A DNA stretch of 64,000 nt from Desulfomonile tiedjei DSM 6799 (lineage in GTDB: Bacteria; Desulfobacterota; Desulfomonilia; Desulfomonilales; Desulfomonilaceae), in the NCBI RefSeq assembly GCF_000266945.1, contig NC_018025.1, positions 496,001-560,000 on the forward strand, read 5' to 3'. The stretch's first letter is position 1, and each line of letters begins with the position of its first letter. Made by a program: the position numbers and the translations under genes. The notes beneath the pieces were generated by a model. That model saw only the letters and a list, made by a program, of their open reading frames with translations. It was not told where the DNA came from and did no database searches. Positions 1 to 64,000 of this stretch are shown here, one piece after another.

Positions 1-201
1 ATCCGGTCTTCTGACCACGAGAACAGGTACACTCAAGGTTTGGCCTTTCAGGTAGACCGCTCCATCTTTCTTCTGGAGCTCCGGAATGTCTTCCAGGTCA
101 ATGGTGATCTCCGAACCTCGGACTTTCCAGAAACTTTGATCCAGAGGTTGAGTTTTACAAATACCTGCGAACGCCTTGAGAAGATCGAGAATCCTGGACA
201 T
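1..201 (-). CDS. Rieske-like [2Fe-2S] protein, N-terminal part (cut by window edge)
   Basis: An open frame runs from an ATG at 201 off the left edge, giving 67 residues with no stop. An AAGGAG-type ribosome-binding site lies 5-8 bases upstream of the ATG. The visible residues begin MSRILDLLKAFAGIC. They continue with a pattern typical of the first strands of Rieske ferredoxin-type domains: a lysine-rich stretch with EDIPEL, then GAVYLKGQ and VPVLVVRRPD. The cluster-binding C-x-H and C-x2-H motifs would lie beyond the window edge, so the family call is an inference from the N-terminus only. The gene faces away from the rest of the window. Confidence 0.5.
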   Translation of the reverse strand, partial: MSRILDLLKAFAGICKTQPLDQSFWKVRGSEITIDLEDIPELQKKDGAVYLKGQTLSVPVLVVRRPD

Positions 202-495
202 AGCATCTCCTTACTCGTGAGAACAACGATTGATACCGATTCGCTTCCCTTTTCATAATCTGGGAGGCTGGAGGTATCCTTCGCTCCGGACGACACAAAG
301 CCGTCTAATCACTCCGCTCAGAATACCTCAACCTCACCATCTTATATGCATAGTTGCAAAATGGTATGAACACTTCTCCCCTCAGGTTACACGAGGCGGC
401 TGGAGAAGTAAAACCGGTGCATGCCATCTGCTTCCAAAGCCCTGAAGTGGTTCTCTGTGGCAACCCCCATGAAGGAAGAGCTGCCTGGTGGAGGT
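202..495. other. intergenic spacer without a recognisable gene
   Basis: This spacer of about 290 bases lies between the exporter gene end and the Rieske-like start. It holds the ribosome-binding site of the latter. I see no convincing open frame, hairpin or promoter in it. Confidence 0.5.
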
Positions 496-1302
496 TCAGA
501 GTATCAGGAGCATCTTGATTCCCACGTAGAACATTACGAGAATCAGAAGAAATCGCAGCTTTCGGGCGGGAAGTGCATGCGCTACTCTGGCGCCGACCAC
601 TGCCATAGGGACCCCGGAAGCCAGCAACAAGCACTGAAGCCAATTCAAGTACCCCGTGGAGTACGGAGGCAAGTCCACCACTCCGAGCCCGTTGATCAGG
701 TATGATAATGCACCGCCGATAGCCGTGAATATCATCATTGCAGAGGAAGTACCCACCGCTTCATGTACGGTAAAGCCGAGGAACAGGACCATGACAACCG
801 TCATGATTCCGCCTCCACCCACGCCGATCAATCCTGCCAGGAATCCGAACGGTAGTCCCCACAAGACGTAAAGCCCAACACTCTCGACCCGCTGCTTTCC
901 GGTTTCCACGAGTTCAGCCGTGCTCATGCGGATTCCCAGCAGAATCACTACTATTCCGAAGCATACCGTCAAATGTTTTGCCGAAAGTTGTGACGCGGTA
1001 AATGCCCCGATGAATGCCCCGGCTCCTCCGATAATCCCGAGAATCACAGCAGCTTTCCAGACAACTTCTCCCAGGCGGTGATGAGCATATGCACCGGAAA
1101 GTGCCGTGGGAACGAGCACGAGAAGGCCCGTGCCGAAACTTGTCCTGATGGCGACTTCCGGTGCAAATCCCATCGAAGTCAAAACCCAGAATTGAACCGG
1201 TACCATGAGAAACGCACCGCCAACTCCGAGAAGTCCTGATAAAAAGCCAACTGTTACTCCAGTAACGCACAATATCGCGGAATAGAAACCAAATGAATCC
1301 AT
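496..1302 (-). CDS. TauE/SafE family sulfite/anion exporter
   Basis: The 268-residue product is a polytopic membrane protein with about eight hydrophobic segments and the internal duplication of the TauE/SafE (DUF81) family. The glycine-rich signature appears twice, as GFLSGLLGVGGAFLMVP near residues 19-35 and as FLAGLIGVGGGGIM near 154-167. Members export sulfite, sulfoacetate or other small organic anions through the inner membrane, and the substrate cannot be read from sequence. The ATG at 1302 has only a weak GGTGAT-like ribosome-binding site. The gene stands alone, with no sulfur-metabolism neighbours in view. Confidence 0.85.
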   Translation of the reverse strand: MDSFGFYSAILCVTGVTVGFLSGLLGVGGAFLMVPVQFWVLTSMGFAPEVAIRTSFGTGLLVLVPTALSGAYAHHRLGEVVWKAAVILGIIGGAGAFIGAFTASQLSAKHLTVCFGIVVILLGIRMSTAELVETGKQRVESVGLYVLWGLPFGFLAGLIGVGGGGIMTVVMVLFLGFTVHEAVGTSSAMMIFTAIGGALSYLINGLGVVDLPPYSTGYLNWLQCLLLASGVPMAVVGARVAHALPARKLRFLLILVMFYVGIKMLLIL

Positions 1303-1852
1303 GAATGCCGATCACCAGTCTTGTATTTAACGATCGTACGCTTTCAGGTTCCTCACTTTCAAGAGACTTTAACACTCGTTCCATTCCGGGTTTTGTCGAA
1401 AAGACCGGTTAGACGAATACAAAAGTCCTCAGAAAGCTTTCGGGCGCAAAAACTCGGGAAAATATCTCCTACAGGAGAAGATTTTTCCGGTTTTGCTTCT
1501 CTAAGCGCGAATCGATCATAGTACCAATGTGCGTTCAAATAAGTAATCCCGCCACCGGCGTGAGCAAATCCGGTCCCGGCAAATAACAGGTGCCGCGATA
1601 TTCCCTCTATGAAAGCACATTGATATAAATCTGCCACAAAGGGCAAGACTACACGATCAAGAATACAACGAATTCGGACGTGGAGCTAGCTCTGCGAGAA
1701 GAAGAATGCTGACCAAAAATCAATGAATCGAAATAAATGTCTCACTGTTCAAATGTACAGTGTCTTGAGAAATTAGCAGGGACGTTTCTCGACAAGCTGC
1801 AGGCAAGAAACTTGCGACATATGAATAATAAACCTTTTGAAAGGAACTAATT
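1303..1852. other. intergenic region before GAPDH
   Basis: These 550 bases contain no gene I can support. The frames present have no family resemblance. The one structured spot is an imperfectly spaced palindrome, CACTGT-8-ACAGTG at 1743-1762, about 90 bases upstream of the GAPDH start, which could be an operator. The GAPDH ribosome-binding site (AAGGAA) lies at the right end. Confidence 0.45.
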
Positions 1853-2857
1853 ATGGCACGCATCGCAATTAATGGAATGGGTAGAATAGGCCGGGCTTCA
1901 TTTAAAATTATCATGGATGAGCCACAACTGGAACTCGTGGCGGTGAACGACCTGATCCCCGCGGACGATCTCGCATATCTATTGGTTTATGATTCGGTGT
2001 ATCGCAAGTTTTCCAAACAAGTCAAAAGCCGGCAGGAGGGCCTAGTTGTCGGTGAAAAGACCTTCAAAGTGTTTAATGAGAGGAATCCCGAAAAATTGCC
2101 CTGGGGAAAACTCAATGTAGATATCGTTCTTGAGTGCACGGGTTTGTTCACGAAGCGCGACGACATGGAAAAGCATATTAGAGCCGGTGCCAAACGAGTC
2201 ATACTTTCGGCTCCCTCAAAAAGCGATGACATTACAACAGTTGTGTACGGGGTGAATGCACCCGATCCCGCAAACGTGACTCTGATTTCCACTGCAAGCT
2301 GCACGACAAACTGCATTACACCGATTATGGAAATTATCGGCAGGAGAATCGGAATCAAAAAAGCGATGATGAGCACAGTGCACGCGTACACCGGATCTCA
2401 AGCTCTCGTCGACGGACCCCACAAAAAACCGAGGCGCGGCCGCGCGGCAGCCGTGAATCTGGTGCCCACATCGACGGGAGCGGCGGAAGCAACCACAAAG
2501 GTTTTGACACAACTTTCCGAGAAATTCGATGGCGTAGCGATTCGCGGGCCGGTTCCTGCGGGCTCCATAGCAGATATCGTTGTCCTCACGGAACGGCCGA
2601 CCTCCGTAGACGAAATCATAAGTATCTTCAAAGAAGAGGTTCAGACTCCCAGATACAAAAATGTTGTCGGCGTAACTGAAGATCCTATAGTCTCTTCGGA
2701 TATCATACAGGATCCGCGTGCATCCGTTATCGATCTTTCCATGACTCGCGTAGTTGACGGAGATCTGGTGAACATTATGAGCTGGTACGACAACGAATGG
2801 GGTTATGCAAATCAAATGGTGCGAGAAGCAGCGCGGATAGCCGGTCAGCCACAATAA
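1853..2857 (+). CDS. gap: type I glyceraldehyde-3-phosphate dehydrogenase
   Basis: This cytosolic enzyme interconverts glyceraldehyde 3-phosphate and 1,3-bisphosphoglycerate with NAD in glycolysis and gluconeogenesis. The 334 residues match the usual family length. The Rossmann start AINGMGRIGR is at residues 5-14. The nucleotide-specifying aspartate follows in AVNDL (about 33). The catalytic cysteine is C150 in STASCTTNC, with H177 in STVHAYT, and a C-terminal SWYDNEWGY motif is present. The loop that is usually LLKYDSVHG reads LLVYDSVYRKF here, a modest deviation. The ATG at 1853 is preceded by AAGGAACTAATT. It is followed 40 bases later by a glycosyltransferase, possibly in one transcript. 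No other glycolytic genes are adjacent. Confidence 0.95.
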   Translation: MARIAINGMGRIGRASFKIIMDEPQLELVAVNDLIPADDLAYLLVYDSVYRKFSKQVKSRQEGLVVGEKTFKVFNERNPEKLPWGKLNVDIVLECTGLFTKRDDMEKHIRAGAKRVILSAPSKSDDITTVVYGVNAPDPANVTLISTASCTTNCITPIMEIIGRRIGIKKAMMSTVHAYTGSQALVDGPHKKPRRGRAAAVNLVPTSTGAAEATTKVLTQLSEKFDGVAIRGPVPAGSIADIVVLTERPTSVDEIISIFKEEVQTPRYKNVVGVTEDPIVSSDIIQDPRASVIDLSMTRVVDGDLVNIMSWYDNEWGYANQMVREAARIAGQPQ

Positions 2858-2897
2858 TCATGAGCGATAATCGGAACGAAGTGAAAGGACCAAAAAT

Positions 2898-4118
2898 GTG
2901 GATGTAACAGAGAAGATCGTCCGCCTGGAGGATTACGAGCAGTATATAGGCTCGAAAACGGTAGATCGTATTTTCGAGAAAGCTTGGAAACTGCAGCATA
3001 AGCATGTGGCTCATATAAATTCCACCTACTACGGCGGAGGAGTGGCCGAACTGCTGAGCTCTTTGACTCTGTTAATGAACAGTGTAGGGATAAAGACCGG
3101 CTGGAGGATAATTCAGGGGTCGCCGGATTTCTTCACGCTTACCAAAAAAATACACAATGCCCTTCAAGGCGATCCGATCAACCTATCAAAAAGGAAAAAG
3201 GATCTCCTTGAATTTGTCATAAAACAAAATGCTATTCGGAATCATCTGGACCACGATATGGTGATCGTTCACGATCCTCAGCCTCTGTTCATGATCAACG
3301 AGTATCAAAAACACGGCCCGTGGATCTGGCGATGTCATGTTGACATGTCACACCCGAACCAAGAGCTTTGGGATTATTTTCGACCCACAGTAGAAAAATA
3401 CGATGCAGTAATTCTCAGCACTAAGGATTACAAGCAAAATCTCAAGACACCGCAAGTGTTTATGATGCCTGCAATCAATCCGTTTTCTATTACGAATCGG
3501 AATTTTTCCGATGAAGAAGTCGAAGCCAGGCTAAAGCGTCATAATATCCCGACGGATCTGCCCTTGGTGGTACAGATATCCAGGTTCGATCGATGGAAAG
3601 ACCCCAAAGGAGTCATAGAAGCATTCAAAATTGCCAGAAAAGAAGTGGACGCAACCCTCGTGCTTCTGGGCAACGTGGCAACAGACGATCCGGAGGGACC
3701 GGAGGTATATCACTCGCTTCTCGACAATCGTGACGATCGAATAATCATAATGAGTGTCCAGGACAGCTCTCTGGTGAACGCATTACAACGCCGCGCGACA
3801 GTGGTTTTACAAAAATCCGTACGCGAAGGATTCGGGCTCACAGTTGCAGAGGCCATGTGGAAAGGGAATCCGGTGATCGGTGGGAATGCTGGAGGCATCA
3901 AGTATCAAATACAAGACGGAGTAAACGGATTTCTGGTGAATTCCGTCCACGAAGCAGCCGATAGAATTGTTCAGCTCATCAAGAATCCGAAATTACGCGA
4001 GCGAATGGGGCAAGCGGCCCACGAGAGCGTCAGGGAAAAATTCTTGCTGAGCCGCTATTTGGAGCAATATCTCGATCTCTTTAATGCCTTTGAGACAGTG
4101 TACCTCCTCCATCGGTAA
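2898..4118 (+). CDS. GT4 glycosyltransferase, trehalose synthase TreT-like
   Basis: The 406-residue product has the two Rossmann-like domains of GT-B enzymes. It closely resembles trehalose glycosyltransferring synthases and phosphorylases (TreT/TreP type), which make trehalose from an NDP-glucose and glucose. Family-specific stretches are the N-terminal YGGGVAELLSSL region (about 48-60), VIVHDPQPL near 133, and the WRCHVDMS motif near 150. The retaining GT4 motif EGFGLTVAEAMWKGNPVIGG lies near 311-330, with E-x7-E spacing. The start is a GTG at 2898 with AAAGGA eight bases upstream; a nearby ATG at 2896 runs into a stop within three codons. Linkage to GAPDH suggests a role in carbon storage or osmoprotection, but the acceptor sugar is inferred only. 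Confidence 0.8.
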   Translation: MDVTEKIVRLEDYEQYIGSKTVDRIFEKAWKLQHKHVAHINSTYYGGGVAELLSSLTLLMNSVGIKTGWRIIQGSPDFFTLTKKIHNALQGDPINLSKRKKDLLEFVIKQNAIRNHLDHDMVIVHDPQPLFMINEYQKHGPWIWRCHVDMSHPNQELWDYFRPTVEKYDAVILSTKDYKQNLKTPQVFMMPAINPFSITNRNFSDEEVEARLKRHNIPTDLPLVVQISRFDRWKDPKGVIEAFKIARKEVDATLVLLGNVATDDPEGPEVYHSLLDNRDDRIIIMSVQDSSLVNALQRRATVVLQKSVREGFGLTVAEAMWKGNPVIGGNAGGIKYQIQDGVNGFLVNSVHEAADRIVQLIKNPKLRERMGQAAHESVREKFLLSRYLEQYLDLFNAFETVYLLHR

Positions 4119-4203
4119 ACTCAGCCTGCTCAGGCGGGGTTTATAGCCGGTCTTATCTATCCGCCATAACTCTCTCTCAAGATAATACTGTAAAGGGTTT
4201 GAT

Positions 4204-4770
4204 CTATCTTTTGTATTTCCCCATGAGTTGACCCTCAGCAATGACGTGACCTTTCATTGCCTGCTGGACTTGATCTACTGTTGCCCCTGGCTTCAGATCG
4301 AGCTTTGTGTCTAACGCATAGATCTTGAAAAAGTACCTGTGAGTCCCGCTGGGTGGGCATGGTCCTCCGTATCCGATCTTCTTGCTGCCCCAGCTATTGT
4401 TCCCGTGTCTCGCTCCATCGGGGAGAGACGGGACGCGAGGTACGTTTTCTGCCAGGCTTTTTGTGTCGGCAGGAATGTCGAATAACAGCCAATGAACCCA
4501 TGTACCCCGTGGCGCGTCCGGATCGTCCATGATCAGCACGATGCTTTTCGCTTCGGCAGGCACGCCGCTCCAGGACAGTGCAGGAGAAATGTCTTTACCG
4601 TCGCATGTGTACAGCTTGGGTATCATTGCTCCCTCTTCAAAGGCCGTACTCCTAATTTCGATGTTCATAGTTTGGCCTCCCTTGGTTTCTGAGTAACATT
4701 GGCTTGGATCTCCGCATAACGCCAACATCAACAGTGCGCCGAGCAAATAAGATATCCTGTGAATCATCAC
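4204..4770 (-). CDS. YbhB/YbcL-family (PEBP/Raf kinase inhibitor-like) protein
   Basis: The 188-residue product carries a complete phosphatidylethanolamine-binding-protein fold. Visible are SPALSWSGVP (about 62-71), the ligand-pocket motif MDDPDAPRGTWVHW (81-94), and GPCPPSGTHRYFF (136-148). The bacterial function is poorly known. Two starts are plausible. A GTG/ATG pair at 4770/4767, behind a GGGGGG-rich site, adds a hydrophobic signal peptide (residues about 5-25). An internal ATG at 4668 has a very good GGGAGG eight bases upstream and would give a cytosolic form. The secreted form is preferred because a well-formed signal sequence is present. The gene converges on the glycosyltransferase. 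Confidence 0.85.
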   Translation of the reverse strand: MMIHRISYLLGALLMLALCGDPSQCYSETKGGQTMNIEIRSTAFEEGAMIPKLYTCDGKDISPALSWSGVPAEAKSIVLIMDDPDAPRGTWVHWLLFDIPADTKSLAENVPRVPSLPDGARHGNNSWGSKKIGYGGPCPPSGTHRYFFKIYALDTKLDLKPGATVDQVQQAMKGHVIAEGQLMGKYKR

Positions 4771-4867
4771 AAATTCCCCCCTATTGTAGTAGTGTATTCA
4801 GGGTATCCATTCAGTTCCATGGGGTAGACAAGATCTTCTCCTGCGATCCCGGGCCTTCCGACTTTAT

Positions 4868-4953
4868 AAATCCCCCTTAACCCCCCTTTACTAAAGGGGG
4901 GAATTGTACGTGCCCTTTTTAACCCCTTTTATAAAGGGGGTAAGGGGGGATTT
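4868..4953. repeat. CCCCCTT/AAGGGGG palindromic element, copy 1
   Basis: Nested inverted repeats are built from AAATCCCCCTTA, CCCCCCTTTA and their complements around a 15-base centre. The outer arms pair 4868-4885 with 4936-4953. A shorter relative occurs at 58653-58701. Elements of this look are dispersed in several deltaproteobacterial genomes. The element sits between the PEBP gene start and the RND permease end. Confidence 0.75.
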
Positions 4954-4991
4954 TCCCCACAAATAACTGAGTAGATACGTCGGGAATTCAT

Positions 4992-7900
4992 CTATGCCGG
5001 CGTAATCGGATGTCTCTGCTCCTTCTTCTTGCTTCCGAAAATCCGGAAAATCACGACATAAAAAAGCGGAATGAAGAAAATCGCAAGGAATGTTGCGGTC
5101 ATCATTCCTCCCAGGACGCTGGTCCCAATAGCTTTTTGGGCTCCAGCACCCGCACCGGTTGCCAGAGCCAGGGGAAGAACACCGAAGCCGAAAGCCAAAG
5201 AGGTCATGACAATGGGTCGAAGCCGCAATTTAGCACCTTCCAGGGTCGCCTCAATCAGTCCCATACCTTCTTCCAATCGCGTTTTCGCGAATTGTACGAT
5301 CAGGATGGCATTTTTTGTGGTCAAACCCAGAGTCGTGAGAAGCCCTATCTGGAAATAAACGTCATTGGGCAGTGCCCGAAACGACGAGGCCAGCACCCCG
5401 CCGATGGCTCCCAAAGGCAATGCCAGCATAATCGAAAAAGGAACGGTCCAGCTTTCGTAAAGAGCTGCCAAAAACAGAAAAATGGCAAGAATGGAAAACG
5501 CATACAGCATGGAAGCCTGGGAACTTGCCATCCGCTCCTGGTAGGAGAGGCCGGTCCAGTCGAATCCAACTCCCTTGGGCAACTTCGTTACAATATCCTC
5601 CATCGCTTGCATCGCTTCACCAGAACTTCTCCCCGGCGCGGCTTCGCCCCAGATGTTCATGGAAGGGAATGCATTATAGCGTTCCAACCTGGGGGAACCG
5701 GAAATCCACTTGCCGGAGGCAAAAGAAGAGAAGGGGACCATCTTTCCGGCAGTGTTCCTCACGTACAACTTTTCCAGGTCCTTTGGCAGCATGCGATAGC
5801 ATGCATCAGCCTGGACGTACACTCTCTTGACGCGGCCGCCCTGGATGAAGTCGTTTACATAAGAGCTGCCGAATGCGGCTGAAATGGTGTTATGTATGGT
5901 CGTAATGGGCACTCCCAGGGTGCCCGCCTTTTCCCAATCGACGTTTATCCGATATTGGGGCACATCGTTCAGACCGTTGGGCCGGACAGCCGTCAACCTG
6001 GGATCTTGTGCAGCCATCCCGAGGAGCTGGTTGCGGACAGTCATGAGTTCTGCGTGATCGATCCCGCCACGGTCCTGCAATTGAAAATCAAATCCTTTGG
6101 CGTTCCCCAGTTCAATGACAGCGGGTGGGGGAAAAGCGAACACCATTGCGTTTCGAATCGTCGAAAACCTTCCCATAGCTCTTGCAGCCAGGGCGGTGAC
6201 CTTCAAATCCGGTCGATTGCGAAGCTTCCAATCTTTAAGCATGACAAATGCCATGCCCAAATTTTGGCCCGTTCCGGAAAAGCTCGTGCCGGTAATGGTC
6301 GTAAGGGAATGCACTGATTCTTTTTCAGTGATCAGAAAATGATCCCTGATCTCATCCATGACTTCCTGGGTCTGTTCCAGTGTCGAACCCGCAGGAAGCA
6401 TTGTCTGAATAAGCATCAATCCCTGGTCCTCATCAGGAAGGTATGCGGTAGGCATCCGCTGAAATAAGAACCCCAACGCAACCACTATCAGGAAGAAGAC
6501 AAAGAGGTAGCGCCGTTTCCCTGAAAGAACGCTACTGACCATTGTCATGTACTTGTCTCTGAACCAGAAGAATGTCCGGTCGAACCACAGCAAGAAGGGA
6601 CGAAAAAGGAAGAATCCTGTCTCAGCGCCTTCATGTCCTTTTTCAACCGGTCTGAGAAGTGACGCGCAGAGAACCGGTGTCAGGATAAGGGCAACAAGAA
6701 CCGAGAGAAGCATGGAAGCGATGATGGTGACAGAAAACTGCCGATAGATGACACCGGTGGATCCGGCAAAGAAGGCCATGGGGCCGAACACCGCAGAGAG
6801 CACCAGCCCGACTCCGATCAGCGCGCTGGTGATCTCTTTCATTGACCTGCTCGTGGCTTCCTTCGGGGGGAGTCCTTCCTCGGTCATGATTCGTTCCACG
6901 TTTTCGACGACAACGATGGCATCATCTACTAGAAGACCGATGGCCAGGACCATAGCGAACATAGTCAACATGTTGATGGAGAACCCGAACAAACCCAGGA
7001 TAGCGAAAGTCCCCAAAATCACTACCGGCACTGCAATGGTCGGAATCAGAGTGGCCCGGATGTTGCCCAGGAAAAGATACATGACCAAAAACACGAGTAC
7101 AATTGCCTCTAAGAGCGTCTTGACGACTTCATCGATGGCCACTCTTACAAAGGGAGTTGTATCGTACGGGTATGTAACCTTCATTGCGGCAGGAAAATAC
7201 TTGCTCAATTCATCCATCTTGGCTCTGACAGCATCAGCTGTGTCCAGAGCGTTGGCTCCTGCAGTCTGCCGAATGGCGAGAGCGGCAGTTGGTTTGCCGT
7301 TGTATCGTGCTTGGATATTGTATTGTTCGGTCCCTAGTTCTGTCCGACCTACGTTTCGTATTCGGACGATGGAACCATCGGTATTGATGCGAAGCGGTAT
7401 GGCCCCAAACTCGTCAGGAGTGCGCAGAAGGTTCTGCACGATAATGGAGGCATTCAACCGCTGGCCTTGCACCGCGGGTGTGCCGCCGAACTGACCGGCG
7501 GATACTTCCACATTGTGCGACTTGAGTTCCGTGATGATGTCATCGACCGTAAGTTGATAGTCGGTCAATTTGTCGGGATCCAACCAGATCCGCATTGAAT
7601 ACTGTGTTCCAAAGCTCTCGACCTCTCCCACACCAGGAACCCGGGCCAACACTTTTTCGATGTTGGATTGCGCATAGTCCCTGAGATCGTTCTCGTCCAT
7701 GCTGCCGTCTTCGGAGATCAATCCAACGAGCATCAGGTAATTCTTGGTGGATTTCATGACCTTGAGGCCCTGACGTTGCACCACCTCCGGCAAACTCGGC
7801 AAAGCGAGTTGGAGTTTATTCTGCACCTGAGCCCACGCAAGGTCCGGATCGGTCCCTGGGGAGAATGTAAGCTCGATTCTGGCGGCACCCGAGGAATCGC

Positions 7901-8147
7901 TGCTTGCGGACATATACAGCATCCTGTCGAAGCCGGTCATCTTCTGTTCTATAATTTGAGTAACGCTATCCTCAACCGTTTCTGCAGACGCGCCGGGATA
8001 ATAGCCGGTAATCGCGATTGAGGGAGGAGCAATAGGGGGATACTGCGATATGGGTAAATTGTAGATTGCCAGCCCACCGGCAAGCATCATGATGATCGCT
8101 ATTACCCACGCGAACACCGGACGTTCCAGAAAGAAATTGGATAACAT
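4992..8147 (-). CDS. RND multidrug efflux permease, HAE1 (AcrB/MexB) family
   Basis: The 1051-residue inner-membrane proton antiporter is full length for the HAE1 family. The N-terminus FFLERPVFAWVIAIIMM is the canonical first helix. The proton-relay aspartate pair is present in GLLVDDAIVVVENVER (about 404-419). Two large periplasmic loops and twelve membrane segments are recognisable, and the C-terminal half repeats the AILIVQFAK and RPIVMTS helices. It works with the adaptor encoded 11 bases upstream and with an outer-membrane channel that is not encoded here. Regulators (TetR and a histidine kinase) lie upstream on the same strand. Substrates such as drugs, bile salts or solvents cannot be resolved from sequence. 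Confidence 0.95.
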   Translation of the reverse strand: MLSNFFLERPVFAWVIAIIMMLAGGLAIYNLPISQYPPIAPPSIAITGYYPGASAETVEDSVTQIIEQKMTGFDRMLYMSASSDSSGAARIELTFSPGTDPDLAWAQVQNKLQLALPSLPEVVQRQGLKVMKSTKNYLMLVGLISEDGSMDENDLRDYAQSNIEKVLARVPGVGEVESFGTQYSMRIWLDPDKLTDYQLTVDDIITELKSHNVEVSAGQFGGTPAVQGQRLNASIIVQNLLRTPDEFGAIPLRINTDGSIVRIRNVGRTELGTEQYNIQARYNGKPTAALAIRQTAGANALDTADAVRAKMDELSKYFPAAMKVTYPYDTTPFVRVAIDEVVKTLLEAIVLVFLVMYLFLGNIRATLIPTIAVPVVILGTFAILGLFGFSINMLTMFAMVLAIGLLVDDAIVVVENVERIMTEEGLPPKEATSRSMKEITSALIGVGLVLSAVFGPMAFFAGSTGVIYRQFSVTIIASMLLSVLVALILTPVLCASLLRPVEKGHEGAETGFFLFRPFLLWFDRTFFWFRDKYMTMVSSVLSGKRRYLFVFFLIVVALGFLFQRMPTAYLPDEDQGLMLIQTMLPAGSTLEQTQEVMDEIRDHFLITEKESVHSLTTITGTSFSGTGQNLGMAFVMLKDWKLRNRPDLKVTALAARAMGRFSTIRNAMVFAFPPPAVIELGNAKGFDFQLQDRGGIDHAELMTVRNQLLGMAAQDPRLTAVRPNGLNDVPQYRINVDWEKAGTLGVPITTIHNTISAAFGSSYVNDFIQGGRVKRVYVQADACYRMLPKDLEKLYVRNTAGKMVPFSSFASGKWISGSPRLERYNAFPSMNIWGEAAPGRSSGEAMQAMEDIVTKLPKGVGFDWTGLSYQERMASSQASMLYAFSILAIFLFLAALYESWTVPFSIMLALPLGAIGGVLASSFRALPNDVYFQIGLLTTLGLTTKNAILIVQFAKTRLEEGMGLIEATLEGAKLRLRPIVMTSLAFGFGVLPLALATGAGAGAQKAIGTSVLGGMMTATFLAIFFIPLFYVVIFRIFGSKKKEQRHPITPA

Positions 8148-8158
8148 CAGGTGCCCCC

Positions 8159-9385
8159 TTAGTTCGATTCTTTAGATGCGGTGTGAGTGTCCTCAGGAGT
8201 CTTGACTGCCTTTTGGCCGTCGAGAAAAGGAACACTTTTTACCGTAGCTCCGGGCCGAACTTTCAGCGAGCCTTCCACAATCAAATTATCACCCGGTGCA
8301 AGACCTGAAGAGACAAGCCACTTATCCCCAATCGGACGATCAAGCTTTAGTTTCTTCTGCTGTACCTTTCCATCAGCATCCACAATCAACGCGATAGGAT
8401 TGCCTTTGGGGTCTCGACTCACTCCTTGCTGAGGCACGAGTATGGCCTGGTCGGCCGTTCCTTCCACGACGGTAGCCCTCACAAACATTCCAGGGAGCAG
8501 GACATGCTTCGGATTTGAGAACACAATTCGCAAGATGACCGATCCCGTGGTCGGATCGACAGTAACATCCCGGAACTGAAGTGTGCCCTCCAACGGGTAC
8601 GGTCTTCCATCGTCCAGAAGCAGCTTCACTGTTCGTTGATTTTCGCCGTTATTTTTCAGTAAGCCTCTTTGGAAATTCCGCTTCAATCGCAGGAGTTCGG
8701 TGGTGGATTGAGCAACATCCACATAAATGGGATCTATCTCCTGAATGGTGGCCATCGGTACAGCCTGATGCGCGGTCACAAGAGCGCCGGTCGTGACGTT
8801 CGATTTGCCGATACGCCCGGAGATGGGCGCGCAAATATGCGTGTAATCCAGGTTAATACGGGCAGTCTCGACGGCTGCCTTCCAGTAGGCTACATCAGCT
8901 TCTGCCTGCTTCAAGGCTGCGTCTTTGTCATCGAAGTCCTGTTGACTGACAGCTTTGGCCTCAAGCAATTGTTTGGATCGCTCGGCTTTCAACCTGACTG
9001 CAGGCAGATTTGCCTCTGATTTGAGAAGCGAAGCTCGCGCGCTGTCCAGTGCCGCCTGGAAGGGAGCCGGATCGATTTGATAAAGTATTTGTCCGGCCTT
9101 CACATCGGAACCTTCCGTGAATAAACGGTCCTTTATGATGCCGTTCACCTGTGGCCGGATTTCCGCAACGAGGTACGCGCAGGTGCGTCCAGGTAATTCG
9201 GTTGTCAGTACAAGCTCTTGCGGCTGAACTGTCACTGTGGCGACTTCTGGAACGGCTGGCTGCTGGGATTGTTGCCGGCGGTCGCAACCGCCCAAAAAGA
9301 GGCCACCTAATAGGGCCGTAAAAACCACGATCCATTTGAGTGGTTCGTAAACCGTTTCATTTGATTGCATTAGAGATATCTCCAA
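8159..9385 (-). CDS. RND efflux periplasmic adaptor lipoprotein (AcrA/MexA family)
   Basis: The 408-residue membrane-fusion protein starts with a charged segment, a hydrophobic stretch and a lipobox (FLGGC, about residues 30-34), so a lipid-anchored periplasmic protein is expected. The barrel-sandwich motifs are typical: GRTCAYLVAEIRPQVNGII near 66-84, and LDYTHICAPISGRIGKS near 174-190. A long helical hairpin lies between them (about 105-170). It bridges the RND permease and an outer-membrane channel. The gene precedes the permease by 11 bases in the same operon. The residues before MQSNETV may not be translated, since two in-frame starts are available (MEIS and MQSN). Confidence 0.93.
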   Translation of the reverse strand: MEISLMQSNETVYEPLKWIVVFTALLGGLFLGGCDRRQQSQQPAVPEVATVTVQPQELVLTTELPGRTCAYLVAEIRPQVNGIIKDRLFTEGSDVKAGQILYQIDPAPFQAALDSARASLLKSEANLPAVRLKAERSKQLLEAKAVSQQDFDDKDAALKQAEADVAYWKAAVETARINLDYTHICAPISGRIGKSNVTTGALVTAHQAVPMATIQEIDPIYVDVAQSTTELLRLKRNFQRGLLKNNGENQRTVKLLLDDGRPYPLEGTLQFRDVTVDPTTGSVILRIVFSNPKHVLLPGMFVRATVVEGTADQAILVPQQGVSRDPKGNPIALIVDADGKVQQKKLKLDRPIGDKWLVSSGLAPGDNLIVEGSLKVRPGATVKSVPFLDGQKAVKTPEDTHTASKESN

Positions 9386-9605
9386 ATTGATGATGAGCGA
9401 ATAAAGTTCTCAAAATTTTGCACGAAATTACTGTTCGCGCAGCAGATTAAATTTTCAAGACTGAGGTCTCATTTTTCGTGACATGGTTGTCATTGAGAGT
9501 CTTCAAGCCGGACAATAGAACGAGGTCGGTACGAGGCTCAAGGATAACGGCCACACGCTCTGCATTATTCGTTATCCTTAATTTCCATCCTATTCCGATT
9601 TTCGT
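9386..9605. promoter_or_regulatory. leader region of the RND pump with an inverted repeat
   Basis: This 220-base spacer between the histidine kinase end and the adaptor start must hold any pump-specific promoter. It contains the perfect 10-base inverted repeat AAGGATAACG/CGTTATCCTT (9540-9549 and 9570-9579) with a 20-base spacer. No T-run follows on the minus strand, so an operator or a weak kinase-gene terminator are both possible. Confidence 0.4.
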
Positions 9606-11621
9606 CTAAGTTCCAGAAGTCTTCCAATCCGGGATGGTGAAGAAAAAAGTCGAGCCTTCGCCCGGTTTGGATTCCACCCAAATTCGTCCGCCATGACGTT
9701 CAACGATCTTTTTGCAGTTGGCCAATCCAATGCCCGTTCCAGGGCGATCCAGACTGGACTCAAGTCGCTGAAAAATGCGAAAAATTCGGTCGAAATAGGG
9801 TGGTTCGATTCCGATGCCGTTATCCTTGACAAAAAAGGTCCATTCAGTTCCTTCACGTAATGCACCGATATGAATCTGAAGGAGTTCATCGCCGGCAAAC
9901 CTGATAGCGTTGCTAATCAGGTTTTGAAATACCTGGACGAGCAATCCTGGGTTGGCTTTCACTGTCGGAAGTGAGCCATTTATAACTTTGGCTCCGCTTG
10001 CCTCTATTGCCGATCTAAGATTTGCCAGAGCCTGAGTCAGAGCGAGATTGCAGTCGGTAGGCTCCAGGTTTCGTGCGTCACCTTCCAGACGAGAATATGA
10101 CAAGAGGCTTTGAATAAGACAGTCCATGCGCGTAATCGTATCGAGTGTTCGTGAGATAAATCGATGTGCCTGAGCGTCAAGGTTTTCTTTGTAACGCTTT
10201 TGCAGGACCTTTGCGTATGCCGCAATTCCAATAAGCGGTTCTCTTAGGTCGTGGGCTGCTAAGTACGCAAATTCCTCCAGATCCTTGTTGCTGCGTTTCA
10301 GTCCTTCCATCTGAGCATGAAGCATCTCTTCCGTACGCTTGAGATTGCTCAAGTCCTTGGTTATGATTGCTATGCCCACCGGCTCGGCTTTTTCGTTCGT
10401 CAAGACGGAGAGGCTGAGCAAAATCGGGATAGTGACGCCAGATTTTGTTACGTGAACGACATCGACATTTTCGACTCTTTCTCCTCGCTTGCTGCGCTCA
10501 TGGAACATCTCAGCCCGTTCGCGAAATTCCGGGGGCACAATTGTCAATATGCTTTTACCTATCAGATTTTCCCGATTCCAGCCATAGGTATGTTCAGCCG
10601 AACGATTCAAATCGATGACAGTATCTTTCAAATCCACGATGAAAATCGGATCTATAGCATCAGTAAACACTCGTGCAACCTGAAGCAGTTTTTCTTCAGC
10701 ACATTTGCGATCCGTGACATCAATTACCACCCCTGAAATCCTCAACGGTTTGTCTTGATCGTCGCGTTGCACTACTTTCCCGCGGGCCATCAACCATTTC
10801 CATTCACCCGATTTGGTTCTGATGCGGTGCTCGGCCTTGAAACGCTCTGCATATCCTCCGAGATGCTCATTCCAGGCATTAAGGAGTCTTTGGCTGTCGT
10901 CGGGATGAACATGATCGAGCCAGAAACTTGCGCTCGGCTCAATCTCATCGGGAGGATAACCGACGATTTCGGTCCAAGTATTATCAACAAATACTCTGTG
11001 CTCCAGAAGATCGACATCCCACAATCCCAAATCCGACCCTCGCAAGGCAAGCGCGAGCCTTTGATGATTATCAAACGGAAATTTCTGCGTATTTCCGCAT
11101 ACCGCGATTCGGTTGCGGAATTCGTCGTGGTATGGCTGAATCGGGGGGGCCTGAGTCTGTTCACCGGCAAGATCTTCGACGAAGAGCACCATCCATTTAT
11201 TTTCTCCAAGCCCCATGGCCTGCAGGTAAAGACGACTCTTCACCCTCTGTCCCATAATCTCAAGTGTGGAGTCAATAACTTGACTTTTGCCAGTGGAGAA
11301 GACTTGCTCGGTCAGACGTTGGATTTCGGGGACCACAGATTGCTCAGGAAAGAGCGTCAAGAGAGACAATCCTCGGAGTTTCTCAGGATTCCGGCTGATT
11401 CTGCTGCAAGAATGATTGGCAAAGACTATGCGTGACAATGGATCGATCAATAATGCAGGCGCAGGTATACTATCCAAAAGTTTTGCCAATGCCGGCGGTT
11501 GAAACTCTCTCATGTCAAAGTTTTGGGGTGATTTCGAGTCTTCTGTTGACACGGGCGCACTTTGGAGTGCACGACTGTCCTCAAAAGCTTTGCCACCGAT
11601 CGCTATGTCCTTTTCCACCAT
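9606..11621 (-). CDS. multi-PAS sensor histidine kinase
   Basis: This soluble 671-residue kinase has three PAS-type sensory segments (about 48-145, 195-305 and 320-425). They are followed by a HisKA region whose phospho-accepting histidine is in AAHDLREPLIGIA (about 460). The C-terminal ATPase shows an N-box (NLISNAIRF), a G1 box DNGIGIEP and a G2 box GTGIGLANCKKIVERHGG. The H-box with DLREPL is of the phytochrome-like kinase type. There are no membrane segments, so it senses a cytoplasmic signal. The ATG at 11621 has AGAGG ten bases upstream. It lies between a TetR gene and the RND pump, but no cognate response regulator is adjacent. Its first PAS segment resembles the N-terminal one of the giant hybrid kinase at 33255-37427. 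Confidence 0.9.
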   Translation of the reverse strand: MVEKDIAIGGKAFEDSRALQSAPVSTEDSKSPQNFDMREFQPPALAKLLDSIPAPALLIDPLSRIVFANHSCSRISRNPEKLRGLSLLTLFPEQSVVPEIQRLTEQVFSTGKSQVIDSTLEIMGQRVKSRLYLQAMGLGENKWMVLFVEDLAGEQTQAPPIQPYHDEFRNRIAVCGNTQKFPFDNHQRLALALRGSDLGLWDVDLLEHRVFVDNTWTEIVGYPPDEIEPSASFWLDHVHPDDSQRLLNAWNEHLGGYAERFKAEHRIRTKSGEWKWLMARGKVVQRDDQDKPLRISGVVIDVTDRKCAEEKLLQVARVFTDAIDPIFIVDLKDTVIDLNRSAEHTYGWNRENLIGKSILTIVPPEFRERAEMFHERSKRGERVENVDVVHVTKSGVTIPILLSLSVLTNEKAEPVGIAIITKDLSNLKRTEEMLHAQMEGLKRSNKDLEEFAYLAAHDLREPLIGIAAYAKVLQKRYKENLDAQAHRFISRTLDTITRMDCLIQSLLSYSRLEGDARNLEPTDCNLALTQALANLRSAIEASGAKVINGSLPTVKANPGLLVQVFQNLISNAIRFAGDELLQIHIGALREGTEWTFFVKDNGIGIEPPYFDRIFRIFQRLESSLDRPGTGIGLANCKKIVERHGGRIWVESKPGEGSTFFFTIPDWKTSGT

Positions 11622-11695
11622 AGCGGTTCACCTCTCTAATCAGTCAGAGCCTTTTTGAAATCAGGTTACGCGGGCTTGCATTGACAAACCCTTCG

Positions 11696-12346
11696 TTATT
11701 TAACTAACACCCCTCTGAAAAAAATATCCGTGGCAGTCGACAGGCCATCCTCTTCACGAGATCGAACGGGATCCGTGATGATCTGGTAAAGAAAAGCATT
11801 GATCATACCGTCAAGTGTCAGAGCCATGTGACGAGGCTCAAGAGCCCGGAAAACACCTTCTTTGATGCCTCTCTCGAACACGGAAACCAGTTTTGCCAAT
11901 CCTTCATCGTAAAGCTTGATCAACTCCCGGTCCAAGCCGGCTCTGACATTAAAACTCGCTCCTCTGGTTTCAGCAAAATACAAGCGCATGACAGGAAGAT
12001 TTTCTGAAAACAGTTCCTGACGCTTGGCGATGAACCTTTTGATGACCTGAAAAGGATCCTGTTCCTGTTCAAGAACTTGCATGAAAGCGAAATGAAATTT
12101 TTCCCCAACTTCCATGATGAGAGCTTTGTATAGCTCCTCTTTGTTTGCAAAAAATTTGTACAAAGTTCCTATACCGAATTCCGCTTCTTTTGCAATTTCG
12201 TGGACGGAGACGTTGTGGTACCCCTTTTCCGAGAAGAGCTTTAGGGCTGCGTCAAGTATTTCTCTGCGTTGCAAGAGCCTTTCTCGTTCTTTGCGGGGCA
12301 GGTTTTTCATCTCTGTCTTAGTCTCGCCGAGGAGGAAAGCTGCCAT
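11696..12346 (-). CDS. TetR/AcrR family transcriptional regulator
   Basis: The 216-residue one-component regulator has the TetR helix-turn-helix near residues 18-65, seen in ILDAALKLFSEKGYHN and VSVHEIAKEAEFGIGTLYKFF. A variable ligand-binding helical domain follows. The start chosen is the ATG at 12346, because AGGAAG lies about nine bases upstream. The frame is open back to 12430, and a further ATG at 12310 is also possible. It is the first gene of a minus-strand run leading through a histidine kinase to the RND pump, so it is probably the pump repressor. It is also divergent from the HAAT transporter and could control that as well. Confidence 0.88.
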   Translation of the reverse strand: MAAFLLGETKTEMKNLPRKERERLLQRREILDAALKLFSEKGYHNVSVHEIAKEAEFGIGTLYKFFANKEELYKALIMEVGEKFHFAFMQVLEQEQDPFQVIKRFIAKRQELFSENLPVMRLYFAETRGASFNVRAGLDRELIKLYDEGLAKLVSVFERGIKEGVFRALEPRHMALTLDGMINAFLYQIITDPVRSREEDGLSTATDIFFRGVLVK

Positions 12347-12756
12347 TCGTTTATCTTCCTGAATGCATATTCTGAATCTGACGTCATCTTCTATAAAATG
12401 GAGGGTGTAGTCAATAGATAATCGAGACACAATAGGATTTTGTGTTCAACGTGAGCTTTATCAGTTTTGATGTGATCCCAACGGCTTGGGGAATTGTGAC
12501 AGAAATCGTTTTTCTGGAATGACCGAACGTTAACGAGGCGGACAATATTGTCTTGACTGACACATTGGTAGCAAGATATTGTTAAAAATTCCCTATGATA
12601 GGCTTTTTTCAACAGTTTGACGGTTTGACTGTTACGGGCTTTTGGGGCAAGTATGTGAGGGCTTTCGGGTTGAAAGTTGTCATCGTCCCTTCGCGCATCA
12701 GAAGAACGCGGAATAGTAGGACCGTCGAATAATTCAGAAGAAGGAGATATTTTCTC
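12347..12756. other. divergent intergenic region between TetR and the ABC importer
   Basis: These 410 bases separate divergent genes and should contain both promoters. One candidate for the importer is described separately. A short palindrome, AACGTT, lies near 12527. No gene is supported here. Confidence 0.45.
12553..12582 (+). promoter_or_regulatory. candidate sigma-70 promoter for the ABC importer operon
   Basis: TTGACT (12553-12558) and TATTGT (12577-12582) are separated by 18 bases. The -35 box is good and the -10 box is moderate. It lies 175 bases upstream of the binding-protein start. Confidence 0.35.
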
Positions 12757-14037
12757 ATGTCTCATCGTTCGACACGCTGGAGCTTTTGGCTGACATGTTC
12801 GATCGTTCTCTGTCTCGTGGTGGGTTTCGGTCCCGGAGCTGGATCGGCATTAGCTAGCGAAAAGGTAATAAAGATCGGTACCCTCTTCCCCCTCACGGGT
12901 CCTGTTGCAACAGCCGGCCAGCGCTGCCAGGCTGCTGTGCAGACCGCGGTTGAAATCATCAACAACAAGCACCCTGAAATCAAGGTTCCATTGGCCGATC
13001 AGGAAGGTATTCTGGGTGGCCACAAGATCGTGCTTGTCCATGCCGACAGCCAGGGCAAACCGGATGTGGGCAAGGCGGAGGCCGAGCGACTCTTCAACCA
13101 GGAAGGAGTCTGGGCCATCATCGGATCGTATAACAGTGCCGTCAGCAAGCCTGCAAGCCTGGTTGCAGAACGTATGAAAAAGATATTCATGTGTGGAGCA
13201 TCCAGTTCGGCGGCCTTGACACAGCGCAATATGAATTTCTTCTTCCGACTGGCCCCCACGGACGAGACCGAGTCTATCGAGTTCGTGGAAGTCTTGAAGT
13301 GGTTGAATGACAAGAAGAAAGCCGATATCAAGACACTCGGAGTGATTTACGAGAATAGCGAGTTCGGCAAACATGCGGCCGAAGAAGCGAAAAAGTCCGC
13401 CGCGGCCGGCGGTTTCCGTGTCGTAGCAGATGTACCCTTCAGTCCTGGCGCCACCAATCTGAACAGTGAAGTGCAAACTCTGAAAAAAGAAAACCCGGAT
13501 GCCGTATTCGGGGCCTGTTTGGGCGCCGATTACTCGCTGTGGGTCCGTACTATGAAGCAGGTTGCATGGCTACCTAAAATTTCCATTAGCTACTGTTCCG
13601 GGTACCAGGACCCTGTTATCTCGAAGCAGCTTGCCGGTGACGCAGACTTCTTCATGGGGTCCACCGCCTACTCGCCCCAGTTCGCCTCATTAATGCCGGC
13701 TGTGGGAGTAGTTGAGGAGATCTTCAAGTCCAAGACCGGTGGAGTCCCCTTCGATGGTGACAGCATCCAGGAAGCTGTGGCTATGCTGGTGCTTGCCCAG
13801 GCCATTGAAAAGACCGGAAATCTGGATCCTGAAAAAGTCGCTGAAAGCCTCCAGAAAAACACATGGGATTCTCCCTTGTCTCTCGGAGGGAAAGTGGCCT
13901 TTGCAAAAGGCGGCCAGAACATTAAGGCCCACAGTGTCGTCACCCAGCTTCAGGGAGGAGATTACAAAAGGATCTTTCCGGAAGAAATGGCTGACACTTC
14001 TATCGTCTTCCCCATGAAAGCGTGGAACCAGCGATAG
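12757..14037 (+). CDS. branched-chain amino acid-type (HAAT) ABC transporter substrate-binding protein
   Basis: The 426-residue periplasmic binding protein has an N-terminal signal peptide (hydrophobic segment about 9-33, cleavage near ALAS). Two LivK-type domains follow. Family stretches are VIKIGTLFPLTGPVATAG (about 37-54), WAIIGSYNSAVSKPAS (about 122-137) and GVIYENSEFGKHAAE (about 195-209). The ATG at 12757 has AGAAGGAGAT 8-14 bases upstream. It heads a complete five-gene importer. HAAT systems of this branch carry amino acids, amides, urea or aromatic acids, and the ligand cannot be read here. Binding proteins of this length (over 400) are often not strict leucine/isoleucine binders. Confidence 0.92.
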   Translation: MSHRSTRWSFWLTCSIVLCLVVGFGPGAGSALASEKVIKIGTLFPLTGPVATAGQRCQAAVQTAVEIINNKHPEIKVPLADQEGILGGHKIVLVHADSQGKPDVGKAEAERLFNQEGVWAIIGSYNSAVSKPASLVAERMKKIFMCGASSSAALTQRNMNFFFRLAPTDETESIEFVEVLKWLNDKKKADIKTLGVIYENSEFGKHAAEEAKKSAAAGGFRVVADVPFSPGATNLNSEVQTLKKENPDAVFGACLGADYSLWVRTMKQVAWLPKISISYCSGYQDPVISKQLAGDADFFMGSTAYSPQFASLMPAVGVVEEIFKSKTGGVPFDGDSIQEAVAMLVLAQAIEKTGNLDPEKVAESLQKNTWDSPLSLGGKVAFAKGGQNIKAHSVVTQLQGGDYKRIFPEEMADTSIVFPMKAWNQR

Positions 14038-14196
14038 GTAAACACTCGCGGAATTTCCCCTTTGCGCTGGAGGCCGATGTCGCATTCGGCTGTCGGTCCC
14101 CGGCGCAATCGGAAATTTCGGGAAAAAGAATGGGGCTTCACTTTAATGCGAACAATCGACTGTATTTCGTTCGTCTGCTGAAGGCTGCGGGAATCT

Positions 14197-15057
14197 ATGG
14201 AGACATTTATTCAGGTTCTCATCGACGGTATGCTTAGCGGCATGGTCTATGCCCTTGTGGCTGCGGGGCTTTGTCTTATCTGGGGCGTCATGGATGTCAT
14301 CAATTTCGCGCACGGCGAATACTTGATGGTCGCCATGTACGTAAGTTACTGGCTGGGGTTTCTTGCGAATGTAGATCCGCTCGTGTCCACCGTGGCTGCA
14401 GGTGCTTTTGTCTTTGCGCTTGGGGTGCTGACGTACAAGCTGATTATCCGCTTCACCATCGGTAAACCGGGGCTCGTGGCTTTGTTGGCTACCTTCGGGC
14501 TTGCCATGTTCCTCAAGAATGTCTGCATGAATCTCTTTTCACCGAATTTCCGCATCCTTTCCGGTACCTTCCTGTCGGACAAGACATTCCACCTGGGAGG
14601 GTTGATCTTTCCTGTGCCCCAGTTGACGGCAGCAATTTTGGCAGTCATTGTGGTCGGGCTTGTCTACGCGCTCGTCAGTGGAACCCGATTTGGATGGGCC
14701 GTTCAGGCTACAGCCATGGACCGGGATGCCGCGGAGCTTATGGGTATCGACACGGAAAGAATTTACGTTCTGGTCTTTGGAATCGGTGGAGCATGCGTAG
14801 GTATCGCCGGGGGCATCATGCCTTCTTATCTGGCTGTCCACCCGGAAGTCGGTTCCATGTTCGGGCTGATTGCATTTATTTGCGTTGCCATGGGAGGCTT
14901 TGGAAGCATCCCGGGCGCATTTCTCGCCGGTATCCTCGTGGGCGTCGTTGAATCTCTCGCAGGTTTCTACATTGCGCCGGTCTTCAAGTACATAGCAGTT
15001 TTCGGCCTTTATCTCGCTGTGGTGTTTCTGCGACCGAAAGGCATACTCGGATGGTGA
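14197..15057 (+). CDS. HAAT ABC transporter permease, LivH type
   Basis: The 286-residue inner-membrane protein has about eight hydrophobic segments and the LivH signature: LIWGVMDVINFAHGEYLM near residues 27-44 and the cytoplasmic-loop motif MDRDAAELMGIDTERIY near 174-190. It forms the translocation pore with the LivM-type partner whose gene overlaps its 3' end by seven bases. A gap of 159 bases separates it from the binding-protein gene. The start ATG at 14197 follows GGGAATCT, a mediocre ribosome-binding site. Confidence 0.92.
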   Translation: METFIQVLIDGMLSGMVYALVAAGLCLIWGVMDVINFAHGEYLMVAMYVSYWLGFLANVDPLVSTVAAGAFVFALGVLTYKLIIRFTIGKPGLVALLATFGLAMFLKNVCMNLFSPNFRILSGTFLSDKTFHLGGLIFPVPQLTAAILAVIVVGLVYALVSGTRFGWAVQATAMDRDAAELMGIDTERIYVLVFGIGGACVGIAGGIMPSYLAVHPEVGSMFGLIAFICVAMGGFGSIPGAFLAGILVGVVESLAGFYIAPVFKYIAVFGLYLAVVFLRPKGILGW

Positions 15058-16085
15058 ATTCTTTGCAGCGGAAAGCATTCACGCGAAAAGATGCGGCCTG
15101 GCTTGTGTTCCTGGCAATATTGGCGTTGTTACCTCTGTTTCCTGTAGTGACTGCGAATTCATTTCGCATGCATGTGATGATCCTCATTTTGCTCTTCGCG
15201 AGTATGGCTCAAGCCTGGAACATCATCGGCGGCTATTGCGGCCAGGTATCCTTCGGCCACTCGGTATTTTTCGGAATCGGCGCATACGGTGCGGGAATGG
15301 CTGTTGTCACCTACGGTGGACTGCCGTGGCCGGGTATATTAATCGGGATGATCGTGGCCGCTATTGTCGCAGTAATTATCAGTTATCCTTGCTTTAAACT
15401 GAGCGGTCACTACTTTGCCATCGCCACCTTTGCCATCGTCGAGATCTTCAACCGTGCTTTCCTTGTTTGGGATTGGATCGGGGGAGCTCTGGGATTAGAC
15501 TATCCCCTGGTGGACGAAGGCCTGAAGAATCTGATGTGGCATAATTCCAAAATCGGTTACTACTACTGCGCACTTGTTATCTTCATCTTGATATTCGGCG
15601 TAGTTCGGTGGCTCGAAAGCAATCGCTTCGGGTATTACATGCGAGCAGTGAGGGAAGGGCAGGAGACTGCAGAATCCCTTGGGGTCAACAGTACCGCGGT
15701 AAAATTGGCGGCTATGGCTCTTTCCGCTGCAATGGCCGCGATCTGCGGGGCTTTTTTTGTGCAGTACAATCTCAGGGTGGACCCACCAATGGTCATGTCG
15801 CTCGACATGTCGATGAAATTCGTATTGATCACCATCCTCGGCGGGTCGGGCACACTTATCGGTCCTTTGCTGGGTGCTGCGGTTTTGATCCCCATGCAGG
15901 AGTATACCCGGGCCTTCTGGGGCGGTTTGGGCGGTGGAGTTGACCTGATCGTCTTCGGGCTGCTCATTATCCTTATGGTAATAAAGCAACCCGCGGGGAT
16001 GATCGGAATTGTCCGCGATATGCGTAGTTGGTTCTCGAAGAAAACAGATGCAGCAAAAGGAGATGGGCCCTATGACACTCCTTGA
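15051..16085 (+). CDS. HAAT ABC transporter permease, LivM type
   Basis: The 344-residue permease partner has about nine to ten hydrophobic segments. LivM hallmarks are WNIIGGYCGQVSFGHSVFFG near residues 57-76 and GGSGTLIGPLLGA near 262-274. The EAA-like coupling loop is AVREGQETAESLGVNS near 199-214. Its ATG at 15051 lies inside the LivH gene, an ATGGTGA overlap that suggests translational coupling. The C-terminus runs 14 bases into the next gene. Confidence 0.92.
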   Translation: MVNSLQRKAFTRKDAAWLVFLAILALLPLFPVVTANSFRMHVMILILLFASMAQAWNIIGGYCGQVSFGHSVFFGIGAYGAGMAVVTYGGLPWPGILIGMIVAAIVAVIISYPCFKLSGHYFAIATFAIVEIFNRAFLVWDWIGGALGLDYPLVDEGLKNLMWHNSKIGYYYCALVIFILIFGVVRWLESNRFGYYMRAVREGQETAESLGVNSTAVKLAAMALSAAMAAICGAFFVQYNLRVDPPMVMSLDMSMKFVLITILGGSGTLIGPLLGAAVLIPMQEYTRAFWGGLGGGVDLIVFGLLIILMVIKQPAGMIGIVRDMRSWFSKKTDAAKGDGPYDTP

Positions 16086-16830
16086 TGTGCAAAATGTGAC
16101 AATGAAATTTGGGGAGTTGGTAGCCAACGACCGGGTGAGTTTCACTGTGGAAGCCGGATCGATTGTCGGTCTGATCGGCCCAAATGGTGCCGGAAAAACG
16201 ACGCTCTTCAACTGCATCTCCGGCCTGTACAAACCGACCAGCGGCCGCATCGTCTTCGACGGCGAAGACATCACGGGTCTCAAACCCTATCGGATTGCCC
16301 GTAAAGGTGCGGTGCGTACGTTCCAGGTAGTACGTCCCCTGAAAGATATGTCGGTCTTCGATAACGTACTGGTCGGCGCTTTTCTCAGGGGTTCGGAAAA
16401 ACGGGAGGCGTTCGATCGGGCCGCGGAATGTATCCGACTGTGCAGCCTGGAGTCGCTTCAGGAAAAGCCGGCAGGCGATCTGCCCATCGGCGGTAAGAAG
16501 CGGCTCGAGATGGCCAGAGCGCTTGCAACGCGACCCAAATTGCTCATGCTTGATGAGGTCATGGCAGGGTTAACTTCTACTGAAGTCAAAGCGTCCGTTG
16601 AGGTTATCCGGCGACTCCAGCAGAGCGGCATCACCATGATGATTGTTGAGCACGTCATGGAAGGGATCATGCCCATAGCTGACAAAATCGTAGTGCTGGA
16701 CGGTGGCGTGAAAATTGCCGAGGACGCTCCAAAGAATATCGTTCACGACGCACGCGTGATCGAGGCTTATCTGGGTTCCAAATACAGTAAGCGTTACAGG
16801 GCGTTAAGGGGGGATGGACCTCTTGGCTGA
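16072..16830 (+). CDS. HAAT ABC transporter ATP-binding protein, LivG type
   Basis: The 252-residue ATPase shows a Walker A GPNGAGKTT near residues 37-45 and a Walker B LLMLDEVMAG. The switch histidine is in IVEHVM. The LivG-type signature reads LPIGGKKRLEMARALA in place of the common LSYGxQRR, a small deviation at the ABC signature. The start at 16072 is chosen because AAGGAG ends nine bases before it. Starts further upstream, down to 16009, lie within the permease coding sequence. It energises the LivH/LivM pore together with the LivF-type subunit. Confidence 0.92.
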   Translation: MTLLDVQNVTMKFGELVANDRVSFTVEAGSIVGLIGPNGAGKTTLFNCISGLYKPTSGRIVFDGEDITGLKPYRIARKGAVRTFQVVRPLKDMSVFDNVLVGAFLRGSEKREAFDRAAECIRLCSLESLQEKPAGDLPIGGKKRLEMARALATRPKLLMLDEVMAGLTSTEVKASVEVIRRLQQSGITMMIVEHVMEGIMPIADKIVVLDGGVKIAEDAPKNIVHDARVIEAYLGSKYSKRYRALRGDGPLG

Positions 16831-17539
16831 TGCAATTTTGAGAGTCAACGATCTGTACACCGGATACGATGGAATACCGGTAATTTTCGGTGTTTCTCTG
16901 GAAGTAATGCCAGGAGAGCTGGTTGCTATTGTGGGAGCGAACGGCGCGGGCAAGACCACAACCATGCGAACCATCAGCGGTCTCAATCATCCTCTGAAGG
17001 GAAACATCCTCTTTGAAGGGACCGACATCTCCAAATTTGCAGCACACGAAATCTTGAAACTCGGCATCAGCTACGTTCCCGAAGGACGACGGATTTTCTC
17101 CAAGCTATCGGTGGAGAAAAACCTGTCCCTGGGGGCCTACACTGAACATTCAAAGACGGAGATCCGTCGCAGGCTTGAAGAGCTTCTGGAGATCTTCCCT
17201 GTCCTGGGAGATCGGTCCAAACAGATTGCCGAGACCCTGAGCGGGGGAGAGCAGCAGATGCTGGCAATAGCTCGCGGCTTGATGTCTCGGCCGAAACTGC
17301 TCATGCTCGATGAAATGTCCCTCGGACTCATGCCAAGCATGGTGGAAAAGATGATGGACACCATTACTGCCATCAATCGTACAGGCACTACCGTTCTTCT
17401 CGTGGAACAGATGGTTCAAGAAGCCCTGGAAATTGCACATCGCGGGTACGTGATCCAGAGCGGAAAAATTGTCCAGGCCGGAACAGCGCGTGAACTCCTG
17501 GATTCCGAAGAGGTCCGTAAAGCCTACCTTGGAATGTAA
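16814..17539 (+). CDS. HAAT ABC transporter ATP-binding protein, LivF type
   Basis: The 241-residue second ATPase has Walker A GANGAGKTT (about 42-50), signature LSGGEQQMLAIARGLM, Walker B LLMLDEMSLGL and switch-region LLVEQMVQEAL. These are all standard for LivF. Its ATG at 16814 overlaps the end of the LivG gene by 17 bases and sits just behind AAGGGGGG. The importer operon ends here. A GC-rich hairpin follows at 17572-17609. Confidence 0.92.
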   Translation: MDLLADAILRVNDLYTGYDGIPVIFGVSLEVMPGELVAIVGANGAGKTTTMRTISGLNHPLKGNILFEGTDISKFAAHEILKLGISYVPEGRRIFSKLSVEKNLSLGAYTEHSKTEIRRRLEELLEIFPVLGDRSKQIAETLSGGEQQMLAIARGLMSRPKLLMLDEMSLGLMPSMVEKMMDTITAINRTGTTVLLVEQMVQEALEIAHRGYVIQSGKIVQAGTARELLDSEEVRKAYLGM

Positions 17540-17571
17540 CCTCTTCATACCAGTTCATTTCGGGAGGTAAA

Positions 17572-17609
17572 ATCGGGGAGAGCCTTCTCGCTGAAAGTGC
17601 TTCCCCGAT
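17572..17609 (+). terminator. candidate terminator of the HAAT importer operon
   Basis: The perfect 8-base arms ATCGGGGA/TCCCCGAT enclose a 22-base loop about 30 bases after the last importer gene. They are followed by CCTCTTTCC rather than a clean T-run. It may equally be only a 3'-protecting stem. Confidence 0.4.
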
Positions 17610-17720
17610 CCTCTTTCCAAGAAGTCCCAGCAACGCCTTGGCTTAGCACTTCTGAACCTGAAAAAACGCCATATGGAACGGCGGCAAAGGTATGCGGGTT
17701 GGCGCCGTCCAGTGAGTTCA

Positions 17721-18131
17721 TCACTTATGCATATCGACCAGCCGCTTTCCGAGCTGCCGAGCGAGAGTCAGATAAAACTGCCTGCCACTACGTTCGTGGT
17801 TTTCGAACACCTTCTCAAGATCTGTCTTGGAGATTCTCAGTAATTTGGTCGGAACCATACAGATCGCATCGGCAGTATAGACTTCGTTGCCTACGACACT
17901 GGACCATCCGAATGCTTCTCCGACGTTTTGTACGACGTATTCCTTGTGATTGGACTTTCCGATGCTGATTCGTACGCTCCCCTCCACAAGGAGAAAGAAG
18001 TCGTTGGCAGGATCTCCAGGGGCAAAGAGCCTGACGCCGGCATCGTGAGACTCTTCCACGGCAATCTCGGAAATCTCGTGAATGGCCCCCTCCTTCATGT
18101 CCTTAAAGAAATCGGTTTTTGTTAGAAACAT
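17721..18131 (-). CDS. stand-alone cyclic-nucleotide-binding domain protein
   Basis: The 136-residue protein consists essentially of one CRP-like cyclic-nucleotide-binding beta-barrel. The stretch VRLFAPGDPANDFFLLVEGSVRISI (split here as VRLFAPGDPAND then FFLLVEGSVRI) lies near residues 33-58, and GEAFGWSSVVG near 71-81. No helix-turn-helix, kinase or channel domain is attached. The start is the ATG at 18131, six bases after AAGGAG; the frame is open 20 codons further up without a good ribosome-binding site. Such single-domain proteins may sense cAMP, another nucleotide or nothing at all. The phosphate-cassette Arg is not obvious. Confidence 0.85.
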   Translation of the reverse strand: MFLTKTDFFKDMKEGAIHEISEIAVEESHDAGVRLFAPGDPANDFFLLVEGSVRISIGKSNHKEYVVQNVGEAFGWSSVVGNEVYTADAICMVPTKLLRISKTDLEKVFENHERSGRQFYLTLARQLGKRLVDMHK

Positions 18132-18673
18132 GACGATCTCCTTTCTGTTGAGAGAAATCAGGAAGTTCTTTGATACGGCCCTTGCATCCATCCATTAGAA
18201 ATAACGGGATCTATTAAACAAGTATTGTTGTTATGTCGGGGCCTTTCGGTGGGTGCCAAATGGTCTAGCGGTTTGGCTTGGAGTCGACGGCCATGAAACC
18301 GTCCGCGGCAGCGCTCAATTAGGCTAGACCGGTCGTCACGTTTCTGAATCTTTTGTACTGTTTTTTATTGTACATTACCCTGTTCTGCCTGGCAAGCAAT
18401 CAAGTAAAACCGTCCAGAAATCGGTTTTTTGCTGAGCGTAGCGACAGGTGGTAGATTTCGCCAGGCAAGCTGATGCCATCTTTGCAGATCGACTTTCACG
18501 ATCAAGCATCGTCCATTCGATAGAAAACCTCTGCAACTGCTGTTGCCTCACCTCAACCTTCAAATTGATAATGGGGAGGTTTGTAGTACAATTGTCAGCA
18601 AAAGCATAAACCGTTACGAGAAAGGTACTCCAAATCTTACTATCTCGAGTGAATCGGCATAAGGAATCAGGCG
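18132..18673. other. divergent intergenic region, CNB protein / alcohol dehydrogenase
   Basis: About 540 bases hold no supported gene. An inverted pair GGTCTAGC/GCTAGACC (18262-18269, 18323-18330) and two similar blocks GCCTGGCAAGC and GCCAGGCAAGC (near 18386 and 18461) are visible. No clear promoter boxes could be assigned to either divergent gene. Confidence 0.4.
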
Positions 18674-19807
18674 ATGCGTCAGAAAGATGTGCAGGTGCAC
18701 AAGATACAGGGAGCCGTTCTGAGAAGAAAAAGAGTGCCCTTGAGGATCGAATCCCTGGAACTGGAAGGTCCGCGGGACGATGAGGTTCTCGTGCGCATCG
18801 TGGCCTCGGGTATCTGTCATACAGACATAGATTTCTGTGATACCTGGGATTCTGCAGATGTGCCTGTGGTGTTGGGTCATGAGGGCGCGGGAGTCGTAGA
18901 GCAGGTCGGAAGAACAGTCAAGGGAGTTGCACCCGGTGATCATGTCGTGCTGTCTTACCAGTCTTGCGGCCGATGCTCTCAATGTCGAAGCGGGCACCCT
19001 ACGGATTGTGAATTCTTCTGGGAAGCGAATTTCGGGTTCCAGCGCCTGGACGGCAGCAATGCTCTGCAACGAAGCGGTGTCCGCGGTCACTTCTTTGGCC
19101 AGTCCTCGTTTGCCACGCACGTGCTCGCGACAAAACGAAACCTCGTGAAGGTTCCCGAGGATCTGCCTCTGGAGATTTTGGCTCCACTCGGGTGCGGCAT
19201 CCAAACGGGCGCAGGAACGGTGATGAATTCCCTGAAGATTGTGAAAGGGGCTAGTCTGGCTATCTTTGGAACCGGGTCAGTAGGTCTTGCGGCGATCATG
19301 GCTGCCCGTATCGTGGGGGCAAATCCGATCCTTGGAGTAGACATCAAACCTGCGCGCCTCCAGATCGCTTTAGAATTAGGTGCGACTCATGTTATCGACA
19401 ATCGTCATGAAGATGTGGCTGCTCAAGTCACCGACATTACAGGCAGTGGCCTGGATTACGTGATCGAAACCACCGGGAATTTCAAAATGAACCAACTTGC
19501 CATTGAAGTGTTGAATCCAGGTGGAACGGTGGCACTTCTTACTGGAGAGAGCGGGACTTCTCTCCCTGAGGGAAGAAAAACCCTTGGGATTATCCAGGGA
19601 GAAGCCATTCCCCAGCGTTTCATCCCTAAACTCATTCGATTGTACCGAAAGGGGCAATTTCCCTTCGATCGACTCATAAAATTCTACGATTTCAGCAAAA
19701 TCAACAAAGCGATTGCAGACGCGAAACGCGGTGATACCATCAAGCCGATCCTACGAATTAGTGAGACAGAGAGAACTGTTTTGACTGCAAATCCCTATGA
19801 ATCGTGA
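18674..19807 (+). CDS. zinc-dependent aryl/benzyl-alcohol-type dehydrogenase (MDR superfamily)
   Basis: The 377-residue medium-chain dehydrogenase oxidises an alcohol or reduces an aldehyde with NAD(P). Catalytic-zinc ligands are C48 (GICHTD) and H69-E70 (GHEGAGVVE). The structural zinc site is complete, with C98, C101, C104 and C112. The nucleotide fold motif GTGSVGLAA lies near 196-204, and GVDIKPARL follows, with an acidic residue that favours NAD. Overall pattern and length fit benzyl- or aryl-alcohol dehydrogenases. It converges on a corrinoid methyltransferase operon, which would make sense if both act on aromatic methoxy compounds, but that link is inference. Confidence 0.88.
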   Translation: MRQKDVQVHKIQGAVLRRKRVPLRIESLELEGPRDDEVLVRIVASGICHTDIDFCDTWDSADVPVVLGHEGAGVVEQVGRTVKGVAPGDHVVLSYQSCGRCSQCRSGHPTDCEFFWEANFGFQRLDGSNALQRSGVRGHFFGQSSFATHVLATKRNLVKVPEDLPLEILAPLGCGIQTGAGTVMNSLKIVKGASLAIFGTGSVGLAAIMAARIVGANPILGVDIKPARLQIALELGATHVIDNRHEDVAAQVTDITGSGLDYVIETTGNFKMNQLAIEVLNPGGTVALLTGESGTSLPEGRKTLGIIQGEAIPQRFIPKLIRLYRKGQFPFDRLIKFYDFSKINKAIADAKRGDTIKPILRISETERTVLTANPYES

Positions 19808-19812
19808 AAGGT

Positions 19813-19841
19813 GTGGAACCTTTTTGTGCAAAAGGTTCCAC
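19813..19841. terminator. bidirectional hairpin between convergent genes
   Basis: The perfect 12-base arms GTGGAACCTTTT/AAAAGGTTCCAC enclose a 5-base loop between the dehydrogenase and the convergent methyltransferase operon. No external T-run follows. It shares the GGAACCTT stem with hairpins at 42381, 44171 and 29317. Confidence 0.55.
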
Positions 19842-19847
19842 TGGTTC

Positions 19848-20648
19848 TTACACTTTCAGTTTGCCGTTATTGTATGCCCCTATGTAGTTCATGCAAAAAC
19901 GGTCCTTATTGACCAACGCTTCAGAAGCGTACATAAGGGCGATGAGTTGAGCATCTAGGGGATCGGCGATGACTGCATCGAGCCCGCAAGCAATGCTCAT
20001 TACTACAAAAGCCCGATTGAGATGGCGCCGCTCAGGAAGACCGTACGAGACATTACTTAAACCGCTTACAAAGTGAAGGCCCGGGAACCTGCGGGATAAT
20101 TCCCGCATGACTTCGAGCGAATCGACCACTGTTTCCGGACTTGTGGCGAGAGTGCGAACAAGTGGGTCCAGGTAAATGTCATCGACCGGAACCCCATCTT
20201 TCACCAAACGATTTACCAGCGAGTCGCCGACTTCCAACGCCATTTCTTTGGTTGTAGGCAACCCGCGATCGTCATTGCACAAGGCGACGACTCCGGCATT
20301 GTACTGTTTTACCAGCGGCAGCACACTATTGTACCGGGCCGTTTCTCCGCTGATGGAGTTGATCAAGGGCTTTCCCCGGTGTTCGTCAAGTCCTGCGGCC
20401 AAAGCTTCCGAATTGGCGCTATCTATGCACAACGGAAGCTGGGTCACTTCCTGGACAATCTTAACCAGCCACCTCATGGCCTCCGGTTCTTCGGAGGCAT
20501 GAACCGTACCACAGTTGACGTCCAGGGAATGAGCACCCTCTTGCTCCTGTGCCTTCGCCACCTCTTGGATATGAGAGACATCTTTCGCTTTTATGGCAGC
20601 ATCTATGCCCTTGCGAGTGGCGTTTATCTTCTCACCTATGATGAACAT
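19848..20648 (-). CDS. pterin-dependent methyltransferase (MeTr/AcsE/MtvA-like)
   Basis: The 266-residue TIM-barrel protein belongs to the methyltetrahydrofolate:corrinoid methyltransferase family. Pterin-site stretches are IGEKINATRKG (4-14), SLDVNCGT (about 41-48), LCIDSANSEAL (about 73-83), INSISGE (about 96-102) and GLSNVSYGLP (about 198-207). It would move a methyl group between a corrinoid protein and tetrahydrofolate. Its length equals AcsE and MtvA. The ATG at 20648 follows GAGGAAGAA. It is the last gene of the operon, 15 bases after the corrinoid protein. Together with the UroD-like enzyme it matches the three-component O-demethylase layout known from acetogens. Confidence 0.9.
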   Translation of the reverse strand: MFIIGEKINATRKGIDAAIKAKDVSHIQEVAKAQEQEGAHSLDVNCGTVHASEEPEAMRWLVKIVQEVTQLPLCIDSANSEALAAGLDEHRGKPLINSISGETARYNSVLPLVKQYNAGVVALCNDDRGLPTTKEMALEVGDSLVNRLVKDGVPVDDIYLDPLVRTLATSPETVVDSLEVMRELSRRFPGLHFVSGLSNVSYGLPERRHLNRAFVVMSIACGLDAVIADPLDAQLIALMYASEALVNKDRFCMNYIGAYNNGKLKV

Positions 20649-20663
20649 TTCTTCCTCACTGGT

Positions 20664-21293
20664 TCAGGCATAGACTTCTTTACATATGCGAACACCTGCT
20701 ACCGCATCCACCGCATAGTAGTCAGCGCCGGAGTATTCTCGAACCTGTTCGTTAACAGGGGTTCCCCCGACGATTATCTTGACCCGATCGCGAAGTCCTG
20801 CCGCGCTCACAGCGTCCACCACGTCTTTCATGACCGGGTACGTGAAATTTAAGAGCGCACTTAACCCTAAAACCTTCGCTCCCGATTCCTTCACTGCTTC
20901 CACGAATTTTTCAGTCGGCACATCCACTCCAAGATCGATGACGTCAAATCCGGAACCTTTCAACAAGGTGATAACGATATTCTTCCCTATGTCGTGAATG
21001 TCTCCTTTCACTGTTCCGATAATGACCTTTCCGCTGCCACCGCCAGTGGTTTGAACACCTGCAAGCAAGGGATCGAGTTTCTTCATCACCTGTTTGAGGA
21101 TCTCTGCCGAATAAATGAGCTGGCTTATGAAGTACTTCTGCTCGGAAAAGAGCTCTCCGACTCTGATCATCCCGTCATTGCATTCTTGAACGATGTCCAA
21201 GGGGTTGATACCTTCAGCTATTTGCTTGTCAATAAGCTCATATACCTTTTTTTCTTCCAGATTGGCCAATGCCTGAGCTAGATCTCCCATCAT
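20664..21293 (-). CDS. methyltransferase corrinoid protein (MtaC/MttC/MtvC family)
   Basis: The 209-residue two-domain protein has an N-terminal four-helix cap and a cobalamin-binding Rossmann domain. The lower-ligand motif D-x-H-x2-G is intact in GDIHDIGKNI (about 98-107), followed by LGLSALLNFTYPVM and IIVGGTPVNEQ. It shuttles a methyl group as methyl-Co(III) between the UroD-like methyltransferase and the pterin enzyme. The start is the ATG at 21293 (a tandem ATGATG), six bases after AGGAGA. Codons further upstream overlap the preceding gene and are unlikely to be used. The spacing of 14-15 bases on both sides argues for one transcript. Confidence 0.93.
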   Translation of the reverse strand: MMGDLAQALANLEEKKVYELIDKQIAEGINPLDIVQECNDGMIRVGELFSEQKYFISQLIYSAEILKQVMKKLDPLLAGVQTTGGGSGKVIIGTVKGDIHDIGKNIVITLLKGSGFDVIDLGVDVPTEKFVEAVKESGAKVLGLSALLNFTYPVMKDVVDAVSAAGLRDRVKIIVGGTPVNEQVREYSGADYYAVDAVAGVRICKEVYA

Positions 21294-21307
21294 AATTGTC
21301 TCCTGTA

Positions 21308-22675
21308 TTAGAGTGACCATTGCCACATGAATGTGTGGGCCAGGCCTTCGAGTTGTTCCCAATGTTTCTTGATAAGGTTTTCGTCTCCCATAATGGGCTC
21401 TATTTCTGCTTTCTTGACCTCCCAGGGGGTAAGAACTCTTCGAGGTTTCAGAGCTTCAACTCTGCCGACGGCCGGAGCGGCTTTCGGTTTTGCCTTGATG
21501 GTTTTGTCATGCCAACCATACTCCATGACTGCATCGACCATGGCCCTGAAATTCTCCGGTTTTGCATCGTAAGGGAAGGAGCATCCTGCGCTTATGATGT
21601 ATCCTCCACCTCTTCCTACTGTCTGGCAAAGCTCTCGAACGTGTTCCCGCACTTGATCGGGTGTTCCCAGGATCAGCATGGAATCCTGAACGCCGCCTGC
21701 AATGCACTGATACCCTTCCAGATCCTTCTTCGCCTGATAAATGTCACCTTGGGAGTCAATGTCACACAACACTCTGCCTTTCGGCATCTCCCGCATGTGG
21801 TGCCAGTGCTTTGCCCAGTCGCCTTCCAGGTACGCCCGAATGTTGTAACCGGAGTCGATAAGGATCTCCATCAGCTTCTTGAATGAAGGCCAATAGAAGG
21901 TGTCAAACTGCTCGGGAGACATGAAGATAGCCTTGTGAGTGGGCACGAAAATGGGATAGCGCTTCAGCGGATCGGCCATTGAGAGGGCCATATGAGCCAT
22001 TTCCTGTACAAGCACGTCACATGCTGCCTGCACCTTGTCAGGCTGACGGAACATGTCGAGGAACGTTCCGGTGAGACCACGGAAGGCGTCGGCCAAAACA
22101 TCGAAAGGAGCGAGAAAGAAACCGGCCATGGGTTGGGGCATGCCGCACTGTTGTTCCAGAACCATGCCGCGGTTTCTCATGATTGCCGCGAATTGCGCCA
22201 TGGCTACTCCGGCCTTCCACATTGCGATGTACGAACGGCCGCTCCCTCTATTTCCCAGCTCTCCCAGAATCCTCGGCAAGAGTATGTCGATCATGAATCC
22301 TGTAGGATCGTTAATCAAATCATCATATTCATCTTCCTTCATATATTCTTGTTCAACGAACTGGAACTGAGTATCGGGAGGAAGATCTCTTCCGGGAAGC
22401 TTGTAGGTTTTGACATCCAATGCATCATAGAGGGGTCCGTATACGCGGTTGTCTCTGAGAACATCGATTTCCGGGAAATCCTGGCAGAATTTGACCTCCG
22501 CCTGCAGCCATTTGTCCGGATCATAAAGTGTTTCCTGCTTGGTGTTTCCCGAATAGACTTCAGCGAAATAGTTACTTCCGGTCGCAATGGGAATGCGATC
22601 GTGAGGTTCCAGAGCTACTGCCGCGTGATATCGGCCCAGCCTTTCTTCAAATACCGTTTTCATATCTTCAGACAC
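21308..22675 (-). CDS. UroD-family methyltransferase (substrate:corrinoid, MtvB/MtaA/CmuA-like)
   Basis: The 455-residue protein has the uroporphyrinogen-decarboxylase TIM-barrel fold, but it is about 100 residues longer than true HemE or MtaA. Recognisable stretches are IATGSNYFAEVYSG near 29-42, FVPTHKAIFMSPEQFDTFYW, GRVLCDIDSQGD and a C-terminal GGGYIISAGCSFPYD. The zinc H-x-C of MtaA-type enzymes is not at its usual place, where YLEGDW occurs instead. Candidate ligands are cysteines in LCDID, YQCIAGG and AGCSF. It probably removes a methyl group from an unknown methoxylated or methylated substrate. The start is GTG at 22675 behind AGGAGAAAGAATC. The MFS genes upstream would import the substrate. 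Confidence 0.85.
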   Translation of the reverse strand: MSEDMKTVFEERLGRYHAAVALEPHDRIPIATGSNYFAEVYSGNTKQETLYDPDKWLQAEVKFCQDFPEIDVLRDNRVYGPLYDALDVKTYKLPGRDLPPDTQFQFVEQEYMKEDEYDDLINDPTGFMIDILLPRILGELGNRGSGRSYIAMWKAGVAMAQFAAIMRNRGMVLEQQCGMPQPMAGFFLAPFDVLADAFRGLTGTFLDMFRQPDKVQAACDVLVQEMAHMALSMADPLKRYPIFVPTHKAIFMSPEQFDTFYWPSFKKLMEILIDSGYNIRAYLEGDWAKHWHHMREMPKGRVLCDIDSQGDIYQAKKDLEGYQCIAGGVQDSMLILGTPDQVREHVRELCQTVGRGGGYIISAGCSFPYDAKPENFRAMVDAVMEYGWHDKTIKAKPKAAPAVGRVEALKPRRVLTPWEVKKAEIEPIMGDENLIKKHWEQLEGLAHTFMWQWSL

Positions 22676-22686
22676 GATTCTTTCTC

Positions 22687-23913
22687 CTATTGAATTTTGC
22701 TTAAAACCAACGATGCAAGCTCGTCTCGGGCATGGGACTCATTGACCCGGAGCATCAACAGGATTCCTACCAAAGGTCCTGCTGCCAAAATCCACCACGC
22801 GGCGGAAAAGGTTCCGGTGAGATCGATGGACCATCCGATGACAAAGGGAGCAATCATTGATGCAAGCTGGAAAATAAAGTTCGAGGTTCCATTTGCAGTT
22901 GCCGCCCATTTTGTACCCGCAAACTGGGAGATCAAAATGGTAAGCTGCGGGTTTGCGATGTACGAACAGAAGGCGAACGCAAACGCTGTAATGGAAAGCT
23001 CTAATCGTCCGGTCTGATGCCCGAACACTATGCACAGAGGGATGATGAGAATGTAAGAGAAAACGATCAACCCTTTTCTCTGACCTATCCGGTCAGATAT
23101 CACACCGGAAACGAGCGGCGCAATCATGCCTCCCAGTCCGTACCACATCATCACGAAACCCGCATCGACAACGGAATATCCGAGTCTTTTGATATGGGCA
23201 TTGGCCCACGTCGCTGTGCCGAGTTCAAGCCAAAGAAGCCCGAACCCCGCGAGTGACGTGTAGATCAAACTTTTATGCGAAAAAATGACCTTGAATCCTT
23301 CGGCAATCGTCTTTTCCTGAGAGGCTGTGACCGCACGCGATCTCATGAAAAAGAGAACCATCAGGCCTGCGAATATGGTCAATGACCCTACTGTCTGAAA
23401 AGCCCCCTGCCATCCAATGAGTTGATTCAATGGGGGGACAATGATATTTGTCACCAAAATCCCGCCGGACGGCCCTGCCAGGAGTGCTCCAAATGCTTTG
23501 CCTCGCTCGTGGGGAGGGAACCATTCCATTAAAGCCAGCGAACAGGAAGAGTACACTGCGCCTGCACCTAATCCGGAGAGTACCCGCAGGGCAAAACCTG
23601 TTTCATAGCTGTCAATAAATGACAGTGCAGAAGTGGAGACTCCTTCAATGATAAGGCTCAATCCCAAAATCAACCGAACACCAAACTTGTCAGCCATGAT
23701 GCCGGCAGGAATTTGTGTGATGATGTATCCCAAGTAGAAGGCACTCATATAGGCGCCTGCCTGGCTCATCTTCATACCCAGAATGGGTACCATGACCGGA
23801 ATCAACGGAGGCCAGGCAAATCGGGTGATGAACGTGAAAAGAAAGCAGCCCACACAGAGTCCGAGGATTACCCAGCGATAGCGAAGGATGTTGGAAGGAA
23901 CAGGCTGATTCAT
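22687..23913 (-). CDS. MFS transporter, paralogue B of the demethylase operon
   Basis: The 408-residue, twelve-segment major facilitator has the loop 2-3 signature GIMADKFGVRLILG near 77-90 and the opening RYRWVILGL. It resembles the anion:cation and aromatic-acid symporter branches by eye. It is closely related to the MFS gene 20 bases upstream, sharing long runs such as AFYLGYIITQIPAG with minimal change. The start ATG at 23913 has GAGGAAG upstream. Its stop is 11 bases before the UroD-like start, so the two are cotranscribed. Import of the methylated substrate, or export of the demethylated product, are the likely roles. Confidence 0.88.
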   Translation of the reverse strand: MNQPVPSNILRYRWVILGLCVGCFLFTFITRFAWPPLIPVMVPILGMKMSQAGAYMSAFYLGYIITQIPAGIMADKFGVRLILGLSLIIEGVSTSALSFIDSYETGFALRVLSGLGAGAVYSSCSLALMEWFPPHERGKAFGALLAGPSGGILVTNIIVPPLNQLIGWQGAFQTVGSLTIFAGLMVLFFMRSRAVTASQEKTIAEGFKVIFSHKSLIYTSLAGFGLLWLELGTATWANAHIKRLGYSVVDAGFVMMWYGLGGMIAPLVSGVISDRIGQRKGLIVFSYILIIPLCIVFGHQTGRLELSITAFAFAFCSYIANPQLTILISQFAGTKWAATANGTSNFIFQLASMIAPFVIGWSIDLTGTFSAAWWILAAGPLVGILLMLRVNESHARDELASLVLSKIQ

Positions 23914-23933
23914 TTTCGTTTCTTCCTCTCGCC

Positions 23934-25127
23934 CTATTCGGCTTTATTCTCAGGATTGACCGGCAACATGAGGATTATGCCCAGAAGAGGCCCCGCAGCC
24001 ATGATCCACCAGACCCAATCGTACGTTCCGGTCCAATCTATGGACAAACCCACGATCCACGGACAAATCATAGAAGCAAGCTGGAAAAAGAAGTTGGACG
24101 CCCCGTTAGCGGTTGCCGCCCACGCTCGACCGGCAAATTCCGAAATCATGATCGTCAAGTGTGGATTTGCTGCATAGGAAAAGACGCCGAACAAAAAGCC
24201 AACGAAACTCAACATGGGGAGGGTCTGCTGAGACCCGAAATAAAGTGTCAGGGGAGCGATAACCACGAGACAGGCAATGTAGATCCACTTTCGATGCCCG
24301 ATCTTGTCGGACAACCAACCGGAAATCATCGGTGCTATCAATCCTCCCAGACCGTACCACATCAATATGAAACCTGCTTCTTTCAGACCGAACCCCAGCT
24401 TCTTCACATGAGCTACGGTCCACGTTGCTGTTCCCAACTCCACCCAAAGGAGACAGAAGCCGGATAGGGATGTGAGGATGAGGTCTTTATTTCCGAAAAC
24501 TATCTTGAACCCCTGGAACATGTTTCCACCGACAACGGTCGTCGAGGATTTGACCAGAAAGTATATCAATATGCCCATCACGACGGTAAAGCTCCCAACC
24601 GCCTGAAATGCTCCGGTCCATCCAAACCACGTATTGAGAGGTGGTACCACGAATCCGGAAAGCACAATGCCTCCGCTTACAGCCGCTAACATGATACCGA
24701 AAGCCGTGCCTCTCTCTTGTGGCGGAAACCACTCCATGAGCGATCGAGCACAAGCGGAATAAACCGCACCGGCTCCCAGGCCGGTAACCACTCGCAACCA
24801 GAAACCTTGCTCAAAGTTGGTAATGTAAGCCATAGCGAAAGTAGCTATACCTTCTACGATCAGGCTTAAAGCCAATAGCAGACGCACTCCGAACCGGTCC
24901 GCCAGGAGACCTGCAGGAATCTGCGTAATAATGTATCCGAAATAGAAAGCGCTCATGAAAGCTCCGGCCTGAGCCATTTTCATGTTCAGAGCCGGGACGA
25001 CCACCGGGATGAGGGGAGGCCACGTGAACCTGACGATAAACGTGAACAGAAAACAGGCAACCATCATCGTGAGGATTACCCACCTGTATGGAACCACTTC
25101 AATTGCAGGAGCAGCCGATTTTTGCAC
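23934..25127 (-). CDS. MFS transporter, paralogue A of the demethylase operon
   Basis: The 397-residue, twelve-segment transporter has AGLLADRFGVRLLLALS near residues 74-90 and WFPPQERGTAFG near 138-149. It is the first gene of the operon. The start is GTG at 25127 with a strong AAGGAGG seven bases upstream. A consensus sigma-54 promoter lies about 215 bases upstream. Two MFS paralogues side by side suggest import and export, or two related substrates. No binding protein or other partner is needed for this family. Confidence 0.88.
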   Translation of the reverse strand: MQKSAAPAIEVVPYRWVILTMMVACFLFTFIVRFTWPPLIPVVVPALNMKMAQAGAFMSAFYFGYIITQIPAGLLADRFGVRLLLALSLIVEGIATFAMAYITNFEQGFWLRVVTGLGAGAVYSACARSLMEWFPPQERGTAFGIMLAAVSGGIVLSGFVVPPLNTWFGWTGAFQAVGSFTVVMGILIYFLVKSSTTVVGGNMFQGFKIVFGNKDLILTSLSGFCLLWVELGTATWTVAHVKKLGFGLKEAGFILMWYGLGGLIAPMISGWLSDKIGHRKWIYIACLVVIAPLTLYFGSQQTLPMLSFVGFLFGVFSYAANPHLTIMISEFAGRAWAATANGASNFFFQLASMICPWIVGLSIDWTGTYDWVWWIMAAGPLLGIILMLPVNPENKAE

Positions 25128-25534
25128 GTTTTCCTCCTTATAGAGTTTTCAGGATCGATCGTACGGATCCCGATTTTGGGCAAACCTGTCCCTTCGGTTT
25201 GAACCATGGACTCAAAGGACCCATGGGGCTCAAACGACGACGTTGCAGTTAATCAGTCGAGTTCCAGTGAGCTGATATTAATGGAGAAAATCCCGTCACC
25301 GAATGGGAAGAATTTCTCTTGGGGGCTGTTGCGGGGATAGAAGCAAAACGCGTGCCAGTTTTGGGTGGCAAGTCAAGTGGTTGGAATGCAAGGGGAATAT
25401 GGTCGCTCAGTGAAGAAATGGATAGAGCAGCGCAAGTGAGTCAAACAGACACACATCTGGTGAAAAAAATGTAACCCTTCATAACATTGAGAGATTTCTG
25501 TGTGTCAAAGTGACTCACATTAAAACAGTATGCG
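25128..25534. promoter_or_regulatory. sigma-54 control region of the demethylase operon
   Basis: This 407-base spacer lies between the activator gene and the first MFS gene. It holds a sigma-54 promoter (25342-25357) and, 80-205 bases further upstream, three copies of a TGTGTC-N6-GAC type half-site. No gene is present. The predicted leader from promoter to GTG is about 200 bases and contains no riboswitch I can recognise. Confidence 0.7.
25342..25357 (-). promoter_or_regulatory. sigma-54 (-24/-12) promoter
   Basis: Read on the minus strand the site is TGGCACGCGTTTTGCT. It matches the TGGCACG-N4-TTGCW consensus at every defined position, with GG and GC ten bases apart. It points toward the MFS/UroD/corrinoid/MeTr operon, and the adjacent upstream gene encodes a sigma-54 activator with GAFTGA. 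Confidence 0.9.
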
Positions 25535-25547
25535 TCACTTTGACACA
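25436..25547. promoter_or_regulatory. repeated activator half-sites (candidate UAS)
   Basis: TGTGTCAAAGTGACTCAC lies at 25501-25518 on the plus strand. An inverted copy identical over 14 bases (TGTGTCAAAGTGAC) lies at 25534-25547 on the minus strand. A third, matching 14 of 18, lies at 25436-25453 on the minus strand. They lie 80-205 bases upstream of the -24 box, the usual range for enhancer binding. The distal copy overlaps the stop codon of the activator gene. Confidence 0.65.
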
Positions 25548-28327
25548 TCAATCATCAGCCTCTCGAGCTGCCGCCTCAATACGTGCCGGGTTATACCCAA
25601 GAGACGAGAGGCCTCCTGTTTATTTCCTCCTGCAGTATTCAACGCTTCTACGAGGAGATTTCTCTTGAATTCCGCCACTGCGTGAACGTATGACGGCTTT
25701 GGAGGAAAATGGAACGTCCATGACTTGTTGGTCGGAACCGGAGCGTCGGTCTGGAAAGACTCGAATTCCAATTGCGGTCCGGGTGAGACGATGAGCGCCC
25801 GTTCGAGAACATTTCTCAGCTCCCTTACATTGCCCGGCCACCTGTAGGCGCAGAGCATTGCCATATCTTTATCGGAAATGAATGCTTTCTTATGGAGTTG
25901 AAGCTCTTGATCCAATTCGGCGATGATGATTTGGGCGAGCACGGGCAAGTCGTCGATCCTCTCTCGTAAAGGAGGAACCCTTATGGATAGAACGTTAAGG
26001 CGATAAAAGAGATCCACTCTGAAACGGTTTTTGGCAACTTCCTCCTCCAGGTTCCTGTTTGTAGCAGCAATCAACCGAGCACTGACCGTTACCGGTTTTT
26101 CTCCACCGACTCGAGTGAAGGATCGGCTGTCCAGAAACGTCAACAGCTTCGCCTGGAGATGGAGGGGTAACTCTCCAATCTCGTTCAGCAGCAGGGTGCC
26201 ACCTTCCGCCAATTCCAGTAGGCCTCTTTTTCTTCGGTTTGCACCGGTGAAAGCACCTTGTTCGTGACCGAAGAGTTCAGACTCTGCCAGTTCAGGAGGA
26301 ATAGCAGCACAATTGATGGCATAAAAAGGTCCGCTCGATCGCCGAGAATTATCGTGAATGAAGGAAGCCAGGTGATCTTTTCCCGCTCCACTTTCGCCGG
26401 TAAGCAAAATGATGATATCCGTTTTCGCTGCCATGCGAGCTTCAGCCAGAGTAGAACGCATGACGGTGGAACTCACTTGATCGGCAGATATCTCTTTAAA
26501 GACTCCTTTCGTTCGCTCGGTGATATTGCGGGAAATACCGCAGATACCGATTATTTCAGCATCTTGATCTCTCATAGGAGCCCGAATCTCCAAGAAGGTC
26601 ATGGGAACGCCTTTAACGGGCCGCGTGTGCTCTGTCTCGATTATCTCTCCTGCCAAAACTCGTCTGTCCAGTTGACGCAGATACTCACCGGCGCCTTGCC
26701 CGAACAGCTCTTCATCGCTCAGTTGCATGATTTCAGAGGCGGGTAACTCTAACATCCTCTCCATTGCAGGATTTACGAGGAGATATTTCAAGTTTTGATC
26801 CTTGATGAAGATACAATCCCTGGCAGTCTCAAAGATTGCTCTGAAACGCTCTTCACTGGATTTGAGCGCTTCTTGGACCCTGGTACGCTCCGCTATTTGA
26901 TCTAACAGCTCTCTGTTTGCGGCCGCCAGCTCCTCCGTACGTTCCGCCACACGAAGTTCGAGTTTATCGCGTGCCTTTTGCAGTTCCCCCTGAATCATCT
27001 TTTGTTCGCTTATATCGACAATTACAGCTACTGCGGCAGCAACGCTTCTATCGAGACTCACCACAGGTGTACAGGTGAGATCGCCCCAGAAAACAGACCC
27101 GTCCTTCCGAACGTAACGTTTTTCCAGTCGGTAGAAATCCAACTCACCGCTGACCACGGCTTGCAGTCTTTCTCGGGACAGCTCGACATCATCCGGGTGA
27201 GTGACATCCAGGTGCGTAAGATTTCTTGCTTCTTCGGGAGTGTACCCGAACATTGGTTCAAAGGCTTCATTCACGTGCGTGAATCGACCGGTGTCATCGG
27301 TGAGGGTGACGGACTGAGCCAAGTTGTCCAATGTTGCGCGAAATCGCGCCTCGTTTTCTCTTAGTGACTCCTCCATCCTTTTGCGATCCGTTATATCGGC
27401 TATCACTCCCACGGTTGCCCCTAAATGGCGATCAAGGCCATGGACCGGAGTAACGCCAAGATCTCCCCAAAACGTAGACCCATCCTTCCGAACATATTGC
27501 TTCTCCATCCGGTAGAAGTCCAGATCACCTCTTACCAAAGCTGACAGCTTCTCCTTTGAGACTTCAATGGAGTCAGGGTGAGTTACGTCGAGGTTGGTCA
27601 GGCTAAGGGCCTCTTCTGCAGTGTACCCGAACATTTTCTCCCAGGCTGCATTCACTTGCGTAAAATGCCCTTTGTCGTCCGTCAGTACTATTGCGTACGC
27701 TGCATTATCGAGAGTCGCCCTGAAGCGAGCCTCACTTTCAATGAATGCCTTTTCCATTCGGTTCATGTCCGAAAGATCTCGGACGATTTTCAAGCGAGCT
27801 TTTTTGCCGTCCAGCCAATCAACATCAAACTCTTGCACAGCCACTCTCATGCCTGCCAGCAGAAGTTGATATTCTCTCTCGTCCAGGTTTCTTTTGTCCA
27901 AAAACTCCGTCAAATCAGTCCGGGCTGATGTTTCGAGTGGCAGGCTTGCAGAACTGTCACTGCTAATCTTTTCGCTTTCGTAGTACATCGTTTCCGCATC
28001 ATGATTAGCGAACAGTATCCGGCCGTCATCCTGATCGATGACCCACACGGCAGCATTTAAGTGTTCCAGGACAGTCAACAAGGACTGGCAGGTTAAATTA
28101 GCATTTCGAGTATCGATATTTGGAATTTCCATTTTCTGTTTTTCTCGTTCACATCTCATTGTTTCGGCCATGAGGATAATCCGGCCGCTTGTCTCTTTGA
28201 TCGCATAATGTCGAGCTTTTGATCTGCCCTTTAGATCGACTACCCGATCCGACGGATTTGGCACGGCCTCAAGAGAATTGCCCCAGTCTATCAAACAATG
28301 ATCGTCTATTGAATGGTTCTCGCCCAA
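25535..28327 (-). CDS. PAS-containing sigma-54-dependent transcriptional activator
   Basis: The protein of up to 930 residues has four PAS-like segments (about 85-190, 200-310, 325-435 and 495-610). A coiled coil (about 440-490) precedes the last PAS. A sigma-54 AAA+ domain follows (about 615-850), with Walker A GESGAGKD, the sigma-54 loop GAFTGA (about 692) and a Walker B-like GGTLLLNEIGEL. A Fis-type helix-turn-helix ends it, with GGNKQEASRLLGITRHVLRR. Walker B has Asn where Asp is usual. PAS 2 and 3 are near-duplicates. There is no receiver, so it senses a ligand or cofactor directly. The far start at 28327 is TTG without a ribosome-binding site; ATGs at 28171, 28159 and 28132 are equally possible. 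It very probably activates the adjacent operon. Confidence 0.9.
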   Translation of the reverse strand: MGENHSIDDHCLIDWGNSLEAVPNPSDRVVDLKGRSKARHYAIKETSGRIILMAETMRCEREKQKMEIPNIDTRNANLTCQSLLTVLEHLNAAVWVIDQDDGRILFANHDAETMYYESEKISSDSSASLPLETSARTDLTEFLDKRNLDEREYQLLLAGMRVAVQEFDVDWLDGKKARLKIVRDLSDMNRMEKAFIESEARFRATLDNAAYAIVLTDDKGHFTQVNAAWEKMFGYTAEEALSLTNLDVTHPDSIEVSKEKLSALVRGDLDFYRMEKQYVRKDGSTFWGDLGVTPVHGLDRHLGATVGVIADITDRKRMEESLRENEARFRATLDNLAQSVTLTDDTGRFTHVNEAFEPMFGYTPEEARNLTHLDVTHPDDVELSRERLQAVVSGELDFYRLEKRYVRKDGSVFWGDLTCTPVVSLDRSVAAAVAVIVDISEQKMIQGELQKARDKLELRVAERTEELAAANRELLDQIAERTRVQEALKSSEERFRAIFETARDCIFIKDQNLKYLLVNPAMERMLELPASEIMQLSDEELFGQGAGEYLRQLDRRVLAGEIIETEHTRPVKGVPMTFLEIRAPMRDQDAEIIGICGISRNITERTKGVFKEISADQVSSTVMRSTLAEARMAAKTDIIILLTGESGAGKDHLASFIHDNSRRSSGPFYAINCAAIPPELAESELFGHEQGAFTGANRRKRGLLELAEGGTLLLNEIGELPLHLQAKLLTFLDSRSFTRVGGEKPVTVSARLIAATNRNLEEEVAKNRFRVDLFYRLNVLSIRVPPLRERIDDLPVLAQIIIAELDQELQLHKKAFISDKDMAMLCAYRWPGNVRELRNVLERALIVSPGPQLEFESFQTDAPVPTNKSWTFHFPPKPSYVHAVAEFKRNLLVEALNTAGGNKQEASRLLGITRHVLRRQLERLMIDVSK

Positions 28328-28895
28328 TTGTGAAGAATCATACTCTCATAGCCGTTTTGGTCGTATTCCACCGGTTGTCTCATGCTCAATTTTCAAATGC
28401 AACATGAGATGAATCTTCCCAAAAAGGTAATCGTTCAGTTACGTGTGGACACTAGGGATTCTGCGCCCTGGAAGGGCGAACCAACAGTAGCCACGGGTAT
28501 AACCCGTGGACAGGGCCATGTCCGTAAACATGGTTCAACGACCCTGAAAGGGTCGACCAAACAGGCAATGATTCCCAAATGTCATTGGTGGACCCCTTTT
28601 AGGGTCCTGAAGACAAAGGTTTTGCAGTAACGCTTCCGTGGTTTGCACCCACGGCTACTGTTGGGTAGCCCTTCCAGGGCTGAAGCAACCTCTCTCCTGC
28701 GTAACTGAATGGTTACCAAAAAAGGTTTTTGGAATATTCCCCGGATCTTGAGAATTATTTTTCTTAATGAAATGCCATGACTATATTAATGGAGATAAAC
28801 GCCGAATGTGTGGAGCACAATGATAAGACAAATCGATCGTGCGCAGATCCACAGATTCTCTGAACATTGAGTGCGAGCACGTGGAGGAATGAACC
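28328..28895. other. intergenic region with a large palindromic repeat
   Basis: Its central part is a 216-base nested palindrome (separate entry). The rest is AT-rich and holds the ribosome-binding site (GGAGGAA) of the VOC gene. No coding frame in it is convincing. Confidence 0.5.
28465..28680. repeat. 216-bp nested palindromic element
   Basis: Outer arms GCCCTGGAAGGGC (28465-28477) and GCCCTTCCAGGGC (28668-28680) are exact complements. Just inside, CCAACAGTAGCCACGGG (28481-28497) pairs at 15 of 17 positions with 28651-28664 and its flanks. Internal hairpins CGACCCTGAAAGGGTCG and GGACCCCTTTTAGGGTCC follow. The build is that of REP/BIME-like multicopy elements. Confidence 0.75.
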
Positions 28896-29258
28896 ATGAA
28901 AGGTCACATTTGCCACATAGAAATTCCGGCAGATAACCTCGGAACACTGCAGAAATTTTATAGCGGTGTTTTTGAATGGGATTTCGAGAAAATGCCGGGA
29001 GACATGGAGTATTACGGGATCGACCACGGAGACGAAAAACCCATGGCCGGCATGATGTCACGCCAGGATCCCGGACATACACCCACTTTCTACATTTGCG
29101 TGGAATCGGTTGAAGCCTCTCTCGACAGAGCCAAAGAGGAAGGAGCAACCATAATTGTTCCCAGGACGGCAGTCAAAGGCATGGGTTGGTATGCCGTTGC
29201 TCTTGATCCTCAGAAAAACCTCTTCGGGTTATGGCAGGCAGACGAAAGCGCAGCTTAG
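28896..29258 (+). CDS. VOC superfamily (glyoxalase/dioxygenase-fold) protein
   Basis: The 120-residue single-domain protein has two beta-alpha-beta-beta-beta modules: ICHIEIPADNLGTLQKFYSG near residues 5-24 and TFYICVESVEASLDRAKEEG near 67-86. The end is VALDPQKNLFGLWQ. The first-strand histidine H7 is a possible metal ligand. Small members of this family include lyases, isomerases and antibiotic-binding proteins, and no specific reaction can be named. The ATG at 28896 has a strong GGAGGAATGAACC ribosome-binding site. It is monocistronic and followed by a 93-base cruciform. Confidence 0.85.
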   Translation: MKGHICHIEIPADNLGTLQKFYSGVFEWDFEKMPGDMEYYGIDHGDEKPMAGMMSRQDPGHTPTFYICVESVEASLDRAKEEGATIIVPRTAVKGMGWYAVALDPQKNLFGLWQADESAA

Positions 29259-29283
29259 CGGCTCGACAGACGCAGATCGTCTG

Positions 29284-29376
29284 ATACCTACTCGCTTTCA
29301 AGCAGCAAATACTGGGGAAACCCTTCTTGTAAGAAGTGTTTCCCCAAGTATTACTTCTTTGAAAGCGAGTAGGTAT
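29284..29376. repeat. 93-base cruciform/hairpin element after the VOC gene
   Basis: The perfect 18-base outer arms (29284-29301, ATACCTACTCGCTTTCAA, with 29359-29376) enclose an inner stem. The inner stem is built on GGGGAAAC/GTTTCCCC and CTTCTTGTAAGAAG. The inner stem belongs to the GGGGAACCTTCT hairpin family seen at 42381 and 44171. A transcription terminator or a multicopy element is possible. Confidence 0.6.
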
Positions 29377-29766
29377 GAGTAGATTGTCGGCGCCGGTCCT
29401 CAACAAAGCGTCTACCCAATGGTGTTCATCTACGCCGTCAAATCGTTTCGCATGCGTCGAGATAGCCGCCACGGCACATGCAACTGGATCCGATAGGGCA
29501 ACAGCCAAATACCTCATCCTTTGCGCATCTCTCACAGCGATAATAATTTACTGGGCAACTCATATTAAATGATTTCAAGGGCTTTCTTGATTTTTCATGC
29601 GGGCTTGATTCCTGATTCACGGTAATTCTCCTTGTGTCGCTTTACCAATAGGATGCCGATCCGTCCGGGAAAGTTTCGTACCAAAATGTATCGGATCGGG
29701 AGATGGTTTCAGGCATCCTTAATACTATTTTTGCATTCAAGATGTTTACTGCACTGATCTGGCTCC

Positions 29767-29825
29767 GCAGGTCAGTGGCACCCCCGTACCGAGACCGACA
29801 GCGGCTTTGGGTGCCGCGGACCTGC
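29767..29825. repeat. GC-rich imperfect hairpin
   Basis: GCAGGTC-3-GGCACCC (29767-29783) pairs with GGGTGCC-3-GACCTGC (29809-29825). The adjacent segment at 29817-29839 is nearly the complement of a palindrome at 42243-42267 (CACGGACCT/AGGTCCGTG), so the two spots share a repeat. Confidence 0.5.
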
Positions 29826-29907
29826 CCTGCAGATCCGTGCTTCCGCCTCAGTAAGAACTATCTTGATTGCAAATCCGTATAAGTTTAAAAAAACTAGTGA
29901 TACCGGC

Positions 29908-30285
29908 TCAGTTCTCCAGCAATTCCTGTACTGCTTCGAGTAACTCCGAAGTGCTTACCGGTTTGGTAAATGTCCGGCATGCTCCGAGGCGATCCGCGAT
30001 CTGCAGACACACGGAACCCGAAGTTGCAAGTCCTCCGCCTGAAATGGCTATAATTTTGGCATCAGCAAAATCTCGTCTCAGCTCTCTTATTACCTCTATG
30101 CCTTCTTTCTCAGGCATTACCACATCTGTGATGATCAGGTCCGTAGGATTCTCGCGATACAGCCTCATTCCAATTTTGCCATCTCTGGCTTCAACAGTAT
30201 CGTAACCGTGCTTCTTGAGAAGTCGGCTGTAAAGTTCGAGGATATTGGGATCATCGTCAATTATCAATATTCTTGGTTGCACCAT
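29908..30285 (-). CDS. single-domain response regulator (CheY-like receiver)
   Basis: The 125-residue receiver has the acidic pocket ILIIDDDPN near residues 5-13, the phospho-acceptor Asp in LIITDVVMPEKEG near 54 and the conserved Lys in FTKPVS. A variant IAISGGG replaces the usual Ser/Thr loop context. No output domain is attached. The ATG at 30285 is preferred, since AGGGGC lies about seven bases upstream; an ATG at 30324 adds 13 residues. It lies downstream of the hybrid kinase cluster and is probably a diffusible relay partner of it. Confidence 0.9.
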   Translation of the reverse strand: MVQPRILIIDDDPNILELYSRLLKKHGYDTVEARDGKIGMRLYRENPTDLIITDVVMPEKEGIEVIRELRRDFADAKIIAISGGGLATSGSVCLQIADRLGACRTFTKPVSTSELLEAVQELLEN

Positions 30286-30377
30286 CCCATGCCCCTGTTC
30301 AAAAAAGTTGCATATACATAGCATGTTCTTCTTGCGATGTGGGTGATGTTCTTCATCTGTTCAAATAGTTTCGAGCA

Positions 30378-32207
30378 TCATGGATTGGCGTCCCCCTTTT
30401 TCTTCAAGGGAATACAGCCATGATCGGCCAAATGTCTCTTGACGAGTTTCACCACGTCAGCTTTTCCATAAGCTGAAGCTTCCACAAGAGCTCTATAAAG
30501 TGATGGAAGATCCTCTTTCAGGTCTGCAGCACTGTACCTGGACAGCAGAATTTGGGCGACATCTGCATGTCCTGCGCGAATGGCTTCAATGAGCGCCGAA
30601 TCACCCGCATTATTATGACGCGTCACATCAGCTCCTTCGTCCACTAAGAGTTGAACCACTTCGGGGTATTTGAAAAATGCAGCTTCCATGAGCGCCGTAT
30701 TGCCTTTGTTGTCGCTCCCATCCAGTCGTGCTCCAGAGTTTATCAATCCTTTGACACGTTTCAGATCTCCGGATCGAGAGGCCACAATTAACTCTTTGTC
30801 CAATCGCGATGGGGCAGGTGAAGGCTCGGCTTCATGCCTGTTTACTCCGTAAGTATGTGAATCCATGCGCAAAAGTACGAGATTGTTCCGACCTCCGCCT
30901 TGAGCCTGTTTGATGGCCTTTTCGGTGATCGAAATCACATGTTCCACGTGTACAAGGCTGGACGGAAATCCCCAGGTTATACCGAGGCACGCGGTGACAG
31001 GAAGCATTGTGTCATCTGCAGAGACAACTGCCGATTCGAGACGCGACTGAACCTTTCTTGCCAGTTCCAGTACCTGCGATTCCTGATATCCGGGAAGGAC
31101 CAGCAAGAGTTTATCACTGTCGTAGCGCCCGAAAGCATCATTGGGTTTCACATACGACTGAACGATGCTTGCCACTTCTTTTCCAGCCAGGTCGGCAATG
31201 AGCTGTCCGAAATCGTCTCTCAAGGCTGCATAAGAGTCCAACTGAATCATCATTGCGCTTAATGGGGTTCTATTCTGTATGGATTGCAGCAATTCTTTCT
31301 TCAGAGATACAAGAATCCCTTCTCGTCCCAGGAGGTCTGAGGGAATGTCGTCCTGCTCGGACGCTGCCGCATGAGCGCCTGCAAGACGATCCAACGTGCG
31401 AAAACCTTCTCGAATCCGAATTCTCAGCTCGTTGGGCTGGAACGGTTTTAGCATGTAGTCGTCAGCGCCTGCATCCAAACCTTCTATGATATCGTCAGTC
31501 TTTTCCCTTCCCGTCAGGAGGATCACGTAAATGTAGTCGCTTTTTATTCTTTTGCGCAGCTCACGACAGACCTCAACTCCTTGAAGCCCGGGCATCATCC
31601 AATCGAGAATTGCCAATCTCGGTGGATCGGCGCTTGATAAAATTCTCAAAGCAGACTTCCCGTCAGGAGTGACGATGGGATCGTGTCCCCATTTCATGAG
31701 TGTTGCTTGTAGCATTCTCAGTGAAACGGGATCATCGTCGGAGATCAAAATTTTCCATGACTGCAATTTGCCCGATACAGAGGTAAGAACTCCGCAAACA
31801 GTCTTGATCCCCGATTCCAGGCGCTGGAAGGCTTCTTCGGCTCCAGAGAGATTCTGCGTCTGCCCCATGGTTTCCAATTCACGCACGACTCTCAGTAATT
31901 TCTCCGCACCGAGATTAGCCACGGAACTTTTCAATGCCTGCGCTGCAGAAGCCAGTTGCACAGGATTCTTGTGCTGCAAGGCATTGCGGACGGCAGCCAC
32001 CAGTTCGGAAACATAACTGAGGAAAAGCCCGGCGACCTCCCTCGCGAGGTCGTAATCGCCGAACATCTTTGCGATTAATGCCTGCTTGTCAAATTCAGCC
32101 ACAGGACCTGACGCACTTGTTTCAATGCCAGAAGTATCCGTATCAGGAACAAGCCTCTCAATGGCAGTCAGAACGTGCTCGGATCGTGATGATTGGAATG
32201 AACCCAT
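30378..32207 (-). CDS. degenerate HPt - receiver - degenerate GGDEF - ankyrin fusion protein
   Basis: The 609-residue protein has an unusual order. An HPt-like helical domain (about 40-125) has its phosphorylatable His replaced by Gln90 in AQALKSSVANLGA. A full receiver (151-275) keeps DDD near 157-159, D202 and K254. A GGDEF-fold domain (about 315-447) has the signature position reading DSDKL (363-367), so cyclase activity is not expected. Two to four ankyrin-like repeats (about 470-595) show GNTALMEAA and GDSALIEAI. It is preceded by AGGAGTT five bases before the ATG at 32207. It probably acts as a phosphorylation-controlled protein-binding output of the neighbouring kinase. No other member of this exact order is known to me. 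Confidence 0.85.
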   Translation of the reverse strand: MGSFQSSRSEHVLTAIERLVPDTDTSGIETSASGPVAEFDKQALIAKMFGDYDLAREVAGLFLSYVSELVAAVRNALQHKNPVQLASAAQALKSSVANLGAEKLLRVVRELETMGQTQNLSGAEEAFQRLESGIKTVCGVLTSVSGKLQSWKILISDDDPVSLRMLQATLMKWGHDPIVTPDGKSALRILSSADPPRLAILDWMMPGLQGVEVCRELRKRIKSDYIYVILLTGREKTDDIIEGLDAGADDYMLKPFQPNELRIRIREGFRTLDRLAGAHAAASEQDDIPSDLLGREGILVSLKKELLQSIQNRTPLSAMMIQLDSYAALRDDFGQLIADLAGKEVASIVQSYVKPNDAFGRYDSDKLLLVLPGYQESQVLELARKVQSRLESAVVSADDTMLPVTACLGITWGFPSSLVHVEHVISITEKAIKQAQGGGRNNLVLLRMDSHTYGVNRHEAEPSPAPSRLDKELIVASRSGDLKRVKGLINSGARLDGSDNKGNTALMEAAFFKYPEVVQLLVDEGADVTRHNNAGDSALIEAIRAGHADVAQILLSRYSAADLKEDLPSLYRALVEASAYGKADVVKLVKRHLADHGCIPLKKKGDANP

Positions 32208-32349
32208 AGGAACTCCTAAGAATCCACGAAGAGTGTTGCGACCATATGGTCGGGTCGGAAAAAATCAACCCTTTCTGCCCAAAAGGACTTGCACGACACT
32301 GTATTTTCAATGGCATGATTTGCCGAGTTGACGATAACAAAACTGTTTC

Positions 32350-33258
32350 TCAAATGCATAGCTCCACTCGATTGCGCCCGCAATTCTTGGCGTGGTAAAG
32401 AGCTTCGTCAGCCTTTTTCAACATCTGATCCATGTTCTTCACTGATGTTCCAGGAGCCGAGGTCACGCCCAAGCTTAAGGTACAGGAAATTTCCCCCGCG
32501 GATGTTACTATCGGTTTATCTGCTATACAAGACCGTATTCGTTCCGCGGCATTCCGTGCTTCTTGTTCGTCGCAACCCGGTAAGATAATGACAAACTCTT
32601 CGCCTCCATAACGGCCCACAGAATCGTACATGCGCAGCGAAGAAGCAATCCTTTTAGCCAACTCTTTAAGCACGGCGTCTCCCGCCAAATGCCCATATCC
32701 ATCGTTTATATGCTTAAAATGATCTATGTCAGCCAATATTACGGACAACTTAGTGGATTCACGACGAGATCTCTCCAGTTCACTATGAAGGGCCTGGAAG
32801 ATCGCCGTGCGGTTGAAAAGACTTGTGAGGCTGTCGTGTGACGCTTGAAAACGTGATTTTTCGAGTGCGAGAGTAAGCTCCTCGTGGAGTTGCACAATGC
32901 GTGCACCTGTTCTGATCCGGACCTTCAGTTCGTTAGGGTTGAAGGGTTTGGTTATGTAATCGTCCGCTCCTGCTTCAAGGCCTTCGATAACTTCGTCTTG
33001 TCTACTTTTCGAAGTCAGGAGAATGAGGTACTTGTACGGTTGCTGCTCGAGTTTCCTGATCTCGCGACAAATGTTGACTCCATCTATTCCCGGCATCATC
33101 CAATCGAGAATGATGAGTCTGGGAGCATTTTCTGCGGAAAGTAACCGCCAGGCGCACGAGCCGTCGGCGCAGACTATCACCTCGTGACCCCATTTTTGCA
33201 GTTGAGCTTCCAGGAGTCGTCTTGTAACGGGATCGTCGTCTGCAACAAGTACTCTCAT
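32350..33258 (-). CDS. receiver-GGDEF diguanylate cyclase response regulator
   Basis: The 302-residue protein has a receiver (1-125; D52 in LDWMMPGIDG, K104 in TKPF) and a GGDEF domain (about 135-300) that makes c-di-GMP from GTP. The active-site loop is GGEEF at 218-222. The inhibitory I-site R-x2-D (RMYD, 209-212) lies exactly five residues before it, so product feedback is expected. Its ATG overlaps the stop of the hybrid kinase gene (ATGA-type overlap). Translational coupling and functional pairing are therefore likely. The receiver resembles that of the 609-residue fusion, including the WMMPG motif. Confidence 0.93.
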   Translation of the reverse strand: MRVLVADDDPVTRRLLEAQLQKWGHEVIVCADGSCAWRLLSAENAPRLIILDWMMPGIDGVNICREIRKLEQQPYKYLILLTSKSRQDEVIEGLEAGADDYITKPFNPNELKVRIRTGARIVQLHEELTLALEKSRFQASHDSLTSLFNRTAIFQALHSELERSRRESTKLSVILADIDHFKHINDGYGHLAGDAVLKELAKRIASSLRMYDSVGRYGGEEFVIILPGCDEQEARNAAERIRSCIADKPIVTSAGEISCTLSLGVTSAPGTSVKNMDQMLKKADEALYHAKNCGRNRVELCI

Positions 33259-36200
33259 TGCGGATCATCCTTAACGAAAATTCTCAGTGCGTCCTGCACA
33301 CTCATGATTTCCTTCTCGAGCGCAAGAAGCCTATCCCGCGCTTCTTCCATGCTCCGGCTTTTTCCCAGGTTTTCAAGCTTGAGAGCTTCTTCAACAGCTA
33401 AGTTAGCGGCGAAATTTCCGATCATACCCTTCATGGTGTGCGCTGCCATTTGCAGCATCTCAGGGTCTTGATGCTCGATAGCTTCTCTCATTTTACCCAA
33501 CAGCTTCGGTGATTCTTCTGCAAACAGATCGATCAGTTGTCTCAGGAGATCTTTGTCGCCACCCACTTGTTCCAGTAATCTGGCCTCGTCAATGTGATCG
33601 CGATCCGGAATCACCGGATCACACGCGCTCCGATCTTGAGTAAACTTATCAATCGTGAAGAAAAGCTCTCGACTGTCGACCGGTTTTGAGACATACCCGT
33701 CCATTCCCGCATCCAGACATCGTTCTCGATCACCGGTCATGGCATGCGCGGTCATTGCTATTATCGGGATATGCTCGCCTGAAGATTGTTCGGCATTCCT
33801 GATAGCCTGGGTTGTTTCAAAACCGTTCATTTCAGGCATTTCTATATCCATGAGAATCAAATCGAAACTCTCTGCTTCCAGAGACTTGAGGGCTTCCTTT
33901 CCGTTTGAGGCGATGGAGACGGTGCAGCCTCTCTTTTCCAGGAGCCGAAGAGCGAGAGTCTGATTTACCGGATTGTCTTCTACCAGGAGAATCTTGAGCA
34001 GGCGTCTTCTCTCTCCTGCTATACACTCTGCAACCGGTTGATTAGATTCATCCGGTTTGTGTGCGATGCCCAGAGTCATTTGAATTGCATTGAACAGCTC
34101 GGCCTGCTTAATGGGCTTCTTCAAGTAAATTGATATTCCGCACTGCTTGCAGCGCTCTGAATCTCCTCGATTCCGTGATGAGGTCAACATCATGATGACA
34201 GGTCCACGGGATCCCGTCGTCTCAACGATTGTTCTGGAAAGCTCGAATCCATCCATCTCAGGCATGTTGGCATCAAGAATGGTAAGGAGAAATGGAGACT
34301 CGGTTTTCTGAGCTTCTTTTACGGCAGTTAACGCCGCGGATGCTTCGTTCACACACGTGGGATTCATGCCGAATCCTGTGAGAATCTCTTTCAAGATTCT
34401 AAGATTAGTCGCATTATCATCGACCACCAAGACCGGCAATCCCATGAGGTTGAAGCGTGTGTCGGATTCTTGAAGACGGTCGGTAGAATTCTCCTGTATT
34501 TCAAATTTTGCCATGAGATGGAACGTGCTTCCGTTTCCGATCTTGCTTTCCACCCACAATTTACCGTCCATCATTGCCGCAAGTCTTGAGCCTATTGCGA
34601 GTCCGAGACCGGTTCCTCCATATCTTCGGCTCATTCCGGTATCCACTTGGGTGAATGAAGAAAATATCTCTTGCTGCTTGTCCTCAGGAATACCGATTCC
34701 CGTGTCGGACACTGAGAAATGGAGGGTTGTTTCATTGGGGGTCGACGCCGACTCGACTATCACATCCATGAACACTTCGCCGGCACTGGTGAATTTAATG
34801 GCGTTTCCGACGAGATTCACTATGATCTGTCTTAGACGTACGGGATCTCCCTTGAGGACGTCCGGGACTTCAGGCGATACCCGGAAAGCCAGTTCAAGAC
34901 CCTTTTGATGGGCCTGAATGGCAAGAGACTCCATGGTTTCACCCAACATAGCCCGCAGACCGAATCCAATGTGCTCCAATTCGAACTTTCCCGCCTCGAT
35001 TTTCGAGAAATCCAAAATATCGTTGATTAACCTGAGTAGAGAGTCTCCCGATGCTTTGATTATTTCGAGGTATTCGGTCTGTTCCCTGCTGAGTTGCGTC
35101 TGCATGAGGAGTTCGGTCATGCCAATGATGCCGTGCATCGGAGTCCGGATTTCATGGCTCATGGTCGCGAGAAAGTCGCTTTTTGCTTTACTTGCCGATT
35201 CTGCTGCCAATTTGGCCTCAACGAGATCGCTCACATCGGTGACATTGAGTATAACCCCCATATAATGGTTGCCACTGAATATGGGTTGCACCCGGAGAGC
35301 CACTTTCATCCCCGCAAGTTCGCGGTTCTCAGACATGCCGGTTCTAAGGCTTCCATGACGATAGTCATCTAAAAGCCTTCTCAATCTGTGCCCTGAAGCC
35401 GGATTTTGATGGCAATCAAAGATGTTCTTACCGACAACCTCTTCGCGCTTTAACCCGGTTTTTTCCAGAAACCAGGTGTTCACTTCAGTAATTACATCGT
35501 CCGCATCCGCGACAACGATCCCGGCATCCATTCCCTGAATCATTGTTCGCAACTTGTTGGCTTCAGCGGCAGCTTCTTCACGTGCGGAAATAAGGTCCCT
35601 CACTGCCTGTTTTCTTTCGGTGATATCCTCGGATATGCCGAGAAGATACCGCGGAGTCCCATCCTTATCGAGAATGGGTAACTTTTTGGTGTGGATGAGC
35701 CGGAGCCCGACGTGTTTTGTTTTCACCGATTCCTCGGCGATATCCATCAAACTTCTTCTGCGAAGGGTCTCTGTGTCCTGAGCATTAAATGAATCAGCTT
35801 GTTCCCGCGGAAAAATGTCATTGCTGCTCTTGGACAACACCTCTGCCTTTGAATACCCGTACAAGCGTTCGCTGGCTTTATTCCAGAGAACGAATTTCAA
35901 GTGTTCGGCGTCTTTGAGAAAAATGGCGGTCGGTAAATTTTGAATAATTGAATCGAGCAGAGCTTTTGTTCTTCTGGTTTCATCTTCTGCCCTTTTGCGC
36001 TCGGTAATATTGCGAATCGTCGAAAGACTTATTTTCCCCCAGGAACTGTCGTCCATGACATCCGAATCGAGCAGTACGTCCATCAGAGTGCCGTCTCTTC
36101 TCACGTACTGATATGGAATAGCTTTAGCACTGCCATCGCGCCAGAATGCCGGCAAGACGGTTGAAAACGCTTTTTGGGCCGATTCAGGGGTCATGATGAA

Positions 36201-37427
36201 CGAGATTTTTTTGCCGATTGCTTCCTCTCTCGTGTACCCGGTCTCCTCCGTCCACTTCTTGTTAACATTGCGGATTATCCCTTGAGGATCGATAGAATGC
36301 ATCATTACCGGAGAGTTTTCGTACATGTGTCGCGATCTCTCCTCACTTTCGGCGAGTTGTTCCTGTACACGCATCCTGTCTGTCACATCGCGTTGCATGA
36401 TCCAAAAGGATCGCAGAATATCTCCTTTGATGTCGCCTATTATGGTATTCTCAAGGTATCTGATCCGGCCGTCTTCATCTTCTTCTCTGATTTCTTGACT
36501 TGCGACCTGGCAATTGCCGTCTCTCCAGAGGCCGAGGAGATCTTCCGTGCATTCCTCCTGAAAAAAGAGCTTCGATAACGAAGAACCGACGAGAGTATCG
36601 ATGGACGTGTGTCGATGCAATTTTGCGAATTCGCTGTTCCCGTCGATCAGAGAGGCTTGCAATATTCTAGGGATCATCTGTGACTTGGGAAGAGTAACGG
36701 GTATTTGGGATTTAAGGGAAAATTCGGCCATTCCTACCGGCACTATATCCACGAGCTTCTTGTATTTTTCATTCAGGAGAATCTGCTTCTTCTCACTTGT
36801 CAAATCTTCTATGAGAACAAGCACAGAGCGTTCCGTTCCCAACCGTACAGATCTTAAGTAGATTCGTGCCCAGATCCTGTGCTTCTCGAACTGCATCAAC
36901 GCTGTCTTCACTTGAGGTTTTCTTTCCGAGAAAACTCTCTCTATAACAGCTTGAGCAGCTTGGCACGTCTTGGGCTCTGCGAATAGAGAGCTGAAACGGA
37001 TTCCAAGGAGTGAGGCGCAATTCGTGCTGATTTTCTCACAGGCATCATTGAAAAATGTTATGCAAAAGGACTTATCTACGAGAAAGACCGGTATTGGGAG
37101 AGCCTTTAACAGTTTGCCAAAGGAGGTTTTCGGCACTTCCTGCAAATCAAAGCTACCGGAAGAAGTGAGACTCGGGGCAAAGAAATTGTTCAGATCAATG
37201 GTTTCCGTCGCGACATTGGAGTTTCGAAGCAGCTTGATTGCAGCATCGTCTTCAACCGGTTCGTCAAAACTTGGCAGGTCCTTTTGACTCATGAGTTTCC
37301 TTTTCTGTTCAGCACGGTAAATCAATGGAACGTCCGATGCCAACCTTACCAGATTTGAGAGGAACATCAGAAAGAATTTCCCTCCTGTAAATTCTCCCCA
37401 CGATTGCAGCCAGTTTTCTATTGCCAT
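33255..37427 (-). CDS. multi-PAS hybrid sensor histidine kinase with two receivers and HPt
   Basis: The 1390-residue tripartite kinase has about five PAS-type segments (roughly 85-740). HisKA follows with MSHEIRTPMHG near 757, and a catalytic domain with GTGLGLAIGSRLAAMMDG. Receiver 1 (about 995-1115, ILDANMPEMDG) and receiver 2 (about 1150-1265, LMDIEMPEMNGFE) precede a C-terminal HPt with an intact His in AAHTMKGMIGNF (near 1330). There is one hydrophobic stretch near 20-33 but no clear transmembrane pair. The start ATG at 37427 has AAGGAG eight bases upstream. An internal ATG at 37292, also with AAGGAA, could give a shorter form. It can pass phosphate through its own HPt to the three downstream receivers. 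Confidence 0.92.
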   Translation of the reverse strand: MAIENWLQSWGEFTGGKFFLMFLSNLVRLASDVPLIYRAEQKRKLMSQKDLPSFDEPVEDDAAIKLLRNSNVATETIDLNNFFAPSLTSSGSFDLQEVPKTSFGKLLKALPIPVFLVDKSFCITFFNDACEKISTNCASLLGIRFSSLFAEPKTCQAAQAVIERVFSERKPQVKTALMQFEKHRIWARIYLRSVRLGTERSVLVLIEDLTSEKKQILLNEKYKKLVDIVPVGMAEFSLKSQIPVTLPKSQMIPRILQASLIDGNSEFAKLHRHTSIDTLVGSSLSKLFFQEECTEDLLGLWRDGNCQVASQEIREEDEDGRIRYLENTIIGDIKGDILRSFWIMQRDVTDRMRVQEQLAESEERSRHMYENSPVMMHSIDPQGIIRNVNKKWTEETGYTREEAIGKKISFIMTPESAQKAFSTVLPAFWRDGSAKAIPYQYVRRDGTLMDVLLDSDVMDDSSWGKISLSTIRNITERKRAEDETRRTKALLDSIIQNLPTAIFLKDAEHLKFVLWNKASERLYGYSKAEVLSKSSNDIFPREQADSFNAQDTETLRRRSLMDIAEESVKTKHVGLRLIHTKKLPILDKDGTPRYLLGISEDITERKQAVRDLISAREEAAAEANKLRTMIQGMDAGIVVADADDVITEVNTWFLEKTGLKREEVVGKNIFDCHQNPASGHRLRRLLDDYRHGSLRTGMSENRELAGMKVALRVQPIFSGNHYMGVILNVTDVSDLVEAKLAAESASKAKSDFLATMSHEIRTPMHGIIGMTELLMQTQLSREQTEYLEIIKASGDSLLRLINDILDFSKIEAGKFELEHIGFGLRAMLGETMESLAIQAHQKGLELAFRVSPEVPDVLKGDPVRLRQIIVNLVGNAIKFTSAGEVFMDVIVESASTPNETTLHFSVSDTGIGIPEDKQQEIFSSFTQVDTGMSRRYGGTGLGLAIGSRLAAMMDGKLWVESKIGNGSTFHLMAKFEIQENSTDRLQESDTRFNLMGLPVLVVDDNATNLRILKEILTGFGMNPTCVNEASAALTAVKEAQKTESPFLLTILDANMPEMDGFELSRTIVETTGSRGPVIMMLTSSRNRGDSERCKQCGISIYLKKPIKQAELFNAIQMTLGIAHKPDESNQPVAECIAGERRRLLKILLVEDNPVNQTLALRLLEKRGCTVSIASNGKEALKSLEAESFDLILMDIEMPEMNGFETTQAIRNAEQSSGEHIPIIAMTAHAMTGDRERCLDAGMDGYVSKPVDSRELFFTIDKFTQDRSACDPVIPDRDHIDEARLLEQVGGDKDLLRQLIDLFAEESPKLLGKMREAIEHQDPEMLQMAAHTMKGMIGNFAANLAVEEALKLENLGKSRSMEEARDRLLALEKEIMSVQDALRIFVKDDPQ

Positions 37428-37707
37428 GGGAACCACTCCTTCTTCTGTTCTTCATGCTTCTCATTTTCTCGCAGTGGGATGGCTCAACAAACGGCAAAGA
37501 CTTTGTTGATTATTCTCACGAGCTGCATAATCAATGCAGGATCTTGAGATCAGGTACCGCCCTTCTTAGCGCGGGGAAATTGCCCAGATGGCGATTGCTG
37601 TGGATTTAGTTCATCCGACAAGACTCTTGGCTGTACCATTGTGCAAGAAAGGGGCCACTATAGAATTGTCGATGATCGGCGCAATTCTGTCGTCTATTCC
37701 GCGTGTG

Positions 37708-38024
37708 AATACAGGATATGGTAGGGACCGGCGTCTCGAAACTGTCTCAAAAGTCAAAATTTATCCTGGATCATGGCACGAATTTCTCATCATATCCCGC
37801 CCCTATTGTAGGGGCGGACCTGCGAGTCCGCCCGAATAAGGGTAGGCACTAGGCCTACCCCTACGAAGATGGCGAATCGTGGCACGATATGTTGTGTATT
37901 CAAGAATTTTGAGACAGTTCCTCTGCCGGTCCATTTTAACGATATCATTGATTATATTGAAGACGTGCCGGCCACGAAGGCACGGCACCTACCAATACCC
38001 CTGTCGTCAGGCGGACATTAGTTT
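37708..38024 (+). repeat. composite repeat B copy 1, interrupted by a MITE-like insert
   Basis: The outer parts (37708-37737 and 37921-38024) align to an uninterrupted ~130-base repeat at 57120-57250. The left side reads AATACAGGATATGGTAGGGA then CCGGCGTC. The right side reads CTGCCGGTCC, then CGATATCATTG and GGCACGGCACC. A third, inverted copy lies at 43216-43541. Confidence 0.7.
37740..37919. mobile_element. 180-bp MITE-like palindromic insert, copy 1
   Basis: The perfect 13-base terminal inverted repeats AACTGTCTCAAAA (37740-37752) and TTTTGAGACAGTT (37907-37919) flank two internal hairpins: GGGCGGAC-6-GTCCGCCC and GGGTAGG/CCTACCC. The element has no coding capacity. It interrupts repeat B. 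A related, more degenerate insert lies at 43323-43503. Confidence 0.65.
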
Positions 38025-38429
38025 TGGCATCCCATAATTGTTGATCTGAAAGCACAAGATAATGGGATGCGAAGGGGCGTATCGAACGAGAACTCTGGAT
38101 GCGTTTGTTCGCGAACATACGGCCGGCGAGAATCAGTGCGCAAAAGGATAGCTGTACATTGACTTTTTCCACTATGGAACCGATACCATAGTTTATTGGA
38201 TTATTCCCATAAATGCGCTAGAAGTTTGAAGAGCGAGAGAGGCGATTCGGCACAAATTCATCCGTTCGAGATCTGAGCTCTTGGGAGTTGGCCCCCTACA
38301 GTGACTACGCCCGCAATGCCAAGACCATGTAATTACGATTGACAAACCGATACCTTCAATTCAAAACTTGAGCTAACGGCATAATCCATTTACAAAAAAG
38401 GTTCCCCAAGTCTTGCTACCGATTTCCCA

Positions 38430-41400
38430 TCAGGAAGCGAATTGGACGGACACGACGCGGGATACTCCGGATTCTTCCATGGTCACGCCATACAATGAAT
38501 CCGCCTCTTCCATGCTTCTCTTATTATGCGTGATAATCAAGAATTGAGTCTTGTCACCCAGTTTCCTGAGCATTTCATTGAACCGGGAAAGGTTCGAATC
38601 GTCCAGAGGCGCATCCACTTCATCCAAAAGGCAAAACGGCGAGGGTTTTGTCAAGAAAATCGAAAAGATCAGGGCAACCGCGGTCAATGCTTTTTCACCG
38701 CCGGATAACAGGTCCATATTCTGAATTCGTTTTCCCGGAGGTCGTGCCAGGATTTCAACCCCGGTCTCGAGGAGATCGTCCTTGTCGGTGAGTTCCAGGC
38801 GGGCTTCTCCTCCTCGGAAGAGAAACGGGAATATTTGTTGAAACTGTTCATTGATGTTTTCGAATGCCGTACGGAATCGTTCCTGTGTCGTCTTGTTGAT
38901 GGCATTGATGGTTGCGTAGAGAGATTCCACAGCTTTCTTGAGGTCCGTTTCCTGTTCGAGCAGAAAGACAAGCCTCTCCTGTATGGTTCTGCTCTCTGCA
39001 ATGGCCGCGGGATTGACTTCGCCCATTGCCTCTATTTTGGTTCTCAGTTCGTCGAGACCCGAATCGTCAGGGAGCGCATCAGGGCAGGGGACTGTCCGGG
39101 GATCTGTACGGTATCGTTCGAGAATCTTCTCCACAATCCCTTCCAGGATTTGCGTTAATCTGACAGATTCCATTTCCAGGCCGTGAACCTTTTCCCGAAG
39201 TTCCCGCATGCTTTTTTCAGACCGAGCTGCCTGTTCCTCGGTGTTTCTAACTGATAGGGACAGTTCCTCGGATTCTTTTTGCAGAAATTGAATCTTCTCG
39301 GATAGATCCATTTTAGCTGCAAGCAATTCCTGCTCTCCCGCCAGGCAGGACTCCAATTCGAGAGTCAATCGCTTCTCTTCTTCCGCTGAAGATTCTATGT
39401 CACGGGTAAGCGCGGCGATACGGGATTCGTACTGAACGACGGTTTCCGAGAGAGCCTGAAACTCGCGATCGATGGAGCGATTGCGCTCTTCAAGTTGAGC
39501 CAATTTCACACGCAGCTCACCTGTAGTACGGGAATTCTCGCGGGCTGTAGCATGGAGCTCCTCGACTTTTCGCGATGACTCCTCTTTTTGCTTTTCAAGC
39601 GCCTGACGTTTTGTTTCCAGGACGGTAATTTTTGATTCGGATTTCAGAGTCTCATCGTCTAAACCGAGTTTTTCTTTCTGAAGGTTTCCGGATTCGAGCT
39701 GCAGGATATCCGTTCTTCTCCGATACCCTGATAACTGCGAATCCAGTCTCTCCAGATCCTTCTTCAGGCCGGCTTCCTTTACATTAAGGTCGCCCATGCT
39801 TGCACGGCAGGATTCGAGATCTTTCGAACACGCGTTTTCTTTCAACTCATTCGCTTTGAGTTCGCTTTTTAGAATGGTCAACCTTTTGCCAAGATCTTGA
39901 AGCTTTTTGTCGAGATCTGCCATTTCGTGTCGATCCCGGAAGATCTCTTCACGGCTGGAGTCTTCCATGCCTCCAATGATTTCGCCATGTTTCGTGAGGA
40001 CTTCTCCGGTCTTGGTTACCAGATCCACAGAATATCCGTTATTCTCCCAGAGACGAACCGCGGTAGCCAAATCGTCCACTACGAAACAATCGCTGAGGAG
40101 AAACGATCCCAGTTCCTCACATCCAGCCCGGAACGAGACAATCTCACTCAACCGGATTGCGTCTTCAGGGCCGGGAGAACCCTCCTTGTTCGACTCAAAT
40201 CTCGGCTTACGCGGCAAAAAGCCCGATCTGCCGGCGGCCTGTTCCTTCAACAGGTTCGCGGATTCTGCACCATGTTGCGGCGATTCCACCACGAGATGTC
40301 CCAGTCTATTCCCGAGCGCTGCTGTAAGAGCTTTACGATGCTCCGGGGCCACTTCCACCATTTCAGCAAGGGGTCCGAGCAGCGAGTCCGAGCCACATGT
40401 ATCTTTGTTGACCATGAGAAACCGCACGCCTTCGTCGTATGCCCGGAATTCGTGCTGCATTGCCGAAAGAGAATCGAATCTAGCTTTAGAAACGGCAAAT
40501 TCTTTCTCGTCCAAGGAAAGGGATTCCCTCATGGAAACGATCTGTTTTCTCAGATTTTCGCGGTCCTCGGAGAGACGATCCTTGCGCTCTGATTGTTCTG
40601 CGAGAGCTCTTGTCGTCATCTCCAATTCGCCGGCAAGAGCTTCACGCTGCAGGGCATCGGCTTTTTGGGCATCGGAAATGGACTGCAGTTCGCCAGTCAT
40701 TTTCTCGAGACTGAGATCGATTTCTCTGGCTCTCTTTTTCAGGAAGGTAATGCGATTGCGCTCCTGGGCCGACTCCTGAAGCGTTCTGAACACGTTTTCT
40801 TTGAACTGTTCGACTGCCCGCCGTTCTGCAACAAGGCTCTGATCTGCTGCCCGCATGCTTGATTGTGCTTGTTTCAGATCCTCTGAAGCGGCTGCAATGG
40901 ATTCTGAGATGGTGTTCCGATTCTTCTGCAGAGTATCTTTTAGTGAGGAAGCCTCTCCGAGCTTCTTGACGATCACGATACGTTCGTCGGTCGATCTTTT
41001 TTGCCGTTCGGTTGATTGCGCAATACCTGATCTGTGTTTTTCGATGCGGCCTCTCAGGGCAGTGAGTTCCACATCCGCTTTGTGGCGGGATTCCACGAGA
41101 TCTTTGAGCTTCTTATCTAGTTCCAAAGCCTTGAGCTTCTCTGCTTCAAGTGCCGCGGACAATCCGGAATAATCGGCTTCGCATTGTGCGAGCTTCGCGT
41201 GTTCTTCCTGGAGCACTCCATCTACACGGACCTTTTCAGTTTCCACTTCGCGGTATTTCCAGGAATGGATGCTGAGATCCAGGCTGCGAAGCTCTTCGGT
41301 CAGCTTTCGATAACGCTCTGCTCTGGCTGCTTGTCTCTTGAGCGCTGTGCTTTGGCGTTTCACTTCACTAACGATATCGCTGATACGGACGAGGTTCTGT

Positions 41401-41963
41401 TTGGTCTGCTCCAGCTTTTTTATTGCAGCTTCTTTTCTCGATTTGTACCGGTTTATTCCTGCGGCTTCCTCGATGAGGACCCTGCGATCCTCCGGTTTGG
41501 AGGCCACAATCATGTCAACTCGTCCCTGCTCGATGATGGCGTACGAATTCTTACCAACGCCCGTATCAAGGAAGAAATCAACCACATCGGAAAGACGGCA
41601 GGGAATCCCGTTGATTTCATACTGAGAATCGCCGTCCCTGAATAAGCGGCGTGCTATCATGATTTCGTCGTAGTCAGCCATGGAAGCAGGGCTCAGGCCG
41701 TCCGTGTTTGAAAGCACAAGCTGGACCTCAGCCATGCCGACTGCTTTCCGGCTATCGGAACCATTGAAGATCACGTCTTCCATTTTCTTCCCGCGCAGAG
41801 TTCGAGCACGCTGCTCGCCCATTGCCCAGCGGATGGCTTCCAGAACATTGCTCTTGCCGCAGCCGTTCGGCCCCACCACTGCGGTAATGCCCGGCTTGAA
41901 CTCGACTACTGTTTTATCCGGGAAGCTCTTGAAGCCTTTTATCTCTAATCGCTTGATCTTCAT
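38430..41963 (-). CDS. smc: chromosome segregation protein SMC
   Basis: The 1177-residue condensin ATPase has an N-terminal head with Walker A VGPNGCGKSN (about 31-40). Two long coiled coils (about 170-500 and 670-1000) surround a hinge near 515-650 with DSLLGPLAEMV and ALGNRLGHLVV. The C-terminal head has the signature LLSGGEKALTA near 1080-1090 and Walker B FCLLDEVDAPLDDSNL. It organises and segregates the chromosome as a dimer with ScpA and ScpB, which are not encoded nearby. The length is normal. The ATG at 41963 begins MKIKRLEIKGFKSF, the standard SMC start, with only a weak ribosome-binding site visible. It is a single-gene unit with structured intergenic DNA on both sides. Confidence 0.97.
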   Translation of the reverse strand: MKIKRLEIKGFKSFPDKTVVEFKPGITAVVGPNGCGKSNVLEAIRWAMGEQRARTLRGKKMEDVIFNGSDSRKAVGMAEVQLVLSNTDGLSPASMADYDEIMIARRLFRDGDSQYEINGIPCRLSDVVDFFLDTGVGKNSYAIIEQGRVDMIVASKPEDRRVLIEEAAGINRYKSRKEAAIKKLEQTKQNLVRISDIVSEVKRQSTALKRQAARAERYRKLTEELRSLDLSIHSWKYREVETEKVRVDGVLQEEHAKLAQCEADYSGLSAALEAEKLKALELDKKLKDLVESRHKADVELTALRGRIEKHRSGIAQSTERQKRSTDERIVIVKKLGEASSLKDTLQKNRNTISESIAAASEDLKQAQSSMRAADQSLVAERRAVEQFKENVFRTLQESAQERNRITFLKKRAREIDLSLEKMTGELQSISDAQKADALQREALAGELEMTTRALAEQSERKDRLSEDRENLRKQIVSMRESLSLDEKEFAVSKARFDSLSAMQHEFRAYDEGVRFLMVNKDTCGSDSLLGPLAEMVEVAPEHRKALTAALGNRLGHLVVESPQHGAESANLLKEQAAGRSGFLPRKPRFESNKEGSPGPEDAIRLSEIVSFRAGCEELGSFLLSDCFVVDDLATAVRLWENNGYSVDLVTKTGEVLTKHGEIIGGMEDSSREEIFRDRHEMADLDKKLQDLGKRLTILKSELKANELKENACSKDLESCRASMGDLNVKEAGLKKDLERLDSQLSGYRRRTDILQLESGNLQKEKLGLDDETLKSESKITVLETKRQALEKQKEESSRKVEELHATARENSRTTGELRVKLAQLEERNRSIDREFQALSETVVQYESRIAALTRDIESSAEEEKRLTLELESCLAGEQELLAAKMDLSEKIQFLQKESEELSLSVRNTEEQAARSEKSMRELREKVHGLEMESVRLTQILEGIVEKILERYRTDPRTVPCPDALPDDSGLDELRTKIEAMGEVNPAAIAESRTIQERLVFLLEQETDLKKAVESLYATINAINKTTQERFRTAFENINEQFQQIFPFLFRGGEARLELTDKDDLLETGVEILARPPGKRIQNMDLLSGGEKALTAVALIFSIFLTKPSPFCLLDEVDAPLDDSNLSRFNEMLRKLGDKTQFLIITHNKRSMEEADSLYGVTMEESGVSRVVSVQFAS

Positions 41964-42523
41964 CGGTTTGGGAAACGCTTTTTCTGCCTACGACGCTTCG
42001 ATTCACCAACCACAGTTGGCTAATTGTCTCGAAGTTGGCCGTGAAAGCGGCTTTTCTATTTTATGCCTCTGCTTTTGATCTCGGCGGATACTATCGTCAC
42101 CGTCCTTCAATGTAAAGCGAGAAAAACAGCTGAATTCGATCCAGGTCAGGCAGGATTAGGTGAATGCATCTGAGAAAGCAAGTCACGCAATAAGAGCACC
42201 TGATACGGACTTGCAGTCAACATATTTCTCATTGAGGCGATACACGGACCTACAGGGCAGGTCCGTGCGGTATGCAAAATAGTATAAGCTCGTCCGGGAC
42301 CTTTTCAAGATTGGCTTCAGCATTCATTTCCCGGAGGGAAAAGAATGCTAAAGCCAAATGTTAAAAGTCTCTTGGAGGGGTTTGGGGAACCTTCTCTACA
42401 GAGAAGGTTCCCCAAATCTTCCTTCTCTTCCTTCTCTTCTTGACCTGACTACAGCTTCACAGTGGAGGATAGGGTCTGGAGGCGATGCTCTCCATATTCC
42501 ACAAATATTGAGGTAGACAAACC
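41964..42523. other. intergenic region between SMC and the SRPBCC gene
   Basis: These 560 bases contain a short palindrome, CACGGACCT-7-AGGTCCGTG (42243-42267), related to the repeat at 29817-29839. A perfect hairpin lies at 42381-42416 (separate entry). I see no gene. The SMC promoter must lie at the left end but no clear boxes could be assigned. Confidence 0.5.
42381..42416. repeat. perfect 16-base hairpin, GGGGAACCTTCT family
   Basis: Arms TTTGGGGAACCTTCTC (42381-42396) and its exact complement (42401-42416) enclose the tetraloop TACA. A pyrimidine tract follows. Relatives are at 44171-44206, 29313-29347 and 19813-19841. The element lies about 110 bases before the SRPBCC start, between divergently oriented genes. 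Confidence 0.7.
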
Positions 42524-43027
42524 ATGACTGATTTTCGAGCCAGGCGAGTAACCCAGGAATTCACGCATACAATTTCGGCCGCGCCGTCGAAAGTCTTTCC
42601 GCTTTTGTGTCCGGTGAGAGAATATGAATGGATCGAGGGTTGGACGTGCAAGATGATCTATTCGGAAAGCGGATACGCAGAGAACAATTGCGTGTTCACC
42701 ACCAATTTTCCACGGGGATTTGAAGAGATCTGGTCCGTCAGCGCATACGATCCGGAACGGTACATCATTCAGTTCGTTGTGACCAGTCCGGAAGCGTACA
42801 TCATGAAACTCGACATTTCTTTGAGCGAGTCCGGGACAAATTCGACTAACATCTCGTGGATCATGACATTTACCGGGTTGACTCCCAAAGGGAATACGGT
42901 TATTGAAAATCATACCGGGGAGCCTCAAGTGACGAGAATGGGGCTTGTATTCAAAGCACTGGAGCATTATTGCCTCACCGGTGAAATGCTCAAAAAGAGT
43001 TCATTGCCTCCGGCACTTCATGGGTGA
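42524..43027 (+). CDS. SRPBCC-family (START-like/polyketide-cyclase fold) protein
   Basis: The 167-residue single-domain protein begins TQEFTHTISAAPSKVFPLLCPVREYEWIEGW (segments at residues about 9-39), the typical opening of SRPBCC hydrophobic-pocket proteins. Later strands are YIIQFVVTSPEAYIMKLDI and WIMTFTGLTPKG. Members bind or transform lipids, polyketides and other hydrophobic ligands, and no reaction can be named. The ATG at 42524 has a poor purine-rich site (GAGGTAGAC) about ten bases upstream. It is monocistronic. Confidence 0.8.
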   Translation: MTDFRARRVTQEFTHTISAAPSKVFPLLCPVREYEWIEGWTCKMIYSESGYAENNCVFTTNFPRGFEEIWSVSAYDPERYIIQFVVTSPEAYIMKLDISLSESGTNSTNISWIMTFTGLTPKGNTVIENHTGEPQVTRMGLVFKALEHYCLTGEMLKKSSLPPALHG

Positions 43028-43215
43028 GAAGAGGTATTCTTCAATTCTTTGTTCTTTGAGGCGGAAGATTTTGGTTTTTTTGGGCAGAAACGACAATCTC
43101 GTGTCATTGCGAGGAGCGGAGCGACGAAGCAATCTCCCGAATAGAAGCAGAGACTTGTTATGCTCTCCGATGACACGTTTCCGTAGTTGCCTATGCATAG
43201 AGCCATTGCCAAAGC

Positions 43216-43541
43216 TAATGTCTGATTGAGGACAGGAGTATTGGTGGGTGCCGGCCTCCGTGCCGGCACATCTCAAATATAATCCATGACATCAACATAA
43301 GACCGGCAGAGAAGCAGAGAGAAACTGTCTCAAAAATCGTAACTTATCTCAGGTCGTGGCACGTATTTTCTCACCATTTTGGGCCTGATTGTAGGGGCGG
43401 ACCTGCGAGTCCGCCCAAATGAGGGCAGACGCACAGGTCTGCCCCTACTCGGATGTAGACTCGTGGCACGATTTGTTGTGCATTCGAGAGTCTTAAGACA
43501 GTCTCGAAACGCCGGTCCCGAGCACATATCTTGTATTGAAG
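43216..43541 (-). repeat. composite repeat B copy 2 (inverted), with MITE-like insert
   Basis: Read on the minus strand it starts CAATACAAGATAT, continues GGGACCGGCGT, and after the insert resumes CTCTGCCGGTC and GCACCCACCAATA. The insert (43323-43503) has the left end AACTGTCTCAAAA, while its right end is degraded to CTTAAGACAGTC. Together with copy 1 it flanks SMC in inverted orientation. Confidence 0.65.
43323..43503. mobile_element. MITE-like insert, copy 2
   Basis: It shares with copy 1 the left terminus, the internal stem GTAGGGGCGGACCTGCGAG and a CGTGGCACGAT block near the right end. The interior differs at many positions, so the copies are old. No coding capacity. Confidence 0.6.
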
Positions 43542-43629
43542 CTTGGTGTAAACATCAGAATTTTTGGCTATCTGTCTAGACAACCGAATAGACGCTGAAA
43601 GCTCTTAGGCTCAAGCAGGAGGGCGATCC

Positions 43630-44160
43630 ATGTACACGATCGGGCGATTGGCAAAGAGATTTCATCTGTCGCGGAGTGCTCTCCTTTACTATGACTCTAT
43701 CGGTTTGCTGAATCCCTCAGGAAGGACAGAGGGAGATTACCGAGTATATTCCGAGAAAGATGCGAAGCGCCTGGAACAGATCTGCACGTATCGTCAGGCG
43801 GGTTTGCGGCTGGAAGACATCAAGCAAGTGCTGGATTCTCCGGAAAACAGCTTGGTATCAGTCCTGGAGCGCAGGCTTGACGAACTGAACGAAGATGTCC
43901 GACGACTACGGGAGCAGCAGCATTTCATTATAGGCTTGCTCAAGAACAACAGCTTGTTGGAACGTATTACCGTGATGAACAAGCAGACTTGGGTGTCTCT
44001 TCTGAAAGCTTCAGGGTTCACCGAAGAGGAGATGGTCCGGTGGCACGTGGAATTCGAAAGGCTCTCGCCTGAAAAGCACGAACGATTCCTGAGATTCCTC
44101 TGTATCCCTGAAGACGAGATCCAGGCAATTAGGTCCTTGAGTATGTCGGCGGAGGGGTAA
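43630..44160 (+). CDS. MerR family transcriptional regulator
   Basis: The 176-residue regulator has an N-terminal winged helix: MYTIGRLAKRFHLSRSALLYY as helix-turn-helix (residues 1-21), then GRTEGDYRVYSEKDAKRLEQI (about 32-52). A dimerisation coiled coil follows (about 75-105). The C-terminal part (about 110-176), with WVSLLKASGFTEEEM, lacks the cysteine cluster of metal-sensing MerR proteins. A small-molecule or redox-independent signal is more likely. The ATG at 43630 has AGGAGGGCGATCC upstream. No target gene is adjacent in the same direction; a membrane-protein gene converges on it. Confidence 0.88.
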   Translation: MYTIGRLAKRFHLSRSALLYYDSIGLLNPSGRTEGDYRVYSEKDAKRLEQICTYRQAGLRLEDIKQVLDSPENSLVSVLERRLDELNEDVRRLREQQHFIIGLLKNNSLLERITVMNKQTWVSLLKASGFTEEEMVRWHVEFERLSPEKHERFLRFLCIPEDEIQAIRSLSMSAEG

Positions 44161-44170
44161 GATAAGGAAA

Positions 44171-44206
44171 TTGGGGAGGAACTTCTTGTAAGAAGTTCCT
44201 CCCCAA
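44171..44206. repeat. perfect 16-base hairpin after the MerR gene
   Basis: Arms TTGGGGAGGAACTTCT (44171-44186) and the exact complement (44191-44206) enclose the tetraloop TGTA, 10 bases after the MerR stop. It belongs to the GGGGAACCTTCT hairpin family and may end transcription from both sides. Confidence 0.65.
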
Positions 44207-44231
44207 ACCCCACCTCAAGAACTTTTATTAT

Positions 44232-44279
44232 TTGCCGGAATATTGGAATTTCTGAAAAGAAATTCCAATATTCCGGCAA
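44232..44279. repeat. perfect 22-base hairpin with GAAA loop
   Basis: The 22-base arms at 44232-44253 and 44258-44279 are exact complements around a GAAA tetraloop. The stem starts TTGCCGGAATATTGG. It lies between the convergent MerR and membrane-protein genes, next to another perfect hairpin. Confidence 0.75.
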
Positions 44280-44318
44280 TGACAAAAGTGTCATGAAGCG
44301 GAATGTTAGTGCCAGACC

Positions 44319-44918
44319 TTATTGCGTCATGTTAATTATCCAAGGCAGATTGATGATCCATGCTGAGCAGAAGCTTACCACATTGGCTGCAATGACCATT
44401 ATCAACGCTTGTCGTGCGAAGACAGGCTTGTCGATTGTTCTACGGCCATACATTCGTCCGAATACCCGCACGAGGATTTTGTACTCAACCAATATGGTCA
44501 CACCTTCGATTAAGACCAATATTCCGGATGCGAATAGAGCTGCTATAAGCGCCACGATATCGAATTCTCTAATTGCAGTCAGCAATAAATATGCCGTAAA
44601 TCCTTGATCCAAGGATAATATCAGTACCTGTGCGACCGGGTTCGTGATCGCGTTAACACAGAAAACCCAGATGGCAAGACCTGCCAGCGCCTTTGTTGAT
44701 GCCCTTAAGAACAGCAAGATAACCACATATTCAACCAATATTGTGGCACAAAAATTCATGATAAATAGTTTTGTCAAAAGGTGAGGCTCGCCCCAACGAT
44801 TTCCCAACCACTCCTTATAGAAGGGCAAAGACACGTCATTTGCTAGGCCTAATCCGTTTGCACATATGAAGCTCACAAAAAGACCAATAATAATTTGAAA
44901 CACATGTATGTATCGCAA
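44319..44918 (-). CDS. hypothetical multi-pass membrane protein
   Basis: I do not recognise a family. The 199 residues contain about five hydrophobic segments (near 5-25, 50-68, 75-100, 120-140 and 170-195). The sequence between them includes NFCATILVEYVVILLFLR and LILSLDQGFTAYLLL. The N-terminal segment could be a signal anchor. The start is inferred as TTG at 44918, preceded by GAGGT six bases upstream; a GTG at 44903 is the alternative. The region is more AT-rich than its surroundings. It stands alone and converges on the MerR gene. Confidence 0.6.
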   Translation of the reverse strand: MRYIHVFQIIIGLFVSFICANGLGLANDVSLPFYKEWLGNRWGEPHLLTKLFIMNFCATILVEYVVILLFLRASTKALAGLAIWVFCVNAITNPVAQVLILSLDQGFTAYLLLTAIREFDIVALIAALFASGILVLIEGVTILVEYKILVRVFGRMYGRRTIDKPVFARQALIMVIAANVVSFCSAWIINLPWIINMTQ

Positions 44919-45238
44919 CCCGATACCTCGCTGGACCCAGTCTCACTGCGCCCGAGTAGAACAAACGAGGGGCTTCCGCATGGCGGAAGAATAGAGGAGC
45001 CTCTCGAATAAGTTTCTGGCAAAGCAATTCGTCTTTTGCTGGCAACTAGACGATGAGAGTGAGTCTAAACGCGACGATTGGAACATGTCAAATGAAAAAT
45101 CATTTTGTATACTTTTGATAAGGACTCAGTTTTCGGTGATTTTGCAGAGCATTTTTGTTTTGTAAAAGATCTTTTTTCGAATAAGAATGGAAAATGGAAC
45201 CGGCTCTACCTGGCAAATACAATCAAGAGGGGCTTACA
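44919..45238. other. intergenic region between two unknown membrane-protein genes
   Basis: About 320 AT-rich bases lie between divergent genes. They should hold both promoters, but no box pair is convincing. Small frames here lack ribosome-binding sites. Confidence 0.4.
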
Positions 45239-45736
45239 ATGTTTGGATGGAATGTGCGCCGAGTGGCGGAAGATTTTATCGCCGATCGAATGTCAAAGGA
45301 AAACTTGCCTAATGTCATTGCCTCTTGGCTAGTAGTAATTTGCCCCATCTTCTTGTTTGTGGGGCCGCGCGATCCATGGAGTCCTGCTTCAGGATCGATA
45401 GTGCAATGGCTCGTCAGCATGATAATTTTATATGTGGGCTTGAAACTCTGCTTCAAAGCTAACGAAAAGGGAGATGCCCGGGATTTCATTGAGAGATTCA
45501 TTGTTCTCGGCGCACGGGTAGGCATGAACATTGCCTGTTTTTTGGCCTTTCCAATATTGATGATCAGGTCGATTGTCGAAATTCACTGGGGCTATTCTTT
45601 CGGTATGTATTCCACACCAATTATCCAAATCATCTTTTTTTGGCAACTGCATCATTGGATCGGCTTGGTGTCACAAGGAAAATTGGCCAGCCGTACTACT
45701 TCTTCTGATATGGAAGTAAACGAGCAAAACCCATAA
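45239..45736 (+). CDS. hypothetical membrane protein
   Basis: No family is recognised. The 165-residue product (from the ATG at 45239, behind AGAGGGG) has about four hydrophobic segments near residues 27-42, 53-70, 88-110 and 120-142. A charged N-terminus starts MFGWNVRRVAEDFIADRM. An upstream in-frame ATG at 45194 would add 15 residues and has no good ribosome-binding site. It is an orphan next to another unknown membrane protein. AT-rich composition and isolation suggest an accessory gene. Confidence 0.55.
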   Translation: MFGWNVRRVAEDFIADRMSKENLPNVIASWLVVICPIFLFVGPRDPWSPASGSIVQWLVSMIILYVGLKLCFKANEKGDARDFIERFIVLGARVGMNIACFLAFPILMIRSIVEIHWGYSFGMYSTPIIQIIFFWQLHHWIGLVSQGKLASRTTSSDMEVNEQNP

Positions 45737-46321
45737 TCGCGCAGGATACATCAATGAGATGAAACCCCATCGATTGCAGAGCATGCGATTGACTCGACTA
45801 CACGAGACTCAATCGATCTATGTGACTGAGGCTCATAAAGCGAATTTTCGAATTTCTTGGCTGTTGTGTGTGTAGTAGCTTACCTTTCCGTCAGGAGTTA
45901 TCCTGAATACATGTCCTGCTCGTTGTTGTTTATTTTTGAATTGTTGTCGGCTAAAAAGCGCTTTCAACAGAGGAGAAAGAACCGGCGCGGGTGCTGTGGT
46001 AATGCAGACAACACAGAATCTCCAATCAATCGCTATTTTTGACCAGAAGTCTATTACGTTGATTGTAACGAAGGAAGTGTCCGTTTCTTGCAGAGGAGTG
46101 ATGGAATTGCATCGTCACGAATTACAGTGCCAGAGCAAAGATCTTTTATGCTGATGACAGCTTCTCTATACCATGAATGAACACTATCTACCATTCTCCG
46201 GTTCGAGCATAATCACCAGGCTGCCGCACTTTTTGGTGCTTTTTGTTTTTTAGATAATTCGATAGAACTTTAAAGAAATGCTATAGATATGACGTTGGGG
46301 GATGTGCTCTCCACCACAAGG
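45737..46321. other. intergenic region before the ABC efflux operon end
   Basis: These 585 bases have no supported gene. On the minus strand beyond the last permease gene, a short stem GCAC-5-GTGC within an A-rich stretch (around 46229-46241) might be a weak terminator. The rest shows no clear structure. Confidence 0.4.
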
Positions 46322-47542
46322 CTAGGTCTTCGACGTCAGTGCCTTGATGGGGTCCATGCCGGCTGCTTTCCAGGATGGGTAAACACCGAAAACGAGCCCT
46401 GTAACGACTGAAAAAACAAGAGAAAGAGCGACGTGTTCGGCAGCTAAAACCACTGGCATCCCAGAGAGCGCTCTAACAGAGAGCGAAGTGACGATCCCCA
46501 AGAGTATTCCCGCAATGCCTCCAGCTACCCCCAGAAAAGATGATTCCACTAAAAATTGAACTAGTATATCGCTTCGCTTGGCGCCGACAGCTCGCCGAAT
46601 TCCGACTTCTCCGACTCTCTCCCTTATTGAAAGGAGCATTACACCGAGTATTCCTACTCCTCCCACCACAAGAGAAATTAACGCAATGCTCCCGACGAGG
46701 AGACTGAATGTCCTGGCAGTGGCACTTTGAGCCTCTATAACGTCAGCTTGATTCTGTATGGTGAAATCATCGTCCTTCCCATCATGAAGTCTGTGACGCT
46801 CTCGCAGGATGGTCCGTATCTCGACTTCGGCATCCCGTACGTTCTCAAATCCTGTGGCTTCCACGAATATGGTGCTCAGGTACGTGACATTCATGAGCTT
46901 ATTCATAGCGGTACGTAAAGGGACAAATATCTGGTCGTCCTCGTCATCTCCTGAGACAACCCCTTTTGGAGCCGTCACGCCAATGACCTGGAAAAGCACT
47001 TTCCCTATTCTGATCGACTCTCCCAGGGGATCTCGATCCGGAAAAAGCTTTTCCTTTACAGTGGGACCAATCACAGCCACCGGCGCCATCAGCCTGTTCT
47101 CGTCGTCATCAAAAAAAGTGCCGGATTCGGCTGATGTATTCTTTACTTCCTGAATAGCTGGCACCGTGCCGACTATACGCGTGCTGTAGCTAATATTTTC
47201 ATATTTCGCGGCAATCTTTTTCCAGTGAGCCGGTGCAACGCATTTGATCGACGGACACTCTTCCGATATCACTTCAGCGTCCTTGAGGACCAATGTAGTC
47301 ATGATTCCCAGTTTGCCGACCTGACCCTTTACCGCTCGCGATTGGGCAGCATTTACTACCAGAAGATTGGTGCCCATGGCTTCGATCTTGCGGCGAATAT
47401 CGACTTCAGCGCCTCTCCCGATTCCGATCATGACAATGACCGAGGCAACTCCGATCATAATGGCTAAAATTGCCAGACCCACTCGTAACGGATGTGCCGT
47501 AAGGGATTTCAGAGCAATCTTGGTGCCTCGAAAGTGCTTCAC
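46322..47542 (-). CDS. MacB-type ABC transporter permease (second)
   Basis: The 406-residue FtsX/MacB-type permease has one N-terminal membrane helix (about 18-42), a large periplasmic domain (about 45-275) and three C-terminal helices. The cytoplasmic coupling segment SIRERVGEVGIRRAVGAKRSDIL lies near 306-328 (shown in parts: SIRERVGEVGIRR, AVGAKRSDIL). It is paired with a similar permease encoded 12 bases upstream. Unlike canonical MacB, the ATPase domain is on a separate polypeptide. It would form the mechanotransmission half of a tripartite efflux or lipoprotein-release-like machine. Confidence 0.88.
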   Translation of the reverse strand: MKHFRGTKIALKSLTAHPLRVGLAILAIMIGVASVIVMIGIGRGAEVDIRRKIEAMGTNLLVVNAAQSRAVKGQVGKLGIMTTLVLKDAEVISEECPSIKCVAPAHWKKIAAKYENISYSTRIVGTVPAIQEVKNTSAESGTFFDDDENRLMAPVAVIGPTVKEKLFPDRDPLGESIRIGKVLFQVIGVTAPKGVVSGDDEDDQIFVPLRTAMNKLMNVTYLSTIFVEATGFENVRDAEVEIRTILRERHRLHDGKDDDFTIQNQADVIEAQSATARTFSLLVGSIALISLVVGGVGILGVMLLSIRERVGEVGIRRAVGAKRSDILVQFLVESSFLGVAGGIAGILLGIVTSLSVRALSGMPVVLAAEHVALSLVFSVVTGLVFGVYPSWKAAGMDPIKALTSKT

Positions 47543-47554
47543 CGGCGTTGGCCA

Positions 47555-48763
47555 CTACTTGAGTGTCTCAATGGGGTTTAGGCCTGCGGCTTTTCGGGCC
47601 GGCTGGATGCCTGCGAAAAGACCCACAATGACAGCGCTCACCAGAGCCAATGCAATCGGTTGCCACATAATCGCGTAGGGCAGCTTAATAAAGGTTGATA
47701 CGGCTTTCAGTGCAACGAGGCCCGCGAGTGTGCCCGCAATGCCACCCACAAATGCAATACATATGCTTTCCAAAAGGAATTGCGTCAGAATGTCCTTTTT
47801 CGCTGCCCCGACAGCTCTACGAATGCCAATCTCGGATCGTCTTTCGTCTACTGCTATGAACATTATATTTGCTATGACTATCGCTCCCACTATGAGCGAT
47901 ATCCCTGAAACCAGCACAAGAAACAGCGTAAACGTCCCCGAGATCTTTGAGACGTAATCCCTGGTCTGTATTGGAGTCACTAGAGTAAAGTCGTCTTCGA
48001 CGCCACTCTGCAAGTGGTGTCTTTCTCTCAGTAATGCTCGAATATCATCGACCGACTCGGAAGTGCGCAATGGGTCGTGCAAGACGATCTTGATCATGAC
48101 AAGATATTCCTGATTGAAGACACGCTTCTGGCCGGTGGATAGGGGTATGATCATTCTGCTGTCCAGGTCCAATCCTGTGGCTGAGGTGCCTCGTTCCTCT
48201 ATCACGCCGATAACTTCAAAGGGGTTATTGTTGGCTATGACTGTTCTTCCAATCGGGTCTTCGTCGTCGAAGAGGGCCCTCGCGATCTTTGGCCCAAGCA
48301 CCACCACCCGGGCGACCTTTTCGATATCTTCGTCAGAGAAGAATCTTCCGGCCACTACTGGTGTGCTCCAGATTGACGGCCAGTTAGGATTGGTTGCGCC
48401 AAGGATGCCGAAAGCGCTTTTGTTCCCGTGCTTCACCGGGAAATCCCTGCGAAAGATGGTGGGGATCCATTCCTTTATGTTGGAAATCTCGGACTCCATG
48501 GCTTGACCGTCTTCAACTCTCAGTGTAGTCGGAATAGTCTGGGGCACGCCTGGCTTTCTTCCCGCTCCAGCTACGACATAGATCCCCTCTGGTCCCCACT
48601 TTTGAACCTTTTCCATCACGTCTGCCCTGGCTCCCAGGACCGCCGAGGCAATCACGACGAGAGTGGCAACTCCAATTATTACTCCCAACATCATAAGAAA
48701 CGTCCGACTCTTGTTGTCGGTCATTGCTCCCAGCGCTTGTTTTGCCATGCATGACAGTCTCAT
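47555..48763 (-). CDS. MacB-type ABC transporter permease (first)
   Basis: The 402-residue permease has the same plan as its downstream neighbour. It begins MAKQALGAMTDNKSRTFLMM (about 6-25), with a helix to about 45. The periplasmic part includes GATNPNWPSIWS. The C-terminal coupling motif is DERRSEIGIRRAVGAAKK. Its ATG overlaps the end of the ATPase gene by four bases. Two different permease genes suggest a heterodimeric membrane unit, in contrast to the MacB homodimer. Confidence 0.88.
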   Translation of the reverse strand: MRLSCMAKQALGAMTDNKSRTFLMMLGVIIGVATLVVIASAVLGARADVMEKVQKWGPEGIYVVAGAGRKPGVPQTIPTTLRVEDGQAMESEISNIKEWIPTIFRRDFPVKHGNKSAFGILGATNPNWPSIWSTPVVAGRFFSDEDIEKVARVVVLGPKIARALFDDEDPIGRTVIANNNPFEVIGVIEERGTSATGLDLDSRMIIPLSTGQKRVFNQEYLVMIKIVLHDPLRTSESVDDIRALLRERHHLQSGVEDDFTLVTPIQTRDYVSKISGTFTLFLVLVSGISLIVGAIVIANIMFIAVDERRSEIGIRRAVGAAKKDILTQFLLESICIAFVGGIAGTLAGLVALKAVSTFIKLPYAIMWQPIALALVSAVIVGLFAGIQPARKAAGLNPIETLK

Positions 48764-49458
48764 CTCAAGACCTCCGGCGCTGCACCCTTTGCCACGCTAT
48801 CCCCGGAGATCTTGCCGTCTTTCATCTGAATCAGCCGGTCTGCCTGCAGAGCCACGTCCATGTCGTGGGTCACGACGACCAGAGTCACCCCTTCAGAGTG
48901 CAGCTTTCTGAATATATTCATCACTTCTTCTCCGGAACTTGAGTCCAGATTTCCGGTGGGTTCATCCGCCAGAATGATGCTAGGGTCGTTTATTAAGGCT
49001 CTGGCGACAGCTACCCGTTGTTGCTGACCACCGGACAATTCTTTGGGCAGGTGATCGACACGGTCGGCGAGCCCCACAGAAGTCAACACTTCAACAGCCT
49101 TTTCTTTCATGTTTGAATCGTCATCGCCGTAAAGGAGCGGCAGAATCACGTTTTCCCAGGCTGTCATTCTTGGGAGCAAGTGAAACGACTGGAAGACAAA
49201 ACCGATTTTCTTGTTGCGTATTGCAGAGAGTTCGTCGTCGTTCATATCGTGGATTGGAACGCCATCAAGTTGATACGAGCCTGAAGTCGGTTGGTCCAGG
49301 CATCCCAAAACGTTGAGCAGAGTGCTCTTGCCCATGCCCGATGGAGCCATAATCGAAACGAATTCTCCCTTGTCGATCGTCAAGGAAACATCCTTCAGCA
49401 CATGGACATCAGCCCTATCTTTGTTAAACGTCTTGTAAAGGCCCCTCACTTCTATCAT
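48760..49458 (-). CDS. MacB/LolD-type ABC transporter ATP-binding protein
   Basis: The 232-residue ATPase has Walker A APSGMGKSTL (about 38-47), where the common sequence is SGSGKST. The signature is LSGGQQQRVAVARAL, Walker B is ILADEPTGNLD, and the switch histidine is in VVTHDM. The start ATG at 49458 has GGAGG seven bases upstream; five extra residues from 49473 are unlikely. It lies between the adaptor and the two permeases in a single operon, with 18-base or shorter spacing. Confidence 0.92.
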   Translation of the reverse strand: MIEVRGLYKTFNKDRADVHVLKDVSLTIDKGEFVSIMAPSGMGKSTLLNVLGCLDQPTSGSYQLDGVPIHDMNDDELSAIRNKKIGFVFQSFHLLPRMTAWENVILPLLYGDDDSNMKEKAVEVLTSVGLADRVDHLPKELSGGQQQRVAVARALINDPSIILADEPTGNLDSSSGEEVMNIFRKLHSEGVTLVVVTHDMDVALQADRLIQMKDGKISGDSVAKGAAPEVLR

Positions 49459-49476
49459 CACTTGCCTCCACACGAG

Positions 49477-50544
49477 TCATTTGCGGCCGGGATCGCCTAT
49501 GGTCACTGTTTCTCCATCTTTCAATCCGTCGAGTATCTCCGTGTATGAAGAATCTTTCCATCCGGTGCTCACATAGCGCTTTTCCGAAGTTTCATTGTGC
49601 AGGACATAAACGTATTTCTTGCTTCCCTCTCGCTGAACGGTCTGATTGGGAACAGTCAACACCCCTTTGCGCCGATCAAGAAAGATCGACACATTTGCTG
49701 TCATATCAGGCATGAGCTTGCCTTCGCGGTTGTCAACGCTCACGGAAGTCAAATAGTAAACCACGTTATCCTGAATGGTTGCGGACGGATATATTGACGT
49801 TATCCGACCCTTGAAGTCCGTTGAGGGATGAGCAGCTACAGTAAAGGAGGCTTCCTGTCCCACTTTCACATTACCGACATCGTTCTCGTCAACGTAAGCA
49901 AGCACCTCCAGGCGATCCAAGTCGATGATCTTGATGAACGTGGGAGCAGTCAGCCCTGTGGTGACTGTCTCACCCTGAACTGTATTCACTGAGGCAACTG
50001 TTCCCTTGATGGGAGCAACTACAGTGGCATACGAAAGCTGAGCCTTTGCGACATCCAGCTCTGCTTGAGCTTTGAGCACTCTTGCCCTTGCTATCTCGTG
50101 AAGAGCCTCGGTCAAGTCATATCTCTGAACGGATATGGATTTCGTTTCATGAAGCTGCTTATCTCGCTCAAAATCTTTGGCCAGTCTCGAATGTTCGGCC
50201 TTGACCTCTGCGAGGATGGCTTCTTGAAGCCGGACCCGTGCGATTAGATCGTCTTGTTCGATGGTCGCTATCACTTGACCTTGCTCGACACGGTCTCCCA
50301 CGTTAATAGGTAAGTTGACCACTTTGCCCGGAGTTCTCGCCCCAACTTTTACCTCAGCACCCACCATTGCCTTGACTATGCCTGTGGCTTGTACAGAGGC
50401 ACCGAGATCGCGCCGCACAACCTTTGCGATGCGAAACTTCTCTTCTTGCTTTGGCGATTGGATTCCGCTGTTCGCATAGAAGGCTACAAGTGTGAGCGCT
50501 ACTGCAACAGCCGCTACAAGAACTATTATTGTCTTGCGTTTCAT
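49477..50544 (-). CDS. MacA-type periplasmic adaptor (HlyD/RND adaptor family)
   Basis: The 355-residue membrane-fusion protein has an N-terminal signal anchor (about 5-27, TIIVLVAAVAVALTLVAFYA). Lipoyl-like halves are VKVGARTPGKVVNLPINVGD near 67-86 and YATVVAPIKGTVASVNTVQG near 172-191, with a coiled hairpin between them (about 100-165). A C-terminal beta-barrel starts near 200. It would stabilise the ABC permeases and dock to an outer-membrane channel. The start ATG at 50544 lies five bases downstream of the preceding gene's stop on this strand. Confidence 0.9.
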   Translation of the reverse strand: MKRKTIIVLVAAVAVALTLVAFYANSGIQSPKQEEKFRIAKVVRRDLGASVQATGIVKAMVGAEVKVGARTPGKVVNLPINVGDRVEQGQVIATIEQDDLIARVRLQEAILAEVKAEHSRLAKDFERDKQLHETKSISVQRYDLTEALHEIARARVLKAQAELDVAKAQLSYATVVAPIKGTVASVNTVQGETVTTGLTAPTFIKIIDLDRLEVLAYVDENDVGNVKVGQEASFTVAAHPSTDFKGRITSIYPSATIQDNVVYYLTSVSVDNREGKLMPDMTANVSIFLDRRKGVLTVPNQTVQREGSKKYVYVLHNETSEKRYVSTGWKDSSYTEILDGLKDGETVTIGDPGRK

Positions 50545-50549
50545 CTCAG

Positions 50550-51005
50550 CTACTTCGGGTAATACGCGCCTCCGATGTACATCTGTTCCCCCGGCACCCT
50601 CATGATGAATGCTTTCTTCAGCGCCCCCTCGGTTCCGGCGATGACAGAGGTATATTCGACCCAGCCTGAGCCACTTGTCTCGGCAACCTGTTTGAATTTG
50701 ACGAAAAACGGATTACCCTTGGGATCTTTAAGGGCGGTCAGATCTACTCCCAGAAGCTGCGGAGCGAATGGATGTGCGAGCATGGTAACGTTATCCAAGG
50801 AACCGGCAAAAAGGTAAACGTCGCCTTTGACAAATTGGCTCTTAGGATTATTTATTACTTTGATTGCAGCGTCCCGCCCATTTTCTTTCACAAGGACCAC
50901 ACCTTTTTCCACCAATGCCTTGACGTCTGCCGCATCGTCAGCAGTCACAACGCCAATGCACACAACACACAAGACGAACGTGATTCCAAAGGTAAAGAAC
51001 TTCAT
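50550..51005 (-). CDS. secreted single Cache-domain (Cache_2-like) protein
   Basis: The 151-residue protein has a clear signal peptide (hydrophobic 5-20, cleavage near VTADD). One small-molecule sensing domain of the single-Cache type follows: VYLFAGSLDNVTMLAHPFAPQ near 72-92 (in parts VYLFAGSLDNV, TMLAHPFAPQ), then GNPFFVKFKQVAETSGSGWV near 105-124. The end is GEQMYIGGAYYPK. No signalling output is attached, so it is a free periplasmic binding protein. The ATG at 51005 has a perfect AAGGAGG; the frame is open to 51224 without support. It heads the ABC efflux operon, suggesting it binds the exported substrate or a signal. Confidence 0.85.
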   Translation of the reverse strand: MKFFTFGITFVLCVVCIGVVTADDAADVKALVEKGVVLVKENGRDAAIKVINNPKSQFVKGDVYLFAGSLDNVTMLAHPFAPQLLGVDLTALKDPKGNPFFVKFKQVAETSGSGWVEYTSVIAGTEGALKKAFIMRVPGEQMYIGGAYYPK

Positions 51006-51296
51006 CAATCCCTCCTTAAATTGTTCCAAAGAACATTCTTCCCAGACTGTGTCTAACTTATCAGGCCTTGTTTGCGTCTTAACAAAATGATAGATCGAGC
51101 CAATAATCGATGCTATTCGTAGCGGGATTTTCTTTGTCCCCATCCGGATCTTACTGTAAAATAATGTGTGTAATTGAATTGCTGTGGGGGGATTGCTCAT
51201 ATCCATCGATTTTCTTGAGTACATCGCTAAGACTTACTGCTTGAAAGCTCGCGCTAATCGCCGCGCTATGCATATCGCAGCCAGGAGGTCGGGATA
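51006..51296. promoter_or_regulatory. divergent promoter region, ABC efflux operon / AraC regulator
   Basis: These 290 bases separate the divergent Cache/efflux operon and the AraC-type gene. They must contain both promoters and probably the AraC operator. Apart from the ribosome-binding sites at both ends I cannot assign boxes. Confidence 0.45.
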
Positions 51297-52358
51297 ATGG
51301 GTTTGAACAGCCGAAGCTTGCGATTCAAGATGTCTTTCCTCGATCTGATCGAATTCAGCCAAGAAGCTGGGTGGGTAGATCCACAAGAAATGGGAGCATT
51401 GGGGAGATACCGCGCCTCGATACAGCATGAGCAAATGTGGGGAATTTCGGACGGATATATCCTCAGACCAGGTTTAACGATTTCTTATGTCGACCTGTAC
51501 CTCGCTAAGGATACAGAATTATCACTGCAATTGAGTGAACCGGCCGTCGCGTTCGGCAGCCTTATCGAAGCTTCAGGAACCAGGGGCATAATAGACGGCA
51601 AAGGGATTACTGCAGAAGCGAGGATTAGCTCGCGGATTAATATGGTCAGTGTGGTCCAAGGCAAAGAATGGATTCTCAGGCTGGCCGGTGGTCAGAGACA
51701 TCGGATGTTCAGGATTCAAATTACAAAACAGATCATACGGGAACTGATCGGAGAATATGACGAGATGATAGCTGGACCGCTTCGCCATATTCTGTCATCG
51801 TCCAGCTCTGCTCACGACTGCCTTCAAGAGAATCTTACAGCAACTGGAGAATATCTTGCCTATCAGATCCTCCAATGTCCGCTGGAAGGAGTGGCAAGAC
51901 GACTCTTCATGGAAAGTAAAGCGTTGGAGATGATTGCTTACGAGTTGGAAGAGTTTTCCGGCAACGTTTCGGGTGCAAAAGTGATTCGCAATCTCCAGGA
52001 AACCGAGAGGCTCTATCGAGCCAAAAGCATACTCGAAGCTGAGTTCGTCAATCCCCCCGCTCTTTTCCAGCTTTCACGTCGGATAGGGCTGAACGATTTC
52101 AAGCTCAAGGCCGGATTTCGAGAAGTATTTGGTAACACTGTTTTCGGATATGTTCGTCAACTGCGTATGGAAAAGGCACGAGCACTCCTCGAAGGCAGCG
52201 ATTTGAGCGTCACACAGATTGCGCTTGAAGTTGGCTACAATTCTTTTGGCCACTTTGCCGCCGCGTTTAGGAAATCGTTCGGAATTCCCCCCAGTCAGTA
52301 CCGTCGAACCCGTAACTGCCGTGAAATGCCGTTGCCTTGGCTCCCGCCAAGAGCATGA
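51297..52358 (+). CDS. AraC family transcriptional regulator (PchR-like)
   Basis: The 353-residue regulator has a variable N-terminal sensing part (about 1-240) and a C-terminal AraC/XylS double helix-turn-helix: FQLSRRIGLNDFKLKAGFRE near 259-278, then VTQIALEVGYNSFGHFAAAF near 304-323, ending GIPPSQYRR. The sequence FKLKAGFREVFGNTVFGYVR is characteristic of the siderophore-regulator (PchR-like) branch, which hints at an iron or siderophore-like ligand. The ATG at 51297 follows AGGAGGTCGGGATA. It is divergent from the Cache/MacAB-type operon, its probable target. Confidence 0.9.
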   Translation: MGLNSRSLRFKMSFLDLIEFSQEAGWVDPQEMGALGRYRASIQHEQMWGISDGYILRPGLTISYVDLYLAKDTELSLQLSEPAVAFGSLIEASGTRGIIDGKGITAEARISSRINMVSVVQGKEWILRLAGGQRHRMFRIQITKQIIRELIGEYDEMIAGPLRHILSSSSSAHDCLQENLTATGEYLAYQILQCPLEGVARRLFMESKALEMIAYELEEFSGNVSGAKVIRNLQETERLYRAKSILEAEFVNPPALFQLSRRIGLNDFKLKAGFREVFGNTVFGYVRQLRMEKARALLEGSDLSVTQIALEVGYNSFGHFAAAFRKSFGIPPSQYRRTRNCREMPLPWLPPRA

Positions 52359-52725
52359 CAACTCTGTTAATTCAAGCAACTGTCGCGCTTTTCGCCTTTC
52401 TCAGCAGGAATTTCCCGTCCATTGTTCCGCTCTTGGCACTCAGCCAGGAACTAATCTCCCTGTACCATCGCTCCGATGTGTGTCAGCTCGCGTAAGATGC
52501 GGTGAATTCATGAACCGCATCGTCTGCGAAGCTGTCGAACGACTGGATCGATGCGGTTCCAGTTGGTCACGGTATCCTACGTCGGTGCTTACCCGAACAC
52601 GTACTCCCCATCCGCTGGTCGTCAAGCTCTACTAAGCCGCCCCTTGACCTGCCAGGCCGAATTGTCTTGCAAGCAAAACCCGGGAAACATAAAATGGTGA
52701 TAAGAACTGGATAAGGAACACGATC
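52359..52725. other. intergenic region with a candidate promoter
   Basis: These 370 bases show no supported gene. A good sigma-70-type promoter lies at the right end (separate entry). Confidence 0.45.
52667..52695 (+). promoter_or_regulatory. candidate sigma-70 promoter for the small protein/parvulin/SUMF1 cluster
   Basis: TTGCAA (52667-52672) and TAAAAT (52690-52695) have exactly 17 bases between them. They lie 30 bases before the GTG of the small gene. Confidence 0.45.
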
Positions 52726-52980
52726 GTGGACGACCAAACCATATTGGCCACTTCAGAACACGGCTCCGTGACGGTATGCCCGGGAGGCATCGTGCACGTG
52801 CATTTGCCTCATTGCTCGATCAAGCTTACTCCCGCGGATTTTGTCAAATTCTCCGAACTCGTGGCAAAGGCCAGGGCGAATTTCGATTCCAAACAGCGGT
52901 CCGGTGCAAAACCTCGTCTCCAGCTTGTAAGTACCGACACGGAACGCGAATCTCCATCGGAATCGAAAGATCCGGAATAA
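52726..52980 (+). CDS. small hypothetical protein
   Basis: No family is recognised. The 84 residues start with a GTG at 52726, and AAGGAA lies about nine bases upstream. The N-terminal half looks like a compact beta fold: LATSEHGSVTVCPGGIVHVH (about 7-26), then HCSIKLTPADFVKFSELVA. The last 25 residues are charged and probably disordered. A candidate promoter directly upstream and the good ribosome-binding site support a real gene. It precedes the secreted parvulin by 185 bases. Confidence 0.6.
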   Translation: MDDQTILATSEHGSVTVCPGGIVHVHLPHCSIKLTPADFVKFSELVAKARANFDSKQRSGAKPRLQLVSTDTERESPSESKDPE

Positions 52981-53165
52981 CCTCATTTCACCAGCCGATT
53001 CTCTTACCGGAAGTCTCGTCTATTCAGGCCGCAGTCTTGCTTTTCCTCAGATCCTCGCATATAGTCTCACTGCTTTCGATGGACCCGAACGGGGTAAAAT
53101 ACAGTCCGCCCGGCATGTGGTCGGGAAAGCGCAATAATCGTTTTGGACTTCTGAATGAGGTAAGA

Positions 53166-53999
53166 ATGAAACGTATCGGATTTCTGTTGCTGTTTATCAC
53201 ACTCATAAGCGTTCCAGGTTACGCCCAAGAAAAACAACCGACAGACGTCCTGGCAACTGTGGGGAATCATACGATTACACGGCAAATGCTCGACAATATT
53301 ATCGCAACCATTCCGGAGGAAAACCGGGTTCCGTTTTTGACTCCTGACGGCCGTAAGAAGATACTCGATGAGGTCGTGTCCTTTATGCTGCTTGCAGAGG
53401 CGGCAAAAACAACAGAAATGGACAAAGAGCCTGCCATAAAGACTCGACTGGATTACACGCAAACCGAATATCTCGCCAGAGAATATTTCCGGCGGCACAT
53501 GGCAAAGCTGCCTCAAATTTCCGAACAGGAGCTGGAAAGCTATTACAAAGAACACCTGTCGGAATTCAAGCCACCGGAAGAGGTTCAGGCACGCCATATT
53601 CTCGTGAAGACCGAAGCAGAGGCGAACAAAGTTCTGGAGCAGGCAAAATCCGGTAAGGACTTCGCTGAATTAGCGAAGAAATTCTCCATAGATCCCGCTG
53701 CTGCGCGAGGTGGAAAACTTGAGCTTCAGGACGGGAGAGACTGGCTTCCGAAAGGTACGTTCGAGAAGTCCTTCGAATATGCCCTGTTCAAGATCTCCAA
53801 GGGTGGAGTTGGCGGACCGGTCAAGACCCAGTTCGGCTGGCACATCCTGAAAGTGGACGACCGGCGGACACCGGAGACACCCTCTTTCGTGCAGGTCCGT
53901 GCCATGATTAAGAACCGGCTTCAAGATCAGAAGAATGCTGAAATTCATAAGCAACTCACCGAGCAGGTCAAACAGAGTGTTCCTGTGGTGATAAAGTGA
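53166..53999 (+). CDS. secreted parvulin-type peptidyl-prolyl isomerase (PpiC/SurA-like)
   Basis: The 277-residue protein has a signal peptide (MKRIGFLLLFITLISVPGYA), then a SurA-like N-terminal helical chaperone region (about 25-140). One PpiC domain lies at about 142-240, with VQARHILVKTEAEANKV near 141-157, FAELAKKFSIDPAAARGG and FGWHILKVDDRR. It catalyses proline isomerisation and assists folding of exported proteins. The start at 53166 is preferred because it gives the signal peptide and follows GAGGTAAG. Upstream codons back to 52776 overlap the small gene in another frame. It stops 21 bases before the SUMF1-PDZ gene and may help that large protein fold. Confidence 0.9.
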   Translation: MKRIGFLLLFITLISVPGYAQEKQPTDVLATVGNHTITRQMLDNIIATIPEENRVPFLTPDGRKKILDEVVSFMLLAEAAKTTEMDKEPAIKTRLDYTQTEYLAREYFRRHMAKLPQISEQELESYYKEHLSEFKPPEEVQARHILVKTEAEANKVLEQAKSGKDFAELAKKFSIDPAAARGGKLELQDGRDWLPKGTFEKSFEYALFKISKGGVGGPVKTQFGWHILKVDDRRTPETPSFVQVRAMIKNRLQDQKNAEIHKQLTEQVKQSVPVVIK

Positions 54000-54020
54000 G
54001 ACTCATTTCCGGGGGAATTC

Positions 54021-56975
54021 ATGCCGATACCGGGCCTCAGCAAAATGCTCGTGCGCACGTTAGTACTATTTGCGCTTCTTGTTTTCTGCACACCAATGAT
54101 AGTAGCCGGCGAACCGAAGCCGAAGGCAGACGGTAGCCAAGACGATACTCCGGTTAGTCCTTCAAAATTGTATGAAGCAGTGTCGGCATACCTGGACGGC
54201 TATCATAAAGGAACAGCTTCTTCCAGAAAGCGTAATTCCGGAGTTCAGAAACGGGGGACACCGACCGGTCCTGCAGAGGACACGTCCCATCGCGACAAAT
54301 TCGAGACAGAGCAGAGGCTCGCCGAACTGCGGCTCCAAAGACATGAATGGGATTTTGCCGCTCTCTCCCTGGAACGAGCTCTGAAGAATTTTGTCGTTTC
54401 CGCTACTGCGGATGAAAAAGATCAGCTCCAAAAACTCTTGCAAGATACAAAACGTACCTCAGTCAACAGTGCCGAACAAACCACCGCACCGGGTGAAATC
54501 ATAAACTCTCTGGGAATGCGAATGGTGGCGATCCGTCCCGGCACATTCATGATGGGAAGCACACCCGCGGAAATCCGCAGAATACAGAACGATTGGGCTG
54601 TGGAGGAAAGTGTCATTCAGTCGGAAAGCCCTGCTCATAAGGTTCGGATTACGAGACCGTTTCTCATGGGAAAGTACGAGGTCACGGTCGGTCAGTTCAA
54701 GAAATTCGTGAGCGAAACCGGGTATAGGACCGTTGCCGAAAAGCAGGGCTGGGGCTGGGTATACGACGATTCAAAAAAGCATTGGACGAAAAAACCCGGA
54801 GCCTCCTGGCGCACTACCGGATCTCAGGAATGGGACGATCTTCCGGTGACTCTCGTCTCGCATGCGGATGCTGAAGCATTTTGCGAATGGCTCAGCAAGC
54901 GGGAAGGGCGTCCCTATACTCTGCCTACTGAAGCTCAATGGGAATATGCCGCCAGAGGCGGGAAGCAAGGGGACCGTTTCCCCTGGGGAAACGATTACCC
55001 TGATGGCAGAAAACTTAATGTCGCAGATCGGAATGCTCGGGTACCCTGGGCCGATCGGACAGTAGACGACGGATATGGTGAAATTGCCCCTGTCGGGAGT
55101 TACGAACCCAATGGATTCTGGCTGTATGACATGATGGGGAACGTCTGGGAAGCATGCTCGGATTATTACGATCCAAAACTCTACGAAAGCCGCTCCAGCC
55201 AGAGCGTCTTCGATCCGACAGGTCCGGCGACAGGTAAAACGAAAGTTGTCCGGGGTGGAAACTGGGCTTTTGATGCAGGCATTGCACGAAACGCATTCCG
55301 GTTCGGAGCGGACCGGGAACTTTGTACCGATATGTCAGGCTTTCGAGTGAGCGCCTTAGCTTCTGCAGCAGAGCTGTCCCAGGCCAAAAAGACAGATGAA
55401 AACCTTTTGAGCAACGAGAATTTTAAGCTTTTGCTTGAAAAAGTGAAAGACATGGTGGCGGGTGGAAAACGATTGGAAGCCCGGCGATTCGTAGAAGACA
55501 TGACCGGCTACAAGAATGCGAAATCCAACCCGGACGATCCGATGTTTTTTGTTAAGAATGCTCTTACCTCTCTCATCGACCTCGCTTCGGACAAGGGCAC
55601 TCAGTCATTCAAGAATTCCCTGAACATGAATATGGTCAGGATACCTGCTGGAAGCTTTGTCATGGGAAGCTCCGAGACCGATATTGCTTGGGCAATGACT
55701 ACTCTGGCACAAGGACAGCCTATTTCTCTGGAAAACGAGTTCCCCTTTCATAAGGTGCGAATGTCCAGGCCTTTCTACATATCTGCGACAGAAGTGACCG
55801 TTGCTCAATTCAAGGCATTTGTGGACGAAACCGGGTACGTCACCGACGCGGAGGATGAAAAAGGCGGGCAGATCTTTAATTCCAGAACCAGGAGGTTCGA
55901 AAAGAAGGAAGGATCGTCCTGGAAAGACCCTGGTTGGACGATTACGCGGGATCAACCGGTGGTGATGATCTCGTATAATGATGCTCAGGCGTTCGTGGAA
56001 TGGCTCGCAGCAAAGGAAAAGCTCCCCTACAAGCTGCCTACGGAAGCACAATGGGAATATGCAGCCAGAGGCGGGCTCCCCATGTCGGTGTTTCCCTGGG
56101 GCGACCAGTTGCCCGACGGCCAGCGAGCCAATTATGCCGACAAGAGCACGGATTATGAATGGCGAGACCGTACGGCAGATGACGGGCACAAGTTTGTTTC
56201 TCCTGTGGGGAGCTATGAACCGAACGGATACGGCCTGTACGACATGGCGGGTAACGCCCTGGAGTGGGTCAGAGACTATTACGGTGAAGACTATTACCGG
56301 TTCAGTCCTGAAATCGATCCTGAAGGCCCCGGGCACGGTGAATTCCGCACGATGAAGGGTGGTGAATGGACCTTTGGCGCCGTGAATCTCAGATGCGCAT
56401 TCCGGGGTTGGGCAAGACCTGAATCTTCTTTTCAAAACAGCGGGTTCAGAGTTGCCATTGAATTGGCCAACCCGGTGCGGCCATTCCATTTTTCCAGTGA
56501 CTTCTTGACCAAGGAATGGGTTCCGGGTCAGGACCAGAGAGCGGCAGCAACAGCAGTAGCCAAAGAAAAAGAACGAAGCAAACAACCTGCTCGGATTACT
56601 GTAACGGAGAAGCCGAAACCTTCTCCGGAACCGGGAGTTAAGGGACTCCTGGTGCTTAACTTCTCACCAAAGTCTGATGCCAGGAAATCCGGGCTCTCCA
56701 AAGGGGACGTGATCATAGAATACGACGGGGCACGAGACCTTACTGTAGACAGATTTCTGGCTATGACAGCGATAACAAAAAGAGAGAGAACCAGACCTCT
56801 GCTTGTTTTCGTGCGAGACGGATACGAGTACTCAATCCGTGCAAATCCGGGATTCTTGGGGATTTCCGTTATGGATACCGTGATAAGAGGACCTTTTAAA
56901 CAGCCCGAATCTCGACCCGAACCCTCGACTGAGCCCGATAGGGACAAGAAATCGAAACCTGCGGATTGGACCTGA
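54021..56975 (+). CDS. secreted tandem SUMF1 (FGE-sulfatase) domain protein with C-terminal PDZ
   Basis: The 984-residue protein has a signal peptide (hydrophobic about 10-29), a helical linker (30-150), SUMF1 domain 1 (about 158-443) and SUMF1 domain 2 (about 533-815). A PDZ domain lies near 870-955, with LSKGDVIIEYDG. Both SUMF1 domains show the landmark motifs MRMVAIRPGTFMMGS or NMVRIPAGSFVMGS, LPTEAQWEYAARGG and a YDM(M/A)GN block. The catalytic cysteine pair of true formylglycine-generating enzymes is absent from the R-G-G-x-W segments (VVRGGNWAFDA and TMKGGEWTFGA). Sulfatase maturation is therefore not expected. A structural or ligand-binding envelope role is more likely. The start ATG at 54021 follows GGGGGAATTC. 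Confidence 0.88.
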   Translation: MPIPGLSKMLVRTLVLFALLVFCTPMIVAGEPKPKADGSQDDTPVSPSKLYEAVSAYLDGYHKGTASSRKRNSGVQKRGTPTGPAEDTSHRDKFETEQRLAELRLQRHEWDFAALSLERALKNFVVSATADEKDQLQKLLQDTKRTSVNSAEQTTAPGEIINSLGMRMVAIRPGTFMMGSTPAEIRRIQNDWAVEESVIQSESPAHKVRITRPFLMGKYEVTVGQFKKFVSETGYRTVAEKQGWGWVYDDSKKHWTKKPGASWRTTGSQEWDDLPVTLVSHADAEAFCEWLSKREGRPYTLPTEAQWEYAARGGKQGDRFPWGNDYPDGRKLNVADRNARVPWADRTVDDGYGEIAPVGSYEPNGFWLYDMMGNVWEACSDYYDPKLYESRSSQSVFDPTGPATGKTKVVRGGNWAFDAGIARNAFRFGADRELCTDMSGFRVSALASAAELSQAKKTDENLLSNENFKLLLEKVKDMVAGGKRLEARRFVEDMTGYKNAKSNPDDPMFFVKNALTSLIDLASDKGTQSFKNSLNMNMVRIPAGSFVMGSSETDIAWAMTTLAQGQPISLENEFPFHKVRMSRPFYISATEVTVAQFKAFVDETGYVTDAEDEKGGQIFNSRTRRFEKKEGSSWKDPGWTITRDQPVVMISYNDAQAFVEWLAAKEKLPYKLPTEAQWEYAARGGLPMSVFPWGDQLPDGQRANYADKSTDYEWRDRTADDGHKFVSPVGSYEPNGYGLYDMAGNALEWVRDYYGEDYYRFSPEIDPEGPGHGEFRTMKGGEWTFGAVNLRCAFRGWARPESSFQNSGFRVAIELANPVRPFHFSSDFLTKEWVPGQDQRAAATAVAKEKERSKQPARITVTEKPKPSPEPGVKGLLVLNFSPKSDARKSGLSKGDVIIEYDGARDLTVDRFLAMTAITKRERTRPLLVFVRDGYEYSIRANPGFLGISVMDTVIRGPFKQPESRPEPSTEPDRDKKSKPADWT

Positions 56976-57459
56976 TCCTGCCGGTCCTTCATCCGGGGAT
57001 ATAATATCACCGCAATCATGCGGCGCTTCTCTTTGTTCACGTACAGGACGTAGCGCGACGTGATCGGGATTGCGGCTGGTATAGTGATTGCCAATAATTC
57101 TGACGTTTATTCTCATGCTCCAATACAAGATACTGGTGGGGATCGGCGTCCCTGCCGGTCCATTCTATCGATATCATTGGTCATATTGAAGATGTGTCGG
57201 CACGGAGGCACGGCACCCACCAATATTTCTATCTTCAGTCGGACACTAACTCTGTAGTTGATATAAGCCACATAATTCCAGCGTAACCAAATCGAGCGTT
57301 TCGAGGAATTCGCATTCCGATCACGACTCTATAAGGAATCCATCGATCCGAATCCTTCCCCGTTATCCCGCATCAAAAACAACTATAGGCGTTCCATCGG
57401 GTGGCACAACGACGCAGCCTGAAGTGAAACGCCGATTATATAACGAGGGAGGAATGCCC
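56976..57459. other. intergenic region with repeat B copy 3
   Basis: About 480 bases hold the uninterrupted copy of repeat B (57120-57250). The rest lacks a supported gene. The DUF4331 ribosome-binding site, GGAGG, lies at 57448-57452. Confidence 0.5.
57120..57250 (+). repeat. repeat B copy 3, without MITE insert (empty site)
   Basis: It reads CAATACAAGATACTGG, then GGGGATCGGCGTC joined directly to CCTGCCGGTCC, then CGATATCATTGG and GGCACGGCACCCACCAATA. At the joint near 57150, copies 1 and 2 carry about 180 bases of MITE-like sequence. The ends TACTGGTGGG and CCCACCAATA are inverted repeats. Confidence 0.7.
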
Positions 57460-58494
57460 ATGTCCAATCACTTTACCGGTCTGAACCTCGGACCCCCGGA
57501 GGGAGACACTCGACTCGATCTTACCGATCTCTATGCCTTTCAAGTACCCACGGACCCGTCCAGAACGGTCCTCATTCTTAACTGCAACTCGTTCGCTAAG
57601 GGTGCCGAGTTCCACCCTGACGCGGTATATCGGATTAACATCGATAATGACAGTGACGCGGAGAACGATATCTCGTTCGTGCTGGTGTTTTCCGAGCGGC
57701 GAGACAACCGGCAGCTTGCGAACGTGTATCTGGCTAAAGGCGCTGATGCCCGCCAAGCCGAACCTGCCGGAGAACTGATTTTCAAGGATATCGAAGTGTC
57801 GTTCGGTTCCAACCCGCGCGTCTTCACGTCAGGGCCCTACAAGTGTTTCCTCGGACTGCGGAGTGATGCGTTCTTCATCGACTTCGCGGGAATCCTCAAC
57901 ATGTTCGACCACGAAGGAGGCAAGAACTTCACCGGCCTCGAAGGGTCTCCAGACCCGAATCGCTGGACCGGCAAAGACCTGTTCGCGAACTACAACGTGT
58001 TCAGCATGGCGTTTGAAGTGCCCACCAGCCTTTTGGGCGCCAACCCGAGAGTGCGCATTTGGGGACGGGTGAGCATACGACGTGATGGCGAGCTCATTCC
58101 CGTGGATCGGGCAGGACACCCGACTTTCGCCAACTTTTTCTTCACCGACGAAGTCAAACCGGAATTCGACCGCAGCGAGCCTGTTCACGACCGGGAGCGG
58201 TTCCTCGACGAGGCCGTGCACTCGTTGGAGCACGTGGGAGACTACTCCGATGAAGAAGCCAGAGCCGCGATCGATGCTGAAGGACTGCTGCCCGATATGC
58301 TCAGCTTCGATCCCTCCAAGCCTGGCGGGTATCCCAACGGCCGCCTGCTCACCGATCACGTCGTCGCACGCCGCCTCTCCATACTCTCTCATGGCAAGAT
58401 CCCAACCGACGGGCTCAAGCCGCACTCCGACCTGCTTTTTGAGTTTCCCTACCTCGGCACGCCGCACGAGCATCCTGACCCACCCCCCGCATAG
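57460..58494 (+). CDS. DUF4331 family protein
   Basis: The 344-residue protein matches the DUF4331 pattern: RLDLTDLYAFQVPTDPSRTV near residues 17-36, AVYRINIDNDSDAENDISFV, and GPYKCFLGLRSDAFFIDFAG near 130-149. Function is unknown; it has no signal peptide. Three in-frame starts exist (57424, 57454, 57460). The ATG at 57460 is chosen because GGAGG ends seven bases before it. Third-position GC is visibly higher than in neighbouring genes (runs such as GCCAACTTTTTCTTCACC), which may indicate acquisition. It is monocistronic. Confidence 0.8.
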   Translation: MSNHFTGLNLGPPEGDTRLDLTDLYAFQVPTDPSRTVLILNCNSFAKGAEFHPDAVYRINIDNDSDAENDISFVLVFSERRDNRQLANVYLAKGADARQAEPAGELIFKDIEVSFGSNPRVFTSGPYKCFLGLRSDAFFIDFAGILNMFDHEGGKNFTGLEGSPDPNRWTGKDLFANYNVFSMAFEVPTSLLGANPRVRIWGRVSIRRDGELIPVDRAGHPTFANFFFTDEVKPEFDRSEPVHDRERFLDEAVHSLEHVGDYSDEEARAAIDAEGLLPDMLSFDPSKPGGYPNGRLLTDHVVARRLSILSHGKIPTDGLKPHSDLLFEFPYLGTPHEHPDPPPA

Positions 58495-58652
58495 GTGGAT
58501 CTTCGACGTGCAAGCCCTGATGTGGCACAATTTGCAGCAACAAACAACTGCCACATCAGTGATCCCCTCGGTCTTTCCTAACCGATCGGCTTTCCGATAT
58601 TACTCGTATGATAGCGCTTTGTACTATACCGATTTGCTTTCAAAGTTAGACG

Positions 58653-58701
58653 AAAATCCCCTCTGCCCCCCCTTTATTAAAGGGGGGAATGGGGGGATTT
58701 T
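58653..58701. repeat. CCCCCTT/AAGGGGG palindromic element, copy 2
   Basis: Nested inverted repeats AAAATCCCC...GGGGATTTT and CCCCCCTTT-3-AAAGGGGGG lie between the convergent DUF4331 and PstS-like genes. They are related to the longer element at 4868-4953. A role as a bidirectional terminator is possible, since the two arms end in T- and A-runs. Confidence 0.7.
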
Positions 58702-58716
58702 GAACGCAAATGGGTA

Positions 58717-59571
58717 TTAGTGATCTCTTCTGGATGCCATAGGGTTAAGCAGTCCCCTGCTCGAACAGAAACTCACAAACCGCTTTGAATTGTCGCCGTA
58801 GTTGGAACTGTTGAAATAGAGAGTCATAGGGGCCGCGAGTGGATACGCTTGACTTTGGATCGTTTCGGGAGTCGGCATGACGGCGGGAGAATTCTCATCA
58901 TTCTTAATCGCAATGATCTTCACAAATCCATTGATGCGACCGCGAATAGCTTCAGTATAACGGGAGTCTGCAACGGAGCCGGGCTGTTTCCAGATCTTCC
59001 GTACGATATCATGATCGAAAACTCTCACGGTTTTTTGCGCAAAGGGAAAACCCCTGAGTACGGATTGGCTGAAAAACAATTCAGTACCCGAGACACTCTC
59101 GTCACGGGTCATAGTGGTAATGAGTTCATCGTCCCCGCCGACTTGATTCCAGTTATTGTATTCTCCTGAGAAAATTCTCCGCACCTGTTCTAAGGTCAAT
59201 TCTGTTACGGGATTTTTCGGATGGGTCACGAGCGTGACCGCACCCCACCCAACTATTTGTTCGACCAATCGCAGTCCGAGGTCCTCAGCTTCCTCCTGTG
59301 CGTCTTCATCCAGTTTCCCGAGCATGGCAATGGCATCATATTTTTTATCAGAGAGATCCTTCAGCGCCTCATGATCGCTTTCATCAACCACCACGCTTTT
59401 GTCAGGATTACGCTGCATATAGGCCCTTGCGAGATCCGTCATAGCGAAAAACATGTACTTTGAACCTCTAATCTGCAGCGGAGCGTTGTCATTACCCCAC
59501 GATAAAATCGGAGCTGTCAGAAACGTAATCAAAAATAGACAACGAATGGTAAGTCCACGTGCTTTCAACAT
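58717..59571 (-). CDS. PstS-like (phosphate-type) periplasmic substrate-binding protein
   Basis: The 284-residue protein has a signal peptide (hydrophobic about 8-22, SWGN cleavage). The fold is that of type-2 periplasmic binding proteins of the PstS-like family: IRGSKYMFFAMTDLARAYMQ near 30-49 and GWGAVTLVTHPKNPVTELTL near 105-124. LEQVRRIFSGEYNNWNQVGG follows, a hallmark of PstS-like proteins, then RDESVSGTELFF. The ATG at 59571 has AAGGAG seven bases upstream. No PstC, PstA or PstB genes are adjacent. An orphan role in phosphate scavenging or surface binding is therefore possible. Confidence 0.85.
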   Translation of the reverse strand: MLKARGLTIRCLFLITFLTAPILSWGNDNAPLQIRGSKYMFFAMTDLARAYMQRNPDKSVVVDESDHEALKDLSDKKYDAIAMLGKLDEDAQEEAEDLGLRLVEQIVGWGAVTLVTHPKNPVTELTLEQVRRIFSGEYNNWNQVGGDDELITTMTRDESVSGTELFFSQSVLRGFPFAQKTVRVFDHDIVRKIWKQPGSVADSRYTEAIRGRINGFVKIIAIKNDENSPAVMPTPETIQSQAYPLAAPMTLYFNSSNYGDNSKRFVSFCSSRGLLNPMASRRDH

Positions 59572-59968
59572 GAAATTCTCCTTTATAAAAACGACGCAGT
59601 TATTATTCAGAGTAAAAAATGGTTCGACATCCGATGGAATCCGCAATTTTGCTATCTGAGCGTAGGGTGACCAGGTTAGTACATTATGAGTTGTTCACTA
59701 AAAGTATGTTGACGAACCTTTTGCCCGGAATGCCAAGCTTATGCACAAGCGGTTATGTGCTCATATGGGGAAAGTCGAAATCGAATTACCCCCTATTACT
59801 TTATGGCAACGTAAAATGACGTATTACCGGTATATTATGGCGCTGTTCAAGTGAAAGCGTAAAAAAGCGCTTTTCAAACCGGTCAAACTGTGCTATAGAA
59901 TAGCCTATTAAGTAATGGAAATGCTTAACAAAAAATAACCACTGGAATCAGATAGGAGAAGCAAGCTT
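59572..59968. other. divergent intergenic region, PstS-like / D,D-carboxypeptidase
   Basis: About 400 AT-rich bases are expected to hold two divergent promoters. A perfect palindrome AAAAGCGCTTTT (59863-59874) is visible. TATAGAAT (59894-59901) is a possible -10 box for the carboxypeptidase gene, without a good -35. No gene. Confidence 0.45.
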
Positions 59969-60979
59969 ATGCGGATATCCTCGCGGATTTTAAGGAAAAG
60001 CCGCACCTTCTTTATGGGATTTCTTACGGTTTTGTTTTTTTTGTCGCTCCAAGCACCTGGCATTGTTAACGGAGCGCAAACAAAAAAGTCTTCAGTGGTA
60101 AAGAAACATGTCACCCAACCCAAGAAGGCGAAATATAGTGTCAAAAAGAAATTGCGACCCCAGCCCCGCGGCATTCAGGCCAAGGCGTCGTATTGCGTAA
60201 ATTTGCGGAGCAATGAAACCCTGCACTCCAAAAACGCCGATCAGCAGTTACCGGTAGCAAGCTTAAGTAAGCTCGTGACCGCCATGGTGGCTCTCGATCA
60301 TTTTCCCATGAATAAAAAGCTGGAAGTGCCGGAAAATATAAAGAAGGTTCCGAAATCTGTGGTGGGACTCAGACCGGGAGACGAACTGACCGTGAAAGAT
60401 CTTCTGCACGGTCTTCTCATAGGCTCGGGTAACGATTGCGCTGAAACTCTGGCCTGCGCGTACCCCGGCGGGAAGAAGAATTTTGTTGCGGCAATGAACA
60501 AGAAAGCGCGTTCCCTCGGAATGCGTAAGACGCTTTTCTACACTCCCAGCGGTTTGGATCAGATAAGCGTCAATGGTTCCGAAGAACCGGATGTGGACTC
60601 CAATGTATCGACAGCTCGAGAAATAGCCTCCATTGCTCGTGCAGCATTCTCAAATCCGACGATCCGCGAGGTGTCCCTGAAAAAATCACACATACTCGCG
60701 AGTGAAAAAGAGAAGAACGGATATCCTGTACGAACCACGAACAAACTCTTGCGCGACAATTTACCGCTCATGGGCGGAAAAACCGGCTACACTTCGCGTG
60801 CAGGGCATTGCCTGGCAACTGAATTCACTCCCGGCCGGAATGCATTCCTGATCGTGGTACTGGGGAGCCCAGATCATTTTCGCGATACTCGACTCTTGTA
60901 CCATAAGGTCCTAAAAGAAACTTCCGGAGCGAAAGCTCCTGTCAGTTCCAAAACTGCCCGGGTTGCTTCACAGGATTAA
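59969..60979 (+). CDS. D-alanyl-D-alanine carboxypeptidase, S11 family (DacF/DacA-like)
   Basis: The 336-residue penicillin-binding protein trims the terminal D-alanine from peptidoglycan stem peptides in the periplasm. A signal anchor (about 12-34) is followed by a lysine-rich linker (38-70) and the S11 catalytic domain. The active-site motifs are complete: S98-x-x-K101 in ASLSKL, S153-G-N155 in GSGND, and K271-T-G273 in GGKTGYTS. The usual C-terminal beta-sandwich and amphipathic anchor are missing or very short (about 40 residues after the domain). The N-terminal helix therefore probably tethers it. The start ATG at 59969 follows AGGAGAAGCAAGCTT. It ends before a strong terminator. Confidence 0.93.
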   Translation: MRISSRILRKSRTFFMGFLTVLFFLSLQAPGIVNGAQTKKSSVVKKHVTQPKKAKYSVKKKLRPQPRGIQAKASYCVNLRSNETLHSKNADQQLPVASLSKLVTAMVALDHFPMNKKLEVPENIKKVPKSVVGLRPGDELTVKDLLHGLLIGSGNDCAETLACAYPGGKKNFVAAMNKKARSLGMRKTLFYTPSGLDQISVNGSEEPDVDSNVSTAREIASIARAAFSNPTIREVSLKKSHILASEKEKNGYPVRTTNKLLRDNLPLMGGKTGYTSRAGHCLATEFTPGRNAFLIVVLGSPDHFRDTRLLYHKVLKETSGAKAPVSSKTARVASQD

Positions 60980-61006
60980 TGAAGCTTTTGGATTGACGAG
61001 CACGTG

Positions 61007-61033
61007 AGAGACTCCTTTGGAGTCTCTTTTTTT
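61007..61033 (+). terminator. rho-independent terminator of the D,D-carboxypeptidase gene
   Basis: The perfect 9-base stem AGAGACTCC/GGAGTCTCT with a TTT loop is followed directly by seven T residues. It ends at the stop codon of the convergent kinase gene. Confidence 0.88.
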
Positions 61034-62885
61034 ATTCTTTGGGAAGCACAAAGAGAAAATTGACCCATTCTCCCGGTCTCGTCTCACACCAGATTCGGCC
61101 TCCGTGCGCCTCAATTATCCTGCGGATATTATAGAGACCGAGTCCGGTTCCCCGCTTATCTCGCGTCGTTTCGTCATGAACCCGGTAGAATTTTTCAAAA
61201 ATCTTTTCCACTTGATCGTGCGGCACACCCGGCCCGCCGTTCCACACGTTAAAAAGATAATGATCCGGATACTCTTCGACTCCGTATGCCACTTTTTTCT
61301 CCGGGTCCCTGTACTTCAGAGCGTTACCGAAAAGATTCCTGTACACAATTTCCAGGAGAGCCGGATCTCCCATAAGGGCTATTGCCCCAACTCCTCCCAT
61401 ACTTGCATCGTAACTTTGGAACGAATCGGGATAGCGCTCCTTAAGGCCGATCATTGCGGGATAGATTACTTCTTTGTAGAAATTATGAATAAGTCTTTTT
61501 CTCACCTGAAATTCGCCGTGCTCCAGTTCTGCCATCACGAGAAAGTCCCGGCTCATTGCTTCGAGGAATTTGGAATGATGGTAGACGATTTGCATCTGAT
61601 CGCGACGAGCCGGATCGGTCTCGGTTTTCAGGAGCCTGCTGAGAAATCCTCCCATGACGATAAGAGAATTCTTTGTCTCGTGATTTATAAAATGGATGGC
61701 TTCGCGGTAATTCTGGGTGAGACGTTCCTGCTCTTTACGCAATGCAGTTTCTTTGTTGACATCCTTAATCACTCCCACCGTGCCGAGAATACTGCCTTGC
61801 TCGTCCTTCAGAAGGGATAGACTCAACGAGCTTTCAACAGTCTCGCCCAACTTGGTCTTGAGCTGAGTTTGATAGTTTCTGATGCCGCCTGTGAGCACGA
61901 CTTCGGCCATAAGTCGATCTCTTTCCGTCGGATCGACCCATAATTCAGTGACCTTTCGGCCCTGCACTTCCTCAGCGGAATAGCCGAGTATCTTCTCAGC
62001 GCTGGGATTGAACTCCACGATACGCTGGTCAAGATCGGTGGTAATTATCATATCTTCCGAGCATCTGAGAATGCCTTCCAGATACCCGGTCTCCTTTGCA
62101 AGCGCCTCGGTTCTCGTCCACATTTCTTTGGCCAAGTTTCCGGCCAGTTTGCGGTATCGCTCCTCGGATTGTCTCAATCGAGCCCAGAGATCCGAGACTT
62201 CCACTTGTCTGCCGATGAGGCCTGCGGACTCCTCGAGGAAATATGTCTCCTCCGGGATCTGTTTTCGAGTCTCGGGATATGAAGCAACCAGTCTTCCTCT
62301 TACCTTGCCCTCGACCATTATTTCCTGGACAAACTCGGTTCCTGTTTCCTCGGGTTTGTCTCCGTAGACCTTGTCGTCAAGTTCGAGCCATACGTGTGTA
62401 GAGCCCTCCAATCCGGAAATGACGTGTACCAGGGCACTATCCATTTTTTCTGCAAAAGGGGCGTTGCTCATAAGCTTGCGGCTCACGAGCAGCAACGAAG
62501 AAAGCTTGTGGAGGAGTGGGGGACGCATCGATAGGTTATTTTTCTCAATCATTTCCGGAGTTCCATCGTTGACCGTACGGATAATTTCGAGAACCAGCCC
62601 CTCTTGCTCGTCATGAAGGTGTTTAACGTCTATCAGGTACGAGCAACCGCATCGAGATTGCACCTGCCCTATTACGGGATCCCCGTAACCTCTGGATAAA
62701 TCCTGAAAAGAACAAAACGGACAAATATCATCCAGCCCGGCCAGTGCTTTGTAACATTTCCGCCCCACCGCATTGCCGAACCGATTTACTGAACGACTGT
62801 TCATGCATACTATTCTGGCGTCAGCACCAATGAGACACGCACAATCAGATATACTCTCAATAAGTGTCTCTGCTAAAACCCTCAC
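61032..62885 (-). CDS. PAS sensor histidine kinase with cysteine-rich N-terminal PAS domain
   Basis: The 617-residue soluble kinase has an N-terminal PAS-like domain (about 1-100) carrying five close cysteines: C44, C55, C58, C79 and C81. A GAF-like stretch (about 130-225) follows, then a coiled coil (230-265) and a second PAS (about 265-385). The HisKA-type segment has its histidine in FINHETKNSLIVMGGF near 393. The ATPase domain has LFGNALKY and GTGLGLYNIRRIIEAHGG. The cysteine cluster might bind a metal or Fe-S centre and act as a redox sensor. No response regulator is adjacent. The ATG at 62885 lacks a strong ribosome-binding site. Confidence 0.9.
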   Translation of the reverse strand: MRVLAETLIESISDCACLIGADARIVCMNSRSVNRFGNAVGRKCYKALAGLDDICPFCSFQDLSRGYGDPVIGQVQSRCGCSYLIDVKHLHDEQEGLVLEIIRTVNDGTPEMIEKNNLSMRPPLLHKLSSLLLVSRKLMSNAPFAEKMDSALVHVISGLEGSTHVWLELDDKVYGDKPEETGTEFVQEIMVEGKVRGRLVASYPETRKQIPEETYFLEESAGLIGRQVEVSDLWARLRQSEERYRKLAGNLAKEMWTRTEALAKETGYLEGILRCSEDMIITTDLDQRIVEFNPSAEKILGYSAEEVQGRKVTELWVDPTERDRLMAEVVLTGGIRNYQTQLKTKLGETVESSLSLSLLKDEQGSILGTVGVIKDVNKETALRKEQERLTQNYREAIHFINHETKNSLIVMGGFLSRLLKTETDPARRDQMQIVYHHSKFLEAMSRDFLVMAELEHGEFQVRKRLIHNFYKEVIYPAMIGLKERYPDSFQSYDASMGGVGAIALMGDPALLEIVYRNLFGNALKYRDPEKKVAYGVEEYPDHYLFNVWNGGPGVPHDQVEKIFEKFYRVHDETTRDKRGTGLGLYNIRRIIEAHGGRIWCETRPGEWVNFLFVLPKE

Positions 62886-63237
62886 ACTGTATCCTCAACG
62901 AATTGTTAAGTAAATCTACATTCTGGCCAAAGGGCCGCAAGGTCGTTCACTCGGGAAGAAAGGAGATCCCGCCCGCGAACATCGTTGAGAAGGCGCGCAC
63001 GCTTGGAAGAGTTCCGATTCAACACTTCAGTAGCTATCGCAAGTTGGCACGGAAGTCAACGGTTTCCACCCCTTGCTGCTGGAGGTGGAAGCAGCAATGA
63101 CATTTGCTTGCGACACCAAGGTATGTTCCATTGCTGAGATCCGATTTGTATTCACGCGAAATTTTTTGTTGCGGTTTGACTATCCCGTCTCCCCAATGCT
63201 AGATTACAGCTAATTGTTCTTCTGACCGGAGGGGCTG
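62886..63237. other. divergent intergenic region, histidine kinase / RmlA-like gene
   Basis: About 350 bases hold no supported gene. A candidate promoter for the RmlA-like gene lies at the right end (separate entry). Confidence 0.45.
63176..63205 (+). promoter_or_regulatory. candidate sigma-70 promoter of the RmlA-like gene
   Basis: TTGACT (63176-63181) and TAGATT (63200-63205) have an 18-base spacer. They lie 32 bases before the ATG, with a GGAGGGG ribosome-binding site between. Confidence 0.5.
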
Positions 63238-63966
63238 ATGAAAGGCGTTGTTCTAGCCGGAGGACTCGGGACGCGGTTATATCCGCTGACAAAAATAACA
63301 AATAAGCACTTACTCCCTGTTTATAACAGGCCTATGATAACGTATCCCATCGAATGCCTTGTCAAGGCCGGTATAAAGGATATTCTGGTGGTGACAGGCG
63401 GTAATAATCCGGGTGATTTTCTTCGACTCCTTGGAAATGGTAAGCAGTATGGCGTGGAGCAGATCAACTATGCATACCAGGAAGGAGAAGGCGGAATAGC
63501 AGAAGCTTTGGCGCTTGCCCAGGCGCATGCCGCTCGATCCAAGATCTGTGTAGTACTGGGTGACAATCTCATAGAGAAGAATATCATCCATGCAGTCCGG
63601 GATTTTGAGCAGCAGGAACAGGGGGCTAGAATACTTCTCAAAGAAGTGGATGACCCCCAGAGGTTTGGCGTACCCATATTTCAGGACGGCAGGCTGATAA
63701 AAATCGAGGAAAAACCGAAAAATCCGTCTTCCTCGTATGCTGTCACCGGTATCTATATGTACGATGGACAAGTTTTTGATTACATCGATACCTTAACTCC
63801 CTCTCAAAGAGGTGAATTGGAAATAACCGACGTAAATAACATCTACATAGACCGAAATGCCATGAGCTGGTCCATTCTGGACGGATGGTGGACAGATGCC
63901 GGAACCTTCGATTCTCTTTTGAGAGCATCCAACCTCGTAGCTCAGGGAGGCGCAAACAAGATTTGA
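63238..63966 (+). CDS. sugar-nucleotide pyrophosphorylase, RmlA-like (glucose-1-phosphate thymidylyltransferase type)
   Basis: The 242-residue cytosolic enzyme couples a sugar 1-phosphate to an NTP, probably dTTP, giving an activated sugar for surface polysaccharides. The signature is VVLAGGLGTRLYPLTKITNK (residues 4-23), then HLLPVYNRPMITYPIE. The metal-binding LGDNL lies near 106-110, and EEKPKNPSSSYAVTGIYMYD near 160-179. The length fits the short RmlA type without the C-terminal regulatory extension of some homologues. The ATG at 63238 follows GGAGGGGCTG. It is probably the first gene of an envelope-sugar cluster that continues beyond the window. Confidence 0.9.
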   Translation: MKGVVLAGGLGTRLYPLTKITNKHLLPVYNRPMITYPIECLVKAGIKDILVVTGGNNPGDFLRLLGNGKQYGVEQINYAYQEGEGGIAEALALAQAHAARSKICVVLGDNLIEKNIIHAVRDFEQQEQGARILLKEVDDPQRFGVPIFQDGRLIKIEEKPKNPSSSYAVTGIYMYDGQVFDYIDTLTPSQRGELEITDVNNIYIDRNAMSWSILDGWWTDAGTFDSLLRASNLVAQGGANKI

Positions 63967-64000
63967 CAGAGGAAATCACTCGAACGAAATTTCTGCAGCC

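Follow-up and report, generated by a model that had tools for sequence, protein, structure and literature searches.

Gene neighborhood and domain architecture

We analyzed a 64,000-base stretch of the Desulfomonile tiedjei DSM 6799 genome (the window; bases 496001-560000 of the 6,500,104-base contig NC_018025.1, in a genome of 6,527,027 bases). On its minus strand lies a cluster of four genes in one direction, encoding a hybrid histidine kinase, a REC-GGDEF protein, a fusion protein and a lone receiver (Table 1), and the REC-GGDEF gene overlaps the stop codon end of the kinase gene by 4 bases. Scans for promoters and terminators returned fewer sites than in shuffled sequences. The window also contains a non-coding 196-bp element with inverted ends (37735-37930), a dispersed small repeat with 42 matches in the genome, mostly near full-length and at 80-88% identity. 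Directly downstream of a glyoxalase-like open reading frame (28896-29258) is a long, near-perfect hairpin (29281-29379; -57 kcal/mol, z -11).

Table 1. Coordinates of the gene cluster and of the domains and motifs of the fusion protein, in window positions.
Feature	Position	Strand	Basis
Hybrid histidine kinase, PAS repeats-HisKA-HATPase-REC-REC-HPt	33255..37436	-	ORF, Pfam; its HPt has His
Active-looking REC-GGDEF diguanylate cyclase	32350..33258	-	GRYGGEEF, RMYD; Pfam
HPt(Q90)-REC-GGDEF(DSDKL)-ANK fusion protein, 609 aa	30378..32207	-	Open frame, Pfam
HPt domain, residues 36-148	31764..32102	-	Pfam Hpt 58-135, 33.7 bits, E 5e-8
Gln90 codon, phospho-His position of HPt	31938..31940	-	Alignment
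Receiver domain, residues 151-272	31392..31757	-	Pfam Response_reg 153-265, E 2e-22
Degenerate GGDEF domain, residues 291-446	30870..31337	-	Pfam GGDEF 291-442, E 1e-16
KPND at I-site position (RxxD in active cyclases)	31137..31148	-	Alignment
DSDKL replacing GGDEF, residues 363-367 (D363-S364-D365-K366-L367)	31107..31121	-	Alignment
Four ankyrin repeats, residues 466-596	30420..30812	-	Pfam Ank_2 473-557, E 1e-18
Single-domain receiver, last in cluster	29908..30324	-	ORF, Pfam

Counting every Pfam match above the curated cut-offs, the fusion comprises an HPt domain, a receiver, a GGDEF domain and tandem ankyrin repeats, the last recognized by Ank_2, Ank and Ank_4 alike. This is the order HPt-REC-GGDEF-ANK given in the original prediction, and a full-length ortholog, described below, has it too. 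The AlphaFold model (mean pLDDT 75) agrees with the Pfam match in giving the HPt domain a four-helix bundle (helices 52-78, 82-99, 102-116, and 120-146), and it also contains the receiver, a GGDEF fold and four ankyrin helix pairs (468-490, 501-523, 538-555, and 567-595); its linkers are disordered and the overall domain arrangement is undefined (pTM 0.35). The top Foldseek matches are WspR (the best), PleD, and DgcR, and PleD is the nearest relative by sequence among solved structures (E 3e-32). An active REC-GGDEF enzyme with a similar receiver had also been predicted in the same cluster, and the neighboring gene does carry the cyclase and I-site motifs listed in Table 1, with a receiver 57% identical to that of the fusion.

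Loss of catalytic residues in two of the four domains

As had been claimed from the initial inspection, only the receiver of the fusion retains its catalytic residues. It carries the full set expected of a response regulator (acidic pair, phospho-accepting Asp, Thr/Ser, and Lys) as D157, D158, D202, T232, and K254, all of them invariant in the ortholog. The HPt domain, on the other hand, has Gln in both orthologs at the position of the phosphorylatable His on which HPt function depends. Nine HPt domains, each translated, passed the Pfam search of this genome; the other eight all have His at this position, and the fusion alone lacks it. The Gly at H+4 is also replaced, by Ser, in the window protein.

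We aligned the GGDEF domain with PleD, in which the roles of the active-site, guanine-site, and I-site positions are established. The PleD residues G368, G369, and E371 are replaced by D363, S364, and K366, the metal ligand E370 corresponds to an Asp (D365), and D327, K332, and N335 are replaced by Q322, A327, and R330. The GGDEF/GGEEF motif and the set of metal and guanine ligands that mark an active diguanylate cyclase are thus not preserved; at the residue level, the domain is devoid of what c-di-GMP synthesis requires. Its match to the profile, at 64.6 bits, is the weakest among the seven GGDEF domains of the genome (143-171 bits for the others), and none of the other six coincides with ankyrin matches.

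At the I-site, PleD R359 is replaced by K354, D362 is kept as D357, and the second Arg, R390, is replaced by K385, so that the window protein does not have the RxxD and supporting Arg of a c-di-GMP effector. The ortholog reads RDGD here, yet it too has Lys at the second Arg position. The dead GGDEF domain had been proposed as a possible sensor of GTP or c-di-GMP. A GTP sensor is not borne out, given that the equivalents of D327, K332, and N335 are gone in both orthologs and that of E370 is Asp; the case for a c-di-GMP sensor is weak in the window protein, which has Lys in place of both I-site Arg residues, though the ortholog has RDGD.

Conservation in a second Desulfomonile genome

The ortholog, from a second Desulfomonile genome, has 601 residues, 57% identity over its full length, the same domain order, Gln at the phospho-His position and SEDKL at the GGDEF motif. 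Because the ortholog has the same Gln and a dead GGDEF domain, the losses are not decay within one strain. Identity in this one ortholog pair varies widely by part, from 81% in the receiver and 65% in the ankyrin region (28/33 residues in the second repeat) to 49% each in the HPt and GGDEF domains and 33% and 18% in two linkers. Within the HPt domain, 12 of the 17 residues around Q90 are identical, compared with 43 of the remaining 96. The linker between receiver and GGDEF domain is 5 residues shorter in both orthologs than in five related active-looking cyclases, and residues 277-290 between the two domains are disordered in the AlphaFold model; this deletion and disorder make the usual helical coupling of receiver to GGDEF unlikely.

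In the second genome, the kinase, fusion, and lone receiver genes (the last receiver 66% identical to its ortholog) are consecutive, with no REC-GGDEF gene among them. Right where the kinase gene stops, the ortholog contig reads TGATGAGGATGCTTGTCGCTGAAGTCGTCGAAATTTAG, with an overlapping ATG frame encoding MRMLVAEVVEI-stop. Its first seven codons (MRMLVAE; L012:862-905 on the ortholog contig) form a remnant of a REC-GGDEF gene that overlaps the kinase stop, resembling the start of the window cyclase (MRVLVAD), which likewise overlaps the kinase stop (15/21 bases identical), and that of a relative (MRILVAE, contig L018). The simplest reading of these sequences is that the cyclase was deleted from the operon of the ortholog, although an assembly fault is possible in a MAG scaffold of this size (5.3 kb). 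If the deletion is real, the dead fusion was retained where the active enzyme was dispensable. Since the orthologous operon lost this gene, the fusion seemingly does not depend on its active REC-GGDEF neighbor as a partner. Two more pairs of a kinase ending in HPt and an overlapping REC-GGDEF gene, with a gene order matching that of the window, occur in one genome (L018:5319-6251 and L019:5954-6895).

Rarity, origin, and prior record

We searched 395 genomes of the phylum and two more sets, of 247 and 244 genomes, with full-length profiles, scoring the best 3-5 candidates per genome (the 244-genome set having no internal positive control), and recovered no other four-domain protein. The best matches outside Desulfomonile span separate kinase and REC-GGDEF genes or cover REC-GGDEF alone. 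A search of 16 more genomes from the family at E 1e-60 yielded a single REC-GGDEF match and nothing full-length, and a plasmid search with the whole protein gave partial REC-GGDEF matches alone, none covering 80% of the query. Among the genomes searched, then, the architecture was found only in Desulfomonile and appears to be rare and genus-restricted. The original prediction described it as unrecognized; rare it is in these searches, but the domain set is on record. Jernigan & Bordenstein 2014 (PMC3932732), the only source on ankyrin-GGDEF fusions that we found in the literature, put the number of ankyrin proteins in D. tiedjei at 42, and the legend to a supplement assigns HPT, REC, and GGDEF domains to an ankyrin protein, Desti_0449. 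The window protein should be Desti_0449, because it is the sole protein that we found in the genome with that domain set. The legend names the domains, and in it the loss of catalytic residues from HPt and GGDEF goes unmentioned; we found no report in the literature of the degeneracy of the fusion, its conservation or the cyclase deletion.

A tree of REC-GGDEF sequences places the two orthologous fusions, on a long branch, with the cyclases that lie next to kinases in the Desulfomonile family (91/95); a tree of receivers alone did not resolve the sister group of the fusion. A plausible origin is the joining of the 3′ end of a kinase gene to the following cyclase gene, with ankyrins drawn from the large stock of the genome, because the profile matches elsewhere span a kinase HPt end and the next REC-GGDEF gene. 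Copying of the HPt domain from the adjacent kinase is unsupported (23-32% identity to all kinase HPt domains compared). The fusion shares its REC-GGDEF core with PleD/WspR cyclases, particularly the kinase-adjacent ones of Desulfomonile, and differs from them in its lost active site, its shorter linker and the domains added at both ends.

Proposed role and alternatives

We propose with moderate confidence that the fusion is a phosphorylation-switched response regulator whose output would be ankyrin-mediated protein binding, a role that had been suggested at the outset and is consistent with the conservation pattern of the ortholog pair. In the mechanism that we infer, phosphate would travel from the adjacent hybrid kinase, the likely phosphodonor, along the kinase's internal His-Asp-His relay to receiver residue D202; phosphorylation would alter the dimer face of the receiver, which in turn would expose or cluster the four ankyrin repeats so that a partner protein is bound or released. 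The GGDEF domain would act as a structural or protein-contact spacer. The HPt domain probably tethers the receiver or tunes its binding without transfer, as its phosphate-carrying residue is gone but the surrounding sequence is conserved. We favor this reading because the receiver alone has a catalytic set, invariant in both orthologs; because receiver and ankyrins are better conserved than the HPt and GGDEF domains and the linkers; because catalytic and guanine-site residues are missing from both orthologs; because a kinase with an intact HPt domain belongs to the same cluster; and because kinase, fusion, and lone receiver stay linked in the second genome despite the loss of the cyclase. The RDGD of the ortholog counts against it, since the GGDEF domain may still be under the control of a ligand.

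Such control is the core of one unlikely alternative, in which c-di-GMP at the I-site of the dead GGDEF domain would govern ankyrin binding together with receiver phosphorylation. The precedent is PopA of Caulobacter, a PleD-related response regulator of receiver and GGDEF domains. Its degenerate GGDEF domain is dead at the active site but functional at the I-site, and the protein acts by recruiting other proteins rather than by c-di-GMP synthesis (PMC12564702). Besides the ortholog's RDGD, the KPND of the window protein keeps the Asp and a positive charge, and six intact GGDEF proteins and 15 PilZ domains indicate that c-di-GMP signaling is present in the genome (EAL domains gave no match there, and c-di-GMP breakdown in D. 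tiedjei may rest on HD-GYP proteins). PopA, however, retains its RxxD, whereas the window protein has Lys for both I-site Arg residues, the second of them in the ortholog as well, and adds a pseudo-HPt domain and ankyrins to a single receiver.

Equally improbable in our judgment is that the Gln-bearing HPt domain competes with the true HPt domain for receivers, whether those of the kinase or those of response regulators, and thereby damps the relay. Plant AHP6, in which Asn replaces the phospho-His, reportedly interferes with phosphotransfer through competition for the kinases (PMC7402358), and in Ypd1, alterations close to the His reduced transfer but left binding in place (PMC6341664); Gln90 and its flanking motif are conserved in both orthologs. 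AHP6, though, stands alone as an HPt protein, whereas the HPt domain of the window protein is fused to a receiver. As a whole, this domain is also among the least conserved parts of the protein, with Ser at H+4, and GGDEF and ankyrin domains would be superfluous for a brake alone. Either this role or that of a c-di-GMP effector could be combined with the ankyrin-docking role that we favor.

Cyclases require two GGDEF domains, and a third, still less probable explanation is that the fusion blocks active REC-GGDEF cyclases by entering mixed dimers with them through its receiver. The similarity of the fusion's receiver to that of the adjacent cyclase and the grouping of the fusion with cyclases of the same bacterial family fit this explanation; the second genome, however, keeps the fusion with the adjacent cyclase deleted, where other cyclases could be targets. 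That the fusion is a decaying gene without function is very improbable: catalytic residues are lost in two domains, but the frame is full-length in two species at 57% identity, with receiver motifs intact and gene order conserved.

It seems unlikely that the fusion defines a new class of response regulator, in which HPt and GGDEF, formerly phosphorelay and second-messenger domains, would gate without catalysis an ankyrin scaffold that is controlled by phosphorylation and persists after the active cyclase has left the operon. The fusion most likely works as a docking protein under the control of phosphorylation, and it represents a rare variation, restricted to the genus, on a theme already known. 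The locus offers a natural case in which catalytic domains are retained after catalysis is lost while a working switch and a binding tail are conserved, and in which the operon of a related genome seems to have shed its active cyclase. The bacterium is free-living and has an exceptionally large set of ankyrin proteins, and the locus provides a testable model of how a two-component output may turn from second-messenger synthesis to protein docking.
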